From Gemmatimonadota bacterium (GTDB lineage: Bacteria; Gemmatimonadota; Gemmatimonadetes; Longimicrobiales; Gaopeijiaceae), in NCBI GenBank assembly GCA_007126575.1, contig SLBA01000043.1, positions 1 to 50,351 on the forward strand: DNA of 50,351 nt, given 5' to 3'. A program made the translations under genes and the position numbers. The notes below the pieces were generated by a model. It was not told where the DNA came from. It saw only the letters and a program-made list of their open reading frames with translations, and ran no database searches. Positions within the stretch are counted from its first letter, which is position 1, and every line of letters starts with the position of its first letter. Of the stretch, positions 1 through 50,351 are shown in pieces.

Positions 1-74
1 ACCTGATCTGTATACATATATGATGCTGACCACGAGACATGAGTCCATCGTCTTCACCTGAAAGGAGGAACGTC
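1..74 (+). promoter_or_regulatory. upstream region and ribosome binding site of the Cys-rich peptide operon
   Basis: The first 25 bases are AT-rich for this window and contain TATACAT and TATATG strings that could serve as a -10 box; any -35 box would lie near or before the window edge. A strong Shine-Dalgarno AAAGGAGG at 60-67 sits 7 bases before the ATG at 75. This decides the start against an in-frame ATG at 39, which has no comparable site. Confidence 0.4.
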
Positions 75-383
75 ATGATCGGATTTCTGACCGCTGCGTT
101 GAGGAGGGACACAACGCCGATCCTCGGGGCGTTGGTCGCCGCCGCGTTTACGGCCCTCGCGCTTTTCGTGCTCACGCTCTCGCCGGCGCAGGCAGAGATG
201 ATGTCGATGGCAACTGGGGACTGCGCGGTTCCTGGGGGGCCGCTCGCCGAAGAGTGCTGCGAGTGCAACTTCAATGACGAGGGCATCGGACTCTGCTTCA
301 AGTCCGAATTTATCGGGGAATACGATCGGTGTGGTCAGGGGTGGTGCCCGGATCTGAAGAACTGTCAAGTTTTGGTGGAGTGA
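75..383 (+). CDS. small secreted cysteine-rich protein
   Basis: This 102-residue protein has a clear Sec signal peptide: an Arg-rich n-region, a long Ala/Leu hydrophobic core and a cleavage site after SPAQA near residue 40. The mature part is only about 62 residues and contains eight cysteines, including CCEC, so it is probably a disulfide-stabilised mini-protein outside the cytoplasm. I do not recognise the family. It is the first gene of a tight operon: the next gene starts 7 bases after its stop and encodes an exported six-bladed propeller, and the third encodes a thioredoxin-like protein. By inference it could be a secreted peptide whose folding or processing depends on its two partners, similar in layout to the small-peptide/propeller clusters (NVEALA/BF3164-type) known in Bacteroidales. 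No function is shown by sequence alone. The start is set by the strong AAAGGAGG. Confidence 0.75.
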   Translation: MIGFLTAALRRDTTPILGALVAAAFTALALFVLTLSPAQAEMMSMATGDCAVPGGPLAEECCECNFNDEGIGLCFKSEFIGEYDRCGQGWCPDLKNCQVLVE

Positions 384-390
384 GCCGCTC

Positions 391-1545
391 ATGCGAGCGG
401 GTTTCCGGCCAGTATGCACACTGTTTGGATGGGGATTGGGCGTGCTACTCGGAGCAGTCCTGGGGGCCGAGCCCCTTCATGCCCAGAACCCTCCAGACGC
501 GACTTTCCCCATTGGCTCCGAGGTTTCCCCGATGTCGGAATCCGGGGGAACCCTCGAATTCGTACTGGTGGGGGAACTCGGCACCGCCGATGGTGATGGA
601 GCGCTCGGACGAATCCGTGACGTGGCGGTTTCCGGTGATTCGATCGCTGCGGTGCTGGACGATTTCGGATGCTTGATTCACCTGTTCGACCTCCCGAGTG
701 GAGCGTTTCGCAGGGTGCTCGGGGGGTGCGGAGAAGGTCCCGGAGAACTGCTCCGACCGATGAGCGTCGCGTTCATGGGGGACACGCTCGCAGTGTCCGA
801 TATGGGGAAACGCAGGTTGGTCCTGCTGGATGGTGAAGGGAGTGAGGTGCGAAGCGTGCTCTATCCCTCGGAGTTGGAGAACGCTCCACTCGCACAAATC
901 GATGCCCGGGATGGTCTTATCCTGTGGCAGCCTCACTGGATCGGATCGTCGCCCGAAAGGAATCTGATTCTGGCTGAGCGTGCTGGCGACAGGATGTTGG
1001 CCGGTGTACCTGACCCGGAGATCTCCTTCACGCATCCGGATGCGGCTAGGCTACGCCTGGTCGGAGGCACCTGTGCGTTTCGAGATGTGCCGGAGGTCGC
1101 CGTGTCCAACCGCTGGGCCGTAGAACTTCTTATTCTGGACACTGCCCTCGTCCCGCGCTATCGGCATCGGGAGGATACAGCTGGCTTTGACCCCGAGCCG
1201 GTACCCCCGCAGTACGGAGGCGGGTGGTCCTCGGGGTTCCGTGGCTCTCCGGGACCGGCATGCTCCGACTCGACCGCGCTCTGGGCCTTCCGGCGGTACG
1301 ACGCCGAGGCTCTCGCGGAGGGGACTCTTCATGTCGAAAGGGCGCTCCAGATCCTCGCGACCTCGGACGGCGTGATTCTTGGGCGGCGGGTGGTTGAGGA
1401 CGCATCCTGGCCCGACGTCGCACTTCAAGTGCCGGCCGCAGGGTCCGGGAACCGCTTCTATTTCTTCCAGAACAACTCGGGTCCGTACCCAACCGTGCGA
1501 ATCTATGAGGTTGAGCTTGCGTCGGAAGGGGGTGCCGGGCCATGA
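391..1545 (+). CDS. exported six-bladed beta-propeller protein
   Basis: This is a 384-residue protein with an N-terminal signal peptide (hydrophobic stretch about residues 10-30, ending PLHAQ). After it come repeated propeller-blade strings: RIRDVAVSGDSIAAVLDD, LIHLFDLPSGAFRRVLGG, GEGPGELLRPMSVAF and DTLAVSDMGKRRLVLLD. The GxGPGEL phrase followed by a new blade is typical of the NHL-like six-bladed propellers that are very numerous in Gemmatimonadota and Bacteroidota. These propellers usually act as ligand- or protein-binding scaffolds, and no catalytic residues are evident. Two cysteine-containing segments in the second half (GGTCAFRDV, GPACSDST) suggest disulfides. It lies between the Cys-rich peptide gene and the thioredoxin-like gene, overlapping the latter by 4 bases, so the three are almost certainly co-expressed. 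A role in binding or presenting the small peptide is inference. Confidence 0.8.
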   Translation: MRAGFRPVCTLFGWGLGVLLGAVLGAEPLHAQNPPDATFPIGSEVSPMSESGGTLEFVLVGELGTADGDGALGRIRDVAVSGDSIAAVLDDFGCLIHLFDLPSGAFRRVLGGCGEGPGELLRPMSVAFMGDTLAVSDMGKRRLVLLDGEGSEVRSVLYPSELENAPLAQIDARDGLILWQPHWIGSSPERNLILAERAGDRMLAGVPDPEISFTHPDAARLRLVGGTCAFRDVPEVAVSNRWAVELLILDTALVPRYRHREDTAGFDPEPVPPQYGGGWSSGFRGSPGPACSDSTALWAFRRYDAEALAEGTLHVERALQILATSDGVILGRRVVEDASWPDVALQVPAAGSGNRFYFFQNNSGPYPTVRIYEVELASEGGAGP

Positions 1546-2150
1546 TAATCCGGGTGTTATTAATCGCGTCAGTGTGTCTTCTTGTTGCTTCTCTTGGGAT
1601 AAAATTCATGGAAGCGCGACAACATACTCAAGAGCTGGCCGCAGTTTTGAATAATGAGAAAATCCGGGTGGATGAACTTGAGACCATCTTGGGTGGGGTG
1701 GTCGACAGACTCACGACTCTCACACCCATCCCTTGGACGATAGCTGGATTCGACGTTGTGGGCGAAGAACGTGTCGAGTTTCATTTCGCCGAGTTGGATA
1801 TCATCTACAAGCTCCGGACGAATTGTCGCTTCTCATCCGAAAACGTCCCGATTCTGAACCGGATGCGCCGCGACGGGTACCGCGTACTCGGTGTCGTGCC
1901 CGACGACTCCCGGGCGGCCGTTCGCATTTTTTCAGAGACGCATCGGACTGAATTTCCCGTGGTGGCAGAGCCGGACGGTGTTGGAATGAGCATACTTCCC
2001 AGGCGAGCCACCCCACTGACCGTTCGCCTGTTAGAGGGTGAAATCGTGGACTTGATGCTGGGGGCACTCGACGGTGCGCGCGTTACGTCCCCCCTGGTAA
2101 TGGACCCGCCCGAGGGATCGAGGATTTCGACCGGCGCCCCCCTGCGTTGA
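1542..2150 (+). CDS. membrane-anchored thioredoxin-like (TlpA/redoxin fold) protein with a single cysteine
   Basis: This 202-residue protein begins with one hydrophobic anchor (residues 2-20), then a short coiled region (about 25-55). A thioredoxin-fold core follows at about 85-175. The pattern YKLRTNCRFSSENVPILNRM, then YRVLGVVPDDSRAAVRIFSE, then FPVVAEPDG matches the TlpA/AhpC order of active site, helix, strand, helix and FPV strand. Where TlpA proteins have CxxC, this one has CRFS, so only one active-site Cys remains. Monothiol action (isomerase-like or peroxidatic) or loss of redox function are both possible. Its start overlaps the propeller gene by 4 bases (ATGA), which indicates translational coupling. 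The opening 120 bases are noticeably AT-richer than the rest of the window. The extracytoplasmic placement fits a role with the Cys-rich peptide, but this is inference. Confidence 0.7.
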   Translation: MIIRVLLIASVCLLVASLGIKFMEARQHTQELAAVLNNEKIRVDELETILGGVVDRLTTLTPIPWTIAGFDVVGEERVEFHFAELDIIYKLRTNCRFSSENVPILNRMRRDGYRVLGVVPDDSRAAVRIFSETHRTEFPVVAEPDGVGMSILPRRATPLTVRLLEGEIVDLMLGALDGARVTSPLVMDPPEGSRISTGAPLR

Positions 2151-2159
2151 CCCTCTCCG

Positions 2160-2422
2160 CTACACCTTCAGCACCCCCCGGAATCCCCTTGCGGCGTAAT
2201 AGGACTCGGCCCCGATATGATATACGAGGACGGTGTCGTAGCGTCGATCGCAGAAGAAGGAGTCGCCCAGCCGGCGGAAGCGGGCGGGGGTCTTCACCCA
2301 GCTCGATGTCTTCGTCTCGAACTCTCGAGTTCCTGCAGCCGACAGTGTGCGTCTTCGGTCAGCAGGTCGACGCCCATGGCCGCCGCCATGTTCATCCCGA
2401 CTTGTTCGTCACGAGCGGGCAG
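2160..2422 (-). pseudogene. frameshifted C-terminal remnant of a DUF4256 protein
   Basis: Read on the minus strand, one frame gives NMAAAMGVDLLTEDAHCRLQ, and a second frame then gives FETKTSSWVKTPARFRRLG and RRYDTVLVYHIGAESYYAAR, ending GFRGVLKV and a stop at 2160-2162. These strings together correspond, from memory of the family, to the last 80-90 residues of DUF4256 proteins (about 190 residues, function unknown). They are collinear only if a frameshift is placed near 2322-2332. No start codon or N-terminal half is recognisable upstream. It ends 9 bases from the stop of the thioredoxin-like gene, on the opposite strand. A sequencing error could explain the frameshift but not the missing N-terminal half. 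Confidence 0.7.
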
Positions 2423-2902
2423 AGTTGCGGAAACGCGACTATGGAGGGAGGCGACGGTGCAGCGGAATCTGATGGCCCCTCCCCGTAGATGAGACATCGA
2501 CGCCCCGATGAATCCGAGCATGGCGAGAACATGGGATTCACCCTGTTGGACCTGCGAGAGGAAAGGAAAAGGACGAACACCCTCCTCCCATTCTGAAAGG
2601 GTGAGCGAAGCGAGGCAGTTCCCCCGGACACCGAGTCGAACTTGTATTCGGCCATCGCTTCACCCCGACCACGATAATCGACAGCTGCCCAAGCAGGGAA
2701 ATGCCCGATCGACTTGGCGTGGAGTTTCCAGGATCCTTCGATCGCATCGGTTGAACCCGAGGCCGGCAGGGTAACCAGATTCACCGACGGTCAGACGGTG
2801 ATCGAGGGGAGATACGAAAGCAGGTCGGCTCTCGTGACGGTGCCCGTTACGGTCCGTGGAGCACCATCGCACAGCCCAGGAGTGCCGTGAAGGCCGAAGC
2901 GC
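2423..2902. other. gene-poor DNA, possibly decayed genes
   Basis: About 480 bases lie between the DUF4256 remnant and queG with no gene I can support. Open frames exist on both strands, but none has a ribosome site, a recognisable motif or convincing composition. A plus-strand stretch near 2776-2860 reads like a beta-strand tail (FTDGQTVIEGRYES, then VTVPVTVRG) and may be the end of an eroded Ig-like or extracellular protein; this is weak. The stretch is best seen as accessory DNA in decay. Confidence 0.35.
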
Positions 2903-4207
2903 TCACTGTCCCAGCGCCGCGCCAATCTCCTCCCTGACCCATGGATCGCCTTCCGACTCCAGCAACGTTCCCAGGGCTTCCCGGGCGTCCTCCGGTCCCA
3001 CCATCCCCAGCGCCCACACCGCATGCCCTCGCACCAAGGGTTCAGGGTCCGACAGGGCGCGCTCGAGCCACCGCACCGCGTCGGGATTGTCTGTAGATTC
3101 TACCCAGTTTCCCATCGCCACACAGACGTTCCGGGCAAACCCCGCCCGCCCCGCCCGCCGGATCGCCGACCCGCGCGAGAAGGCATCCCAGGCTTCTTCC
3201 GAAAGCGCGGCTCGCAGCAGTTCGGTCAGGGGAGGGCCGTCCGTGCCCGGATGGGTCGAGGGCTGTCCCATACTCGCATCCGAACGCCCGCCCGATTCCG
3301 CGGAATCGGGCGCCTCGGGATCGCGCTCGCCGGGCAAGGCCTCGACCCCCACCGGCCGCTCCCCCGGCCCCCGCGACGCGTAGCCGGGTTCCCGGGCGGG
3401 CTCGGCGAATCTCGTCGGGAACGGACATGCTTCCTGACAGATATCACACCCGTACACCCGGTTGCCCATCAGGGGCCGCAACTCGCGCGGGATCGGGCCG
3501 GAGTTCTCGATCGTCAGGTACGAGATGCAGCGGCGGGCATCCATCACGGGTGCGCCGTCCTCGTCCCGACCCAGGAGCGCCCCGGTGGGGCAGGCGTCGA
3601 GGCACGCCTGGCAGCTCCCGCAGCGGTCCGCGGTGAAGGGCGCGTCGGGGGTGACGTCGACCGGCAGGAGCAGCGCACCCAGAAAGAAGTACGAGCCCCC
3701 CTTCGGATCGATCAGCATGGTGTTGCGCCCGAACCAGCCGAGCCCGGCCCGCCGGCCCAGCTCCCGCTCGAGCAGGGGCCCGGTATCGACGTAGGCGCGC
3801 CCGGCGATCGATCGCCCCTCATAGGCCTCCAGGCGGCGAAGAATCCGCTGCAGCGCCTTCTTCATGACCCGGTGGTAGTCGCGCCCCCGGGCGTAGCGCG
3901 CGATCACTCCCCGCGCCGGATCGTCGGGGACCCCCTCGGGATCGGGCTGGGCATAGTCGTGCCCCACGACCAGGATCGAGCGGAGCCCCTCGAGATTCCG
4001 CGATGGATCGCTCCGGCGCTCCAGGGCATCGGGCCGCGCCAGGTACTCCATCTCGCCGTGGTATCCCTCGTCCACCCACCGCTCCAGGAACTCCACCTGC
4101 TCCGAGGGCTCGGGGGTCGCCACCCCCACCCGATCGAATCCCTCCTCGCGGGCCCATTCGAGGAGGACCTCGCGGCGAGCGTCAGGGTGTCGTGGTTCCG
4201 CGCTCAT
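2903..4207 (-). CDS. queG: epoxyqueuosine reductase QueG
   Basis: QueG reduces epoxyqueuosine to queuosine in the wobble position of tRNAs with GUN anticodons, using cobalamin and two [4Fe-4S] clusters in the cytoplasm. The 434-residue product has the family's N-terminal region (GFDRVGVATPEP, YHGEMEYL, ILVVGHDYAQPDP), the conserved YVDTGPLLERE segment with the putative catalytic Asp at 141, and GWFGRNTMLI. Two ferredoxin-type cysteine sets follow (C196, C199, C202, C206 and C254, C257, C261), and then a HEAT-like repeat tail (about 350-434: AIRRAGRAGFARNV, DPEPLVRGHAVWALG). It is about 55 residues longer than the E. coli enzyme, mainly through a low-complexity Glu/Gly/Pro linker around 265-325. 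It is the last gene of a minus-strand run, and its start lies inside the end of the glycosyltransferase gene. The queuosine gene queE is also in this window, about 24 kb away. Confidence 0.95.
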   Translation of the reverse strand: MSAEPRHPDARREVLLEWAREEGFDRVGVATPEPSEQVEFLERWVDEGYHGEMEYLARPDALERRSDPSRNLEGLRSILVVGHDYAQPDPEGVPDDPARGVIARYARGRDYHRVMKKALQRILRRLEAYEGRSIAGRAYVDTGPLLERELGRRAGLGWFGRNTMLIDPKGGSYFFLGALLLPVDVTPDAPFTADRCGSCQACLDACPTGALLGRDEDGAPVMDARRCISYLTIENSGPIPRELRPLMGNRVYGCDICQEACPFPTRFAEPAREPGYASRGPGERPVGVEALPGERDPEAPDSAESGGRSDASMGQPSTHPGTDGPPLTELLRAALSEEAWDAFSRGSAIRRAGRAGFARNVCVAMGNWVESTDNPDAVRWLERALSDPEPLVRGHAVWALGMVGPEDAREALGTLLESEGDPWVREEIGAALGQ

Positions 4208-5384
4208 AGCGCCGTCCCTTCCATTCGATCCGCCGGGTGCCCCGCAGCCCGCTTCGGATCAGGATATAGAGCAGGACCGCGGTCCCCAGCGGGTAGAGGA
4301 GGGCGTACAGGGGCGAAACCCCGAACCGGGCGTACGCCCCCATCCAGATGAAGACCGAGAAGATCCAGGTCACCCCGGCCCAGACCAGCAGGGGGTGCGC
4401 CGGGCCGATCCACCCGGCCCCCACCGCAGCCGCACCCGCCGCGAGTCCCAGCGCCGGGGCCATCCACGCCACGACGAGAAAGGCCACGATCCCGGGAAGC
4501 GCCCACCGGCCCCACCGATCGGCCGACTGGCGGGCCCCCACCGACACATTCTTGGTCCAGCCGTCCACGAGCTCCCGCAGCGAGGTGTACATGCGGGTGC
4601 TGAAGACGTCCTCGCCCTGCCGCACGGTCAGCCGATGCCCGGCCCGGACCAGCTCCTGGGCCAGGCGCAGATCCTCGACCACCTCGCCCCGCACCGCCTC
4701 GTGGCCCCCGATGGCCTCGTACGCGTCGCGCTCCACGAGCACGAACTGCCCGTTGGCGATCGCCTCGTTCCACCGCTCCGGATCGATCACCCGATCCAGG
4801 CTCCTAAATCGCAGCCCGATGAGGGTGAACACCTGCGGCTGCACCAGCCGCTCCCCCACGGTGCCCATCTCCTGGCGGCCCAGAAGGGAGAGGACGGAGG
4901 CGTCATCCTCGCGCATGGCGGCCAGCGAGCGGACCAGCAGATCGGGGTGGTGCTCGGTGTCGGCGTCGGTGAACAGGAGGAGCCGACCCCGCGCCGCGTT
5001 CGCTCCCTGCCGGCACGCCCAGGGTTTTCCGAACCAGCCTTCGGGAAGGGGCTCCCCGTCGAGTACCCGCAGCTCCCGGGCCCGGCCGGGCGGAACCGTT
5101 CGGGCGATCCGGGCCGTGTCGTCGGTGGACCGGTCGTCGACCAGGATCACCTCGAAGGCCACTCCCTCCATCCGGGCCAGGCTCCCCAGGCATCGCTCCA
5201 CGTTCCGGGCCTCGTTTCGCGCCGGGACCACAATGGACACCTGCACCGCATCGTCGTCAGCAGCGAGCCCCGGACCGGGGATCTCGGTCCGCAACGGAAG
5301 CGGCCGCGGCTCCCGGATGAAGAAGGCCATGAGCACCCCAAGGGCCACCCAGGGAAGGATGCCGAGCAGCGCCAGAAGAGTCAC
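4182..5384 (-). CDS. membrane glycosyltransferase, family GT2 (HpnB/CrtQ-like)
   Basis: This 400-residue inner-membrane glycosyltransferase has a hydrophobic N-terminal segment (1-22) and a GT-A domain: VSIVVPARNEARNVERCL near 50-67, EVILVDDRSTDDT, LLLFTDADTEHHPDLL with the DxD-type metal motif near 140, and a later VVEDLRLAQELVRAG. A C-terminal cluster of three or four membrane helices follows (about 285-375). The order resembles the hopanoid-associated HpnB and carotenoid-associated CrtQ groups, but the acceptor cannot be read from sequence. It starts with GTG 3 bases after the HlyD-type adaptor stop and overlaps queG by 26 bases, so it is probably in the exporter operon. An inferred possibility is that it makes a glycolipid handled by that exporter. 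Confidence 0.8.
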   Translation of the reverse strand: MTLLALLGILPWVALGVLMAFFIREPRPLPLRTEIPGPGLAADDDAVQVSIVVPARNEARNVERCLGSLARMEGVAFEVILVDDRSTDDTARIARTVPPGRARELRVLDGEPLPEGWFGKPWACRQGANAARGRLLLFTDADTEHHPDLLVRSLAAMREDDASVLSLLGRQEMGTVGERLVQPQVFTLIGLRFRSLDRVIDPERWNEAIANGQFVLVERDAYEAIGGHEAVRGEVVEDLRLAQELVRAGHRLTVRQGEDVFSTRMYTSLRELVDGWTKNVSVGARQSADRWGRWALPGIVAFLVVAWMAPALGLAAGAAAVGAGWIGPAHPLLVWAGVTWIFSVFIWMGAYARFGVSPLYALLYPLGTAVLLYILIRSGLRGTRRIEWKGRRYERGTTTP

Positions 5385-5387
5385 CCC

Positions 5388-6608
5388 TCAGCGCTCCCGG
5401 TACCGGACGCCGGCCTCGACCCGATCCCCCGGAAACACGACCACCCGGTCCCCCTCGTCGACCCCCGACACCACCTCGGCCATGGCGGGACTCCGGCGGC
5501 CCACCTCGACACTGCGCTCCTCGATGCGCCCGTCTCCCGCCAGAAAGACCGCCCACCCCTCGTCGTTGCGAAAGAGCGCCCCCGAAGGCACCCTCAGCAC
5601 CGCGTCCGTCCGGTCGATCCGGATGCGCGCCTCGACTCGAAAGCCGTCGCCCAGCCGGGCCCAGAGCTCGGGGGCCCCCGCCGGATCCAGGATCACATTG
5701 ACCCGCTGCTCCTCGATCCCCAGCGCCGAGACCCGGGTGAAGCCCGAGGGATCGACCCGACGCACCACCGCGGGGAGGTCCTCGTCGCCTCCCCACCGGC
5801 GGATCACCGCCTCGGCTCCCGGCACCACCTGCACCGCGTCGCCCGAGAGCAGATCCACGACCACCTCGAGACGCCCCGGATCGCCCACCTCCAGGATGAG
5901 CTCCCCCGGCGCCACGGCCCCCGCGCTCTCGCGGTGGACCTGCAGCACCCGGCCCGCCACCGGGGAGCGCAGCTCGAGCGGCGCCTCGGCAGCGCCCGCC
6001 GGACGGGTCAGCGCCAGGCGCAGGTCCTCGACCTCGCCCTCGGCCGCCCGCACCGAGAACTCCGCCGACCGGACCTCGGCCTCGCGGGCCCGCAGCATCG
6101 CCCGGGCCCGCTCGACCGCCGACGTCGATCCCCCTCCCTGCTCGAGCAGGATCTCCTGGCGCCGTAGCTGGTCGCGAGCCTCGACCAGCCCCGCCTCGGC
6201 CGCCTCGACCATCGCCTCGGCCCGCCCCACCCCCGCCTCGGCGGCAGCCATCCGGGTCAGGAGCTGTGCGCGGGTCCGGGAGTCGGTGACCCCCACCTGG
6301 GGACCATCGAGCCACACCACCGGGTCGCCCTCGGCCACCTCGTCTCCGGGCTCCAGGGTCACCCGCCGCAGGGTACCGGCCACGGGCGCCGTGATCCGGT
6401 AGCGGTCCCGCACCCGGGTGCGTCCGTCTTCGTCGACCACGACCTCGATCTCGCCGCGATCCACCGTGGCCAGATCCACCGGCACCGGCTGCGGGCGCAG
6501 GGCGAAGACCAGGACCGCCACCACCAGCAGCGCCCCCAGCACCATCGCACCGGTCCGCACCCACCGCGGGGCTTCCCAGCCCATCATCGAGCCTCCCTTG
6601 TCTGCCAT
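5388..6608 (-). CDS. HlyD-family periplasmic adaptor (membrane fusion) protein
   Basis: The 406-residue protein has an N-terminal membrane anchor (about 20-40). A split lipoyl/barrel-sandwich domain follows: GTLRRVTLEPGDEVAEGDPV at about 93-112, and SPVAGRVLQVHRESAGAVAPG in the second half. Between the halves is a long Ala/Glu/Arg-rich alpha-helical hairpin of about 100 residues (TRMAAAEAGVGRAEAMVEAA onward). Beta-barrel and membrane-proximal domains (RVNVILD, DRTDAVLRVPSGALF, VEVGRRSPAMAEVVSGV) complete the MFP architecture. Such adaptors bridge an inner-membrane ABC pump to an outer-membrane channel or to the outer membrane. Here it sits 3 bases after the FtsX-type permease, which follows the ATPase, giving a complete MacA/MacB-like set without an outer-membrane channel gene nearby. 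The substrate is unknown. Confidence 0.9.
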   Translation of the reverse strand: MADKGGSMMGWEAPRWVRTGAMVLGALLVVAVLVFALRPQPVPVDLATVDRGEIEVVVDEDGRTRVRDRYRITAPVAGTLRRVTLEPGDEVAEGDPVVWLDGPQVGVTDSRTRAQLLTRMAAAEAGVGRAEAMVEAAEAGLVEARDQLRRQEILLEQGGGSTSAVERARAMLRAREAEVRSAEFSVRAAEGEVEDLRLALTRPAGAAEAPLELRSPVAGRVLQVHRESAGAVAPGELILEVGDPGRLEVVVDLLSGDAVQVVPGAEAVIRRWGGDEDLPAVVRRVDPSGFTRVSALGIEEQRVNVILDPAGAPELWARLGDGFRVEARIRIDRTDAVLRVPSGALFRNDEGWAVFLAGDGRIEERSVEVGRRSPAMAEVVSGVDEGDRVVVFPGDRVEAGVRYRER

Positions 6609-6611
6609 CCT

Positions 6612-8990
6612 CTACTCCCTCGTCTTGAGGACCCCGATCAGGTCCAGCCGGTCCAGCTTGCGGCGCACCAGGAGCGCGCTCGCGGTCGCCGCCACCAGGA
6701 TCACCGACACCGCGAACCCGTAGGTCTCGGCACTCAGCACCACCGGAAGCCGGTAGCGCTCCGGGTCGACGGTACCCGCGATCCACACGCAGAGCCGGTG
6801 GCCGATCCAGAGCCCCGGCGGGATCGCGATCAGCACCTGCACCCCCATCTCCCCCAGCAGCACGGTCGAGATCTCGCGGCGACTGAAGCCCAGCACCCGC
6901 AGCGAGGCCAGGTCCCGCTCGCGCATCGACACCGCCACCCGGGCGTTGTTGTAGACCACCCCGGCCGCGATCACCGAGGCGAACAGGGTCAGGATCAGCG
7001 TCATGACCGTAAGCATCTCGGCGCTCTGCTCCCGAAACCGCTCCACCAGCGCGTCGCGACTCGCCACATCGAGCACCCCGGGCCACTCCATCAGCCGGGC
7101 CTCGAGCGCGTCCACATCGCGCGGGTCGATCTGCACCAGCGCCTGGCTCACCACCGGGCCCTCGGCGAGCAGGGCGTTCAGCTCGCTCATCCGCATGTGC
7201 CCCTGCATCCCGAGCATCTCGTCGACCGTGCCCGTGATCCGGAGAGTCGCCTCGCCCGGCCGGCCCTCCCGCAGTGTCACTCGAACCGAGTCCCCCGGCG
7301 CGATCCCCAGCACCTCGCCCAGCTTCTCGGTGATCACGACCCCTTCGTCCGGAAAGGGCCGCAACCGCCCGTCGGCGTCGAGCAGCTGCCGCAGCCGCGC
7401 CTCGTCGGGATACCCCTGCAGGGGCACATCGCGCCACCGGTGCCCCGCGTACATCCGCACCGAGGTCACCCGCATCCCCTCGGCGTGCGCCACCCCGGGC
7501 AGCGCCGCGATCTCGCGGATCGCCCGCTCCGGGGTCGGCCCGGCGAAGGCCACCGTCACGTTTTCGCGCCAGGCCCGGTAGAACTGCTCCTCCATCAGGT
7601 AATTCATGGCGTCTTCGCTGAACCGCCCCACCACCACGATCGCGATCGCCAGCGCGATCCCAAGCGCCGACAGCCCGGTCCGAAGCGGCCTCCGCCCCAG
7701 CTCCCGCAGGACCATCCGCCCCATCGGTCCCACGAGCCGCCCCAGCCCCATCCTCTCGGGCAGGGTGGGCCGGTAGCGTGCCGGAGGTTCGGGCGACATC
7801 GCCTCGGCGGGCGACAGGGCCAGGATCTTCCGCAGCGCCGTGAAGGCCCCAATCACCCCCGCGCCCCCCGCGATCAGGATCCCGGCCAGCGGCGCCCTCC
7901 ACCCCATTCGGAATTCGAGGATCGGAAAGCCGAAGAAGTTGCCGTAGAAGAGGGTCATGGCGCGCCCCAGGTACCATCCCAGAACCACCCCCAGGACCGA
8001 GCCGGCGATCACCACCCCCAGCGTCATCTTCAGGTAGTGGAGCCCGACCTCGGAATCGTGGTAGCCCAGCGCCTTGAGCGCCGCCACCTGGGTGCGCTGC
8101 AGGTGAAGGAGCCGCGAGAGCACCATGTTCAGCAGGAAGGCCGCCACTCCCAGAAAGATGATCGGCACCACCGTAGAGAACTGCCGGAGCTGCTCGAGCT
8201 CCCCGTCCAGAATGAAGTTCGAGGGCTGAAGGTCGCGTCCCACCGCCCCCCGACCTCCGTAGGGCTCGAGCACCCCGTCGATCCCCGCGAGCACCTCCCG
8301 CTCCAGTGCCCCCGGATTCATCCGGACCACCACGTCGTTGAAGGCCCCCTCCATCCGAAAGATCGGCGCCATCCCCCGGCGATCCATCCAGAGCACCGCA
8401 AAGCGCTCGTCATCGGGAATCAGCGCGCCCCCGGGGGGCATCGGATAGATGAACTCGGGCGAGGTGGCGAGCCCCGTGATCCGCACCGAGCGCAGCGCCC
8501 CGTTCATCACCACGCCCAGGGTATCGCCCGCGGCCACCTCCCATCGCTCGGCAAAGGTATCCAGGAGGAGGGCTTCGTCGCTCTCGCCGGCTCCGGGCCA
8601 TCGACCCTCACGGAGCAGGACCTGGTTCAGCGGAGCGTCGCCACCGGGCGGCAGACTCAGGATCAGAGCCTGCGGAGACTGGGCGGGGCCCTCCATCAGG
8701 ATGCGGGCCGACTCAGCCACCCGGGTGTGCACCAGGGCGACCCCGGGCACCGACTCCATCCGCTCGGCCACGCTCTCGGGGGCCCGATCGAGCTGGGCGA
8801 AGACATCGCCGAACCGATACTCCTCGTAGTACTGGTCGCGGGACTCCAGGAGCGAGGAGTAGGTCGCCCGCAGGGTCAGAAAGCCCGAGATCCCGGCCGC
8901 CACCACGAGCGAGATCGTGATCCCCTGGCCCAGCATCCCCTTCAGGTCACGGATCAGCTTGCGATCGAGGGCGCTCGGCGAGAACCTCAC
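6612..8990 (-). CDS. ABC transporter permease with two FtsX-like domains
   Basis: This is a 792-residue inner-membrane permease. It has an N-terminal helix (about 22-42), a large periplasmic MacB-PCD-like region ([35 protein letters not shown]), and a first FtsX block of three helices (about 260-385: [40 protein letters not shown]). A second periplasmic region follows, then a second FtsX block at the C-terminus ([40 protein letters not shown]). Two FtsX domains in one chain mean a single protein can supply both transmembrane halves. The start is GTG, and GTGA forms a 4-base overlap with the ATPase stop. Proteins of this class often move lipids, lipoproteins or peptides mechanically rather than through a channel; the cargo here is not known. 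Confidence 0.9.
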
Positions 8991-9694
8991 CAGCGGATCT
9001 CGGACGCGGGGGCCCGGGCCTCGTTGTGCCGCTCCTCGTCGATGGCTCCGTCATGCAGGGTCACGACCCTCGAGGCCATCGCCGAGATCGGGGCATTGTG
9101 GGTGATGACCGCGGTCGCCGTGCCCAGCTCGCGATTCACCCGCTCGATCACCTCGAGCACGACCACCCCGGAGCGGTAGTCCAGCGCCCCCGTCGGCTCG
9201 TCGCACAGGAGGAGCTCCGGGCGCTTCGCGATCGCGCGGGCCACCGCCACCCGCTGCTGCTCGCCCCCCGAGAGCTGCGAGGGAAAGTGGTCGAGCCGGT
9301 GCTCGAGTCCGACCAGGGCCAGCGCTTCGTCGGCCGGCATGGGGTCGCGGGTGATCTCGGTCACGAGCGAGACGTTCTCGCGGGCCGTGAGCGAGGGCAT
9401 GAGGTTGTAGAACTGGAAGATGAACCCGACGTGGTTGCGCCGGTACTCGGTGAGCTCGCGGTCGCTGGCCCGGGTCAGCTCCTGGTCGCGGAAGTGGACG
9501 GTGCCGTCGGTGGGCCGGTCCAGGCCGCCCAGGATGTTCATGAGCGTCGACTTGCCACTTCCCGACGCCCCGACCAGGACCAGGAACTCCGACTCCATCA
9601 GCTCGAAGTCGACCCCGCGCAGGGCCTGGACCTGGATCTCGCCCATCTCGTAGATCCGGGTGACTCCGCGGGTCGTGAGCACGGGCTCGGGCAT
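8987..9694 (-). CDS. ABC transporter ATP-binding protein (MacB/LolD-type)
   Basis: This 235-residue ATPase has all ABC motifs: Walker [10 protein letters not shown] at 42-50, the Q-loop [18 protein letters not shown], the signature [16 protein letters not shown], Walker [14 protein letters not shown] and the H-switch AVITHNAPI. The spacing and the signature are those of the LolD/MacB/FtsE subfamily that partners with FtsX-type permeases. The frame stays open 57 codons further upstream, but that extension is Arg/Pro-rich and unlike the family, so ATG 9694 ([18 protein letters not shown]) is preferred even though its ribosome site is weak. It is the first gene of the exporter operon and is transcribed divergently from the aminotransferase at 9970. 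Confidence 0.9.
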
Positions 9695-9969
9695 GGGCAG
9701 GGTCCGGGCGAAGGGTGTTTCGGTGCGGCCGCGTTCGGATGGACGGGGAAATCTAAGGGATGCCGGCCCGCAGCGGAGGGGCTGCCCGGAAGATCTGCAG
9801 AATCGGAACGTACCCGCGGTTTGGTCGAGCTCGTGCGGCATTCGACCGAGTATCGGATGGTGCACCGTCCACCCCGGCCCGGCACAATCCGCACCCGCCG
9901 GGGTTGATCCCGCCGCATCGCATCGAGTCGATGTGACCGGCCCACCGCACCCTGAGTCCCGCGCCCCAC

Positions 9970-11109
9970 ATGCCCCGATCCCCGCTCACCGAGGGCCCCG
10001 CCCTCGACGCCCTCCGCGCCGAGTTCCCGATCCTCGGCAACCGGATCTACCTGAACTCGTGCTCGCTCGGCGCCCTGTCGAGACGGGCCGAGGGGCGCCT
10101 GCAGGGGTTCCTCGAGCTCTGGCACACCATGGGTGCGTCGGCCTGGTACGAGCACTGGCTGGCGACCTGCGACGAGCTGCGCGAGGCCGTCGAGGGCCTC
10201 CTGGGAGCGAAGCGCGGCGAGGTCGCTCTGTCGCCCTCGACCTCGGTCGCGCTCTCGTCCGTCGCGGAGTCGGTCGACTACGCCAAGCGGCCCCGCGTGG
10301 TGATCAGCGAACTCGACTTTCCGACACTGGGCTACCAGTTCGCGGTCAAGCCCGAGATCGAGCTCGTGGTGCTCCGCAGCGAGGACGGAGTGGGGATCCG
10401 CCCGGACCAGTACGCCGAGGTGGTCGACGAACGCACCGCCTTCCTGGCCACCTCGCACGTCTTCTTCACCACGGGCTTCCGGCAGGACCTGAAGGCGCTC
10501 GCCCGGATCGCGAGGGACGCGGGCGCCCTCTCGCTGATCGACGGGTACCAGGGAGCGGGCCAGGTCGCCATAGATGTGAAGGACGCCGGGATCGACCTCT
10601 ATACCACCGGGCCCCTCAAGTGGCTCCTGGGGGGACCCGGGCTGTCGTACCTGTATGTGCGGGAGGGGCTGATCGAATCGCTCCGCCCACGGATCACCTC
10701 GTGGTTCGCCACGCAGTCCCCCTTCGAGTTCGATCTCGAGGGCTTCGCTTTTCGCGACGACGCGCGGCGGTTCGAGATGGGCACGCCGGCGCTTCCCACC
10801 GTGCACACCGCGCTCGGGGGGCAGGAGATCATCGACGAGGTGGGGATGCCGGCGATCGAGGCCCGTAATCGCCATCTGACCCGCCGGTTGGAGTCCGGGC
10901 TGCTGGACGCGGGGTTCGAACTGCGCATGGCCGATGACCCGTCGGAGCGCACGGCAATCGTCATGGTCCGGCACGACGACCCGGCCGGAGCGGTCCAGGC
11001 CCTCGCAGCCGAGGGGATCATCGTGGATCACCGCCCGGGGTATGTCCGCGTCTCTCCGCACTTCTACAACACCGAGTCCGAGGTGGACGCGTTTATCGCG
11101 GCGCTCTGA
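9970..11109 (+). CDS. class V aminotransferase-fold PLP enzyme (cysteine desulfurase/kynureninase-like)
   Basis: The 379-residue protein has the class-V fold pattern: [20 protein letters not shown] at the start, [49 protein letters not shown] (the Asp that pairs with the pyridine ring), and [13 protein letters not shown] with the probable Schiff-base lysine at 217. The C-terminal small domain ends [16 protein letters not shown], typical of the family. There is no conserved catalytic cysteine loop that I can place, so cysteine desulfurase activity is not assured; selenocysteine lyase-like, kynureninase-like or isopenicillin-N-epimerase-like roles are all possible. It stands alone between the divergent exporter operon and a convergent toxin-antitoxin pair. 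The 275-base gap upstream presumably holds divergent promoters. Confidence 0.85.
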
Positions 11110-11146
11110 ACCGGCCCTGCCCTGGGCCATCAGGATCAACGGATGG

Positions 11147-11542
11147 CTACATTCCGAGATTCTGGAACAGAGCGATTCCCATGGCTTCGGCGGCGTCGGC
11201 CATGCGTGCGTCGTAGGTGGCGAGCCGAAGCTCGTGCCCCCGCTCCAGGAGGAACCATGCGGAAGCCAGGTGAAGCGCGTCCAGCGTACGCACGGGTGTC
11301 GGAAAGGGCGCCAGCGCCCGCTCCAGGACCGGCCGACCGAGCTCCAGAAACGCCACGCGGGCCAGAAGCAGACGGGCGGCATCCCCGTGGGTGGCGGCCA
11401 GCTCGCGAGCATTGAGGCGCGTCCAGAGCTCGTACTCCAGCAGCCGGCTCGCGACCAGATCCCGGGCCCACAACTCGTCCGGCGGGCGGCAGTCTTCGGC
11501 AAGGAGGTGGGCCAGGGCCACGGAGGTGTCGAGGTAGATCAC
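11147..11542 (-). CDS. vapC: PIN-domain ribonuclease toxin, VapC-type
   Basis: The 131-residue protein has the PIN-domain acidic set: D5 in MIYLDTSVALAHLL, E38 in LLEYELWTRL, D88 in RTLDALHLASA and D111 in ATYDARMADAA. These residues hold Mg2+ or Mn2+ in a nuclease that cuts tRNA or other RNA. Size and motif spacing fit VapC toxins (about 130 residues), and all four acidic positions are present, so it should be active. Its ATG overlaps the antitoxin stop by 4 bases (ATGA), the usual coupling of the antidote first and the toxin second. The product is convergent with the aminotransferase gene, 37 bases away. Confidence 0.9.
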   Translation of the reverse strand: MIYLDTSVALAHLLAEDCRPPDELWARDLVASRLLEYELWTRLNARELAATHGDAARLLLARVAFLELGRPVLERALAPFPTPVRTLDALHLASAWFLLERGHELRLATYDARMADAAEAMGIALFQNLGM

Positions 11543-11820
11543 CGATCCGCCCGGTCCGTCTGGAGCTCGTCGAGCAGCTCCGCCAACGGCACCGACGGCC
11601 GCGACGGCGGCGGTGCGCCCGGCCCCGTGGCCGGCGGCGTGACCAGCCCCTCCTGCGCCAGCTCACGCAGGGGACCTCGATGCCCACGGGTCAGTGCCTC
11701 GATCCCCCGGCGGAGCACCTCGGACCGGGACACCCCGAGCTCCCGAGCCACCCGGTCGAGCTCCGCCCGCTCATCGCGCGTCAGGTACGTCTGGATCGGC
11801 TCCCGCACTCGGTCGGTCAT
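11539..11820 (-). CDS. ribbon-helix-helix antitoxin partner of the PIN toxin
   Basis: In this 93-residue protein, the N-terminal 45 residues fit a ribbon-helix-helix DNA-binding fold: strand REPIQTYLTRDERAELDRVA, then ELGVSRSEVLRRGIEALTRG with the SRSEVLRRGI helix common in CopG/VapB-type antitoxins. The rest is a Pro/Gly-rich linker (about 60-78) and a short C-terminal helix (PLAELLDELQTDR) that probably occupies the toxin active site. It is encoded directly before the toxin with a 4-base overlap. Antitoxins of this class usually repress their own promoter by binding short repeats next to the start; the AT-rich DNA at 11821-11860 is the likely site. Confidence 0.85.
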   Translation of the reverse strand: MTDRVREPIQTYLTRDERAELDRVARELGVSRSEVLRRGIEALTRGHRGPLRELAQEGLVTPPATGPGAPPPSRPSVPLAELLDELQTDRADR

Positions 11821-11860
11821 ATTCTAAATTTGCTACATTTGTTTCCAAAGTCAAAAATCG
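11821..11860. promoter_or_regulatory. AT-rich divergent promoter region of the toxin-antitoxin pair and the macroglobulin gene
   Basis: This is one of the few clearly AT-rich spots in the window. On the minus strand TTGACT (11854 to 11849) is a candidate -35 box, with TAGAAT immediately before the antitoxin ATG. On the plus strand TTGCTA (11830-11835) and AAAAAT (11853-11858) are separated by 17 bases. The repeated ATTTG at 11828-11832 and 11837-11841 could be part of an antitoxin operator. All assignments are by consensus matching only. Confidence 0.4.
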
Positions 11861-11998
11861 GACTCCTGTGCGTCGGCTCGAAACGGAACGTCCGGAGCTC
11901 CGGAGTGCCGGCAACGCTACTTGCAGCCCCGTAGCCGGCTCCGTACGTTCCATACGTTGGTTGCACGCGCTCTCCATTTTTTCCCGGAAGGTGTCTTC

Positions 11999-14900
11999 AT
12001 GGAGTGGTCGACTCCCTTCCGGTGGGCCCCTGCGGTGGGGCTGGTCCTGATCGCCCTGGCGGGCGCGGGGCACCGGTCGGATATCTCCACCGCGCCCTTC
12101 CCCGACGAGGCGTCCGTGGCCTCCGACACGCTCGCGTGGGAGATCCCGTGGTTTCCGGACCCTCCCCGCCCGGTCTCCGTCCCGACCCCACCGGACACGA
12201 CCGAAGCCGTGTGGCCGGTCACGATCGAGGAGCTCCCGTCGGATGTGCCCGGGCCTGCGGATCCGGTCGAGTGGCTCACTGCCGAAGAAGCATCTGCGCT
12301 CTTCGACGGACCCGCGCCGGGGGCCGGATACGATCCCCCGTCTGCCGACTCCGGTGAGCCCCAGCCGCAAGCGGCACCGGGAGCACCGAGCCGCGAGCCG
12401 CTCCAGGTCGTCGCGGTGATTCCCGCCGGCGAGATCGCCGAGGCGGCGGACCTCACGGTCATCTTTTCGAGTCCGATGGTCCCACTCGGTCAGGCCGACG
12501 CACCGGACCCGCCCGTCGAGCTCGCCCCGCAACCCGAGGGCGAGTGGCAGTGGCTCGACCCACGTACCCTCCGCTTCCAACCGACAGGGGGCCGACTGCC
12601 CGGCGGCACCCGGTATACGATTGACGTTCCCGAGGGAACGACCGGCGCATCCGGCTCGCGTCTGGAGTCGGCCCATCGGACGGTGCTCGAGCTGCGCGGC
12701 CCCCGGGCGCTGGGCGGCGCACCCAACCTGGGCATCACCGAACGCCGACCGGTGATCATCCTCCAGATGGACCAGGACACGGATCCAGCGGTGGTCGCCG
12801 CCGCCTCGCGGCTCGAGTTCTCGGGACGCACCATCGCGTTGGAGCCGGCCGAGCTGGCGGACGTCACCGATGCACGGATGCGCGCCGCGGAGCGGGTCAC
12901 GGGGGGCCACCCGGTCGCGATCCGACCGGTGGAAGCCCTCCCCAGTGAGGTGGACGTCACCTTCCGCCTCTCCGCGGACCTGGTCTCACGCGAGGGACCG
13001 ATCGCCACCGGTCGCGCGCAGACGCTCCGTTTTCGCACACTCGGGCCATTGCTCCTCACCAACGTACCCTGCACTCGCGAGGCCTCGCCGTGCGAGGCGC
13101 GGGGCCCCCTGCGACTGACCTTCAGCACTCCGCTCGATCCGGAGCAGCCTCTGGAAGACCGCGTTCGAGTCGATCCCGAACCCGAAGGCATGCAGATCCA
13201 TCCGAGCGCGCAGGGGTTGTGGATTCGGGGCGACTTCCGGCCGTTCACCTCGTACGATCTGGAGGTGGATGGCACCCTGGTGGACGTATTCGGCCAGGAG
13301 CTGGGCGAGTCCCGGCACGAGGTCGTTCACTTCGGGGCCGCCTCGCCCTACCTGAACCTGACCGGCCCGCCCCTGGTAGGCATTCCCGTGACCGCCCCGG
13401 CCGAGATCGAACTCACCACCCGCGGCATCCGGGCCGTCGAGGTGCGCCACTACAGGGCGGACCCCACGGACTGGGGTGCCTTTCAGCAACAGCAGATCAA
13501 CTCGGATCGGATCCGGGTCGAACCGCCGCCGGATTCCGCTCTCGTTTCGATCGACACCCTGCACATCGACGACGGGGAGCGCAGGGCCGCGCTCCTGAGC
13601 GCTCCGGTCGGCGAGGCTCTGGAGCTGGCCGGTGGACACCTGGTCGTGCTGGCGCGAGAGATCGACCCGGCCGACGAGGCGGACCCGCTGGACTCGGACT
13701 GGCTCCGGGCCGCGACCTCACGCATCATCTGGGTCCAGCGCACCCCGGTCGGCGTCGAGGTGGTCCGGGGCTCGACCCGCGCCTACGTCACCGTCACCAC
13801 ATTCGAAGGCGAGCCCGTGCCCGACGCCGCGCTCCGCTTCGATTCGGATTCCGTCGAGGTCCACACCGACGCCGAGGGCATCGCGGCGGTACCCCTTCCG
13901 GACTCGGTCCCCGCGTCACTCCTGGTACGCCACCGCGATCAGGTCACGATCGTCAGGGTCGGCGATGGCCGATTGGGCATCGGACCGCCGGCGTGGGCAC
14001 GCGATGCCGGGCACCCGCGTCCGGTCTGGCACGCGGTGTCCGACCGGCTCCTCTACCGTCCGGGCGACGAGATCCGGATCCAGGGATGGCTTCGCGAGGT
14101 TCGGGACGCCCGCATGGGCCTCCCCGAACGCACTCGCGAGGTCCGATTCCGGATCGAGTCGAGAACCGGTCTGTCGGGAACCCGTGTGCTCGCCGAGGGA
14201 CAGGGCGAGCTCACGGCGGCCGGTGGTTTCCACTTCGCCGCCGAGCTCCCTCCGGACACCCCGTCCGGCCAGACGACCATCCGTCTGCAGGCGCTCGAGG
14301 ATGCGGCCCGCGCGATCGAGGGCTGGGAGACCCAAACGCATTTCCGGACTGAGGAATTCCGGCGTCCCGAGTACGAGATCACGCTCGATGTCTCGAACCG
14401 GGACCTGCTTCCGTCCGAGGACTTCGAAGCGGTGATCACCGCCCGGTATTTCGACGGGCCCGCGGTGCCCGGCGCGGGCATCGAATGGGGCCTCGAATCC
14501 CTCCCGATCGTGGTGTCGCCCCCCGGGTGGCCGGGGTGGAGCTTCGGCGCCCGGCCGGAGGGGGCGCGGCCACAGATCGTAAGTCGCCTCGAGTCTCGGA
14601 CTGATTCTGGAGGCCGTCACGGGCTGCGGGTAGCACCCGGCGCATTTCCGGAGCCCTCGGCCCTCGCGCTGACGCTACGGGCCGTGATCCGGGACCTGGA
14701 TCGGCAGGCCATCGCGCGGCAGGACCGGATCGTGGTCCATCCTGCTTCGGTCATGCCGGGCCTTCGGGCGACCCCGGCGCTGCCCATCCGGGGAGACACC
14801 GTGACCATCCAACTGGCCGTGACCGACCTCGATGGAGTCCCCGGGACGCCGGCGGGTCCACCGGAGGTGCGGATCCTTCCGCCCGAGGGCTCGGAGGGGC

Positions 14901-17900
14901 CACGATGCGAACTGCGCTCCACCGAGCTCGAGAGTCCGGAGGGGGAGTCCTTCGGGGGATGGAGCTGCCGGGTGGTGCTCGGGGACGTCGGTCAATATCG
15001 TATTCGGGCGGAGATTGAGGACGATCTCGGGCGCCGTTCCAGATCGGAGCGCACGGTGAGTGTCCGGGGCTTGCGAGTCCGCTCCTTCCCGCTGATCGGC
15101 CCGTCCGTTCGTCCCATGAGCCGCCTCGAACTCGGCGCCGACTCCGAAGAGTACGCCCCCGGGGACACGGCGCGGGTGCGGATTCGTGCTCCCTTCCCGG
15201 ATGGACGCGGCCTGGCCGTCCACCAGCACCACGAGGTCCGCACCACGGTTCGGCTCGCCCTCGAGGGATCGGAGCACGAAATCCGGATCCCCCTCGGTAC
15301 GTCCCCGGGGCAACACGCGATTTCGATCCAGCTCTCGGCCCCGGGCAGGGGTCGCTCCGCGAGCGGGACGCTCCCGCTCCGGGTGGTGGATCCCGATCAG
15401 GCGCTGACGGTCGAGGTGATTCCTCCAGATCGCACGATGGCCCCCGGGGATACCGTGGCGATTCAGGCCCTCGTCCTGGATACCGCAGGGCACCCGGTCG
15501 AGGGCGCCGAAGTCGCGATATGGCTCGTCGACGAGGCCATCCTCTCCCTGGGCGGATCCTTCGGGGCCGATGCACTCCTGGCGGCCTTCTCCGGTGCCGG
15601 ATACCCCTGGGCTTCGGAACGGCACGCGTCGCTCTTCGCCCAGCTCCGCTGGCCCAGAGAGCCCATGGGGGCCGGTGTGCTCTCGGGCCGCATCCTGGAG
15701 GGGGCCTCGGGACAGCCGACGAGGACGGTGCTGCGAGTGATCCAGGACAATCGGGAGACGTCGGGTCCGACCGGAGGGGACGGCGAGTTCGCGATCGAGG
15801 AAGTGCCGTCCGGCCCCGTCTGGATCGACGTGGTTCATCTGGGCGACACGATCCCGCTGGGCGAGTTCGAGGTCGGTGCCGAGGGTCTGGACATCGGGAC
15901 CCGAATCCTGCCGGTCCGTCCCCGTGCGGCGCCATCGACCGCAGTCGGAGATTCCGACCCCGAGGCGGCGCTCCGACCCTCCCCGGGTCGAGCCCCGGGA
16001 TCGCCGGAGGGCGGCCTGAGACTCAGGGAAGTCCGCGTGGGCCGGAGCATATCGCATCCGCCCCCGCAGGAGCCCGACCGAACGATCCTCCGCCAGTACT
16101 TCTCACCTCTCGCGGGCTTCGAGCCGGCGGTGATCACGGGACCCGACGGGGTGGCCGAAGCCCGATTCGTGCTCCCCCACACCCTCACCCGGTACCGGAT
16201 CCACGCCCGCGCCGTACACGGTACGCACCGCGCCGGAGGGTCCGATACCACGATGGTGGTGGACCAGGAGCTGGTGGTGCGGACCACGCCCCCTCGATTC
16301 CTGCGGGTGGGAGACGAAGCCGAGATCACCCTCAATGTCCAGAACGCCGGGACTCGCCCACACACGGTGGAGGTGGCGCTCCGGAGCGACGCGTTGCACC
16401 TGCTGGACGCTCCGGGAGCCCGTTTCCGGCTGCCGGCCGGCGCGCGGCGCACGATCGGGATTCCAGTGCGGGTCGACGGGGTCGGGCCGGCCACCTTCGA
16501 GGTGCGCTCGGGCGGAAACGGAGTGGCCGATGCACTCGCCATGACCATCCAGGTCCAGGCTCCACTGGCCTACCGCTCCATGGCCTTCCGCGAAGAGCTT
16601 GGAGTCCCCGGTGGTGCTTCGGTGCCGATTCAGCTCCCGGCCGGGACGCGGCCGGACGCGGGTGGTCTGGAGCTGCGTGTGTCCGGATCCCGGCTGGGGA
16701 TCTTCGAGCCCGAGATCCGGGGCCTCGTCGAGTCACCATTCGCCTGGTCCGGGCTTCGGACCGGCAGGATCCGCCTGGCGGCCGAGCTGAGCGATCCCGG
16801 CCCCCTGGCCGACGCAGTCCCGCCCGATCTGGTCGAACGGCTCGTCGAGGCGGCGCTCGACGACGTCGGCTATTTTGGTTCGACGCTGGTTCAGTACGCG
16901 CGGGGCACCGCATCGCTCGAGTGGGTCGGAGGGAGGCTCGCCGGCATCCCCTCACTCGAGCCCGCCATCGAGCTCGTTGGGGCCGTGATCGCGCTCGAGA
17001 CCGCGGGGGTCGAACTCCCCTGGGGCCTTGCCCATGCGCTCAGAGCCCGTTTTGCTGGCGAGGCGGAGCGTTTCGGAGCCGTGAGAGCGGCCTCGGCCCT
17101 GTCGGCAGCGGATCGCGTCCGTCTCGAATCGCTCGTGCGACTGGCGGAGGCGCTCGGCCGCGAGGGGCTCCCCCACACCTATGCGGTCGGTGACCTCGAC
17201 GGCCTGCTCGAGGACCTGTCTCCCGCCACCCTCGCCCGTCTCGCGGCCCTCGGCATCGGGGGTCCGGACCAGGACTTCCTGGCGGCCCTCCAGTCCCGAG
17301 CCTCGCTCACCGCCGGGTCGGTCACCTTCCGCTCCGGCCGCGGCGCCCACTCGGAGACCGGAACCACCGAGAGGACGCTCGCACCCTCGAGCCCCACCGA
17401 AGACGCCGCGGTCCTCGAAGCGCTTCTTCTGGTCAGCCCCGACCATGAGCTGGTCGGGGGGCTCGTGCGAGGTCTTTCGGCGCGGCCGTCCGCGACCGGG
17501 CGCTTCACGGACTCGTCGCTTCCCGGCATCCTCGTCGCCCTGTCGCGGTACGCGCGGGTGCACGAGGCCGGCGTCCCCGACGCCGTGATTCGCGCAACGG
17601 TGTCCGGCCAGACGGTACTCGACCACCCGGTCCGGAGTCGCCGGGCCGACGACCGCTCGGTGCGGGTTCCCATGTCGCAACTGACCACCGGAGTGTCCGG
17701 TCTCGAGACGGACCTCGTGCTGGACCACGCGGGCGACGGCGTGGTCCACGCGAGGGCGCTCCTGGAGTGGAGTCCCGCCGACCCCTTCCAGCCGCCCGAG
17801 TCACGGGGCTTCGTGGTCCGCCGCTGGTTCGAGGCCGTCGACGACGACGAGGACGTACGCCAGGAGCCCGATGGGAGCTGGACGATCCGCGCCGGATCCC

Positions 17901-18292
17901 GGGTCCGGGTCCAGACCGAGATCCTGGCGCCGGCACGTCGGAGCGACGTCCTGCTCGCCGTGCCGGTGCCTGCCGGGCTGGAGCTCATCAACCCCGCCCT
18001 CGAGAGCCCGGCGCTCTTCTTCGATCCGAACGACGCCCGCGGCCTTCTCTCGGTTTCACCCGGAATCGGCGGGTACCATGCGTTCGGATGGGTCCGAGAG
18101 CGCCGGATCCTTCCAGACGCCATCGAGGCCTGGGGACCATGGGTACACGCCGGGTCCCACCGGATGCAGGCGCTGGCGATAGCCACGATCCCGGGCGAGT
18201 TCGTCGCCCCGTCACCCGTGGTTCGCGAGGCTGAGAATCCCGACGTGTACGGACGCGGAGAGGCCGTTCGGGTGCGGGTCGTGGTACGGTAG
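11999..18292 (+). CDS. large alpha-2-macroglobulin-like exported protein lacking the thioester motif
   Basis: This 2097-residue protein has a hydrophobic N-terminal export segment (about 10-25) and a Pro/Glu-rich linker. Macroglobulin (MG) beta-domains follow, including an SbsA/Big-like one (TVIFSSPMVPLG, LRFQPTGGRLPGGTRYTI) and the MG-type YRPGDEIRIQGWLREV with TQTHFRTEEFRRPEYEI. The VAIWLVDEAILSLGG segment sits near 1175-1190. A carboxypeptidase-regulatory-like insert (SGRILEGASGQPTRTVLRV) lies near 1227-1290. The A2M signature domain (YFSPLAGFEPAVITGPDGVA near 1361, then FVLPHTLTRYRIHARAVHG) is followed by a helical thioester-type domain. Bacterial YfhM-type proteins have CxEQ there; this one reads SPFAWSGL at 1579-1586, so no thioester can form. 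It ends with a receptor-binding-like beta-domain. Four cysteines in two local pairs suggest disulfides. ATG 11999 is chosen for GGAAGG at 11985-11990. Probable role: envelope protease trap or surface scaffold. The usual partner pbpC is not adjacent. Confidence 0.88.
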   Translation: MEWSTPFRWAPAVGLVLIALAGAGHRSDISTAPFPDEASVASDTLAWEIPWFPDPPRPVSVPTPPDTTEAVWPVTIEELPSDVPGPADPVEWLTAEEASALFDGPAPGAGYDPPSADSGEPQPQAAPGAPSREPLQVVAVIPAGEIAEAADLTVIFSSPMVPLGQADAPDPPVELAPQPEGEWQWLDPRTLRFQPTGGRLPGGTRYTIDVPEGTTGASGSRLESAHRTVLELRGPRALGGAPNLGITERRPVIILQMDQDTDPAVVAAASRLEFSGRTIALEPAELADVTDARMRAAERVTGGHPVAIRPVEALPSEVDVTFRLSADLVSREGPIATGRAQTLRFRTLGPLLLTNVPCTREASPCEARGPLRLTFSTPLDPEQPLEDRVRVDPEPEGMQIHPSAQGLWIRGDFRPFTSYDLEVDGTLVDVFGQELGESRHEVVHFGAASPYLNLTGPPLVGIPVTAPAEIELTTRGIRAVEVRHYRADPTDWGAFQQQQINSDRIRVEPPPDSALVSIDTLHIDDGERRAALLSAPVGEALELAGGHLVVLAREIDPADEADPLDSDWLRAATSRIIWVQRTPVGVEVVRGSTRAYVTVTTFEGEPVPDAALRFDSDSVEVHTDAEGIAAVPLPDSVPASLLVRHRDQVTIVRVGDGRLGIGPPAWARDAGHPRPVWHAVSDRLLYRPGDEIRIQGWLREVRDARMGLPERTREVRFRIESRTGLSGTRVLAEGQGELTAAGGFHFAAELPPDTPSGQTTIRLQALEDAARAIEGWETQTHFRTEEFRRPEYEITLDVSNRDLLPSEDFEAVITARYFDGPAVPGAGIEWGLESLPIVVSPPGWPGWSFGARPEGARPQIVSRLESRTDSGGRHGLRVAPGAFPEPSALALTLRAVIRDLDRQAIARQDRIVVHPASVMPGLRATPALPIRGDTVTIQLAVTDLDGVPGTPAGPPEVRILPPEGSEGPRCELRSTELESPEGESFGGWSCRVVLGDVGQYRIRAEIEDDLGRRSRSERTVSVRGLRVRSFPLIGPSVRPMSRLELGADSEEYAPGDTARVRIRAPFPDGRGLAVHQHHEVRTTVRLALEGSEHEIRIPLGTSPGQHAISIQLSAPGRGRSASGTLPLRVVDPDQALTVEVIPPDRTMAPGDTVAIQALVLDTAGHPVEGAEVAIWLVDEAILSLGGSFGADALLAAFSGAGYPWASERHASLFAQLRWPREPMGAGVLSGRILEGASGQPTRTVLRVIQDNRETSGPTGGDGEFAIEEVPSGPVWIDVVHLGDTIPLGEFEVGAEGLDIGTRILPVRPRAAPSTAVGDSDPEAALRPSPGRAPGSPEGGLRLREVRVGRSISHPPPQEPDRTILRQYFSPLAGFEPAVITGPDGVAEARFVLPHTLTRYRIHARAVHGTHRAGGSDTTMVVDQELVVRTTPPRFLRVGDEAEITLNVQNAGTRPHTVEVALRSDALHLLDAPGARFRLPAGARRTIGIPVRVDGVGPATFEVRSGGNGVADALAMTIQVQAPLAYRSMAFREELGVPGGASVPIQLPAGTRPDAGGLELRVSGSRLGIFEPEIRGLVESPFAWSGLRTGRIRLAAELSDPGPLADAVPPDLVERLVEAALDDVGYFGSTLVQYARGTASLEWVGGRLAGIPSLEPAIELVGAVIALETAGVELPWGLAHALRARFAGEAERFGAVRAASALSAADRVRLESLVRLAEALGREGLPHTYAVGDLDGLLEDLSPATLARLAALGIGGPDQDFLAALQSRASLTAGSVTFRSGRGAHSETGTTERTLAPSSPTEDAAVLEALLLVSPDHELVGGLVRGLSARPSATGRFTDSSLPGILVALSRYARVHEAGVPDAVIRATVSGQTVLDHPVRSRRADDRSVRVPMSQLTTGVSGLETDLVLDHAGDGVVHARALLEWSPADPFQPPESRGFVVRRWFEAVDDDEDVRQEPDGSWTIRAGSRVRVQTEILAPARRSDVLLAVPVPAGLELINPALESPALFFDPNDARGLLSVSPGIGGYHAFGWVRERRILPDAIEAWGPWVHAGSHRMQALAIATIPGEFVAPSPVVREAENPDVYGRGEAVRVRVVVR

Positions 18293-18314
18293 CGCCCCCG
18301 GTCTCCACGTTCGC

Positions 18315-18343
18315 TTGACACCCCCACGACATGACATTACTTT
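18315..18343 (+). promoter_or_regulatory. candidate sigma-70 promoter of the YceI-family gene
   Basis: A perfect TTGACA lies at 18315-18320, followed after exactly 17 bases by TACTTT at 18338-18343, in a locally AT-rich stretch just after the macroglobulin stop. The start codon is at 18430, giving a leader of about 80 bases. The -10 match is only moderate. Confidence 0.5.
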
Positions 18344-18429
18344 AACTTTCAAACATTAACCAGTCGCCCATGCCTTCGCTGCCGGTTCGGGAGCGAAACG
18401 GGACGCGAACGACCTTCAAGGAGGCCTCG

Positions 18430-18984
18430 ATGAGCAACGCACCGTCCGGCACCGCAACGAAATGGTCCCTCGACCCGGCCCACTCGCAGCTCGAGTTCGG
18501 TGTCCGCCACATGATGCTCTCGACCGTGAAGGGTCTCTTCACCGATGTCAGCGGGACGATCCACTACGACGACGGGAACCTCGAGGACGCCGTGGTCGAG
18601 GTCGAGATCCCCGTCGAGTCGATCGACACCCGGAACGCCGATCGCGACGGCCACCTGAAGAGCGAGGACTTCTTCAACGTCGAGAAGCACCCGGCGATCA
18701 CCTTCAAGAGTCGCAAGGTCACGGGCACACCGGAGTCCTTCAAGGTCACCGGTGACCTCACGATCCGGGGCACGACGCGCGAGGTCGTTCTCGACGCCGA
18801 GCTCCTGGGTGGCGGAGAGGACCCGTGGGGGAACCAGCGGCTGGGCTTCAAGGCCGAGACGAAGATCAACCGCAAGGACTTCGGGCTGACCTGGAACCAG
18901 GCGCTCGAAACCGGTGGTGTGCTGGTCGGTGACGAGGTGAGGATTTCGCTCGAAGTGCAGGGCGTGGAGGCCTCCGACGACTGA
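18430..18984 (+). CDS. YceI-family lipid-binding protein (no signal peptide)
   Basis: The 184-residue protein is a complete YceI/lipocalin-like domain: WSLDPAHSQLEFGVRHMMLS, TVKGLFTDVSGTIHYDDGN, VEIPVESIDTRNADRDGHLK, SEDFFNVEKHPAITFKSRKV, FKVTGDLTIRGTTREVVLD and a final GDEVRISLEVQ. These proteins form an eight-stranded barrel with an isoprenoid-quinone or amide-type lipid inside. No signal peptide is present, so this copy should stay in the cytoplasm. ATG 18430 is chosen because AAGGAGG (18418-18424) lies 5 bases before it; the frame is open 20 codons further upstream without a ribosome site. It has its own promoter candidate and a hairpin terminator, so it is probably monocistronic. A second, exported and more divergent YceI protein is encoded at 23361. 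Confidence 0.93.
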   Translation: MSNAPSGTATKWSLDPAHSQLEFGVRHMMLSTVKGLFTDVSGTIHYDDGNLEDAVVEVEIPVESIDTRNADRDGHLKSEDFFNVEKHPAITFKSRKVTGTPESFKVTGDLTIRGTTREVVLDAELLGGGEDPWGNQRLGFKAETKINRKDFGLTWNQALETGGVLVGDEVRISLEVQGVEASDD

Positions 18985-19009
18985 GCCGACGCCGGCTCCC
19001 GGGGCACCG

Positions 19010-19046
19010 ACGCCCTCCGATCTCCCTATGAGAGGTCGGAGGGCGT
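19010..19046. terminator. hairpin between convergent YceI and PhoU-like genes
   Basis: An 11-base perfect inverted repeat, ACGCCCTCCGA (19010-19020) with TCGGAGGGCGT (19036-19046), flanks a 15-base loop that can pair further (TCTC with GAGA). It lies between convergent genes, so it probably ends transcription from both sides. No strong T-tract follows on either strand. Confidence 0.6.
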
Positions 19047-19056
19047 TCGTGCATCC

Positions 19057-19755
19057 CTACCGCTTCTTCTTCCGTCCCCTGCGGTCGTCGCGGTCCTCGG
19101 GGTCCTCGTCGAAGTAGTCCAGCAGGTGGACGGGCATGACCACCGAGGTGAGGACGTTCATCAAGTGGGCGAGCACGCGCTTCAGGTAGCGCAGGGCCAG
19201 CGCTCGAGCCACGGCGTACGGCCGCTGATCCGCACCACTCACCATGGCCGAGACGGCATCGTCGAAGCGAGTCAGCAGTTCGTCGCCCTCGGTCAGCAGG
19301 TGGCGGACCCGTCCCTGGTCCCGGTCCCTGAAGACCTCGCCGGTGCTCTCGATGAAGGCCGAGAGCTTCTCGGTCACCTCGCGCCACTCCTCGTGATCGG
19401 GTCCGTCGGCAAAGTTCGCCCCGTCGAGCGCCAGGTCCACCAGGTTCTTGGCGTAGTCGCCCACCCGCTCGATGTCCTTGACGATCGACATGTAGATGAG
19501 GATCGCCGGGGTCTCGATCGCTCCCGCCACGCTGGCGTGCACGACCAGCTCCCGCCGGATCTCGCGCTCCATCTCGTTGACCCGGGAGTCGGTCGACCGG
19601 ATGGGGTCGTTGACCTCGTGGGGATCCACATCGCCCAGAAGCGCGGACATGGCCATATCGAACACCTTCCGGTCATCGGCCAGCATCTGGAGGAGCTTGT
19701 CCTCGATGCGCTCCAGCCGCTCATGACCACCGCTGCGAAAGATCCTGAATACCAT
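19057..19755 (-). CDS. PhoU-domain protein linked to a phosphate cotransporter
   Basis: The 232-residue, mainly helical cytoplasmic protein has the PhoU-type pattern in its first half: ERLERIEDKLLQMLADDRKV, then VNEMEREIRRELVVHASVAG, then IVKDIERVGDYAKNLVDLAL. The ExxRxxDYAKN helix is the conserved metal-binding part of PhoU domains. The second half has another helical pair, and the end is a Lys/Arg-rich tail (DRRGRKKKR). It starts 8 bases after the Na/Pi cotransporter stop, with GGAG as ribosome site. PhoU domains are commonly encoded next to, or fused to, Na+/phosphate cotransporters of this family and probably restrain uptake when phosphate is sufficient; the partnership here rests on the operon. 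Confidence 0.85.
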   Translation of the reverse strand: MVFRIFRSGGHERLERIEDKLLQMLADDRKVFDMAMSALLGDVDPHEVNDPIRSTDSRVNEMEREIRRELVVHASVAGAIETPAILIYMSIVKDIERVGDYAKNLVDLALDGANFADGPDHEEWREVTEKLSAFIESTGEVFRDRDQGRVRHLLTEGDELLTRFDDAVSAMVSGADQRPYAVARALALRYLKRVLAHLMNVLTSVVMPVHLLDYFDEDPEDRDDRRGRKKKR

Positions 19756-19763
19756 CGTGACTC

Positions 19764-20942
19764 CTACCGAATCAGGAAGATGCCCGCGAGGGGCAGTACA
19801 AGGAAAATACCAACTACATACCCGAACACCAGCACGTGATGCCGAGTGGCGATCTTCGACATCCGCTCGGCCATCCGAACGGGAATCATCCGAATCGCGG
19901 GAATCGGGAAGATGACCGCCAGAGCGGACAGGTTGAACAGCGTGTGCACCAGGGCAATGGTCAGACCCTCGGGGCGCAGGACCGCGAGTGAGGCCAGCAG
20001 CGCGGTGATCGTGGTCCCCACGTTGGCGCCCACCGTGATCGGATAGGCGTTGCGCAGCTTGAGCACACCGGCGGCCACCAGGGGCACCAGGATCGAGGTC
20101 GTGATCGTCGACGACTGCACCGCCACCGTCACCAGGATCCCGACCAGGATGCCCACCGATCCGCCTCCGCGGCCGATCAACTGGTTCATCACCCGCTCGA
20201 CACCCCCCGCCACGAGCTGCCGCATGTTCTTCGTGATGAACCCGAGGGCCAGAAAGATCAGCGCCAGTCCCATCCCCAGAAAGATCAGCCCCACCACCGG
20301 GCCCAGCGGGATCAGCCCTCCGATGCCATCCTCGATCATTCCCACCGGGACCCGTACGGCCTGTCGGATCGGACTGCGACCGGGGGCCGCGGGGTCGAAG
20401 TCCGCCCCCCTCAGGATCTCGGTCAACCAGACCGCGGATCGCGACAGGAAGCCGGTGAGGAGTTCCAGGGGCAGAAGAATCGCGACCGCGATCAAGTTGA
20501 AGAAATCATGAACGATCGCCGCCGAGAACCCTCGCTGGAACTCCTCGGAGCGACGGATGCTGCCGAGCGAGGCGAGGGTGTTGGTGACAGTCGTGCCGAT
20601 GTTCGCGCCCATGACCATGGGTATGGCCAGGGGCAGGGGCAGGGTACCCGCCCCCACCAGCCCCACGATGGTGGCTGTCGACACCGATGACGACTGAACG
20701 AGAACCGTGGCCAGAATCCCGGCAAAAAGCCCCGATATGGGGTGAGTAACGGAGCTCAGGAAGGCCGCCTGGAAGCCCTCGCCCATGGCTCCGATTCCGG
20801 ACTCCAGGAGAGCGACTCCGACCAGGAACAGGTAAAGGAGCAGCAGCACCAGGAGCCCACGGGCGAAGGGGGGCACCTGTCGGTGGGACTCGGCTGGGTC
20901 CAGCGGCACGACGGGACCGAGCTGAGTCTTTCGATCAGGCAT
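19764..20942 (-). CDS. Na+/phosphate cotransporter family protein (NptA/SLC34-like)
   Basis: The 392-residue inner-membrane protein has two inverted repeat halves, each with the QSSS/QSST signature of this family: VLVQSSSVSTATIVGLVGAG (QSSS at 83-86) and VAVQSSTITTSILVPLVAAG (QSST at 276-279). Each is followed by a matching GANIGTTVTN or GANVGTTITA motif. About nine hydrophobic segments are visible. The family couples Na+ entry to phosphate movement, either import or export. The start at 20942 (MPDRKTQLGPVVPLD) is chosen because the longer open frame upstream is only the shadow of the MazG-like gene, which it overlaps by 8 bases. The PhoU-like gene follows immediately, so the two probably act as a phosphate transport and control pair. 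Confidence 0.92.
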   Translation of the reverse strand: MPDRKTQLGPVVPLDPAESHRQVPPFARGLLVLLLLYLFLVGVALLESGIGAMGEGFQAAFLSSVTHPISGLFAGILATVLVQSSSVSTATIVGLVGAGTLPLPLAIPMVMGANIGTTVTNTLASLGSIRRSEEFQRGFSAAIVHDFFNLIAVAILLPLELLTGFLSRSAVWLTEILRGADFDPAAPGRSPIRQAVRVPVGMIEDGIGGLIPLGPVVGLIFLGMGLALIFLALGFITKNMRQLVAGGVERVMNQLIGRGGGSVGILVGILVTVAVQSSTITTSILVPLVAAGVLKLRNAYPITVGANVGTTITALLASLAVLRPEGLTIALVHTLFNLSALAVIFPIPAIRMIPVRMAERMSKIATRHHVLVFGYVVGIFLVLPLAGIFLIR

Positions 20943-21273
20943 CGGGATCGGTCCTCCCGTCCTTGCGGTCCCAGCGGAAGGAGTCGCGGGACTCGTACTT
21001 CGAGAGCGTCCGGTCGAGCGCGTCGCCCAGATCCACCCCCTGCTCGTTGGCGAGTGCCAGGAGCACGAAGAGCACGTCTCCCATCTCGAGCGCGAGATCC
21101 CCGTCGACCTCATCGGGCTTCTTGCGCTTCGGGCCGTGCCGGTGGTTCAGCTCCCGAGCCAGCTCTCCAACCTCCTCCATCAGTCGAGCCAGGTTGACCA
21201 TCGGGGGCCAGTAGCCCTCCTCGAACTGCGAAATCCAGCGATCGACCCTGCGCTGCGCCTCGTTCAGCTCCAT
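20935..21273 (-). CDS. MazG-like nucleotide pyrophosphohydrolase
   Basis: The 112-residue all-alpha protein has MazG/dUTPase-like acidic motifs: LARLMEEVGELARELNHRHG (the EExxE helix) and GDLALEMGDVLFVLLALANE (the ExxD helix). These bind Mg2+ and hydrolyse the alpha-beta phosphate bond of NTPs or dNTPs. Its short single-domain form fits house-cleaning pyrophosphohydrolases such as the RS21-C6/MazG-like group. A Lys-rich loop (HGPKRKKPDEVDG) lies between the two helices. The start MELNEAQRRVDRW at 21273 lies 4 bases after the quinone oxidoreductase stop. It overlaps the phosphate cotransporter start by 8 bases, so the four genes form one operon. Pyrophosphate release beside phosphate transport may be coincidental. 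Confidence 0.9.
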   Translation of the reverse strand: MELNEAQRRVDRWISQFEEGYWPPMVNLARLMEEVGELARELNHRHGPKRKKPDEVDGDLALEMGDVLFVLLALANEQGVDLGDALDRTLSKYESRDSFRWDRKDGRTDPDA

Positions 21274-21277
21274 CGGC

Positions 21278-22306
21278 TCACCCGACCTCCACCGCGATCT
21301 TGCCGAACACCCCACCGGCCTCGAGACGCTCATGGCCCTGCCGGACGGCATCGAGCCCGATCGTCTCATCGACCACGGGGCGGACCCTGCCGCTGAAGAC
21401 GAGCCCCATCGCCTCACGAAACTCCGAGGGGCTCCCCATGGTCGTGCCCAGGATCGAGAGCTGCTTCCAGAAGACGTGCCTCAGATCGGTCGCCACCTTC
21501 GGCCCCGTCGTGGCCCCGTAGCAGACGAGTCGGCCTCCCGGTGCCAGGGTGCGGAGCACGGCCCCCCAGAGCGCCTCGCCGACCGAGTCCACGACCAGGT
21601 CGACCCCCCGGCGACCGACGGCGCCACGCAGTAGCTCCCCCGGATCGCCCTCGAGCCGGTCGATCACGACATCGGCGCCGAGCTCCCCGACGCGAGCCAC
21701 GCTGCTCTCCCCCGAGGTCAGCGCGAAGACCGTGGCACCCGCGACCTTTGCGTACTGGATCGCCATGGTCGAGACGCCCCCCGAGGCTCCGGTGACGAGG
21801 ACGCGTTCGCCGGCGCGAAGGCCTCCCCGGCTCATCAGCGCCCGCCAGGCGGTGACCCCCACCAGCCCGGCGGCCGCCGCGGTACCACAGTCGACCTCGT
21901 CGGGGAGCGCCAGGAGATTGTCGGCCGGAACCACAGCGTACTCCGCGAAGCCTCCCTGGGTGTGCTCGCCGATCACCCGGAACTCGGGGTCCCGGAGACC
22001 GGCGCCGCGCCGGACCCCCTCGATCCAGTTCCAGTCGAGCGTCGGGTCGACCACGACCCGGGTCCCGAGTTCGACCCCGTGGACCTCGGGGCCCACCGAC
22101 TCCACCTCGCCCGCCAGGTCGGAGCCCCCGATGTGCGGCATGGGGATCTCGAAGGGAAGGCCCCGGCGCACCCACAGGTCCAGGTGGTTGAGCGACGACG
22201 CCCGCACCCGGATGCGGACCTCGCCCGCGCCCGCTTCGGGAGCCGCGACCTCTTCGGTCCGGATCATCTCGGGACCGCCATGTTCGGAGAAGACCGCCGC
22301 CTTCAC
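21278..22306 (-). CDS. NADPH:quinone oxidoreductase-like zinc-less MDR protein
   Basis: This is a 342-residue medium-chain dehydrogenase/reductase. The N-terminal GroES-like domain reads MKAAVFSEHGGPEMIRTEEV, SLNHLDLWVRRGLP and HIGGSDLAGEVESVG. The Rossmann domain has VLVTGASGGVSTMAIQYAKV for NAD(P) and VVDSVGEALWGAVLRTLAPGG. The tail is GHERLEAGGVFGKIAVEV. The usual catalytic zinc cysteine and histidine positions are replaced (for example SSLNHLD), and there is no structural-zinc cysteine lobe, so it is probably a quinone reductase or enoyl reductase rather than an alcohol dehydrogenase. The start codon is GTG with GGGAGG upstream. It is the first gene of the operon containing the MazG-like and phosphate genes, and is divergent from the DUF3108 operon. 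Confidence 0.88.
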   Translation of the reverse strand: MKAAVFSEHGGPEMIRTEEVAAPEAGAGEVRIRVRASSLNHLDLWVRRGLPFEIPMPHIGGSDLAGEVESVGPEVHGVELGTRVVVDPTLDWNWIEGVRRGAGLRDPEFRVIGEHTQGGFAEYAVVPADNLLALPDEVDCGTAAAAGLVGVTAWRALMSRGGLRAGERVLVTGASGGVSTMAIQYAKVAGATVFALTSGESSVARVGELGADVVIDRLEGDPGELLRGAVGRRGVDLVVDSVGEALWGAVLRTLAPGGRLVCYGATTGPKVATDLRHVFWKQLSILGTTMGSPSEFREAMGLVFSGRVRPVVDETIGLDAVRQGHERLEAGGVFGKIAVEVG

Positions 22307-22350
22307 ACACCCTCCCGCAGTTTGAAGCTCGAGCCCGGTCAGTTACGGAC

Positions 22351-22418
22351 CCCCACAACCTTGATGCCCCGAGGCCCGGCGAACAACCCCGGGCCGGATT
22401 GTGGGGAGTTCCCCCACA
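22351..22418. promoter_or_regulatory. alternative-hairpin element upstream of the DUF3108-YceI-barrel operon
   Basis: Three short segments can pair in two exclusive ways. Segment A CCCCACAA (22351-22358) pairs with segment B TTGTGGGG (22399-22406), enclosing an inner 7-base stem GGCCCGG/CCGGGCC (22373-22379 with 22389-22395). Alternatively B pairs with segment C CCCCACA (22412-22418) over a 5-base loop. The A:B and B:C choice resembles attenuators or riboswitch expression platforms, but the transcription start is unknown. The element could equally be a DNA-level operator between the two divergent operons. Confidence 0.35.
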
Positions 22419-22509
22419 CCCCGTCGAGTCCTTTCTCCGACAGACCCGGACCCCCGTCGCCTGTAGCTTTCCCATTGAATCGAAGACACCCGAACCGGAG
22501 GAGCGCCGA

Positions 22510-23364
22510 TTGCGCGCCGAGACCACCATGCTCTCCCATATCCTGACTCCCGACGCGGTCGTCCTTACGATCGGCCTGCTGGCCATGGTCGCGGTGGCAC
22601 CCATCCCGGGCGTCGCACAGGAGCCGGGTGCCCTTCCCTTCGGACCGGGCGAGACCCTGGTCTACGAAGGCCGCTTCGGGGCCTTCGGATCGGTCGGGAT
22701 CGGGGTGCTCATGATTTCCGAAGAGGAGATGGAGGGCCGTCCGGTGCTCCGATTCGACTTCGACTTCGAAGGGCGCGTGGCGCTGATGAGTGTCCGCGAC
22801 CACACCTCGTCCTGGATGGATCCGGGCACCATGACCTCGCTCCGATACGAGAAGAACGAGCGTCATCCCCTCGGATCGCGCGAGGAGTCCGTCCGGATCT
22901 TCCCCGCGGAGCGACGCTGGGAAGACGCACACGGCCCCGGGGGGGAAACCCCCTCGGCCGATCCACTCGACGAGCTCTCCTTTCTCTTCTACCTGCGCAC
23001 TCTCGACCTGGAGCCGGGAACACGGCATACGCTGGACCGACACTTCGACCACGCTCGCAGTCCGGTAGAGGTGAGGGTCCTGAGAGAGGACACGATCCGC
23101 GTTCCGCTGGGAGAGTTCGCGGTCACCGTGGTGGAAATGCGCGTGACCGATCCCGAGCGGTTCGGGGGAGACGGGCGCGTGACCCTGAGCCTCGCCCACG
23201 ACGAGTTTCGGACCCCGGTCCGGATCGAGTCCGCCATGCCGGTGGCCGGCTCCCTGACGCTCTCGCTGAAGGAAGGATGGAGGACCGCACAACGCACCGA
23301 CGACACCCGTCGGTCGTCCACACCGAACCCCGACCGACAGACTCCCGAAGGAGATCTTCGATGA
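22510..23364 (+). CDS. exported DUF3108-family protein
   Basis: The 284-residue protein has a Sec signal peptide ending near PIPGVAQ and a DUF3108-type beta-rich domain: PFGPGETLVYEGRFGAFGSV, GRPVLRFDFDFEGRVALMSV, HTSSWMDPGTMTSLRYEKNE, ADPLDELSFLFYLRTLDLEP and IRVPLGEFAVTVVEMRV. DUF3108 proteins are periplasmic with a lipocalin-like or LolA-like shape and unknown function. A TTG at 22510 is chosen as start because GGAGGAG (22497-22503) lies 6 bases before it; the ATG at 22528 is the alternative and changes only the signal peptide n-region. It overlaps the exported YceI gene by 4 bases (ATGA), and a barrel gene follows, suggesting a shared envelope function. Confidence 0.8.
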   Translation: MRAETTMLSHILTPDAVVLTIGLLAMVAVAPIPGVAQEPGALPFGPGETLVYEGRFGAFGSVGIGVLMISEEEMEGRPVLRFDFDFEGRVALMSVRDHTSSWMDPGTMTSLRYEKNERHPLGSREESVRIFPAERRWEDAHGPGGETPSADPLDELSFLFYLRTLDLEPGTRHTLDRHFDHARSPVEVRVLREDTIRVPLGEFAVTVVEMRVTDPERFGGDGRVTLSLAHDEFRTPVRIESAMPVAGSLTLSLKEGWRTAQRTDDTRRSSTPNPDRQTPEGDLR

Positions 23365-24023
23365 AGCCGAATAGATGGTGGACCCCGACCCTCGCCCCCG
23401 CGATCGTGCTCCTTGCGCTGGGCACCTTTTCCACCGACGCCATGGCCGCAACACCGGACCCGACGTCGACCACCCTGGCCCCCGCCCCCGAGGTAGTGGT
23501 CAGCGGACGACTCTGGGTCACCGGTGGCTCCACGGTCCGCTCCTGGGAGTGCGCCGCCGAGCGCCTCGACATTCGCGTGAGCCTGGCGGGAGGCCAGGAC
23601 GACCTCCGCCTGGAAACGATCGGAGATGCGGTACGAGGCGTCGAACTGCACGCCTCGGCGCCCGAGATGGACTGCGACAACGACACCATGAACGACCACA
23701 TGTGGGACGCTCTGGGTGCCCGCGACCACGCATGGATCTCGTTCCGGATGACCGGCTACGAGCTGACTCCATCGCAGGAGGCCGACACCGGGCTCCGGAT
23801 CTCCGGAACGCTCGAGATGAAGGGTGAGCGCCACAACGTGGTGCTCGAGGCCACCCTGGCCGCGCAGGCCAACGGCAGCTTCGCGCTCAAGGGCATGCAC
23901 GAGCTCAACATGACCGACTGGGGGATCCGTCCACCCAGGCTCATGCTGGGGACCCTCAGAGTGCACGAAGATGTCCAGGTCCACTGGGACCTGACCATGC
24001 GGGTGAACGGAAGCGACAACTGA
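23361..24023 (+). CDS. exported YceI-family protein with a conserved cysteine pair
   Basis: The 220-residue protein has a signal peptide (MKPNRWW onward, cleavage near STDAMAA) and a YceI-like barrel: VSGRLWVTGGSTVRSWECAA, EMDCDNDTMNDHMWDALGA, WISFRMTGYELT, GLRISGTLEMKGERHNVVLE and a final VHWDLTM. Two cysteines in the STVRSWEC and MDCDNDTMNDHM segments recur in one exported YceI subgroup and probably form a disulfide. It likely carries an isoprenoid or other lipid through the periplasm. GAAGGAG precedes ATG 23361, which overlaps the DUF3108 stop. The outer-membrane barrel gene begins 49 bases downstream. It differs strongly from the cytosolic YceI at 18430, so this is not a recent duplication. 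Confidence 0.88.
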   Translation: MKPNRWWTPTLAPAIVLLALGTFSTDAMAATPDPTSTTLAPAPEVVVSGRLWVTGGSTVRSWECAAERLDIRVSLAGGQDDLRLETIGDAVRGVELHASAPEMDCDNDTMNDHMWDALGARDHAWISFRMTGYELTPSQEADTGLRISGTLEMKGERHNVVLEATLAAQANGSFALKGMHELNMTDWGIRPPRLMLGTLRVHEDVQVHWDLTMRVNGSDN

Positions 24024-24072
24024 TTCGATATCCAACCTTTTCGACCACGCACGACCCAGACGGGAGATTCCC

Positions 24073-25353
24073 ATGACCAAGCAGCTTACCGCCCGCATCT
24101 CGGGCCTGATTTCGGCCGGACTTCTGGCCGCCTTCCTGGCCCCTGTGGCCCTCTCGGCCCAGGATCCCGGTCTCCAATACTTCCGCCCCTACGACCAGCG
24201 GGGCCTGCACATGTTCGAAACCCCGAAGGAAGCCGGGGTGCCCTTCGATGGCTTCCAGATCTACTGGGGCGCGTCGTTCGCACAGCAGTTCCAGATGCTG
24301 AGCCATGAAAATGCCCCCGGCGGAAACGAGGACCTGGTGCTGAACGAGATCGGTGCCGGCTTCAACCTGGCCACCGCGAACCTGTACCTGGGCGCCCAGC
24401 TGGCCGAGGGAATCCGGGTGCACCTGACCACCTATCTCTCCTCGAGGCACCACCCCGAGGCGTGGGTGAAGGACGGCTACGTGCTGATCGACGCCGTGCC
24501 GATGTTCGAGAATGAAGCGCTCGATCGCCTGATGGAGTACGTGACCGTCCGGGCCGGCCACTTCGAGATCAACTACGGCGACAGCCACTTCCGGCGCAGC
24601 GACAACGCAAACGCGATGCACAACCCGTTTGTCGGAAACCTGATCATGGATGCCTTCACCACCGAGATCGGTGGTGAGGTCTACGTCCGGACCCCGGGCG
24701 GATTCCTGGCCATGGGGTCGATCACGGGAGGGGAGATCCGCGGAACGGTGCAGAACCCCGACGACCGTGCCCCCTCCTTCATCGGAAAGGTCGGCTTCGA
24801 TCGGCAGTTCAACGAGGACCTGCGCGTGCGGCTGACCGGCTCGGCGTACCACACGAGCAAATCGCTCAGCAACACCCTCTACGGGGGGGACCGCGCGGGC
24901 TCACGGTACTACGACGTGATGAACGGCAACTTCACCTCGGGCCGCTTCAACCCGGGTATGCGGGACAACGTCACCGCGCTGGTGCTGAACCCCTTCGTGA
25001 AGTTCCAGGGCTTCGAGCTCTTCGCCACCCTCGAGAGCGCGGAAGGCAAGGCCGCCAACGAGACCGAGGACCGGAGCTGGAGCCAGCAGGCCATCGAGGG
25101 CCTCTACCGCTTCCACGATGACGAATCGCTCTTCGTGGGCGCACGCTACAACACGGTCAGCGGCCCCCTTCAGGGCAGCATGCAGGAAGTGAGCATCGAC
25201 CGCTTCCAGCTCGGTGCCGGATGGTTCGTCACCCCCCAGATTCTGATGAAGGCCGAGTACGTCCAGCAGAACTACAACGACTTCGCCGAGGGCAACATCC
25301 TGCACCAGGGCAAGTTCAACGGGCTGATGATCGAGGGCGTGATCGCCTTCTGA
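24073..25353 (+). CDS. outer-membrane beta-barrel (porin-like) protein
   Basis: The 426-residue protein has a signal peptide ending PVALSAQ. Alternating aromatic/polar strands then run to a final strand ending GLMIEGVIAF, the terminal-Phe pattern of outer-membrane barrels. Examples are FQIYWGASFAQQFQM, EYVTVRAGHFEINYGDSHFR, VRLTGSAYHTSKS and LMKAEYVQQNYNDFA. The AGHFEINYGDSHFRRSDN phrase resembles phosphate-selective-porin-like (OprO/P) proteins. The YVQQNYNDF strand near the end is also typical of that group. A phosphate substrate is not established. It is the last gene of the DUF3108-YceI operon, followed by a GC-rich hairpin, and it may accept material carried by the two periplasmic lipocalin-like proteins. 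Confidence 0.85.
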   Translation: MTKQLTARISGLISAGLLAAFLAPVALSAQDPGLQYFRPYDQRGLHMFETPKEAGVPFDGFQIYWGASFAQQFQMLSHENAPGGNEDLVLNEIGAGFNLATANLYLGAQLAEGIRVHLTTYLSSRHHPEAWVKDGYVLIDAVPMFENEALDRLMEYVTVRAGHFEINYGDSHFRRSDNANAMHNPFVGNLIMDAFTTEIGGEVYVRTPGGFLAMGSITGGEIRGTVQNPDDRAPSFIGKVGFDRQFNEDLRVRLTGSAYHTSKSLSNTLYGGDRAGSRYYDVMNGNFTSGRFNPGMRDNVTALVLNPFVKFQGFELFATLESAEGKAANETEDRSWSQQAIEGLYRFHDDESLFVGARYNTVSGPLQGSMQEVSIDRFQLGAGWFVTPQILMKAEYVQQNYNDFAEGNILHQGKFNGLMIEGVIAF

Positions 25354-25388
25354 CCGGGCCCATGGCCCCTGACACTCCACCTTCGTCC

Positions 25389-25434
25389 AACCGGTCCGGT
25401 TCCGGGGCTTCACCGCCTCGGGGCCGGGCCGGTT
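25389..25434 (+). terminator. GC-rich hairpin after the barrel gene
   Basis: AACCGGTCCGG (25389-25399) can pair with CCGGGCCGGTT (25424-25434) over 11 bases with one G-U pair; GC-rich DNA inside can extend it. It lies 36 bases after the barrel stop. No T-run follows, so termination strength is uncertain. Confidence 0.45.
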
Positions 25435-25641
25435 GCGTTGTGGGCGGGCGTCGACATCCGCGCGGCTGCGTCTCCGGCGGGCCTGGGCGCCACCGCGGGA
25501 AGGAGCATTCTTCGCGCTCGAGGGATAGACTCACGAGCGCTCGTGCCCCGAACCGGGGGCATCGGGTCGACCGACGGCAGTCTCGACCTGACCGCAGTTC
25601 CACCCAACCGTCCACCACCCCCGATCCATCGGAGTCGCCCC

Positions 25642-25998
25642 ATGAGCATGCTGATCTCCTGGCTGATCCTCTCGCTCGCCGTCTGGATCACCGCGGTCGT
25701 GCTTCCCGGCTTTCATGTGAAGAACTTCGGCAGCGCCTTCCTGGTGGCCGCCATCTTCGGCGTGCTCAACTTCTTTCTGGGCTGGATCTTCTTCACCCTC
25801 TTCACGATCGCGACCCTGGGCATCGCCCTTCTGCTCGCCTTCATCACCCGCTGGATCATCAACGCGATCCTGCTCAAGATCACCGATGCCCTCACCGACG
25901 CGCTCGAGATCGACTCCTTCGGCTGGGCACTGGGCGGCGCGTTGATGATGTCGATCCTGGGCACCCTGGGCGAGGCGCTGCTCCGGGGCGGACTGTAG
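25642..25998 (+). CDS. small four-helix membrane protein, phage holin family IV-like
   Basis: The 118-residue protein is almost entirely four hydrophobic helices: LISWLILSLAVWITAVVLPG, then FHVKNFGSAFLVAAIFGVLN, FFLGWIFFTLFTIATLGIAL, and a last one near ALGGALMMSILG. The PGFHVKNFGSA turn and the GVLNFFLGWIF segment are hallmarks of the family named after mycobacterial four-helix phage holins. It is widespread on ordinary chromosomes and there is no phage context here, so lysis is unlikely; the real role is unknown. ATG 25642 is chosen because the long frame upstream of it has none of the family features. It is convergent with the methyltransferase gene. Confidence 0.88.
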   Translation: MSMLISWLILSLAVWITAVVLPGFHVKNFGSAFLVAAIFGVLNFFLGWIFFTLFTIATLGIALLLAFITRWIINAILLKITDALTDALEIDSFGWALGGALMMSILGTLGEALLRGGL

Positions 25999-26005
25999 GG
26001 TCCTG

Positions 26006-26048
26006 AAGTGTCCACACCCCATGCCCTGCGGCGAGGGTGTGGACACTT
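26006..26048. terminator. long perfect hairpin between convergent genes
   Basis: A 14-base perfect inverted repeat, AAGTGTCCACACCC (26006-26019) with GGGTGTGGACACTT (26035-26048), encloses a 15-base loop. It starts 7 bases after the holin-like gene and reaches into the stop codon of the methyltransferase gene. It probably acts as a shared terminator for the two convergent genes. Confidence 0.7.
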
Positions 26049-26892
26049 ATTCACGAGAGCGAGCCCGGCGACCCCCGGGCTGGAAATCCACCCCGGTCCC
26101 ACCCGGGACCCGGAAGATCGCCACATTCGCGCGGGGCAGTTCGAGCTCCCATCCGAAGTGCCCGGCGATCCATCGCAGCGTCCGGGGGCCGTAGAAGCAG
26201 GTGTGCGAGGGGTCGCGCGTGTAGTACCACCCGAAGAATGCCCCAGGATCGGGAACGGGATGTTCCGCCGCGGCCTCCACGGGACCGCGTGAGCTGTCGC
26301 CGCGCGGCACGCCCCCACGCGGCCTTTCGCCACGCAGGCCGTCCACACGCGGACTCTCGCCCGGGCTCCCCTCCGCCTCCGACCCGGGGGGCCACTCGGT
26401 CATGATCGCGAGCCATCCCCCCGGTCGCACCAGCCGGTCGAAGCGCTCGAACTCCCGGCGGGGCTCGAAGAGGTGTTCCACCGTCTCGGTGCAGGTCACG
26501 AAGTCGTAGGTACGCTCGAGCACCGATCGATCGGGGGCGAAGAAGGGATCGTAGAGCGACATCCGCATCCCCCGCTCCTCGAGCATGATCGAGAGCGTGG
26601 GTCCCGGCCCCGACCCGAAATCGAGACCCTCGGCGCCCGACGGGATCTCGGCGACCACCCGCTCCATCAGCGGGGCGGCGAGCCGGTCCAGGAAGCCGCG
26701 ATACCCGGCGTCTTCCGGGTCGTTCTCGTGCGTCTCGTATCGGGCACGCTCCGCCGCAGCGTCGAGCCGGTCGGAGGGGTCCATGAAGATCAGCCCGCAG
26801 CGTGCGCACCGTCGATAGCGCCGCCCGTGAGCCCGAGCGAACGGATCGCTCGAGGATGCCAGACACAGGGGACAGGAGAGGTCAGAGTCCAT
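26047..26892 (-). CDS. class I SAM-dependent methyltransferase with an N-terminal zinc-ribbon-like motif
   Basis: The 281-residue protein opens with two CxxC pairs (C7/C10 and C29/C32), likely a zinc ribbon. A class-I methyltransferase domain follows, with motif I EGLDFGSGPGPTLS at about 88-101, an acidic turn MSLYDPFFAP, FVTCTETVEHLFEP and the post-motif VRPGGWLAIMTEW. Residues 170-211 are an Arg/Gly/Pro-rich low-complexity insertion (ESPRVDGLRGERPRGGVPRG and similar) where relatives have a short loop. The end returns to family sequence, FFGWYYTRDPSHTCFYGPRT. Zinc-ribbon methyltransferases of this kind often act on nucleotide sugars or small molecules; the substrate is not predictable. ATG 26892 (MDSDLSCPLC) is preferred over an upstream in-frame start. 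Confidence 0.87.
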   Translation of the reverse strand: MDSDLSCPLCLASSSDPFARAHGRRYRRCARCGLIFMDPSDRLDAAAERARYETHENDPEDAGYRGFLDRLAAPLMERVVAEIPSGAEGLDFGSGPGPTLSIMLEERGMRMSLYDPFFAPDRSVLERTYDFVTCTETVEHLFEPRREFERFDRLVRPGGWLAIMTEWPPGSEAEGSPGESPRVDGLRGERPRGGVPRGDSSRGPVEAAAEHPVPDPGAFFGWYYTRDPSHTCFYGPRTLRWIAGHFGWELELPRANVAIFRVPGGTGVDFQPGGRRARSRE

Positions 26893-27052
26893 TGTGGGGA
26901 TCGTACACGCCACCGGTCGGCCCGGCAACGGGCATCGGGCCAGTGGTCACCGGCATCGGGTCACGGCCCATGAGCAGCCGGCACCCTCCCAACCCGCCCC
27001 CGTCTCCCCGCAGGCCCTACCTGTCGGACCCCTTCGCTTCTACCTTTTCCCT

Positions 27053-27475
27053 ATGGTCGATCCATCCAGTTTGAACGATGCCACAACGGCCCCCACCCCC
27101 GAGGACTGGGACGTGCACGGCTCCCCGGACGCCACCCTCGGTGGCTACTTCGCGGAGCACGAGCGCCCCCCCGGCTTCGACGGGCTCGATGGGCAGCCCT
27201 ACACGGTCTCGATGGAGACCGAGAAGACGCCCGACCTTCGGCACCCCTTCGAGGGCTTCCTGGTCTTCCCCCGCTGGGCGGAGACCGGGGTCGGCGTGGT
27301 GGGCCACGTCGAGAGCCCCACACTCGTGAAGGGAAAGACCCGCGACGAGGTCCTGGCCGGGCTGGGCGACCTCAGCCTCGTGCAGGTGAAGGCCCTGCTC
27401 GACGACGCGCTTCGCCGCAGGGCGGAGCTGGACCATGACGACGGCGGCCCCGGGCCGCCCCACCCCGAAGGCTGA
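27053..27475 (+). CDS. conserved protein of unknown function
   Basis: The 140-residue protein has no signal peptide or membrane segment and is acidic. Recognisable segments are EDWDVHGSPDATLGGYFAEH, LDGQPYTVSMETEKTPDLRH and GFLVFPRWAETGVGVVGHVE, then a C-terminal helix, LSLVQVKALLDDALRRRAEL. I cannot name the family. It begins just after a short AT-richer stretch and ends 7 bases before the proline dehydrogenase start, and its 3' end carries that gene's ribosome site, so they are probably co-transcribed. A role linked to proline or amino-acid catabolism would be a guess from position only. Confidence 0.75.
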   Translation: MVDPSSLNDATTAPTPEDWDVHGSPDATLGGYFAEHERPPGFDGLDGQPYTVSMETEKTPDLRHPFEGFLVFPRWAETGVGVVGHVESPTLVKGKTRDEVLAGLGDLSLVQVKALLDDALRRRAELDHDDGGPGPPHPEG

Positions 27476-27482
27476 TCTCCCC

Positions 27483-28451
27483 ATGCTCAGACGCGGCCTG
27501 CTGTTCCTCAGCGACTCGAAGGGCGCCCGGAAGGTGCTGACCGGAACCCCCCTCACCCGGTCCGCGAGCCAGCGCTTCGTGCCGGGCGAGAAGGTCGACG
27601 ATGTCGTCCGTGCCGCCCACGAGGCCCGCGAGCTGGGCCTCACCATCACGGGCAACTACCTGGGCGAGGCCGTCCAGAACGAGGCCGATGCCCGCAAGGC
27701 CGCCGACACCTACATCGAGCTCGTCCGGCGCATCGAGGCCGAGAACCTCCCCGCGAACTGTTCGCTCAAGTTCACCCAGATGGGGCAGGACATCTCCGAG
27801 GCCTTCCTGGCCGAGAACCTGGGTCGTCTCCTCGAGGTCGCGGACAGGGCGGGCGTCTTTCTGCGCTTCGACATGGAGGGCTCCGACTACACCCAGCGCA
27901 CCCTCGACGCCTTCGAGCGCCTCTGGGCCGACGGCTGGACCAACACCGGGGTGGTCCTCCAGGCCTACCTCAAGCGGACCCCCGCCGATGTCCGCCGCAT
28001 GATCGAGCTGGGCGCGCGCGTTCGCCTCTGCAAGGGAGCGTACGCCGAGCCGCCCTCCGTGGCCCACCAGGACATGGCACAGATCCGCGAGAGCTTCATC
28101 GAGAGCATGAAATGGCTCATCTCCGAGGGGAACTATCCGGGGATCGCCACCCACGACGAGGTCATCCTCGATGCCGCCCGCGAATTCGTGCAGCGGGAGG
28201 GCATCGGTTCCGATCGGTTCGAATTCCAGATGCTCTACGGGGTCCGAAGAGACCTCCAGCGGCAACTGGTCGACGATGGGTACAAAATGCGCGTCTACGT
28301 GCCCTTCGGTGAAAAGTGGTACCCCTACCTGATGCGGCGGCTGGCCGAGCGCCCCGACAACCTCAAATTCATGGTGGGAAGCGTGATCAAGGAGTCCCCG
28401 TTCGGCTTCCTCTGGCCGGACCGGAACTCGAACGATGACCGCTCCCGATGA
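27483..28451 (+). CDS. proline dehydrogenase (monofunctional)
   Basis: This enzyme oxidises L-proline to pyrroline-5-carboxylate with FAD, passing electrons to quinone at the membrane. The 322-residue length fits the short Bacillus PutB-type enzymes rather than bifunctional PutA. Visible family features are SASQRFVPGEKVDDVVRAAH, TITGNYLGEAV, FLRFDMEGSDYTQRTLDAF, VVLQAYLKRTPADVRRM, VRLCKGAYAEPPSVAHQD, FQMLYGVRRDLQRQLVDDGY, and MRVYVPFGEKWYPYLMRRLA with the FGxxWYPYxxRRLAER signature at the end. ATG 27483 is used since GAAGG lies 11-16 bases upstream and the sequence from MLRRGLLFL matches the family. Its end overlaps queE by 17 bases. The pyrroline-5-carboxylate dehydrogenase partner is not in the window. 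Confidence 0.93.
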   Translation: MLRRGLLFLSDSKGARKVLTGTPLTRSASQRFVPGEKVDDVVRAAHEARELGLTITGNYLGEAVQNEADARKAADTYIELVRRIEAENLPANCSLKFTQMGQDISEAFLAENLGRLLEVADRAGVFLRFDMEGSDYTQRTLDAFERLWADGWTNTGVVLQAYLKRTPADVRRMIELGARVRLCKGAYAEPPSVAHQDMAQIRESFIESMKWLISEGNYPGIATHDEVILDAAREFVQREGIGSDRFEFQMLYGVRRDLQRQLVDDGYKMRVYVPFGEKWYPYLMRRLAERPDNLKFMVGSVIKESPFGFLWPDRNSNDDRSR

Positions 28452-29163
28452 CCTCCGCGCCCCGATGACCTCCACGGACTCCACCCCCGCCCCGACGAAG
28501 GCCCCCTTCCTGCGGATCACCGAGATCTTCCATTCGATCCAGGGAGAATCCACGTGGGTCGGGAGCCCCTGCACCTTCATCCGCCTGACGGGGTGCCCCC
28601 TGCGCTGCGCCTGGTGCGACACCGAATACTCCTTTCATGGCGGAGAGAGGATGGAGCTCGACGCGATCATGGAGCGGGTGCGCGAGATCGGGTGTCCGGT
28701 GGTCGAGATCACGGGGGGCGAGCCGCTGATCCACAAGAACGCTTTCGTTCTCGCCAATCGTCTTCTGGAAGAGGGCTTCACTGTACTCGTCGAGACCTCG
28801 GGCTCCGAAGACATCGGAACCCTCGACCCTCGGGTGCACGTGATCATGGACCTGAAATGCCCCGGCTCGGGTGAAATGGCCCGCAACCGCTGGGAGAACC
28901 TCGAGCACCTGGACGAGCGCGACGAGGTCAAGTTCGTGATCCTCGATCGCGCCGACTACGAGTGGGCCCGCGCCGTGGTGCGCGAGCGGGAGCTGGATCG
29001 CCGGGTGCACGAGGGGACGCTGCGCGCGATCCTCTTCTCGCCGGTGTGGGACGCGATCGACCGCCAGGAGCTCGCCGAGTGGATCCTCGAGGACGGGCTC
29101 CCGGTGCGCTTCCAGACCCAGCTGCACAAGCATATCTGGGACCCCATGCGCAAGGGCGTCTGA
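28435..29163 (+). CDS. queE: 7-carboxy-7-deazaguanine synthase QueE (radical SAM)
   Basis: QueE rearranges carboxytetrahydropterin to 7-carboxy-7-deazaguanine, the core-forming step of queuosine synthesis. The 242-residue protein has RITEIFHSIQGESTWVGSPC, the radical-SAM cysteines C54, C58 and C61 in TGCPLRCAWCDTEYSF, EITGGEPLIHKN (the GGE motif), VLVETSGSEDIG and VIMDLKCPGSGE. It ends FQTQLHKHIWDP, characteristic of QueE. The first about 25 residues are a Pro/Thr-rich extension, and a start at 28465 would remove ten of them. The start overlaps the proline dehydrogenase end by 17 bases. QueG is encoded about 24 kb away on the other strand; queC, queD and queF are not in the window. Confidence 0.95.
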   Translation: MTAPDDLRAPMTSTDSTPAPTKAPFLRITEIFHSIQGESTWVGSPCTFIRLTGCPLRCAWCDTEYSFHGGERMELDAIMERVREIGCPVVEITGGEPLIHKNAFVLANRLLEEGFTVLVETSGSEDIGTLDPRVHVIMDLKCPGSGEMARNRWENLEHLDERDEVKFVILDRADYEWARAVVRERELDRRVHEGTLRAILFSPVWDAIDRQELAEWILEDGLPVRFQTQLHKHIWDPMRKGV

Positions 29164-29257
29164 GGGGGAGGGGCCCGACGGGACGGCCTCGGCTCGGCCA
29201 CCCCGCCGGATCGACCCCCGGCTGCGCGATCCCGTCGATCCGGGCGGTGTGGTGCCC

Positions 29258-30988
29258 CTACCCCGACCCGGCTCGCTCCCGGGCCTCGCGAATCCCCTCG
29301 CGCTCCTCCGGATCGGCATCGGCAGTGAGCGTGGCCAGCTGGGTGTAGAAGTCCCGGGCCTCTTCCTCCATGCCGGCCGCGTTTGCCGCACGGGCCGCAC
29401 CCAGAAGGGTGTGGTACCGCTCCGGCCACACTTCGAGCGAGGTCCGGTAGGCGTCGAGGGCCTCCTCGGGACGATCGACCTCCATCAGCAGGTCGCCCAG
29501 CAGCTCGTAGGCGGGCTGGAGGTCGCCGGGGGTGATCGGATGCTTCTCCATCTCGCCCGCGCTCTCGGCGGCTGCGGTCATGGCCTGGACCGCTCCGTCG
29601 GCATCGCCTTCGGCCAGGTCGATCCAGGCCACGAGGCTGAGGCGCTGGACCTCGATCTGCTGCGCCCAGTAGTAGTCTTCGGCCGCTTCGCTGGCCGCCT
29701 CGAGCTCGGTGAGTCGCTCGGTGGCGGCCCGGGCTGTCTCTACATCACCGGTGCGGGCGGCGCCGAGCCCCTTCGCGAAGTGCGTCATGGCCTCGGCGCC
29801 CGGAAAGTCCTCCCAGGGAAAGCTCTCGGGAACGCCCGCCTCGAGCTCTGCGGCGCCGACCCAGTCACGACGCTCCACGTACCAGCGGGCGGGAACCGCG
29901 GCCAGGGCGTAGCCACTGGCCAGGTGCGGCTCGAAGTTATCCTCGGAGGCGAGCTCCTCGAGCACGGCGCGGGCCTGATCGTCTTCGGCCTTCTGCAGGT
30001 GGCCGTACATCAGGTAGTCGAGGGCATGGGGGTAGTGGAGCGAGACATACTCCCCGGCCGGGTGTAGGAGGGCCGCGTCGGCTGACGCGCGGTTCCACTC
30101 GATCACCTCGTCCCACTCCCCCAGACGAACGTAGATGTGGCTCGGCATGTGGAGGGCGTGGGGGATGGTGGGCGCGATATCCTCGTAGGCGCGGGCGAAC
30201 TCGATGCCGTCGTCGGCAAGGCGCTCCACGTCGTGCACGTGGATGGCGTAGTGGATGGCGCCCGGGTGCCGGGGTTCCTCGGTGTAGACCCCTTCCAGAA
30301 TGGCCGACGCCCGGTCCTGGTGGTCGGCCGAGGCGGGGTCCACGGAGAGGTGGGCCAGCGCGTAGAAGGCAGCCCCTTCCCGGTCGTCGGGGAAGGCCTC
30401 GTGGAGTTCCTCCATGGCGGCCTCCCAGTTTCGGATCCGCTGGGCGTAGCTCACGCCGTCATCCTCGAAGAAGGCGAGGGCCGCGGCGGCGTGGGCCCGC
30501 TCCCGGTCGGTCGGGGCTTCGAGAGCGACGGCCCGCTCGGCGTGCTCTCTTCCGGCCTCGATGTCGGCGCTCCCCCAGAAGGGCTGGAAGTTCGACATCG
30601 CCAGACCCCAGTGGGCCATCGCGCAGTCGGCCTCCTGTGCGGCCACTTCTTCGAAGACGGTCGCGGCCTGCGCGTACATCATGTGGTGAAGGAGGGCTAC
30701 CCCCCGCTCGATCCGCGGCTGGAGCTCGTCGGAGCACGAGGTGAGAAAGGCGACCTCGCCGAGCTCGGCCTCGGCATCATGGACGTGTTCCGCCGTCGGG
30801 TCCATTTCGGCAGGGTCGGGGTCCGCGGCCTCGCCGCAGGCGGCGATCGCGAATGCCAGGCAGATGACGAGGCCGACGAGGAAGGGGACCCGCGCATGGG
30901 TTTGGCGGGAGGCCTCGGCCTGCGATCCCGGTGGGCCGAACTCTCGATGCGGGGTGGACGGTCGGGAAACGAAACGTGCGGGGGCCAT
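29258..30988 (-). CDS. TPR-repeat lipoprotein
   Basis: The 576-residue protein has a lipoprotein-type signal: a long 35-residue n-region, hydrophobic stretch FLVGLVICLAF and lipobox AIAAC with C51. The remainder is alpha-helical repeats. It opens LQPRIERGVALLHHMMYAQA and CAMAHWGLAMSNFQPFWGSA and continues with AFYALAHLSVDPAS, HYAIHVHDVERLADDG, HALHMPSHIYVRLGEWDEVI and AYELLGDLLMEVDRPEEALD. It ends LLGAARAANAAGMEEEARDF. The HALHMPSHIYVRLG segment recurs in a family of exported TPR proteins in Bacteroidota, Acidobacteriota and Gemmatimonadota; its function is unknown to me. Start 30988 is supported by GGAGGAG just upstream. It is convergent with queE and stands alone. Confidence 0.85.
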   Translation of the reverse strand: MAPARFVSRPSTPHREFGPPGSQAEASRQTHARVPFLVGLVICLAFAIAACGEAADPDPAEMDPTAEHVHDAEAELGEVAFLTSCSDELQPRIERGVALLHHMMYAQAATVFEEVAAQEADCAMAHWGLAMSNFQPFWGSADIEAGREHAERAVALEAPTDRERAHAAAALAFFEDDGVSYAQRIRNWEAAMEELHEAFPDDREGAAFYALAHLSVDPASADHQDRASAILEGVYTEEPRHPGAIHYAIHVHDVERLADDGIEFARAYEDIAPTIPHALHMPSHIYVRLGEWDEVIEWNRASADAALLHPAGEYVSLHYPHALDYLMYGHLQKAEDDQARAVLEELASEDNFEPHLASGYALAAVPARWYVERRDWVGAAELEAGVPESFPWEDFPGAEAMTHFAKGLGAARTGDVETARAATERLTELEAASEAAEDYYWAQQIEVQRLSLVAWIDLAEGDADGAVQAMTAAAESAGEMEKHPITPGDLQPAYELLGDLLMEVDRPEEALDAYRTSLEVWPERYHTLLGAARAANAAGMEEEARDFYTQLATLTADADPEEREGIREARERAGSG

Positions 30989-31310
30989 GGGAACTCCTCC
31001 GGTCCAGAGAGCCACTGACTGCGAACGCACCCTGACGTCCCGTCCGCCTCACACCTGACCACCCGCAGGCGGGGCGCTGCCTCTGAACTGGTGGAGAGCC
31101 CCGGCCCGTGTCGTATCTGACCGATCGTCATGAAGGATCGGACGAAACGCAGCGTGCTTTACAATACGTTACACCGGGACGCGCGCATGTCAATGTCGAG
31201 CCGGACCCTGCCGGGGCTCGGATCGATCGGGCGGGACGGTGGAGCCGGGAGCGACTGGCGTCGAGGTTCAGCGACTGGTGCGGCGGTTCAGGCGACCACC
31301 GCGCCACGGT
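30989..31310. other. non-coding stretch upstream of the TPR lipoprotein
   Basis: About 320 bases contain no gene I can support. It must hold the minus-strand promoter of the TPR lipoprotein. The most AT-rich part is around 31155-31180, where TTGTAA (minus strand) is visible, but no convincing -35/-10 pair can be assigned. An open plus-strand frame here has neither ribosome site nor family features. Confidence 0.4.
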
Positions 31311-31499
31311 TCACCGACCGCCGCGGGCGAGGCCCATGGACTGCAACGAGAAGGCGGCGGAACGACGGGCCAGGGGAATCGCCCGCGTGAAGGCCTCCGC
31401 CTCGTAGGCCTCCTCGGACTGCTCGAGATATGCGGCCGCCGACTCCAGGAGCGAGGTCACCGCCTGGGGCGCATTTTCGGCCTCGGTGAGCATGTCCAC
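31311..31499 (-). CDS. possible small helical protein of unknown function
   Basis: A 62-residue frame with a GTG start encodes Ala/Glu-rich helices (LTEAENAPQAVTSLLESAAA, YLEQSEEAYEAEAFTRAIPL). The same frame stays open upstream, and its translation (QAQQAIDRAGALLDRGVDML and before) looks just as protein-like for about 25 more codons, but no ATG, GTG or TTG exists there. Either the real start is an unusual codon, or the true gene has lost its start, or the resemblance is an effect of composition. It lies downstream of the amidohydrolase terminator, so it would need its own promoter. Confidence 0.35.
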   Translation of the reverse strand: MDMLTEAENAPQAVTSLLESAAAYLEQSEEAYEAEAFTRAIPLARRSAAFSLQSMGLARGGR

Positions 31500-31663
31500 A
31501 CCCCGGTCCAGAAGGGCTCCGGCACGATCGATCGCCTGCTGGGCCTGACGCCCGGGTGATATCGCACCGAGGTATGTTCGGACCCCGGAATGGCCTCCAT
31601 GGCTCGAATTGAAGCGTTTCGGAGAGGTGGAGGGCGTACCCGGACGAAACGGTGCGGTCCACG

Positions 31664-31703
31664 AAAAACCCCTCCCCCCGGCGCGTGGCCGGAAAGAGGG
31701 GTT
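31664..31703 (-). terminator. intrinsic terminator of the double amidohydrolase operon
   Basis: On the minus strand AACCCCTC (31703 to 31696) pairs with GAGGGGTT (31674 to 31667), enclosing a second stem CCGGC/GCCGG. The outer stem is directly followed by a T-run (TTTTTCG, down to about 31662). Stem plus T-run is a classical intrinsic terminator, about 110 bases after the stop codon at 31814. Confidence 0.75.
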
Positions 31704-31813
31704 GGTGTCGCTTCGGCCCCGAACGGGGCTGCGAGAGGTGAGCGGGGCCAGGCCGGTTTCAGGCCGGGTCGCCCCGGACGAGGCCGGGCTCCACGGTCGG
31801 CCTCACGCCTCGA

Positions 31814-33121
31814 TCAGTTGCCGCCCTCGAGCTGCCGGAGCTTCTCGGAGTAGCGATCGTAGAACTCGCGGTGCGCATCCACCAGGTCGATGTCCCGACC
31901 CTCGATGAACGCACGCTCGATGATGCTGGAATACTCGAGGGGGTGTCCGGTGGTGATCAGGAGGGTGGCGTCCTTGCCCACCGTGAGCGAGCCCACGCGG
32001 TCGTCGATCCCCACGATCTCGGCCACGTCGATGGTCACCGATCGAAGCGCCTGCTCGGGCGAAAGGCCATAGGCCATGGCCACCCCGGCCTCCCAGGGAA
32101 GCCGGTTCGAATAGGGTGCGCTCGTGCCCCCCACGATCCCGAAGCGCACACCGGCGTCGGCCAGGCGCGCGGGAAGGTTGTAGCGATCATCGTACGGGGC
32201 CCAGTCACGGTTCGGAGACGTCTGAACCGAGGTGAGGAGCACGGGGATGTCGTTCTCGACGAGCAGGTCGGCCACGAACTCGGAATCGGCCCCTCCCATC
32301 AGAATCATCTCCAAACCCTCTTCGTTGGCCCACTCCACCGCGTCGCGGATCCGGTCGGGCTGGCTCTCGCTCACGATGACCGGGATCTCGCCGTCGAATA
32401 CGGGGCGCATGGCCTCCCATCGGGCGTCGAAGTTCACCGCCGGCCCCTGTCCGGCATCGGCGGCGTCGGCGGCGGTCTTGTAGGCACGGGCACGGGCAAA
32501 GGCCTCGCGGATCTCCTGCACCCCGTTGCGATACTGGTTGTCCCCCCCACCCGGCCAGTTGACCATGAGTGCGACCTCTCCGCGGAGCGTCATCTGCTCA
32601 AAGGTCCAGCCGTCCAGGTTCAGGGCGGCGGCGAGCCCCGAGATGCGCCCGCCACTGGGGGTGACCAGCGTCACCAGCGCCCCGGAATTGCGGGTCGTGC
32701 CGATGTGCCGGCTCTCGGGATGGACGGCGACCTGCGCCCGCATGTTGGGGTTGATGTCGCCGTACTCGTTGGTGTCGATGGTCACGTCCCAGCCCCCGAT
32801 CTCGAAGAGCCCCACGTGGCTGTTGCCATTGATCAGCCCCGGGTAGACGTGCAGTCCGCCGATGTCGATCTGCTCGGCGCCCGACGGGATGGACACGTCG
32901 GTGCCCATGGCGGTGATGCGGCCGTCCTCGAAGACGAGGGTCCCGTTCTCGATGACCCCGTCGGTGACGGTGTGAAGGGTTCCCCCGACCAGAGCGATGG
33001 GGCCGCTCTGCGGGGCCGCCGGCACCTGGGCATGGAGCCCGGGCGCGGCGAACAGGATCAGGAGTGCCAGGGCCAGCCCCGGGACTCCCGCTCTCTTGAG
33101 GCGTTTCATGTGTGTCGTCAT
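31814..33121 (-). CDS. exported amidohydrolase-like protein with an altered metal motif
   Basis: This 435-residue protein has a signal peptide (hydrophobic core 14-30, ending LHAQ) and an amidohydrolase composite domain: the N-terminal strands PIALVGGTLHTVTDGVIENG, and the C-terminal GIDDRVGSLTVGKDATLLIT typical of the family. In active members the first strand ends GxxDxHxH; here it reads PGLINGNSHVGL, with N98 instead of Asp and N100 instead of the first His, so only H102 of the pair remains. The usual late catalytic Asp region reads FGIVGGTSAPYSNRLPW and has no clear equivalent. It is likely inactive or uses metal differently, perhaps as a partner subunit of the adjacent double-domain amidohydrolase, which ends 17 bases upstream. 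GGGAG supports the start. Confidence 0.85.
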   Translation of the reverse strand: MTTHMKRLKRAGVPGLALALLILFAAPGLHAQVPAAPQSGPIALVGGTLHTVTDGVIENGTLVFEDGRITAMGTDVSIPSGAEQIDIGGLHVYPGLINGNSHVGLFEIGGWDVTIDTNEYGDINPNMRAQVAVHPESRHIGTTRNSGALVTLVTPSGGRISGLAAALNLDGWTFEQMTLRGEVALMVNWPGGGDNQYRNGVQEIREAFARARAYKTAADAADAGQGPAVNFDARWEAMRPVFDGEIPVIVSESQPDRIRDAVEWANEEGLEMILMGGADSEFVADLLVENDIPVLLTSVQTSPNRDWAPYDDRYNLPARLADAGVRFGIVGGTSAPYSNRLPWEAGVAMAYGLSPEQALRSVTIDVAEIVGIDDRVGSLTVGKDATLLITTGHPLEYSSIIERAFIEGRDIDLVDAHREFYDRYSEKLRQLEGGN

Positions 33122-33138
33122 GTCAGATCTCCCGGGTC

Positions 33139-35961
33139 TCAGCGTCCGTCACGGACCTGCTGGATGAGCTCGTCGCGGAGTCGCTGCACCTCGATCCGGT
33201 GTTCGCGGTCCTCCTCGAGGTCGAAGTACTTCCGTCCGTCGATCCATGTCTGCTCGGGCGTGGTCATGGCCGAAAGCGGATGGTCACGCCAGATCACGAA
33301 GTCGGCATCCTTTCCGACCTCGAGCGAGCCGACTCGATCGTCGATCCCCAGCAGCTGGGCGGTGGCGTTCGTGATGAGGCTCATGGCCTCTTCCTCGGAC
33401 ACTCCGGTCCGGAGCATCTTGGCCGCCTCCCAGTTCATGCGGGCCGCGATCTGGCTGTTGTCCGAGTGGAGCGAGGTCACGACCCCGGCATCCAGGAGCC
33501 CCCGAACGTTATAGAGCGACGCGTTGTACGCCTCGATCTTGAAGCCGGACCAGTCGCTCCACACCACCGCCCCGGCGCCGTGCGCCGCCAACTCCGGTGC
33601 GACCCGATAGGCCTCGACCCCGTGGTGGAAGGCCTTGACCTGCATGTCGAGCTCCTCGGCCAGGCGCATCAGCATCAGGATCTCGTCCTGCCGGTAGCTG
33701 TGCGACTGGATGCTGATCTCCCCATTCTTGATCCCGAGGAGGGCCTCCATCCGGTAATCCCGGCGCGGGGGCATTCCCTCGCCGGTGGCCTCCCACGCAT
33801 CCCAGCCCCGCTGGTAATCCTCGGCCTGCCGGAAGTGGTCGAGAATGATCTGCTCGACTCCCTGTCGGGTGTTCGGATAGCGGTTCGGGTTCCGGGTGAC
33901 GTTCTCGCCCAGCGCGAACTTCACGGTGCTCGGCGCGCCCTCCATCTTGAGCTCCTCGGGCGATGCCCCCCAGCGCATCTTCACGACCTGGTTCTGGCCG
34001 CCGATCGGGTTGGCCGATCCGTGCATGACGTGCGCGGTGGTCAGCCCTCCGGCCATCTGCCGGTACATCCAGATGTTATTGGCGCTGATGACGTCGCCGA
34101 TCCGCACCTCGGGAACGATGGCGCTTCCGCCTTCGTTCACTCCACCACTCAGCCCGGAGTGGAGGTGGGCATCGATGAGCCCCGGGGTGACGTGCCTGCC
34201 TTCGGCCTCGATGATGGTGGCGCCGGCCGGCGCGTCGAGGTTCTGCCCCACCTCGGCGACCTGACCGTTGCTCACCAAAAGGTCACCATTCTCGATGATG
34301 CCCTGAGACCCCTGGGTCCAGAGGGTGGCTCCCCGCACCAGCACATGCTCCGGCTGATCCGGAATGCCCGGTCGGCCGAAGTCCATGAGCGGGTAGATCA
34401 GGTCGTCGAACCGAGCCGAAGGACGCGGCAGGATCGGAAGCGTCCCGACCGTCTCGAGCTGGTCACTGGTGACGAACTCCACACCACCGGCGCGGTCCTG
34501 GTCCCCGTTCTCGTGGTCGTGGCCATGGTCGTGCGTGTCTCCACCGGCCGCATCATGCCCGTGCTCCAGCAGCACCGGAAGTGCCTGAATGGAGGGCGGC
34601 CCACGACGGGCCTCGGGCAGGTCGGCGGCGGCGCGGATCTGGCTCCCGCCGTCGAGCACGTTGGCCCCGCCGACCAGGAAGCGGGCACCGTCCACCCAGG
34701 TCTCGAGGACCTCGGTGTCGGCCCCGAACAGGTCCCCGTCGGTGACCACCAGGTTCGCGACCTTGCCGGCCTCGACGGTGCCGTGGCTGCTCTCGACCCC
34801 CAGGAAGGAGGCCGGGGTCGTGGTTAGCGCGCCCAGCGCCGTGTCACGGTCCAGGCCGTGCTCGACCGCGGCGCGCAGGTTCGGCAGGAAGTCGTCGACG
34901 TCGTCGAGCCCTGCGGTGGTCAGGGCGAACTGCACCCCGGCGTCGGCCAGGCGTCCCGGATTCTCGGGGGCGTGTCGCCAGTGCAGGAGCTGTCCGACGC
35001 TGACGTTCAACGCCGACTCCTCGTCATCGCCCACGTCCGGAGCCCCGGGGAAGTTCAGGGGAAGGATCACGGGAAGGCCCGTGGCCACCACCTGATCCAG
35101 GAGCCGGTATTCGGCCCCACTGCCCCGGATCCAGAGATTGACCGGGAATTCGTCGGCGAAGCTCGCGGCCCGCAGGAACTCCTCTTCGTCACGCGCTTCG
35201 ATCAGGAGCGGCTGGCGTCCCTCGACCACATCCTCGAGCGCCGCCAGCGCGCGGTTCGTTTCAGGTCGCATCATCCCCTGGGGGTTCGACCCGTACCGGC
35301 TCTGTGCGTCGCGGTACCACTCGGCGTCGGAGAGGGTCTGGCGCACGAAGACCATTCCGCCCATCGCCGAGGTCGGATACGACGCGCCCACCGAGGTATC
35401 GCGCGTGAGCCCCAGCCCCTGCGCCACCCCGGCCCGGACCACCTGCTGTCGGGCGGTCTCGCCCCCGAGACTCACCAGCGCACCCGACCCGCGGAACATG
35501 CCCAGTTCGGGCATGGACAGGGCGGCGGTGAAGCCCTGCGAGCGCATTTCTCCCGCAAGTCCGCCGTCAGGCGCGTACTCCGCCGCGGCATCAATGAACG
35601 AGCGAACCTGGGGGTTCCAGTTCACGGGTCCCCGCTCGTCCTCGTCCACGGGCTCTTCCCGCTGCCCGATGTGCGAGTAGGCATCGATGAATCCCGCATA
35701 GATCGTGCGGCCCGCCATGTCGCGAACCACGGCGTCGGCCGGCGGTGTGACATTGGACCCGACGGACTCGATCACCCCGTCACGGATGACCAGGGTGGCG
35801 TTGTTGATCACGTTTCCGGGGGCCACCACTACGGTGGCGCCGGTAAGCGCGTGGATGCCCGGCGTGCTGTCGCGAAGCCCCTGCACCGGTTCGGTCTGCG
35901 AGAAGACCTCGGCGGGGAGCAGCGTCAGCAGCGCCAGAAGGAGCGGAAGCCTTAGCTTCAT
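33139..35961 (-). CDS. exported tandem double-domain amidohydrolase with a His-rich linker
   Basis: The 940-residue protein has a signal peptide (MKLRLPLLLALLTLLPAEVF) and two amidohydrolase domains. Domain 1 (about 35-450) has GRTIYAGFIDAYSHIGQ, where the usual HxH is Y95-S-H97, and ends FLGVESSHGTVEAGKVANLV. Domain 2 (about 525-940) keeps GRHVTPGLIDAHLHSGL with H599 and H601, IQSHSYRQDEILML, VKAFHHGVEAYRVAPEL, the likely catalytic Asp in VTSLHSDNSQIA, and LLGIDDRVGSLEVGKDADFV. Thus only domain 2 looks catalytic. Between them is a linker with six histidines (467, 469, 477, 479, 481, 483; core THDHGHDHENGD) that could bind or deliver zinc. AGGAGG supports ATG 35961. It precedes the 31814 gene in one operon. 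Substrate is probably a small cyclic amide, peptide-like or imidazolone compound; not determined. Confidence 0.9.
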   Translation of the reverse strand: MKLRLPLLLALLTLLPAEVFSQTEPVQGLRDSTPGIHALTGATVVVAPGNVINNATLVIRDGVIESVGSNVTPPADAVVRDMAGRTIYAGFIDAYSHIGQREEPVDEDERGPVNWNPQVRSFIDAAAEYAPDGGLAGEMRSQGFTAALSMPELGMFRGSGALVSLGGETARQQVVRAGVAQGLGLTRDTSVGASYPTSAMGGMVFVRQTLSDAEWYRDAQSRYGSNPQGMMRPETNRALAALEDVVEGRQPLLIEARDEEEFLRAASFADEFPVNLWIRGSGAEYRLLDQVVATGLPVILPLNFPGAPDVGDDEESALNVSVGQLLHWRHAPENPGRLADAGVQFALTTAGLDDVDDFLPNLRAAVEHGLDRDTALGALTTTPASFLGVESSHGTVEAGKVANLVVTDGDLFGADTEVLETWVDGARFLVGGANVLDGGSQIRAAADLPEARRGPPSIQALPVLLEHGHDAAGGDTHDHGHDHENGDQDRAGGVEFVTSDQLETVGTLPILPRPSARFDDLIYPLMDFGRPGIPDQPEHVLVRGATLWTQGSQGIIENGDLLVSNGQVAEVGQNLDAPAGATIIEAEGRHVTPGLIDAHLHSGLSGGVNEGGSAIVPEVRIGDVISANNIWMYRQMAGGLTTAHVMHGSANPIGGQNQVVKMRWGASPEELKMEGAPSTVKFALGENVTRNPNRYPNTRQGVEQIILDHFRQAEDYQRGWDAWEATGEGMPPRRDYRMEALLGIKNGEISIQSHSYRQDEILMLMRLAEELDMQVKAFHHGVEAYRVAPELAAHGAGAVVWSDWSGFKIEAYNASLYNVRGLLDAGVVTSLHSDNSQIAARMNWEAAKMLRTGVSEEEAMSLITNATAQLLGIDDRVGSLEVGKDADFVIWRDHPLSAMTTPEQTWIDGRKYFDLEEDREHRIEVQRLRDELIQQVRDGR

Positions 35962-36237
35962 GATGCCTCCTGAACGTTGTCGAAGCGTGACATCGGTACG
36001 GGACCGATATGGATCTGTGGCTGAGTCGTTTAGAAATACGGCCCCGCCGGGGTTCGCGCAAACCGCCGGAAGACCGTGGTCGACCGGATGGGAGAGCGGT
36101 GGCCGGGGGTGTGGTCCGATCCCGCATGGGCCGGGCGAGTGCGGCGGGGTGACCGGCGTCCGGTGGCACGAAACGGATCCAACCCTCACATTTGAACGCT
36201 GACCCCTTCCCAATCCAGATCATTCCGAGAGGCATCC
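35962..36237. promoter_or_regulatory. divergent promoter region of the two amidohydrolase transcription units
   Basis: The 276 bases separate the start of the tandem amidohydrolase (minus) from that of the YtcJ-like amidohydrolase (plus). The AT-richest part, around 36018-36045, is the likely promoter centre. I could not assign specific boxes with confidence. Any shared regulator of the three amidohydrolase genes would be expected to bind here. Confidence 0.35.
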
Positions 36238-38046
36238 ATGGCACGTCGTACATCGGCACGTCGGACCCCGAACGGTCGCACGTCGACCGCAGCCCTCGCC
36301 CCTGGGGCTTCCCTCCTGCGACACCTGCCCCTTCTGGCGGTGCTCGTTTTCCTCATCGGCACCACCGCATGCCAGGAGACCGATCCGGCGCCGGCGCCCG
36401 ACGATGTCGCGGATCTCGTCCTCGTGGGCGGGAAGGTCGCGACGGTCGATCCCGCACTCGGCGAGGTCGAGGCCGTCGCGGTCCGGGGAAACCGCATCGC
36501 CGCCGTGGGCACCGACGCCGAGATCCGTGCGATGATCGGTGACGACACCGAGGTCGTCGAGCTCGACGGCCGTCTCGTGATCCCGGGCTTCATCGAGGGG
36601 CATGGGCACTTCATGGGGCTGGGCGAGGCCCGCCTGACCCTCGACCTTATGGAGACGACGAGCTGGGAGCAGGTCGTCGCCATGGTCGAGGAGGCCGCCG
36701 CGGAGGCCGCGCCCGGCGAGTGGATCACGGGACGCGGCTGGCATCAGGAGCGATGGGACCCCGCGCCCGAGAACACCTTCGATGGCGTTCCCACACACCA
36801 CGCGATGAGTGCGGTGAGCCCGGACAACCCAGTGCTCCTGACGCACGCGAGCGGCCACGGGAGCTTCGCGAACGCCGCAGCGCTCGACGAGTCGGGGATC
36901 ACGGCCGATACCCCCGACCCCAGCGGCGGGGTGATCGTGCGCGATGCCGAGGGCGAGCCCACGGGCTTCCTCAGGCAGGCCGCCCAGAACCTGGCCCGGT
37001 CGGCGCACAGCCGCTTCCAGGAAGGGATGACCCCCGAGGAGCGCGAGGAGCGTGCGCTGCGCCAGGTGGAGCTCGCCGGCGAGGAAGCCCTCCTGCACGG
37101 GATCACGTCATTTCATGATGCGGGCTCCAATTTCGCCACCATCGAGCGGTTCCGGAGGCTCGCCGACGAGGGTGCGCTCCCCGTGCGGCTGTATGTCGCC
37201 GTGAGCGGGGAATCCCTCTCTTCGATGCGCGAGGGGCTGGCTGAGCATCGGGTGGTGAACCATGGCGGGCACTTCCTGACCGTACGCGCGGTGAAGGGCC
37301 GGGCCGATGGCGCTCTGGGCACCCACGGTGCGTGGCTCCTTGAGCCCTACGCCGACATGCCGGACACCGAGGGGCTTCCCCAGACCGATCCCGAGGACCT
37401 TCAGGCCCAGGCCCAGGTGGCCTTCGACAACGACTACCAGTTCAACACCCACGCGATCGGGGATCGCGGCAATCGTGAGACGCTGAACATCTACGAGACC
37501 GTGCTTTCGGCGAACGGGCGGGTGGTCCCCGACCACCGGTGGCGGATCGAGCACGCCCAGCACCTGGACCCGGATGACATCCCACGCTTCGCCGAGCTCG
37601 GCGTGATCGCCTCGATGCAGGCGATTCACGGCACCTCGGACGCCCCCTGGATCGAGCCCCGGCTGGGCGAGGAACGGGCCCGGACCGGCGCCTACGTCTG
37701 GCGCTCCCTGATCGACTCCGGGGCGACGATCTGCAACGGGACCGACGTGCCCGTCGAGCCGATCTCGCCCATCGCCTCGTACTACTCCTCGGTGTCCCGG
37801 ATGACCCGCGACGGGGAGCGGTTCTTCCCCGAGCAGGCCATGTCCCGTGCCGAGGCGCTCGAGAGCTACACCATCAACTGTGCCTTTGCGGGCTTCCACG
37901 AGGACGATCTGGGCACCCTGACGCCGGGCAAGCTGGCGGATCTTGTGGTTCTGGACCGTGACATCCTGACGGTCGAGGAGGCCGACATCCCGAACACGCA
38001 GGTGGACCTGACGATCGTCGACGGCGAGGTGCGCTTCCGGCGCTGA
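36238..38046 (+). CDS. exported YtcJ-like amidohydrolase (amidohydrolase family 3)
   Basis: The 602-residue protein has an Arg-rich N-terminus, a hydrophobic segment LPLLAVLVFLIGTTAC and a plausible lipobox cysteine at 45, so it is probably a lipoprotein. The catalytic domain has family-3 hallmarks: LVLVGGKVATVDPALGEVEA, VIPGFIEGHGHFMGLGEARL (intact HxH), GRGWHQERWD, HHAMSAVSPDNPVLLTHASG, HGITSFHDAGSNFATIERF, KGRADGALGTHGAWLLEPYA, NTHAIGDRGNRETL, RWRIEHAQHLDPDD and a final TPGKLADLVVLDRDILTVEE. YtcJ-like enzymes are metal-dependent hydrolases of N-acyl amino compounds or formamides. Here all metal-binding positions that can be placed are present. It is transcribed divergently from the two amidohydrolase genes with altered motifs and is followed by a strong GC hairpin. 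Confidence 0.9.
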   Translation: MARRTSARRTPNGRTSTAALAPGASLLRHLPLLAVLVFLIGTTACQETDPAPAPDDVADLVLVGGKVATVDPALGEVEAVAVRGNRIAAVGTDAEIRAMIGDDTEVVELDGRLVIPGFIEGHGHFMGLGEARLTLDLMETTSWEQVVAMVEEAAAEAAPGEWITGRGWHQERWDPAPENTFDGVPTHHAMSAVSPDNPVLLTHASGHGSFANAAALDESGITADTPDPSGGVIVRDAEGEPTGFLRQAAQNLARSAHSRFQEGMTPEEREERALRQVELAGEEALLHGITSFHDAGSNFATIERFRRLADEGALPVRLYVAVSGESLSSMREGLAEHRVVNHGGHFLTVRAVKGRADGALGTHGAWLLEPYADMPDTEGLPQTDPEDLQAQAQVAFDNDYQFNTHAIGDRGNRETLNIYETVLSANGRVVPDHRWRIEHAQHLDPDDIPRFAELGVIASMQAIHGTSDAPWIEPRLGEERARTGAYVWRSLIDSGATICNGTDVPVEPISPIASYYSSVSRMTRDGERFFPEQAMSRAEALESYTINCAFAGFHEDDLGTLTPGKLADLVVLDRDILTVEEADIPNTQVDLTIVDGEVRFRR

Positions 38047-38065
38047 AGGATCGGCGTGAGAAGTG

Positions 38066-38099
38066 GGGGGCGGCGTCCGCAGCCGGGACCGCCGCCCCC
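38066..38099. terminator. GC-rich hairpin between convergent amidohydrolase and DUF1648 genes
   Basis: GGGGGCGGCGTCC (38066-38078) pairs with GGACCGCCGCCCCC (38086-38099) with a single bulged base and a 7-base loop. The predicted stem is very stable, placed in the 56-base gap between convergent genes, so it can stop transcription from both sides. There is no T-run. Confidence 0.6.
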
Positions 38100-38102
38100 G
38101 CC

Positions 38103-38651
38103 TCACCCCGTGAGGCCTTCCTCCTGAAGCTTCCTTCGGATCATCCTCCGCACGGCCAGGACTTCGAAGATCGGCAGTACCAGCACCACCACCAGGACCG
38201 TGTAGAGGGCGTACCGGGTGACCAGAGAGGCCGGGGACTCGGGATTGTGCGCGCCGAAGAAGATCATGAGGAGCACGCTCCCGTAGATCAACAGCGTGCC
38301 CGTGTTCATCAGCCCGAGGAACCGGTTCATCCGCCGGAGCACCCGCACCTTCCGCTCCCTCGGGAGCTGATGAAAACGATCCTTGTACGGCACGTTCAGG
38401 AGGGTGGAGTCCGGGTCGTTGATCAGGAATCGCTGGAAGAGGTGGACCTTGCCGAACGAGATCGCGAAGATCGCCACGATCAGTACCCACATCCCGGGGT
38501 TTCGCTCTGCCCAGCGGGTGGGTGTGCCGGCCAGGTCGAAGTGCACGGGGTAGCGCTCCGGCATGTGCATCCAGAGCACGACGGCCAGGACCAGGACGGC
38601 GACGAAGAGCGCCGAGTTGAGCCTGAAGGTCGGGCTATGGACGAGATTCAT
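38103..38651 (-). CDS. DUF1648 membrane protein
   Basis: The 182-residue protein has four membrane segments: ALFVAVLVLAVVLWMHMP (about 14-31), MWVLIVAIFAISFGKVHLF, LLIYGSVLLMIFFGAH, and LYTVLVVVLVLPIFEVLAVR. The first is followed by PERYPVHFDLAGTPTRWAERN, the typical DUF1648 phrase (P-x-HF-x-x-x-G-x-x-x-RW) found in many small membrane proteins and in SdpI-like immunity proteins. A basic cytoplasmic loop (KDRFHQLPRERKVRVLRRMN) lies between helices two and three. SdpI protects Bacillus from a toxin, but DUF1648 is widespread and no toxin gene is adjacent, so function remains open. Confidence 0.85.
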   Translation of the reverse strand: MNLVHSPTFRLNSALFVAVLVLAVVLWMHMPERYPVHFDLAGTPTRWAERNPGMWVLIVAIFAISFGKVHLFQRFLINDPDSTLLNVPYKDRFHQLPRERKVRVLRRMNRFLGLMNTGTLLIYGSVLLMIFFGAHNPESPASLVTRYALYTVLVVVLVLPIFEVLAVRRMIRRKLQEEGLTG

Positions 38652-38845
38652 GGCGACCAGTTCGCGATCGGGTGTGAAGACGGGGAGCCGCAGCTTCAGT
38701 GGGCGACGGACCTGTGGGCCCTCGCATGTGCCCCGGCACTCCCTATCATACGGAGCAATCGACCTCGACCTTCGATCGGAACCTCGAGCACCGACCGTCG
38801 ACCGGCCGCGCGAACTTGTCCGCTCCGATCCGGGTAGGTGTTCAC

Positions 38846-39469
38846 ATGACTCCCGACACCCTCAGACCCGACTGGATGCGACCCGAAGCACTTCGGGCAC
38901 TGCTTGAGCCGTACCCGGGACCGCAGGCTGACCCCGAGGCCCGACCCGGAGGCTGGCTGGCCGCCGTCGCCCTCGTTCTCCGGCCGGTGCGCTCCGGGAC
39001 CGAGCTGCTCATCATTCGCCGTGCCGTCGACGAGCGCGACCCCTGGTCCGGACACATGGCGCTTCCCGGGGGCCGAAAGGACCCGACCGACGACTCGCTC
39101 CTCGGCACCGCCATCCGCGAGACCCGCGAAGAGGTGGGGCTGGACCTGGAGCGCTCCGGAACCCGCCTGGGACGCCTCGAACCGATGGCACCGGCGAGCC
39201 CCACGCTGCCTCCCCTGACCATCGTGCCCTTCGTCTTCGGGGTCGAGCCCGACACTTCGGCGATGATCGCGTCGCCCGAGGTGGCCAATCTGCATTGGGT
39301 TTCGATCGCCCACCTCCGAGATAACCGAAACCGAACTCAGTTTATGTTTACACGAGGTTCGATCAACCGCCGCTTCCCCGCGATCGAAGTCGACGGGCAA
39401 CCCATATGGGGACTCACGCATCGAATACTGGAAGACTTCCTCGGACGATTACCGGACTCCGGAACGTGA
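38846..39469 (+). CDS. Nudix hydrolase, CoA pyrophosphatase-like
   Basis: The 207-residue protein has the arrangement of the NudL/CoAse group: WLAAVALVLRPVRSGTELLI, then IIRRAVDERDPWSGHMALPG, which resembles the UPF0035 signature LLxxRxxxLxxHxGxxxFPGG. The Nudix box follows as GGRKDPTDDSLLGTAIRETREEVGL, one residue longer than the standard box and with Asp where the first Glu usually stands. The REtxEE core is intact. Such enzymes split CoA and acyl-CoA to phosphopantetheine and 3',5'-ADP. ATG 38846 with GGTAGG upstream is the chosen start. GTGA at its end overlaps the start of the following propeller lipoprotein gene, a surprising pair of a cytosolic and an exported protein. Confidence 0.88.
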   Translation: MTPDTLRPDWMRPEALRALLEPYPGPQADPEARPGGWLAAVALVLRPVRSGTELLIIRRAVDERDPWSGHMALPGGRKDPTDDSLLGTAIRETREEVGLDLERSGTRLGRLEPMAPASPTLPPLTIVPFVFGVEPDTSAMIASPEVANLHWVSIAHLRDNRNRTQFMFTRGSINRRFPAIEVDGQPIWGLTHRILEDFLGRLPDSGT

Positions 39470-40779
39470 CTCCACTACGACACGCTGCTCTCACACTCGC
39501 CGCCCTGCTCGGGCTCCTCACACTCACCGGCTGCGGAGATGAGCGTGCGCCCGGTGACGTCACCGGGTCCTGGAGCTCCGAGGAGGAGCAGCGAGGCGAC
39601 ACCACGATCGTGCGGACCCTTTCGGGGAGCGTGTGGGGCGACACCATGACCCTTGTGCCCGAGCTCGTGATCGGCGAGCTCGACGGCGATGCCCCCTATG
39701 TCTTCGGCCTCGTGACCGCCATCGACGTGGACTCCGAGGGGCGAATGTACGTCGCCGACCGGCAGGCTTCGGAAATCCGGGTATTCGACCGCGACGGCCG
39801 TTTCCTTCGCGTCATCGGAAGCCGGGGGGACGGGCCCGGCGAGTACCAGCAGCCCGACCACCTCCGCATCACCTCGAACGACGAAATCGTGGTGAGGGAT
39901 CAACAGGGAGGTCGATTCGTGGTCTTCTCGACCTCCGGCGAGTACCTGCGGTCCTGGCGACTCAGCGGAAACTTCTTCACCTCGCAGCCCTTCCACCTGG
40001 ACACCCGGGATCGGATCTACAACCCCGACCTGCGCTTCGACCTCCCGATGGAATCGCTCGACCGGCAGATTCTGGTCCAGATCGATCCGGCCACGGGACA
40101 GGTGCTCGACACCCTTACCCCGCCCCGAACCGAAGGGGACCCCGGCTGGGTGGAACTTCGCATCGAAGACGGCGACAACCGGATGGTCTCGCGCTCCAAT
40201 GTCCCCTTCATCCCGACCGGCATCGCCACCCTGACCCCCGCGGGGGGAACGCTCCGGGGGCTCGGAAGCCGGTATGCGCTGCATCTCGAGCGCCCCGACG
40301 GCACCGTGCTCGCGATCGAGCGCACGGTGCAGCCGGTCCCCGTGCGTCCCGCCGAGGGCGCCGCGGCCCGACAGCGGATCGAGGAGGGCTTTCGGGCCCA
40401 GGATGCCTCCTGGCGCTGGAACGGCCCGCAGATTCCCGACGTGAAGCCGCCCTTCCGGTGGGCCGGCGTGGGCCGCGACGGGACGCTCTGGGTGCAGCGG
40501 TACACCTCCGCACGCGAGATCGAGAACCCGGACCACGACCCGTCGAACCCGGCGCCCTCGCAACCCCGAACCCTCTGGGAGGAGAGGAACGTGATGGATG
40601 TCTTCGATCCGGAGGGGCGATACCTGGGCCCGATCGAGATGCCCTCGGGCTTCTCGCCCCAGCAGGGGGGAATCCTCACGTCCGACGAGCTGGTCGTCAT
40701 GATCCCGCACGAGCTCGGCTACCACCAGGTGGTCCGCTACCGCGTGGCACCCCGGTCCGACGGGAGCTCGGGCGAGTAG
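39466..40779 (+). CDS. six-bladed beta-propeller lipoprotein
   Basis: The 437-residue lipoprotein has a hydrophobic segment LTLAALLGLLTL and lipobox LTGC with C23, then an acidic linker. Propeller repeats follow: VFGLVTAIDVDSEGRMYVAD, RQASEIRVFDRDGRFLRVIG, SRGDGPGEYQQPDHLRITSN, DEIVVRDQQGGRFVVFSTSG, EYLRSWRLSG, and late blades GVGRDGTLWVQRYTS and VMDVFDPEGRYLGPIEMPSG. The GDGPGEY phrase is the hallmark of the Gemmatimonadota/Bacteroidota propeller family also seen at 391. There is no catalytic signature. The GTG start (39466) overlaps the Nudix stop by 4 bases. Anchoring in the outer membrane or facing the periplasm is likely. The role is probably binding of a ligand or protein. Confidence 0.87.
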   Translation: MTPLRHAALTLAALLGLLTLTGCGDERAPGDVTGSWSSEEEQRGDTTIVRTLSGSVWGDTMTLVPELVIGELDGDAPYVFGLVTAIDVDSEGRMYVADRQASEIRVFDRDGRFLRVIGSRGDGPGEYQQPDHLRITSNDEIVVRDQQGGRFVVFSTSGEYLRSWRLSGNFFTSQPFHLDTRDRIYNPDLRFDLPMESLDRQILVQIDPATGQVLDTLTPPRTEGDPGWVELRIEDGDNRMVSRSNVPFIPTGIATLTPAGGTLRGLGSRYALHLERPDGTVLAIERTVQPVPVRPAEGAAARQRIEEGFRAQDASWRWNGPQIPDVKPPFRWAGVGRDGTLWVQRYTSAREIENPDHDPSNPAPSQPRTLWEERNVMDVFDPEGRYLGPIEMPSGFSPQQGGILTSDELVVMIPHELGYHQVVRYRVAPRSDGSSGE

Positions 40780-40948
40780 CTCTCGGCCCAAGCCGAAGGG
40801 GACACATCCTTGCCCGCACGCGGCCTCCGCCCTACCGTGCATGGTCCTTCATGCCCGATGAGGACGGACGCTCCAACACCATTGCATCCCATGGTCGGAG
40901 CCGACGTTCGATCGGGATCGACCCTTCCGCTCAACCCAGCTGAGGCCC

Positions 40949-41986
40949 ATGAACCCGACCGGACGCTCCCTGATTTCATCGCTGCTCTCGGCCGTGCTCC
41001 TTCTGGCTGCGGTCGCCACCCCGCTTCTGGGTCAGGCCACCCCCTTCCGGATGGTCGACGACGCGTGGGGGGACCTTCCCGACGGGCGCGAGTGGGGGGC
41101 GGTGAGCGCCATCTATCCCGCCCCTGACGGCCAATCGATCTGGATCGCGGAGCGATGCGGCCAGAACACCTGCACGAACGATCCCGACATGGATCCGATC
41201 CTCCAGTTCGACCTGGACGGCAACCTGCTGCAGAGCTTCGGGGCCGGCATCTTGGCCTGGCCGCATGGAATGACCGTCGACGACGAGGGCAACGTGTGGG
41301 TGGCCGACGCCCTGGGCTTCGGCCAGCAGCCCGAGGGCTGGGGACACATCGTGGTCAAGTTCAGCCCGCAGGGCGAGGTGCTCATGACGCTCGGGGAGCG
41401 CGGGGTGGCCGGTGGGGGCGATACCCACTTCACCAAGCCCTCGGACATCGCGATCGCGCCCGACGGCAGCATCTTCATCGCCGATGGGCACGACGCGGGG
41501 GGCAGCAACCGGATCGTGAAGTTCGACGCCGAGGGCAACTACCTGCTGGAGTGGGGGCAGACCGGAGGGGACTACGGGGAATTCATGGACCCGCACGCCC
41601 TCGCCTTCGACTCCCAGGGCCGGCTCTTCGTGGCCGACCGGGCCAACAATCGTCTCCAGATCTTCGACCAGGAGGGCGAACTCCTCGACACGTGGACGCA
41701 GTTCGCCCGAATCAGCGGGATGTTCATCGACGACAACGACATCCTCTACGCCGTGGACTCCGAGTCGAACCAGGCCCGAAACCCCGGCTGGAAGCGGGGC
41801 GTCTACATCGGCAGCGTGGTTGACGGGTGGGTCACCGAGTTCATTCCGGATCCCGAAGAGGATGTGGACACTTCGGGTACGAGCGGGGGTGAGGGCGTCG
41901 CGGTGGACGCCTACGGGAATGTCTACACCGCCGAGGTGGGGCCCCGGACGGTGAAGAAGTACATCCGACGCGGTGGGAACCCCTGA
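40949..41986 (+). CDS. exported NHL-repeat propeller protein (peptidylglycine lyase-like fold)
   Basis: The 345-residue protein has a signal peptide (SSLLSAVLLLAAVATPLLGQ) and six NHL-type blades: GAVSAIYPAPDGQSIWIAER, LAWPHGMTVDDEGNVWVADA, FTKPSDIAIAPDGSIFIADG, FMDPHALAFDSQGRLFVADR, ANNRLQIFDQEGELLDTW and GEGVAVDAYGNVYTAEVGPR. The HGMTVDDEGNVWVAD and HALAFDSQGRLFVADR pattern with histidines at blade starts resembles peptidyl-alpha-hydroxyglycine alpha-amidating lyase (PAL) domains, in which those histidines bind Zn2+. Whether this one is a lyase is not clear. Cysteines in AERCGQNTCTND could form a small disulfide loop. It is separated from the previous propeller gene by 169 bases and is not closely similar to it, so it is probably a separate unit. 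Confidence 0.85.
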   Translation: MNPTGRSLISSLLSAVLLLAAVATPLLGQATPFRMVDDAWGDLPDGREWGAVSAIYPAPDGQSIWIAERCGQNTCTNDPDMDPILQFDLDGNLLQSFGAGILAWPHGMTVDDEGNVWVADALGFGQQPEGWGHIVVKFSPQGEVLMTLGERGVAGGGDTHFTKPSDIAIAPDGSIFIADGHDAGGSNRIVKFDAEGNYLLEWGQTGGDYGEFMDPHALAFDSQGRLFVADRANNRLQIFDQEGELLDTWTQFARISGMFIDDNDILYAVDSESNQARNPGWKRGVYIGSVVDGWVTEFIPDPEEDVDTSGTSGGEGVAVDAYGNVYTAEVGPRTVKKYIRRGGNP

Positions 41987-42010
41987 CCCGATCGAGGCTG
42001 CCGCGACCGA

Positions 42011-42967
42011 TCAGCCCGGATCCACCGAGACCCCGAGTCGCACATTCCATGCGCCGGCGCGCTCCCTTGGCTGGTTGAATCGGCGTTGGACGGTCAGGGG
42101 CGAGTAGAAGGCCTCCACGACCAGATCGACTCCACGGATCCGGGCGCCCGCCACGCCCCCGGACACCGACCAGCCGGTGCCCCGTGTGGACAGCACTCCC
42201 TGGTCCACGACTCCTCCGTACAGGGCGTCGACCTCGAACCGCGCGCGATGCCGGATCACCGACAGCTCCGCGAAGGGTTGAACCCGGCCCACGGTGGTCC
42301 CGATGCTCCCCGACGCGGCGAGGTAGCGGGGATGAAGGCGGTCACTCGAGGGCTCCTCACAGCGGAAGGGGTTGCGTTCGAGATCATCGCCGGCGGCCAC
42401 GATGCGAGCCGGGCAGGTGATGTCTCCCTGGACGTACCCCTCCTGGGCGTGCACCCGGATCCCCAGCGCCACGTCAGAGAGGGAACGCGACCAGCCGACC
42501 GATCCTGCCACCAGAAAGGGCCTGGCGCCGCCGATCTCGACCGGAGGCATGGCCGCCAGCTCCGCGCTCCATCCGGCGCCACCGCTCAGCCCCACCCGGA
42601 AGCGTCCGAAGACGGGTGACTTGTTCGTGTCCTCCTCCTTGGTCCCGTAGAAGCCGACCGTCCGCTCCTGGCGAGACAGTGCGGGGACCCAGCCCACCTC
42701 GCCGGTGATCCGAAGCCGCAGGTCTCCGCCAGGCTCGGCCGTCCTCCCGAGCCCGGGAGGCCCGAGGCTCGAGAGCAGGGTGAGCGAGGTCAGCCGGACC
42801 ATTGCCCATGCCTCCGGGCGGTCGAAGTCCAGCGTCTCCGTCGTGCTCTGCGCTCCGGCGACGGCCGGTGACGCGATCGCACCGACGCAGGTGACCAGCA
42901 GGAGGAGGGTGGAGGCCGGGGCGAGGGGGAAGCGTGCCCAGCTTGCGTCGGCCGTACCGCGACTCAT
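42011..42967 (-). CDS. predicted outer-membrane beta-barrel protein
   Basis: The 318-residue protein has a signal peptide (LLLLVTCVGAIASPAVAGAQ) followed by amphipathic strands typical of a small barrel: LRLRITGEVGWVPALSRQE, FRVGLSGGAGWSAELAAMPP, FLVAGSVGWSRSLSDVALGI, VQPFAELSVIRHRARFEVDA, GWSVSGGVAGARIRGVDLVV, and a final AWNVRLGVSVDPG. Two cysteines (DITCPARIV and NPFRCEEP) could link a long external loop. The protein does not end in Phe, so the barrel assignment is not certain. Its ATG shares one base with the cupredoxin lipoprotein stop (TGATG), so the two are translationally coupled. It is convergent with the NHL gene, 24 bases away. Confidence 0.7.
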   Translation of the reverse strand: MSRGTADASWARFPLAPASTLLLLVTCVGAIASPAVAGAQSTTETLDFDRPEAWAMVRLTSLTLLSSLGPPGLGRTAEPGGDLRLRITGEVGWVPALSRQERTVGFYGTKEEDTNKSPVFGRFRVGLSGGAGWSAELAAMPPVEIGGARPFLVAGSVGWSRSLSDVALGIRVHAQEGYVQGDITCPARIVAAGDDLERNPFRCEEPSSDRLHPRYLAASGSIGTTVGRVQPFAELSVIRHRARFEVDALYGGVVDQGVLSTRGTGWSVSGGVAGARIRGVDLVVEAFYSPLTVQRRFNQPRERAGAWNVRLGVSVDPG

Positions 42968-43902
42968 CACGGCTGGACGGTCACCTGACCCGTCATGCCC
43001 CCCGCCTGGTGGGGTACGCAGAGGTACGGGTATTCGCCGGGATTGTTGAGGACCACCTCGAACACGTCTCCCGCATTGGTCAGCGTCCCCTCCTCCCATG
43101 CGGAATGACCCTCGGGCGTAACGGTATGGTCGAGCGAGGTCTCGTTGATCCACCGGACCCGGGTACCGGGTGCGACCGTGGCAGAGGACGGCGAGAACTC
43201 CATCGAGCCCAGGGCCTCGATCTCGAACGTTTCCTGCGCCGTCACCGGACTGAGCGAGATCTCGCGCTCGAGTCGCGTGCCGGAGATGGTCAGGGTCTGG
43301 ACCGCGGCCTCTCCCGGGGCAAGCTCGAACCAGTCGGGCGGGGTGATCTCGAGTTCCCATGTGCCGTCGGCCAGCGACCCGGAATCGAACTGGCCATCGC
43401 CGGAGGACGTGATCGTCACCACCACGTCCTCGGGACCCCGGAGTTCAAGCTCCACCTCCCCCACCCCCCAGCCATCGTGAAGAACCACTCCCGCAAGACT
43501 GCCCTCGCCCTGCACAGGGTCGAGTTGGAAGGACACCTGACTGGTGCCGCCCGCCGTCACCGTCACCCCGCGCTGCTGCGGTTCCCCCGAGGCCAGGACC
43601 CAGCCGGACGGTGGGTCGATCGCGACCGTCCACTGGCCGACCGAAACCTGCGAGAAGCTGAAGGCGCCGTCCGACCCACTGTTGGTCGTGCGGGCCGATG
43701 CACCACTCGTCGAAAGGGTGAGCGTCGCGCCGGAGACCCCGTCGCCCGTGGGTCCGATGACCTCGCCCTCGACCGAACCGACAGCGTTGCCACCGTTGGG
43801 ATCAGCGGACGAGTCACTGCAGGACGTGACGACGACGGCCGCAAGGAGTCCGGCCAGAAGCAGGGCCGACGGGGAAGATCCGTATGAACGAATGCTTGTC
43901 AT
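42967..43902 (-). CDS. cupredoxin lipoprotein with two carboxypeptidase-regulatory-like domains
   Basis: The 311-residue lipoprotein has lipobox VVTSC with C28. Two Ig-like carboxypeptidase-regulatory domains follow: GSVEGEVIGPTGDGVSGATL to about 130, and GSLAGVVLHDGWGVGEVELE to about 220. A C-terminal plastocyanin-type domain completes it: FSPSSATVAPGTRVRWINET, then LDHTV with H259, and EYPYLCVPHQAGGM with C295, H298 and M303. These four residues are the type-1 copper ligands, so it should bind copper and move electrons outside the cytoplasm. ATG 43902 is preferred because GGAGGTG lies directly before it; an ATG four codons upstream overlaps that site. It precedes the barrel gene in a coupled pair, and the Lrp gene lies 123 bases upstream in the same direction. 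Confidence 0.9.
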   Translation of the reverse strand: MTSIRSYGSSPSALLLAGLLAAVVVTSCSDSSADPNGGNAVGSVEGEVIGPTGDGVSGATLTLSTSGASARTTNSGSDGAFSFSQVSVGQWTVAIDPPSGWVLASGEPQQRGVTVTAGGTSQVSFQLDPVQGEGSLAGVVLHDGWGVGEVELELRGPEDVVVTITSSGDGQFDSGSLADGTWELEITPPDWFELAPGEAAVQTLTISGTRLEREISLSPVTAQETFEIEALGSMEFSPSSATVAPGTRVRWINETSLDHTVTPEGHSAWEEGTLTNAGDVFEVVLNNPGEYPYLCVPHQAGGMTGQVTVQP

Positions 43903-44025
43903 GGGCACCTCCATTTAGGGGTATCGTGCCCAATAAAGCTATAATGCTAACGATTCTTGCGAAAGTAGTGCCTATCGCCAACCAATCATGTTTGGCAGGT
44001 GCTGCCCGATTCCCCGGGCCGTCCG

Positions 44026-44592
44026 CTACACCGGCACCCGCAGGCTTTCCTTCGCCGTGGTCAGCACGATGGTCGTTTTGGTGGTAGCGACATTCGGAAT
44101 CGTCTGGATGTGATCGTCGAGCAGCACGGCCAACGCCTGAGGGTCGCGGACTCTGACCTTCACGAAGAAGCAGTCCTCGCCGACGACCCGGTGCACTTCC
44201 TGCACCTCGGGGATCGCCGAGAGGGCGGCGGTGATCTCGGGGGCCCGCGCATTCTGTCCGGTCTGGACCCGCACGAACGACACGAGCCTCACATCGAGAG
44301 CGGCCGGATCCACCAGGGTCGTGTAGCCCCGAATGACCCCCACCTCCTCCATCTTTCGGATCCGGTGATGGATCGCCGACGCCGTCAGGCCCACCCTGCG
44401 AGCGATCTCGGCGTTCGCGACGCGGGCGTTGTCCTGCAGCTGGGAGAGGATCATCCGGTCGGTGTCGTCCAGGGAGAACGAGACCCTCGAGGTCTCCTTC
44501 CCCGGAGGACCATCGCCGGTATCCGCTCGGGCTCCGGCATCGCCGCCGGTCGGGACATCAGCCTCGGTAGAGACTCCATTGTCCTTGCTCAT
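44026..44592 (-). CDS. Lrp/AsnC-family transcriptional regulator
   Basis: The 188-residue protein has an acidic, Gly-rich N-terminal tail of about 38 residues not usual for the family. A winged helix-turn-helix follows (LDDTDRMILSQLQDNARVAN, then AEIARRVGLTASAIHHRIRK at about 61-80, then MEEVGVIRGYTTLVDPAALD). The RAM effector domain reads LVSFVRVQTGQNARAPEITA, EVQEVHRVVGEDCFFVKVRV and TIPNVATTKTTIVLTT. Such regulators sense amino acids and control transport or catabolism genes. GAGGAG supports ATG 44592; the frame is open further upstream without a site. It is divergent from the DedA fusion gene (229 bases). Possible targets nearby are proline dehydrogenase and the saccharopine-like reductase, but that is inference. 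Confidence 0.93.
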   Translation of the reverse strand: MSKDNGVSTEADVPTGGDAGARADTGDGPPGKETSRVSFSLDDTDRMILSQLQDNARVANAEIARRVGLTASAIHHRIRKMEEVGVIRGYTTLVDPAALDVRLVSFVRVQTGQNARAPEITAALSAIPEVQEVHRVVGEDCFFVKVRVRDPQALAVLLDDHIQTIPNVATTKTTIVLTTAKESLRVPV

Positions 44593-44821
44593 CGACTCTC
44601 CTCGTACAGGGTCGGCCAGGGTGGGTGGGCATCGTTGCACCACCTGAGGGTAGTGCGAGCGGCCACCGAAGTACAAGGTGGATCTCGTCGCGTCGATTCG
44701 AGGGGAGTTACATTCAGGGTCCGATCGACCGACCGTCCCGGCATCCGCCCCCCCTGCACAATGGATCAGTCCGTGCTCCCCTGTTCTTCATGCCTTCGGA
44801 GGGACGACCTCGTGACCCGAC

Positions 44822-46297
44822 ATGGGTGAGCTGATCGAGAAGGTCCTGCAAGCGCTCTTCGAGCTCCCGTCGCTCACGGTGTATCTCCTGATCCTGCTGC
44901 TATGCTGGGCCGAAGCGGCGTTTTTCCTCGGGTTCGTGACCCCGGGTGAGCTCGCCGTCGCGATCGGTGGGATCCTCGCGTCACGCGGCCAGCTCGAGAT
45001 GGGTATCCTGGCGGGGGTCGTGATCACGGGCACCCTGATCGGCAACGGCACGGGCTTCTACCTGGGCCGGCGCTGGGGCACGGGAATGCTGGAGTGGGCG
45101 CCGCTGCGGCGAATGTTCGGACCCTCGATCGACAAGGCACAGAACTTCATGCTGCGCCGGGGGGAGTGGGCCATCGTGCTCGGCCGTCTCGCCACGCCGA
45201 CCCGGATCGTGGTCCCCTTCCTGGCGGGCGCTTCGGCCGTCCCCTATCGCCGATTCGTCCTCTTCGATGTACCGGCGACGATCGTCTGGGCCCTGGTGTG
45301 GACTACCCTGGGCTTCGTTCTGGGCGAGTCGTGGGAGCTCCTCGAGGATGTGGCCGGAACCGCCGCACTCCTCCTGCTGATCCTCTTCGTGCTGGCCGTG
45401 ACCATCCGCTGGGTCGCGGCTCGCATCGCCGCCAATCAGCGCCGGATGCAGGCCCTCTTCCTATGGTCACTGCGCGTTACGGGCACCCGCGGCATCGCTC
45501 GCGTGCTTTCGCCGGGATTCCGTTGGCTCGGCCGCCGGCTCGACCCTCGACTCGCCCAGGGACTCAGCCTGACGATCAGCTTCGTCGCCCTCATCGGGGC
45601 GATCGGAGCCATTGGGCTCGTAATGAGCCAGACGCAGGCCGTTCGGGGACTCGCACTCATCGACTTTCCCGTACTCGAGTGGATGAGCGACACCCGGACC
45701 GACGACGCCGTCGCCATCGCCCGCACCGGGCTGCTCGCCTTCCACTGGCCCGGGATCTTCGTCCTGGCCGTCCCCCTCATGAGCCTGGTGGCACGGAAGG
45801 TCGGCTGGGTCGCGGCGCTGCGGGTGGGGGTCGGTCTGGTGGGAGCGGCCGGGGGCGCCTACTTCCTGGACCGCTTCGTGATCGAGGGTCTCGTGCCGAG
45901 GGCCGAGTACCCCTCGGTGCCCGTGGCCGTCGCCGCGGTACTCCTGGTCCACACCACCGCTGTCGCCGCGCGGGTCCTCGGCTGGGGCCCCTCCGTGGGC
46001 ACGGCCGGGGTCGGCACCTTCGTGCTCTGCACGGTGGCGCTGGGGACCGTGGTGGCCGGATGGGCAGCGCCCTCGGGCATTGCCCTGGGCCTGGCTCTGG
46101 GACTCGCCTGGGCCACCGCACTCGAACTGCCGTGGACGGTGTTCCGCTCCGAAAGAGAGAAGAGAGGAGGGCGGGGTGCCCGGAGCAATCTGACCGACCC
46201 GGCCGACCCGAGCGGCCCGAGCGACCCCGAAGATCCCGGTGACCCCGAAGAGCCAGGCGATCCCGAAGAGCCAGGCACCCCAAGCGCCCCTAGCTGA
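44822..46297 (+). CDS. DedA/VTT-domain protein fused to a degenerate PAP2-like membrane region
   Basis: This is a 491-residue inner-membrane protein. Residues 1-200 are a DedA/VTT domain, the family of phospholipid and undecaprenyl-phosphate flippases: FFLGFVTPGELAVAIGGILA, GNGTGFYLGRRWG, RRGEWAIVLGRLATPTRIVV and FLAGASAVPYRRFVLFD. The Arg-containing G-R-x-x-x-P-x-R stretch of the family is kept. Residues 235-430 have the helix layout of PAP2 phosphatases, as in bacterial DedA-PAP2 fusions, with LARTGLLAFHWPG-like spacing. The PAP2 catalytic strings are missing: PSGH reads EYPSVPVAVAA, and the late H-x-x-x-D reads GWAAPSGIALGLALG. The tail (about 445-491) is repeats of Asp/Glu-Pro-Gly. The domain probably transports rather than dephosphorylates. 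The ribosome site before ATG 44822 is poor. Confidence 0.82.
   Translation: MGELIEKVLQALFELPSLTVYLLILLLCWAEAAFFLGFVTPGELAVAIGGILASRGQLEMGILAGVVITGTLIGNGTGFYLGRRWGTGMLEWAPLRRMFGPSIDKAQNFMLRRGEWAIVLGRLATPTRIVVPFLAGASAVPYRRFVLFDVPATIVWALVWTTLGFVLGESWELLEDVAGTAALLLLILFVLAVTIRWVAARIAANQRRMQALFLWSLRVTGTRGIARVLSPGFRWLGRRLDPRLAQGLSLTISFVALIGAIGAIGLVMSQTQAVRGLALIDFPVLEWMSDTRTDDAVAIARTGLLAFHWPGIFVLAVPLMSLVARKVGWVAALRVGVGLVGAAGGAYFLDRFVIEGLVPRAEYPSVPVAVAAVLLVHTTAVAARVLGWGPSVGTAGVGTFVLCTVALGTVVAGWAAPSGIALGLALGLAWATALELPWTVFRSEREKRGGRGARSNLTDPADPSGPSDPEDPGDPEEPGDPEEPGTPSAPS
46195..46280 (+). repeat. short tandem repeats encoding a Pro/Asp/Glu tail
   Basis: Imperfect repeats of about 15-18 bases (GACCCCGAAGAGCCAGGCGA and variants) encode DPSGPSDPEDPGDPEEPGDP at the end of the DedA fusion protein. 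Such repeats expand and shrink by slippage. The tail is predicted to be disordered, acidic and cytoplasmic. Confidence 0.7.
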
Positions 46298-46346
46298 GCC
46301 CTTCCCGCCCACATCGCGCCCGCCGGCCCCCGCCCTCAACCGGTCA

Positions 46347-47495
46347 TCAGATCTCGCTGCGGTGGATCTGGATCCCGCGGCGCGCCAGCCCGTCCATGTA
46401 GGCCGCCGGCTCCACCGTCTCGTCGGGGGTCCGTACCCCCTGCTCCCGAATCTGACCGCGACACTGCATGAGCCCGGTCAGCGCCAGCGAGTACCCGGTG
46501 GTCCGCATCATCGCGGTGATCCCGGTCGCCTCGTCGTAGCGGTCGAGCAGGTCGTAGCGGATCCCCACCGCCTCGCCATTTCGCGTCCCCCGGATCTCGA
46601 CTCGCAGCGCCACCAGGTCCTTCCCCTCGGGCTTGCGCAGCGTCGGGCTCACCCGATCGATGAAGAACTGCCGCGGAGTGATTTCGGAGTCGCCCACCTG
46701 CACGGGCGTGTCGTCGAGCAGCCCCAGGTCCCGGATCGCCTTCATGATCCGGGCGTGCCCCGGATACCGGAGTGTCTTGTACTCCATGGTCCTGAGCTCC
46801 CCCTCGTACCGGTAGGGGAGCGTCGAAATCCCACCCGCGGTATAGAAGGCCTCGAGCCGCCCCAGCGGCGACGGAAACTCGAGCTCCTCCATCCCGGTGA
46901 GCGCCTCGACCTCGGCGGGCTTGCCCTCGTGCAGGACGAGGCCGGGCGTCGTGTAGTAGTCGAGCACGCCCTCCATCGAATACACGATCTGGTAGTTCAG
47001 CGGAGGCTCGGGATCCTGCGGAAGGCCCCCGACCCACATCCGCACCGACTCGGTCTCGTCGAGTTCGTCGATACCGGCCTGCGCCAGGATGTTCACCATC
47101 CCGGGCGCCAGCCCGCAGTCGGGAATCACGCTCACCCCGGCCGCCTTCGCCTCGGCGTCCATCGCCCGCTGCTCCTCGACGATCTCGGTATTTCCACCCA
47201 GGTCCGCGAAGTGCGCGCCCATCTCGATGGCGATCCGGGTCATCTCGGTGTTGAAATAGTACGGAAGGGCACAGACCACCGCGTCCATTCCGCGCATCGC
47301 CTCGCGCACGGAGTCGGAGTCGCGCGCATCCACGACCTCGAGCCGCAGCCGCCCACCGACGTGGGGAGCCAGAAACTTCGGACTCGCGTCGGGCTTCATG
47401 TCGCCGATCACGACCTCCTCGACCTCCGGGTCCTGTAGCAGGTCATATGCCGCTGCGGAGCCCTGGGCCCCTCCTCCGAGTACGAGCACCTTCAT
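46347..47495 (-). CDS. saccharopine dehydrogenase-family oxidoreductase
   Basis: The 382-residue protein has an N-terminal Rossmann fold (MKVLVLGGGAQGSAAAYDLL, GDMKPDASPKFLAP, DARDSDSVREAMRGMDAVVC, ALPYYFNTEMTRIAIEMGAH). The saccharopine-dehydrogenase-type substrate domain follows (ADLGGNTEIVEEQRAMDAEA, VIPDCGLAPGMVNILAQAGI, SMEGVLDYYTTPGLVLHEGK, GISTLPYRYEGELRTMEYKT). The Gly-rich DCGLAPGM motif is shared with lysine 6-dehydrogenase and saccharopine reductases. Lysine 6-dehydrogenase-like activity is the most likely assignment, but carboxynorspermidine-type reductases share much of this. It is 99 bases downstream of the gyrA-type gene on the same strand and 49 bases convergent with the DedA gene. 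Confidence 0.88.
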   Translation of the reverse strand: MKVLVLGGGAQGSAAAYDLLQDPEVEEVVIGDMKPDASPKFLAPHVGGRLRLEVVDARDSDSVREAMRGMDAVVCALPYYFNTEMTRIAIEMGAHFADLGGNTEIVEEQRAMDAEAKAAGVSVIPDCGLAPGMVNILAQAGIDELDETESVRMWVGGLPQDPEPPLNYQIVYSMEGVLDYYTTPGLVLHEGKPAEVEALTGMEELEFPSPLGRLEAFYTAGGISTLPYRYEGELRTMEYKTLRYPGHARIMKAIRDLGLLDDTPVQVGDSEITPRQFFIDRVSPTLRKPEGKDLVALRVEIRGTRNGEAVGIRYDLLDRYDEATGITAMMRTTGYSLALTGLMQCRGQIREQGVRTPDETVEPAAYMDGLARRGIQIHRSEI

Positions 47496-47594
47496 TCCGT
47501 CACCTCGTCCTGATTGCCTGTGATGAGTGTGCGCGATCCGCCCGTATCGGGGCGCCGCGCTCGGTCATTGATCTTCGTCGCTGCCCTGGAAGGA

Positions 47595-50303
<2,709 letters not shown>

Positions 50304-50351
50304 TCGGACTCCTGGGGATCGGGTGACTTCGGGTCGACGGGTGACCGAAGA

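Follow-up and report, generated by a model that had tools for sequence, protein, structure and literature searches.

A candidate operon-like unit of an exported cysteine-rich mini-protein, a propeller and a thioredoxin-like protein in Gemmatimonadota

Genes of the locus

Three adjacent genes are found at the beginning of the window (the whole analysed stretch of 50,351 nucleotides from a Gemmatimonadota bacterium). The window starts at base 1 of contig C156, the region 5' of it being outside the view, and the host assembly comprises 3.68 Mb in 205 contigs. The features are collected in Table 1. The propeller ORF begins 7 bases past the stop codon of the peptide, and the ORFs of the propeller and the redoxin overlap by 4 bases (ATGA). 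An earlier note on this DNA had given the three frames, their spacing and their overlap exactly to the base. It had also described the stretch as AT-richer in parts than its surroundings, and this holds for each of the genes (GC content of 60.5% for the peptide, 63.2% for the propeller and 56.0% for the redoxin vs 68.1% for the window). The decaying DNA which it placed nearby was confirmed in part: a stranded, truncated C-terminal third of a DUF4256 gene lies beside the unit (its coordinates in Table 1 are approximate).

Table 1. Features of the three-gene unit and its 3' flank in the window
Feature	Position	Strand	Supporting evidence
Ribosome-binding-like AAAGGAGGAA 5' of the peptide start	61–70	+	Sequence; matching stretch in G001 before the remnant start codon
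Gene of the putatively exported eight-cysteine mini-protein, 102 aa (leader ~residues 1–40, mature part ~62 aa)	75–383	+	Homologues with the same cysteine framework in G228, G389, G325, G260 (x2), G198 (x2) and G336
Cysteine framework C-x10-CC-x-C-x9-C-x11-C-x4-C-x5-C	222–365	+	
Putatively exported NHL/DUF5128-like six-bladed propeller, four clade-invariant cysteines (residues 94, 113, 228, 291)	391–1545	+	
Redoxin: ResA/TlpA-like thioredoxin fold with predicted N-terminal membrane anchor; active site C95-R-F-S98; conserved Pro158 at the cis-proline position	1542–2150	+	
DUF4256 gene remnant, truncated; flank, outside the unit	2165–2340	-	PF14066 positions 118–173, E 1.3e-24

The eight cysteines of the mini-protein (residues 50, 61, 62, 64, 74, 86, 91 and 97) all follow the string SPAQA and belong to the mature part, whose length the earlier note had stated correctly. 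The mini-protein is presumably exported and cleaved, and its cysteines would be paired in disulfides. None of the Pfam and NCBIfam models matched the mini-protein family. The NVEALA model PF14055 had no match in the window peptide (P0001), in the sister peptides scanned or in the whole genome, so that the peptide cannot be counted as a member of the NVEALA family with which the earlier note had compared it. The AlphaFold2 model of the peptide was unusable (mean pLDDT 53).

The redoxin contains one N-terminal hydrophobic helix, and its sole cysteine besides C95 is C12, inside this helix. The active site is indeed CRFS and not CxxC. The predicted model (mean pLDDT 74) shows a thioredoxin domain preceded by a long N-terminal helix; ResA is its best match by Foldseek (E 2.9e-9), and ResA 3c71 is the best match of the redoxin profile (E 1.8e-13). 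C95 is located at the helix start, and the cis-proline position is invariably occupied by P158. According to the model, the protein thus shares the thioredoxin fold and the N-terminal membrane anchor of the ResA/TlpA group; the CxxC site of that group is present in G228, G389 and G325 and is replaced by CRFS in the window. Overall, CxxS is found in three of the six redoxin lineages, namely CRFS in the window, CPYS in G100 and CPWS in G260, G198 and G336. The redoxins of the units do not form a supported single clade, those of the G260 type being very divergent.

The DUF5128 model matched five of the six propeller clade members weakly (best E 4.6e-5), the window protein remaining below the cut-off with E 0.062. 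A profile of the wider propeller family, which takes in paralogues, matched NHL six-bladed propellers of the PDB at 7.3e-44. A tree of 33 propellers places those of the units in the window, G228, G260, G198 and G389, together with a solo propeller of G001, in one clade with support of 98/95. The aligned members of the clade, the window propeller included, share four invariant cysteines (C94, C113, C228 and C291). The leaders of sister propellers end in a lipobox-like cysteine (e.g. LGC in G260 and G198), and the window has LGA at this place; judging by this string, the window propeller may be soluble. Propeller genes abound in the host genome, where the propeller query gave 19 matches. The other propeller loci read in it have no adjoining small exported Cys-rich frame or redoxin of this type, and a search of the same genome found neither a second copy of the peptide nor a second close copy of the redoxin.

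Recurrence of the unit and coupling of its genes

Searches of Gemmatimonadota genomes guided by the redoxin, the peptide or the propeller bring the genomes with the same three genes, adjacent and on one strand, to seven: that of the window, G228, G389, G325, G260, G198 and G336. They represent five genera, the window's included, from the families coded f1, f4, f5 and f7. The three genes therefore make up a conserved unit, as had been supposed, and this unit is real yet rare in Gemmatimonadota. Its gene order varies. It is peptide-propeller-redoxin in the window, G228 and G325 (the latter, found by the propeller-clade profile, mirrors the layout of the window down to the ATGA overlap of propeller and redoxin), propeller-redoxin-peptide in G389, and redoxin (CPWS)-peptide A-propeller-peptide B in G260 and G198. 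The differing order argues against mere inherited synteny, and chance adjacency was rejected, as the unit recurs in five genera and in different arrangements.

G100 has a further arrangement, reached via the search with the window redoxin: a propeller and a CPYS redoxin line up with a small exported protein. The eight cysteines of the G100 peptide have another spacing and the propeller falls outside the clade; by its sequence the locus may be either a variant of the unit or an independent assembly. On the same contig (L055, 8604–10342) a second propeller is overlapped by a different membrane-anchored redoxin (CTFC); no Cys-rich peptide was seen beside it, the contig end being close. Another propeller frame of this cluster (L055, 5355–7226, minus strand) runs on into sequence resembling a transposase, suggesting that a mobile element inserted here.

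The window peptide first looked like an orphan because the search with its single sequence returned only noise. The redoxin as a single query found just two further genomes of the order, and the scan of genome contigs returned G100 again only. G389 and G228 were reached with a two-sequence redoxin profile, for which 395 genomes of the phylum were scanned; a peptide profile built on the window, G228 and G389 then brought up G260, G198 and later G336. Weak matches of the peptide profile in G115, G155, G190, G229, G325:C30 and G100:C43 were discarded, as they had no fitting frame or no export leader. Plasmid searches using the peptide and the redoxin gave no match, nor did PADLOC. The survey covers a sampled part of the Gemmatimonadota genomes and hardly anything beyond the phylum; many of the assemblies are fragmented and of modest completeness, and absence from a single genome carries little weight. 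The literature searched (on NVEALA, or on propellers together with Cys-rich proteins and TlpA or Gemmatimonadota; mostly outside subscription papers) contained no such unit, which is undescribed as far as this literature goes.

The consensus framework across the units is C-x6-10-CC-x-C-x6-14-C-x10-11-C-x4-10-C-x3-6-C. The window peptide has its eight cysteines with the CC-x-C core behind an export leader, and the other units differ from it in loop lengths only, in line with the expectation that cysteines are kept and loops vary. Behind a hydrophobic leader the framework occurs nine times in 590 kb (fetched loci and window), always in units, and zero times in three block-shuffled copies of these 590 kb; the loci were picked for carrying one of the three genes, and the comparison is a test of neighbourhood, not of genome-wide frequency. 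A framework match in G282 was rejected as a spurious frame without a leader.

Peptide A of G260 and that of G198 differ by 11 synonymous and 2 nonsynonymous changes, which corresponds to a dN/dS of 0.052; the values for peptide B, propeller and redoxin of this pair are 0.164, 0.22 and 0.26. Strong purifying selection acts on the peptide frames. The values of 0.05 and 0.16, taken from G260/G198 because the searches turned up no peptide-bearing close relative of the window, are far from the ratio near 1 which the earlier note had named as telling against a conserved peptide frame.

Of the propeller-clade loci whose flanks can be read, seven (the seven units named above) have peptide and redoxin together and six have neither, namely G001, G282 (a tandem pair), G073, G076, G079 and G308; not one carries either of them singly. 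These counts are few and the loci partly related, with five genera having the pair and four having the locus without it. In G075 only a propeller fragment is present. Thus, the redoxin travels with the peptide, both or neither being found in all 13 readable loci: the peptide is absent from about half of the clade loci and the redoxin is missing there as well. Peptide and redoxin are so a tight pair and the propeller is a separable partner, the role of which is independent of an adjoining peptide, as G001 and other clade members stand alone. The possibility that propellers and redoxins mostly occur without a Cys-rich gene, raised earlier as an objection, applies to propellers in general and to roughly half of the clade loci; it is false for the redoxins beside clade propellers. 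The link to a peptide is limited to this propeller clade.

Redoxins paired with small peptides were also seen outside the clade. In G152 (L056, 7597–8444, minus strand) a CPYC redoxin is followed by a small exported peptide with six cysteines, and in G271 (L081, 6736–7683, plus strand) a CRFC redoxin is followed by one with eight cysteines; a propeller was not found near either pair. These two loci may belong to a wider theme of a redoxin plus a Cys-rich peptide. A different kind of neighbour is encoded in G075 (L182, 10870–11265, minus strand) just 5' of another propeller gene. This protein of 131 residues has at least 13 cysteines, a leader of twin-arginine-like type (SRRGF) and no Pfam match, and possibly represents a second class of Cys-rich partner.

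The solo propeller of G001, a genome of the same genus, has 85% DNA identity to the window from window base 376 to 1553. The homology resumes upstream at window bases 53–88, ending with ATG GTC GGA TTT CT. What G001 retains of the peptide gene is the ribosome-binding stretch, the start, the first five codons, the last codons and the stop (ATG GTC GGA TTT CTA CTG GAC TGA); the local alignment of this remnant scores 37 vs a maximum of 24 in 2000 shuffles. The redoxin is absent and the propeller frame is intact, the dN/dS between the window and G001 propellers being 0.27, an estimate which spans both lineages. The sequence fits a loss of the peptide from G001 by internal in-frame deletion, and a recent insertion of the peptide in the window genome is less likely since both gene ends are retained in G001. 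As the remnant is in frame and the propeller intact, the unit probably predates the split within the genus, the propeller outliving its partners. The suggestion that the unit is an acquired module is accordingly only half sustained: acquisition is plausible over long times, given the patchy distribution and the lower GC content, and within the genus of the window loss in G001 is favoured over recent gain. The solo propeller of G001 is one of four propeller genes within 7 kb (L054, 980–7718), and a HepT-like/nucleotidyltransferase-like pair, recognised by eye, is situated between propellers of this cluster.

Proposed function and alternative explanations

We regard it as moderately probable that the locus is an operon-like unit making and handling one exported disulfide-rich mini-protein. 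The 102-residue precursor would exit via the Sec route and be trimmed to ~62 residues with eight cysteines and four possible disulfides. Outside the inner membrane the anchored thioredoxin-like protein would act on it. With a CxxS site, the lone nucleophile C95 could do no more than make mixed disulfides with the peptide, so that the redoxin would reshuffle wrong pairings or keep the peptide bound until the correct pairing is reached, the disulfides themselves coming from the general oxidant of the cell. The CxxC sisters (CPAC, CAHC, CRAC) could do likewise with their resolving cysteine. The propeller, with its four conserved cysteines and, in sister units, a lipoprotein-like leader, would presumably bind the folded peptide and is its likely docking partner or presenter at the envelope.

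Two parts of this scheme can be argued from the comparisons above. The joint presence and absence of redoxin and peptide, together with the redoxin-peptide pairs outside the clade, make the peptide the likely client of the redoxin. The single nucleophilic cysteine C95 suggests an isomerising or holding role, and by analogy isomerase or holdase is a better reading of the CxxS redoxin than oxidant: a CXXS PDI isomerises and neither oxidises nor reduces, and CXXS proteins retain their clients longer (PMC12384036).

Other roles of the mini-protein have to be considered. It might be an antagonistic or signalling peptide which is released to other cells, the redoxin folding it and the propeller serving as immunity or receptor protein. 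Such a role would suit the patchy distribution within genera g1, g85 and g107, the two diverged peptides in G260, and G001, which lost peptide and redoxin yet kept the propeller, as if a receptor or immunity protein outlives its peptide. We find it not very likely, as the unit has no dedicated exporter, leader peptidase or modification enzyme, the selection on the peptide is purifying and not diversifying, and curated family and defence libraries gave no match. Alternatively, the eight cysteines may bind metal instead of forming disulfides, with the ResA/TlpA-like protein keeping them reduced and the propeller receiving the metal or the loaded carrier. ResA and CcmG are reductants in cofactor assembly, and such proteins keep haem and copper sites reduced; both are among the closest folds of the redoxin, CC-x-C clusters are able to bind metal, and CxxC is kept in half of the redoxin lineages. 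CxxS proteins, however, are unable to serve as simple dithiol reductants, the peptides conserve no metal-binding residues besides the cysteines, and no metal transporter or cytochrome gene was recognised in a general reading of the unit flanks, which makes metal binding unlikely.

The remaining two explanations give the propeller a larger part. That the propeller with its four invariant cysteines is the main client of the redoxin, the peptide being incidental, would account for the conservation of cysteines in the unit-clade propellers. The same cysteines are, however, kept by the solo propellers of G001, G282, G073, G076 and G079 with no redoxin adjoining, and the redoxins of G152 and G271 have a Cys-rich peptide and no propeller nearby, so this is very improbable. 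It is hardly to be expected at all that the peptide is the small and the propeller the large subunit of a single periplasmic enzyme or binding complex, for which the redoxin would be the assembly factor, like MauA and MauB with MauD. In methylamine dehydrogenase a Cys-rich small exported protein, a propeller and an anchored thioredoxin-like protein occur together, that is, the same three kinds of part, and the related G271 redoxin matches MauD weakly (E 0.0012, far below the cut-off). Against this, about half of the clade loci consist of the propeller alone, the propeller profile is NHL-like and not of the seven-bladed MauB type, the mature peptides contain no conserved tryptophan, and the window redoxin (P0003) has no MauD match in NCBIfam.

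Returning to the handling of a disulfide-rich mini-protein, we tentatively propose a new family of exported four-disulfide mini-proteins, each with its own tethered, often monothiol isomerase or holdase and a dedicated cysteine-bearing propeller that would receive or present it; this would give bacteria a counterpart, with a single client, of the CXXS PDIs that serve quality control. Exported disulfide-rich mini-proteins of bacteria are seldom recognised because their loops drift past sequence search; here, neighbours and cysteine framework expose a candidate family of this kind in at least four Gemmatimonadota families. The unit offers a small system for testing bacterial CxxS proteins as dedicated isomerases or holdases, and, for a small number of the numerous propellers without an assigned role in Gemmatimonadota genomes, a first candidate partner.

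Comparison with known systems

In Bacteroidales, small exported NVEALA peptide genes adjoin genes of BF3164-type six-bladed propellers. The Gemmatimonadota unit resembles this arrangement in setting the gene of a small, putatively exported peptide next to that of a propeller predicted to be six-bladed, and differs from it by the eight-cysteine framework, the four-cysteine propeller clade, the dedicated redoxin and the missing PF14055 match. From methylamine dehydrogenase maturation it differs in the type of propeller, in a mini-protein without catalytic tryptophans and in a redoxin not matched by the MauD model. With ResA, TlpA and CcmG the window redoxin has in common the predicted fold, the N-terminal anchor, the nucleophilic cysteine at the helix start and the conserved proline; in contrast to them, it has CRFS for CxxC and is coupled to a Cys-rich exported peptide.

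A thioredoxin-like domain and an NHL six-bladed propeller are combined in NHLRC2/SOQ1, the active site facing the propeller (PMC6107167). There the two parts belong to a single polypeptide with a CC(I/V)NC site and have no small Cys-rich partner, whereas in the window they are encoded by separate genes and the site is CRFS.

A parallel in chemistry is provided by ERp44, TMX5 and AGR2/AGR3, which also have a monothiol CXXS site and act in retention or isomerisation of secretory clients (PMC12384036). The CRFS string of the window redoxin is identical to that of human ERp44 and TMX5 (PMC12384036); this coincidence is convergent or accidental, an analogy of chemistry and not of descent. Those proteins belong to the eukaryotic PDI family and serve secretory clients, whereas the window unit has one linked candidate client.
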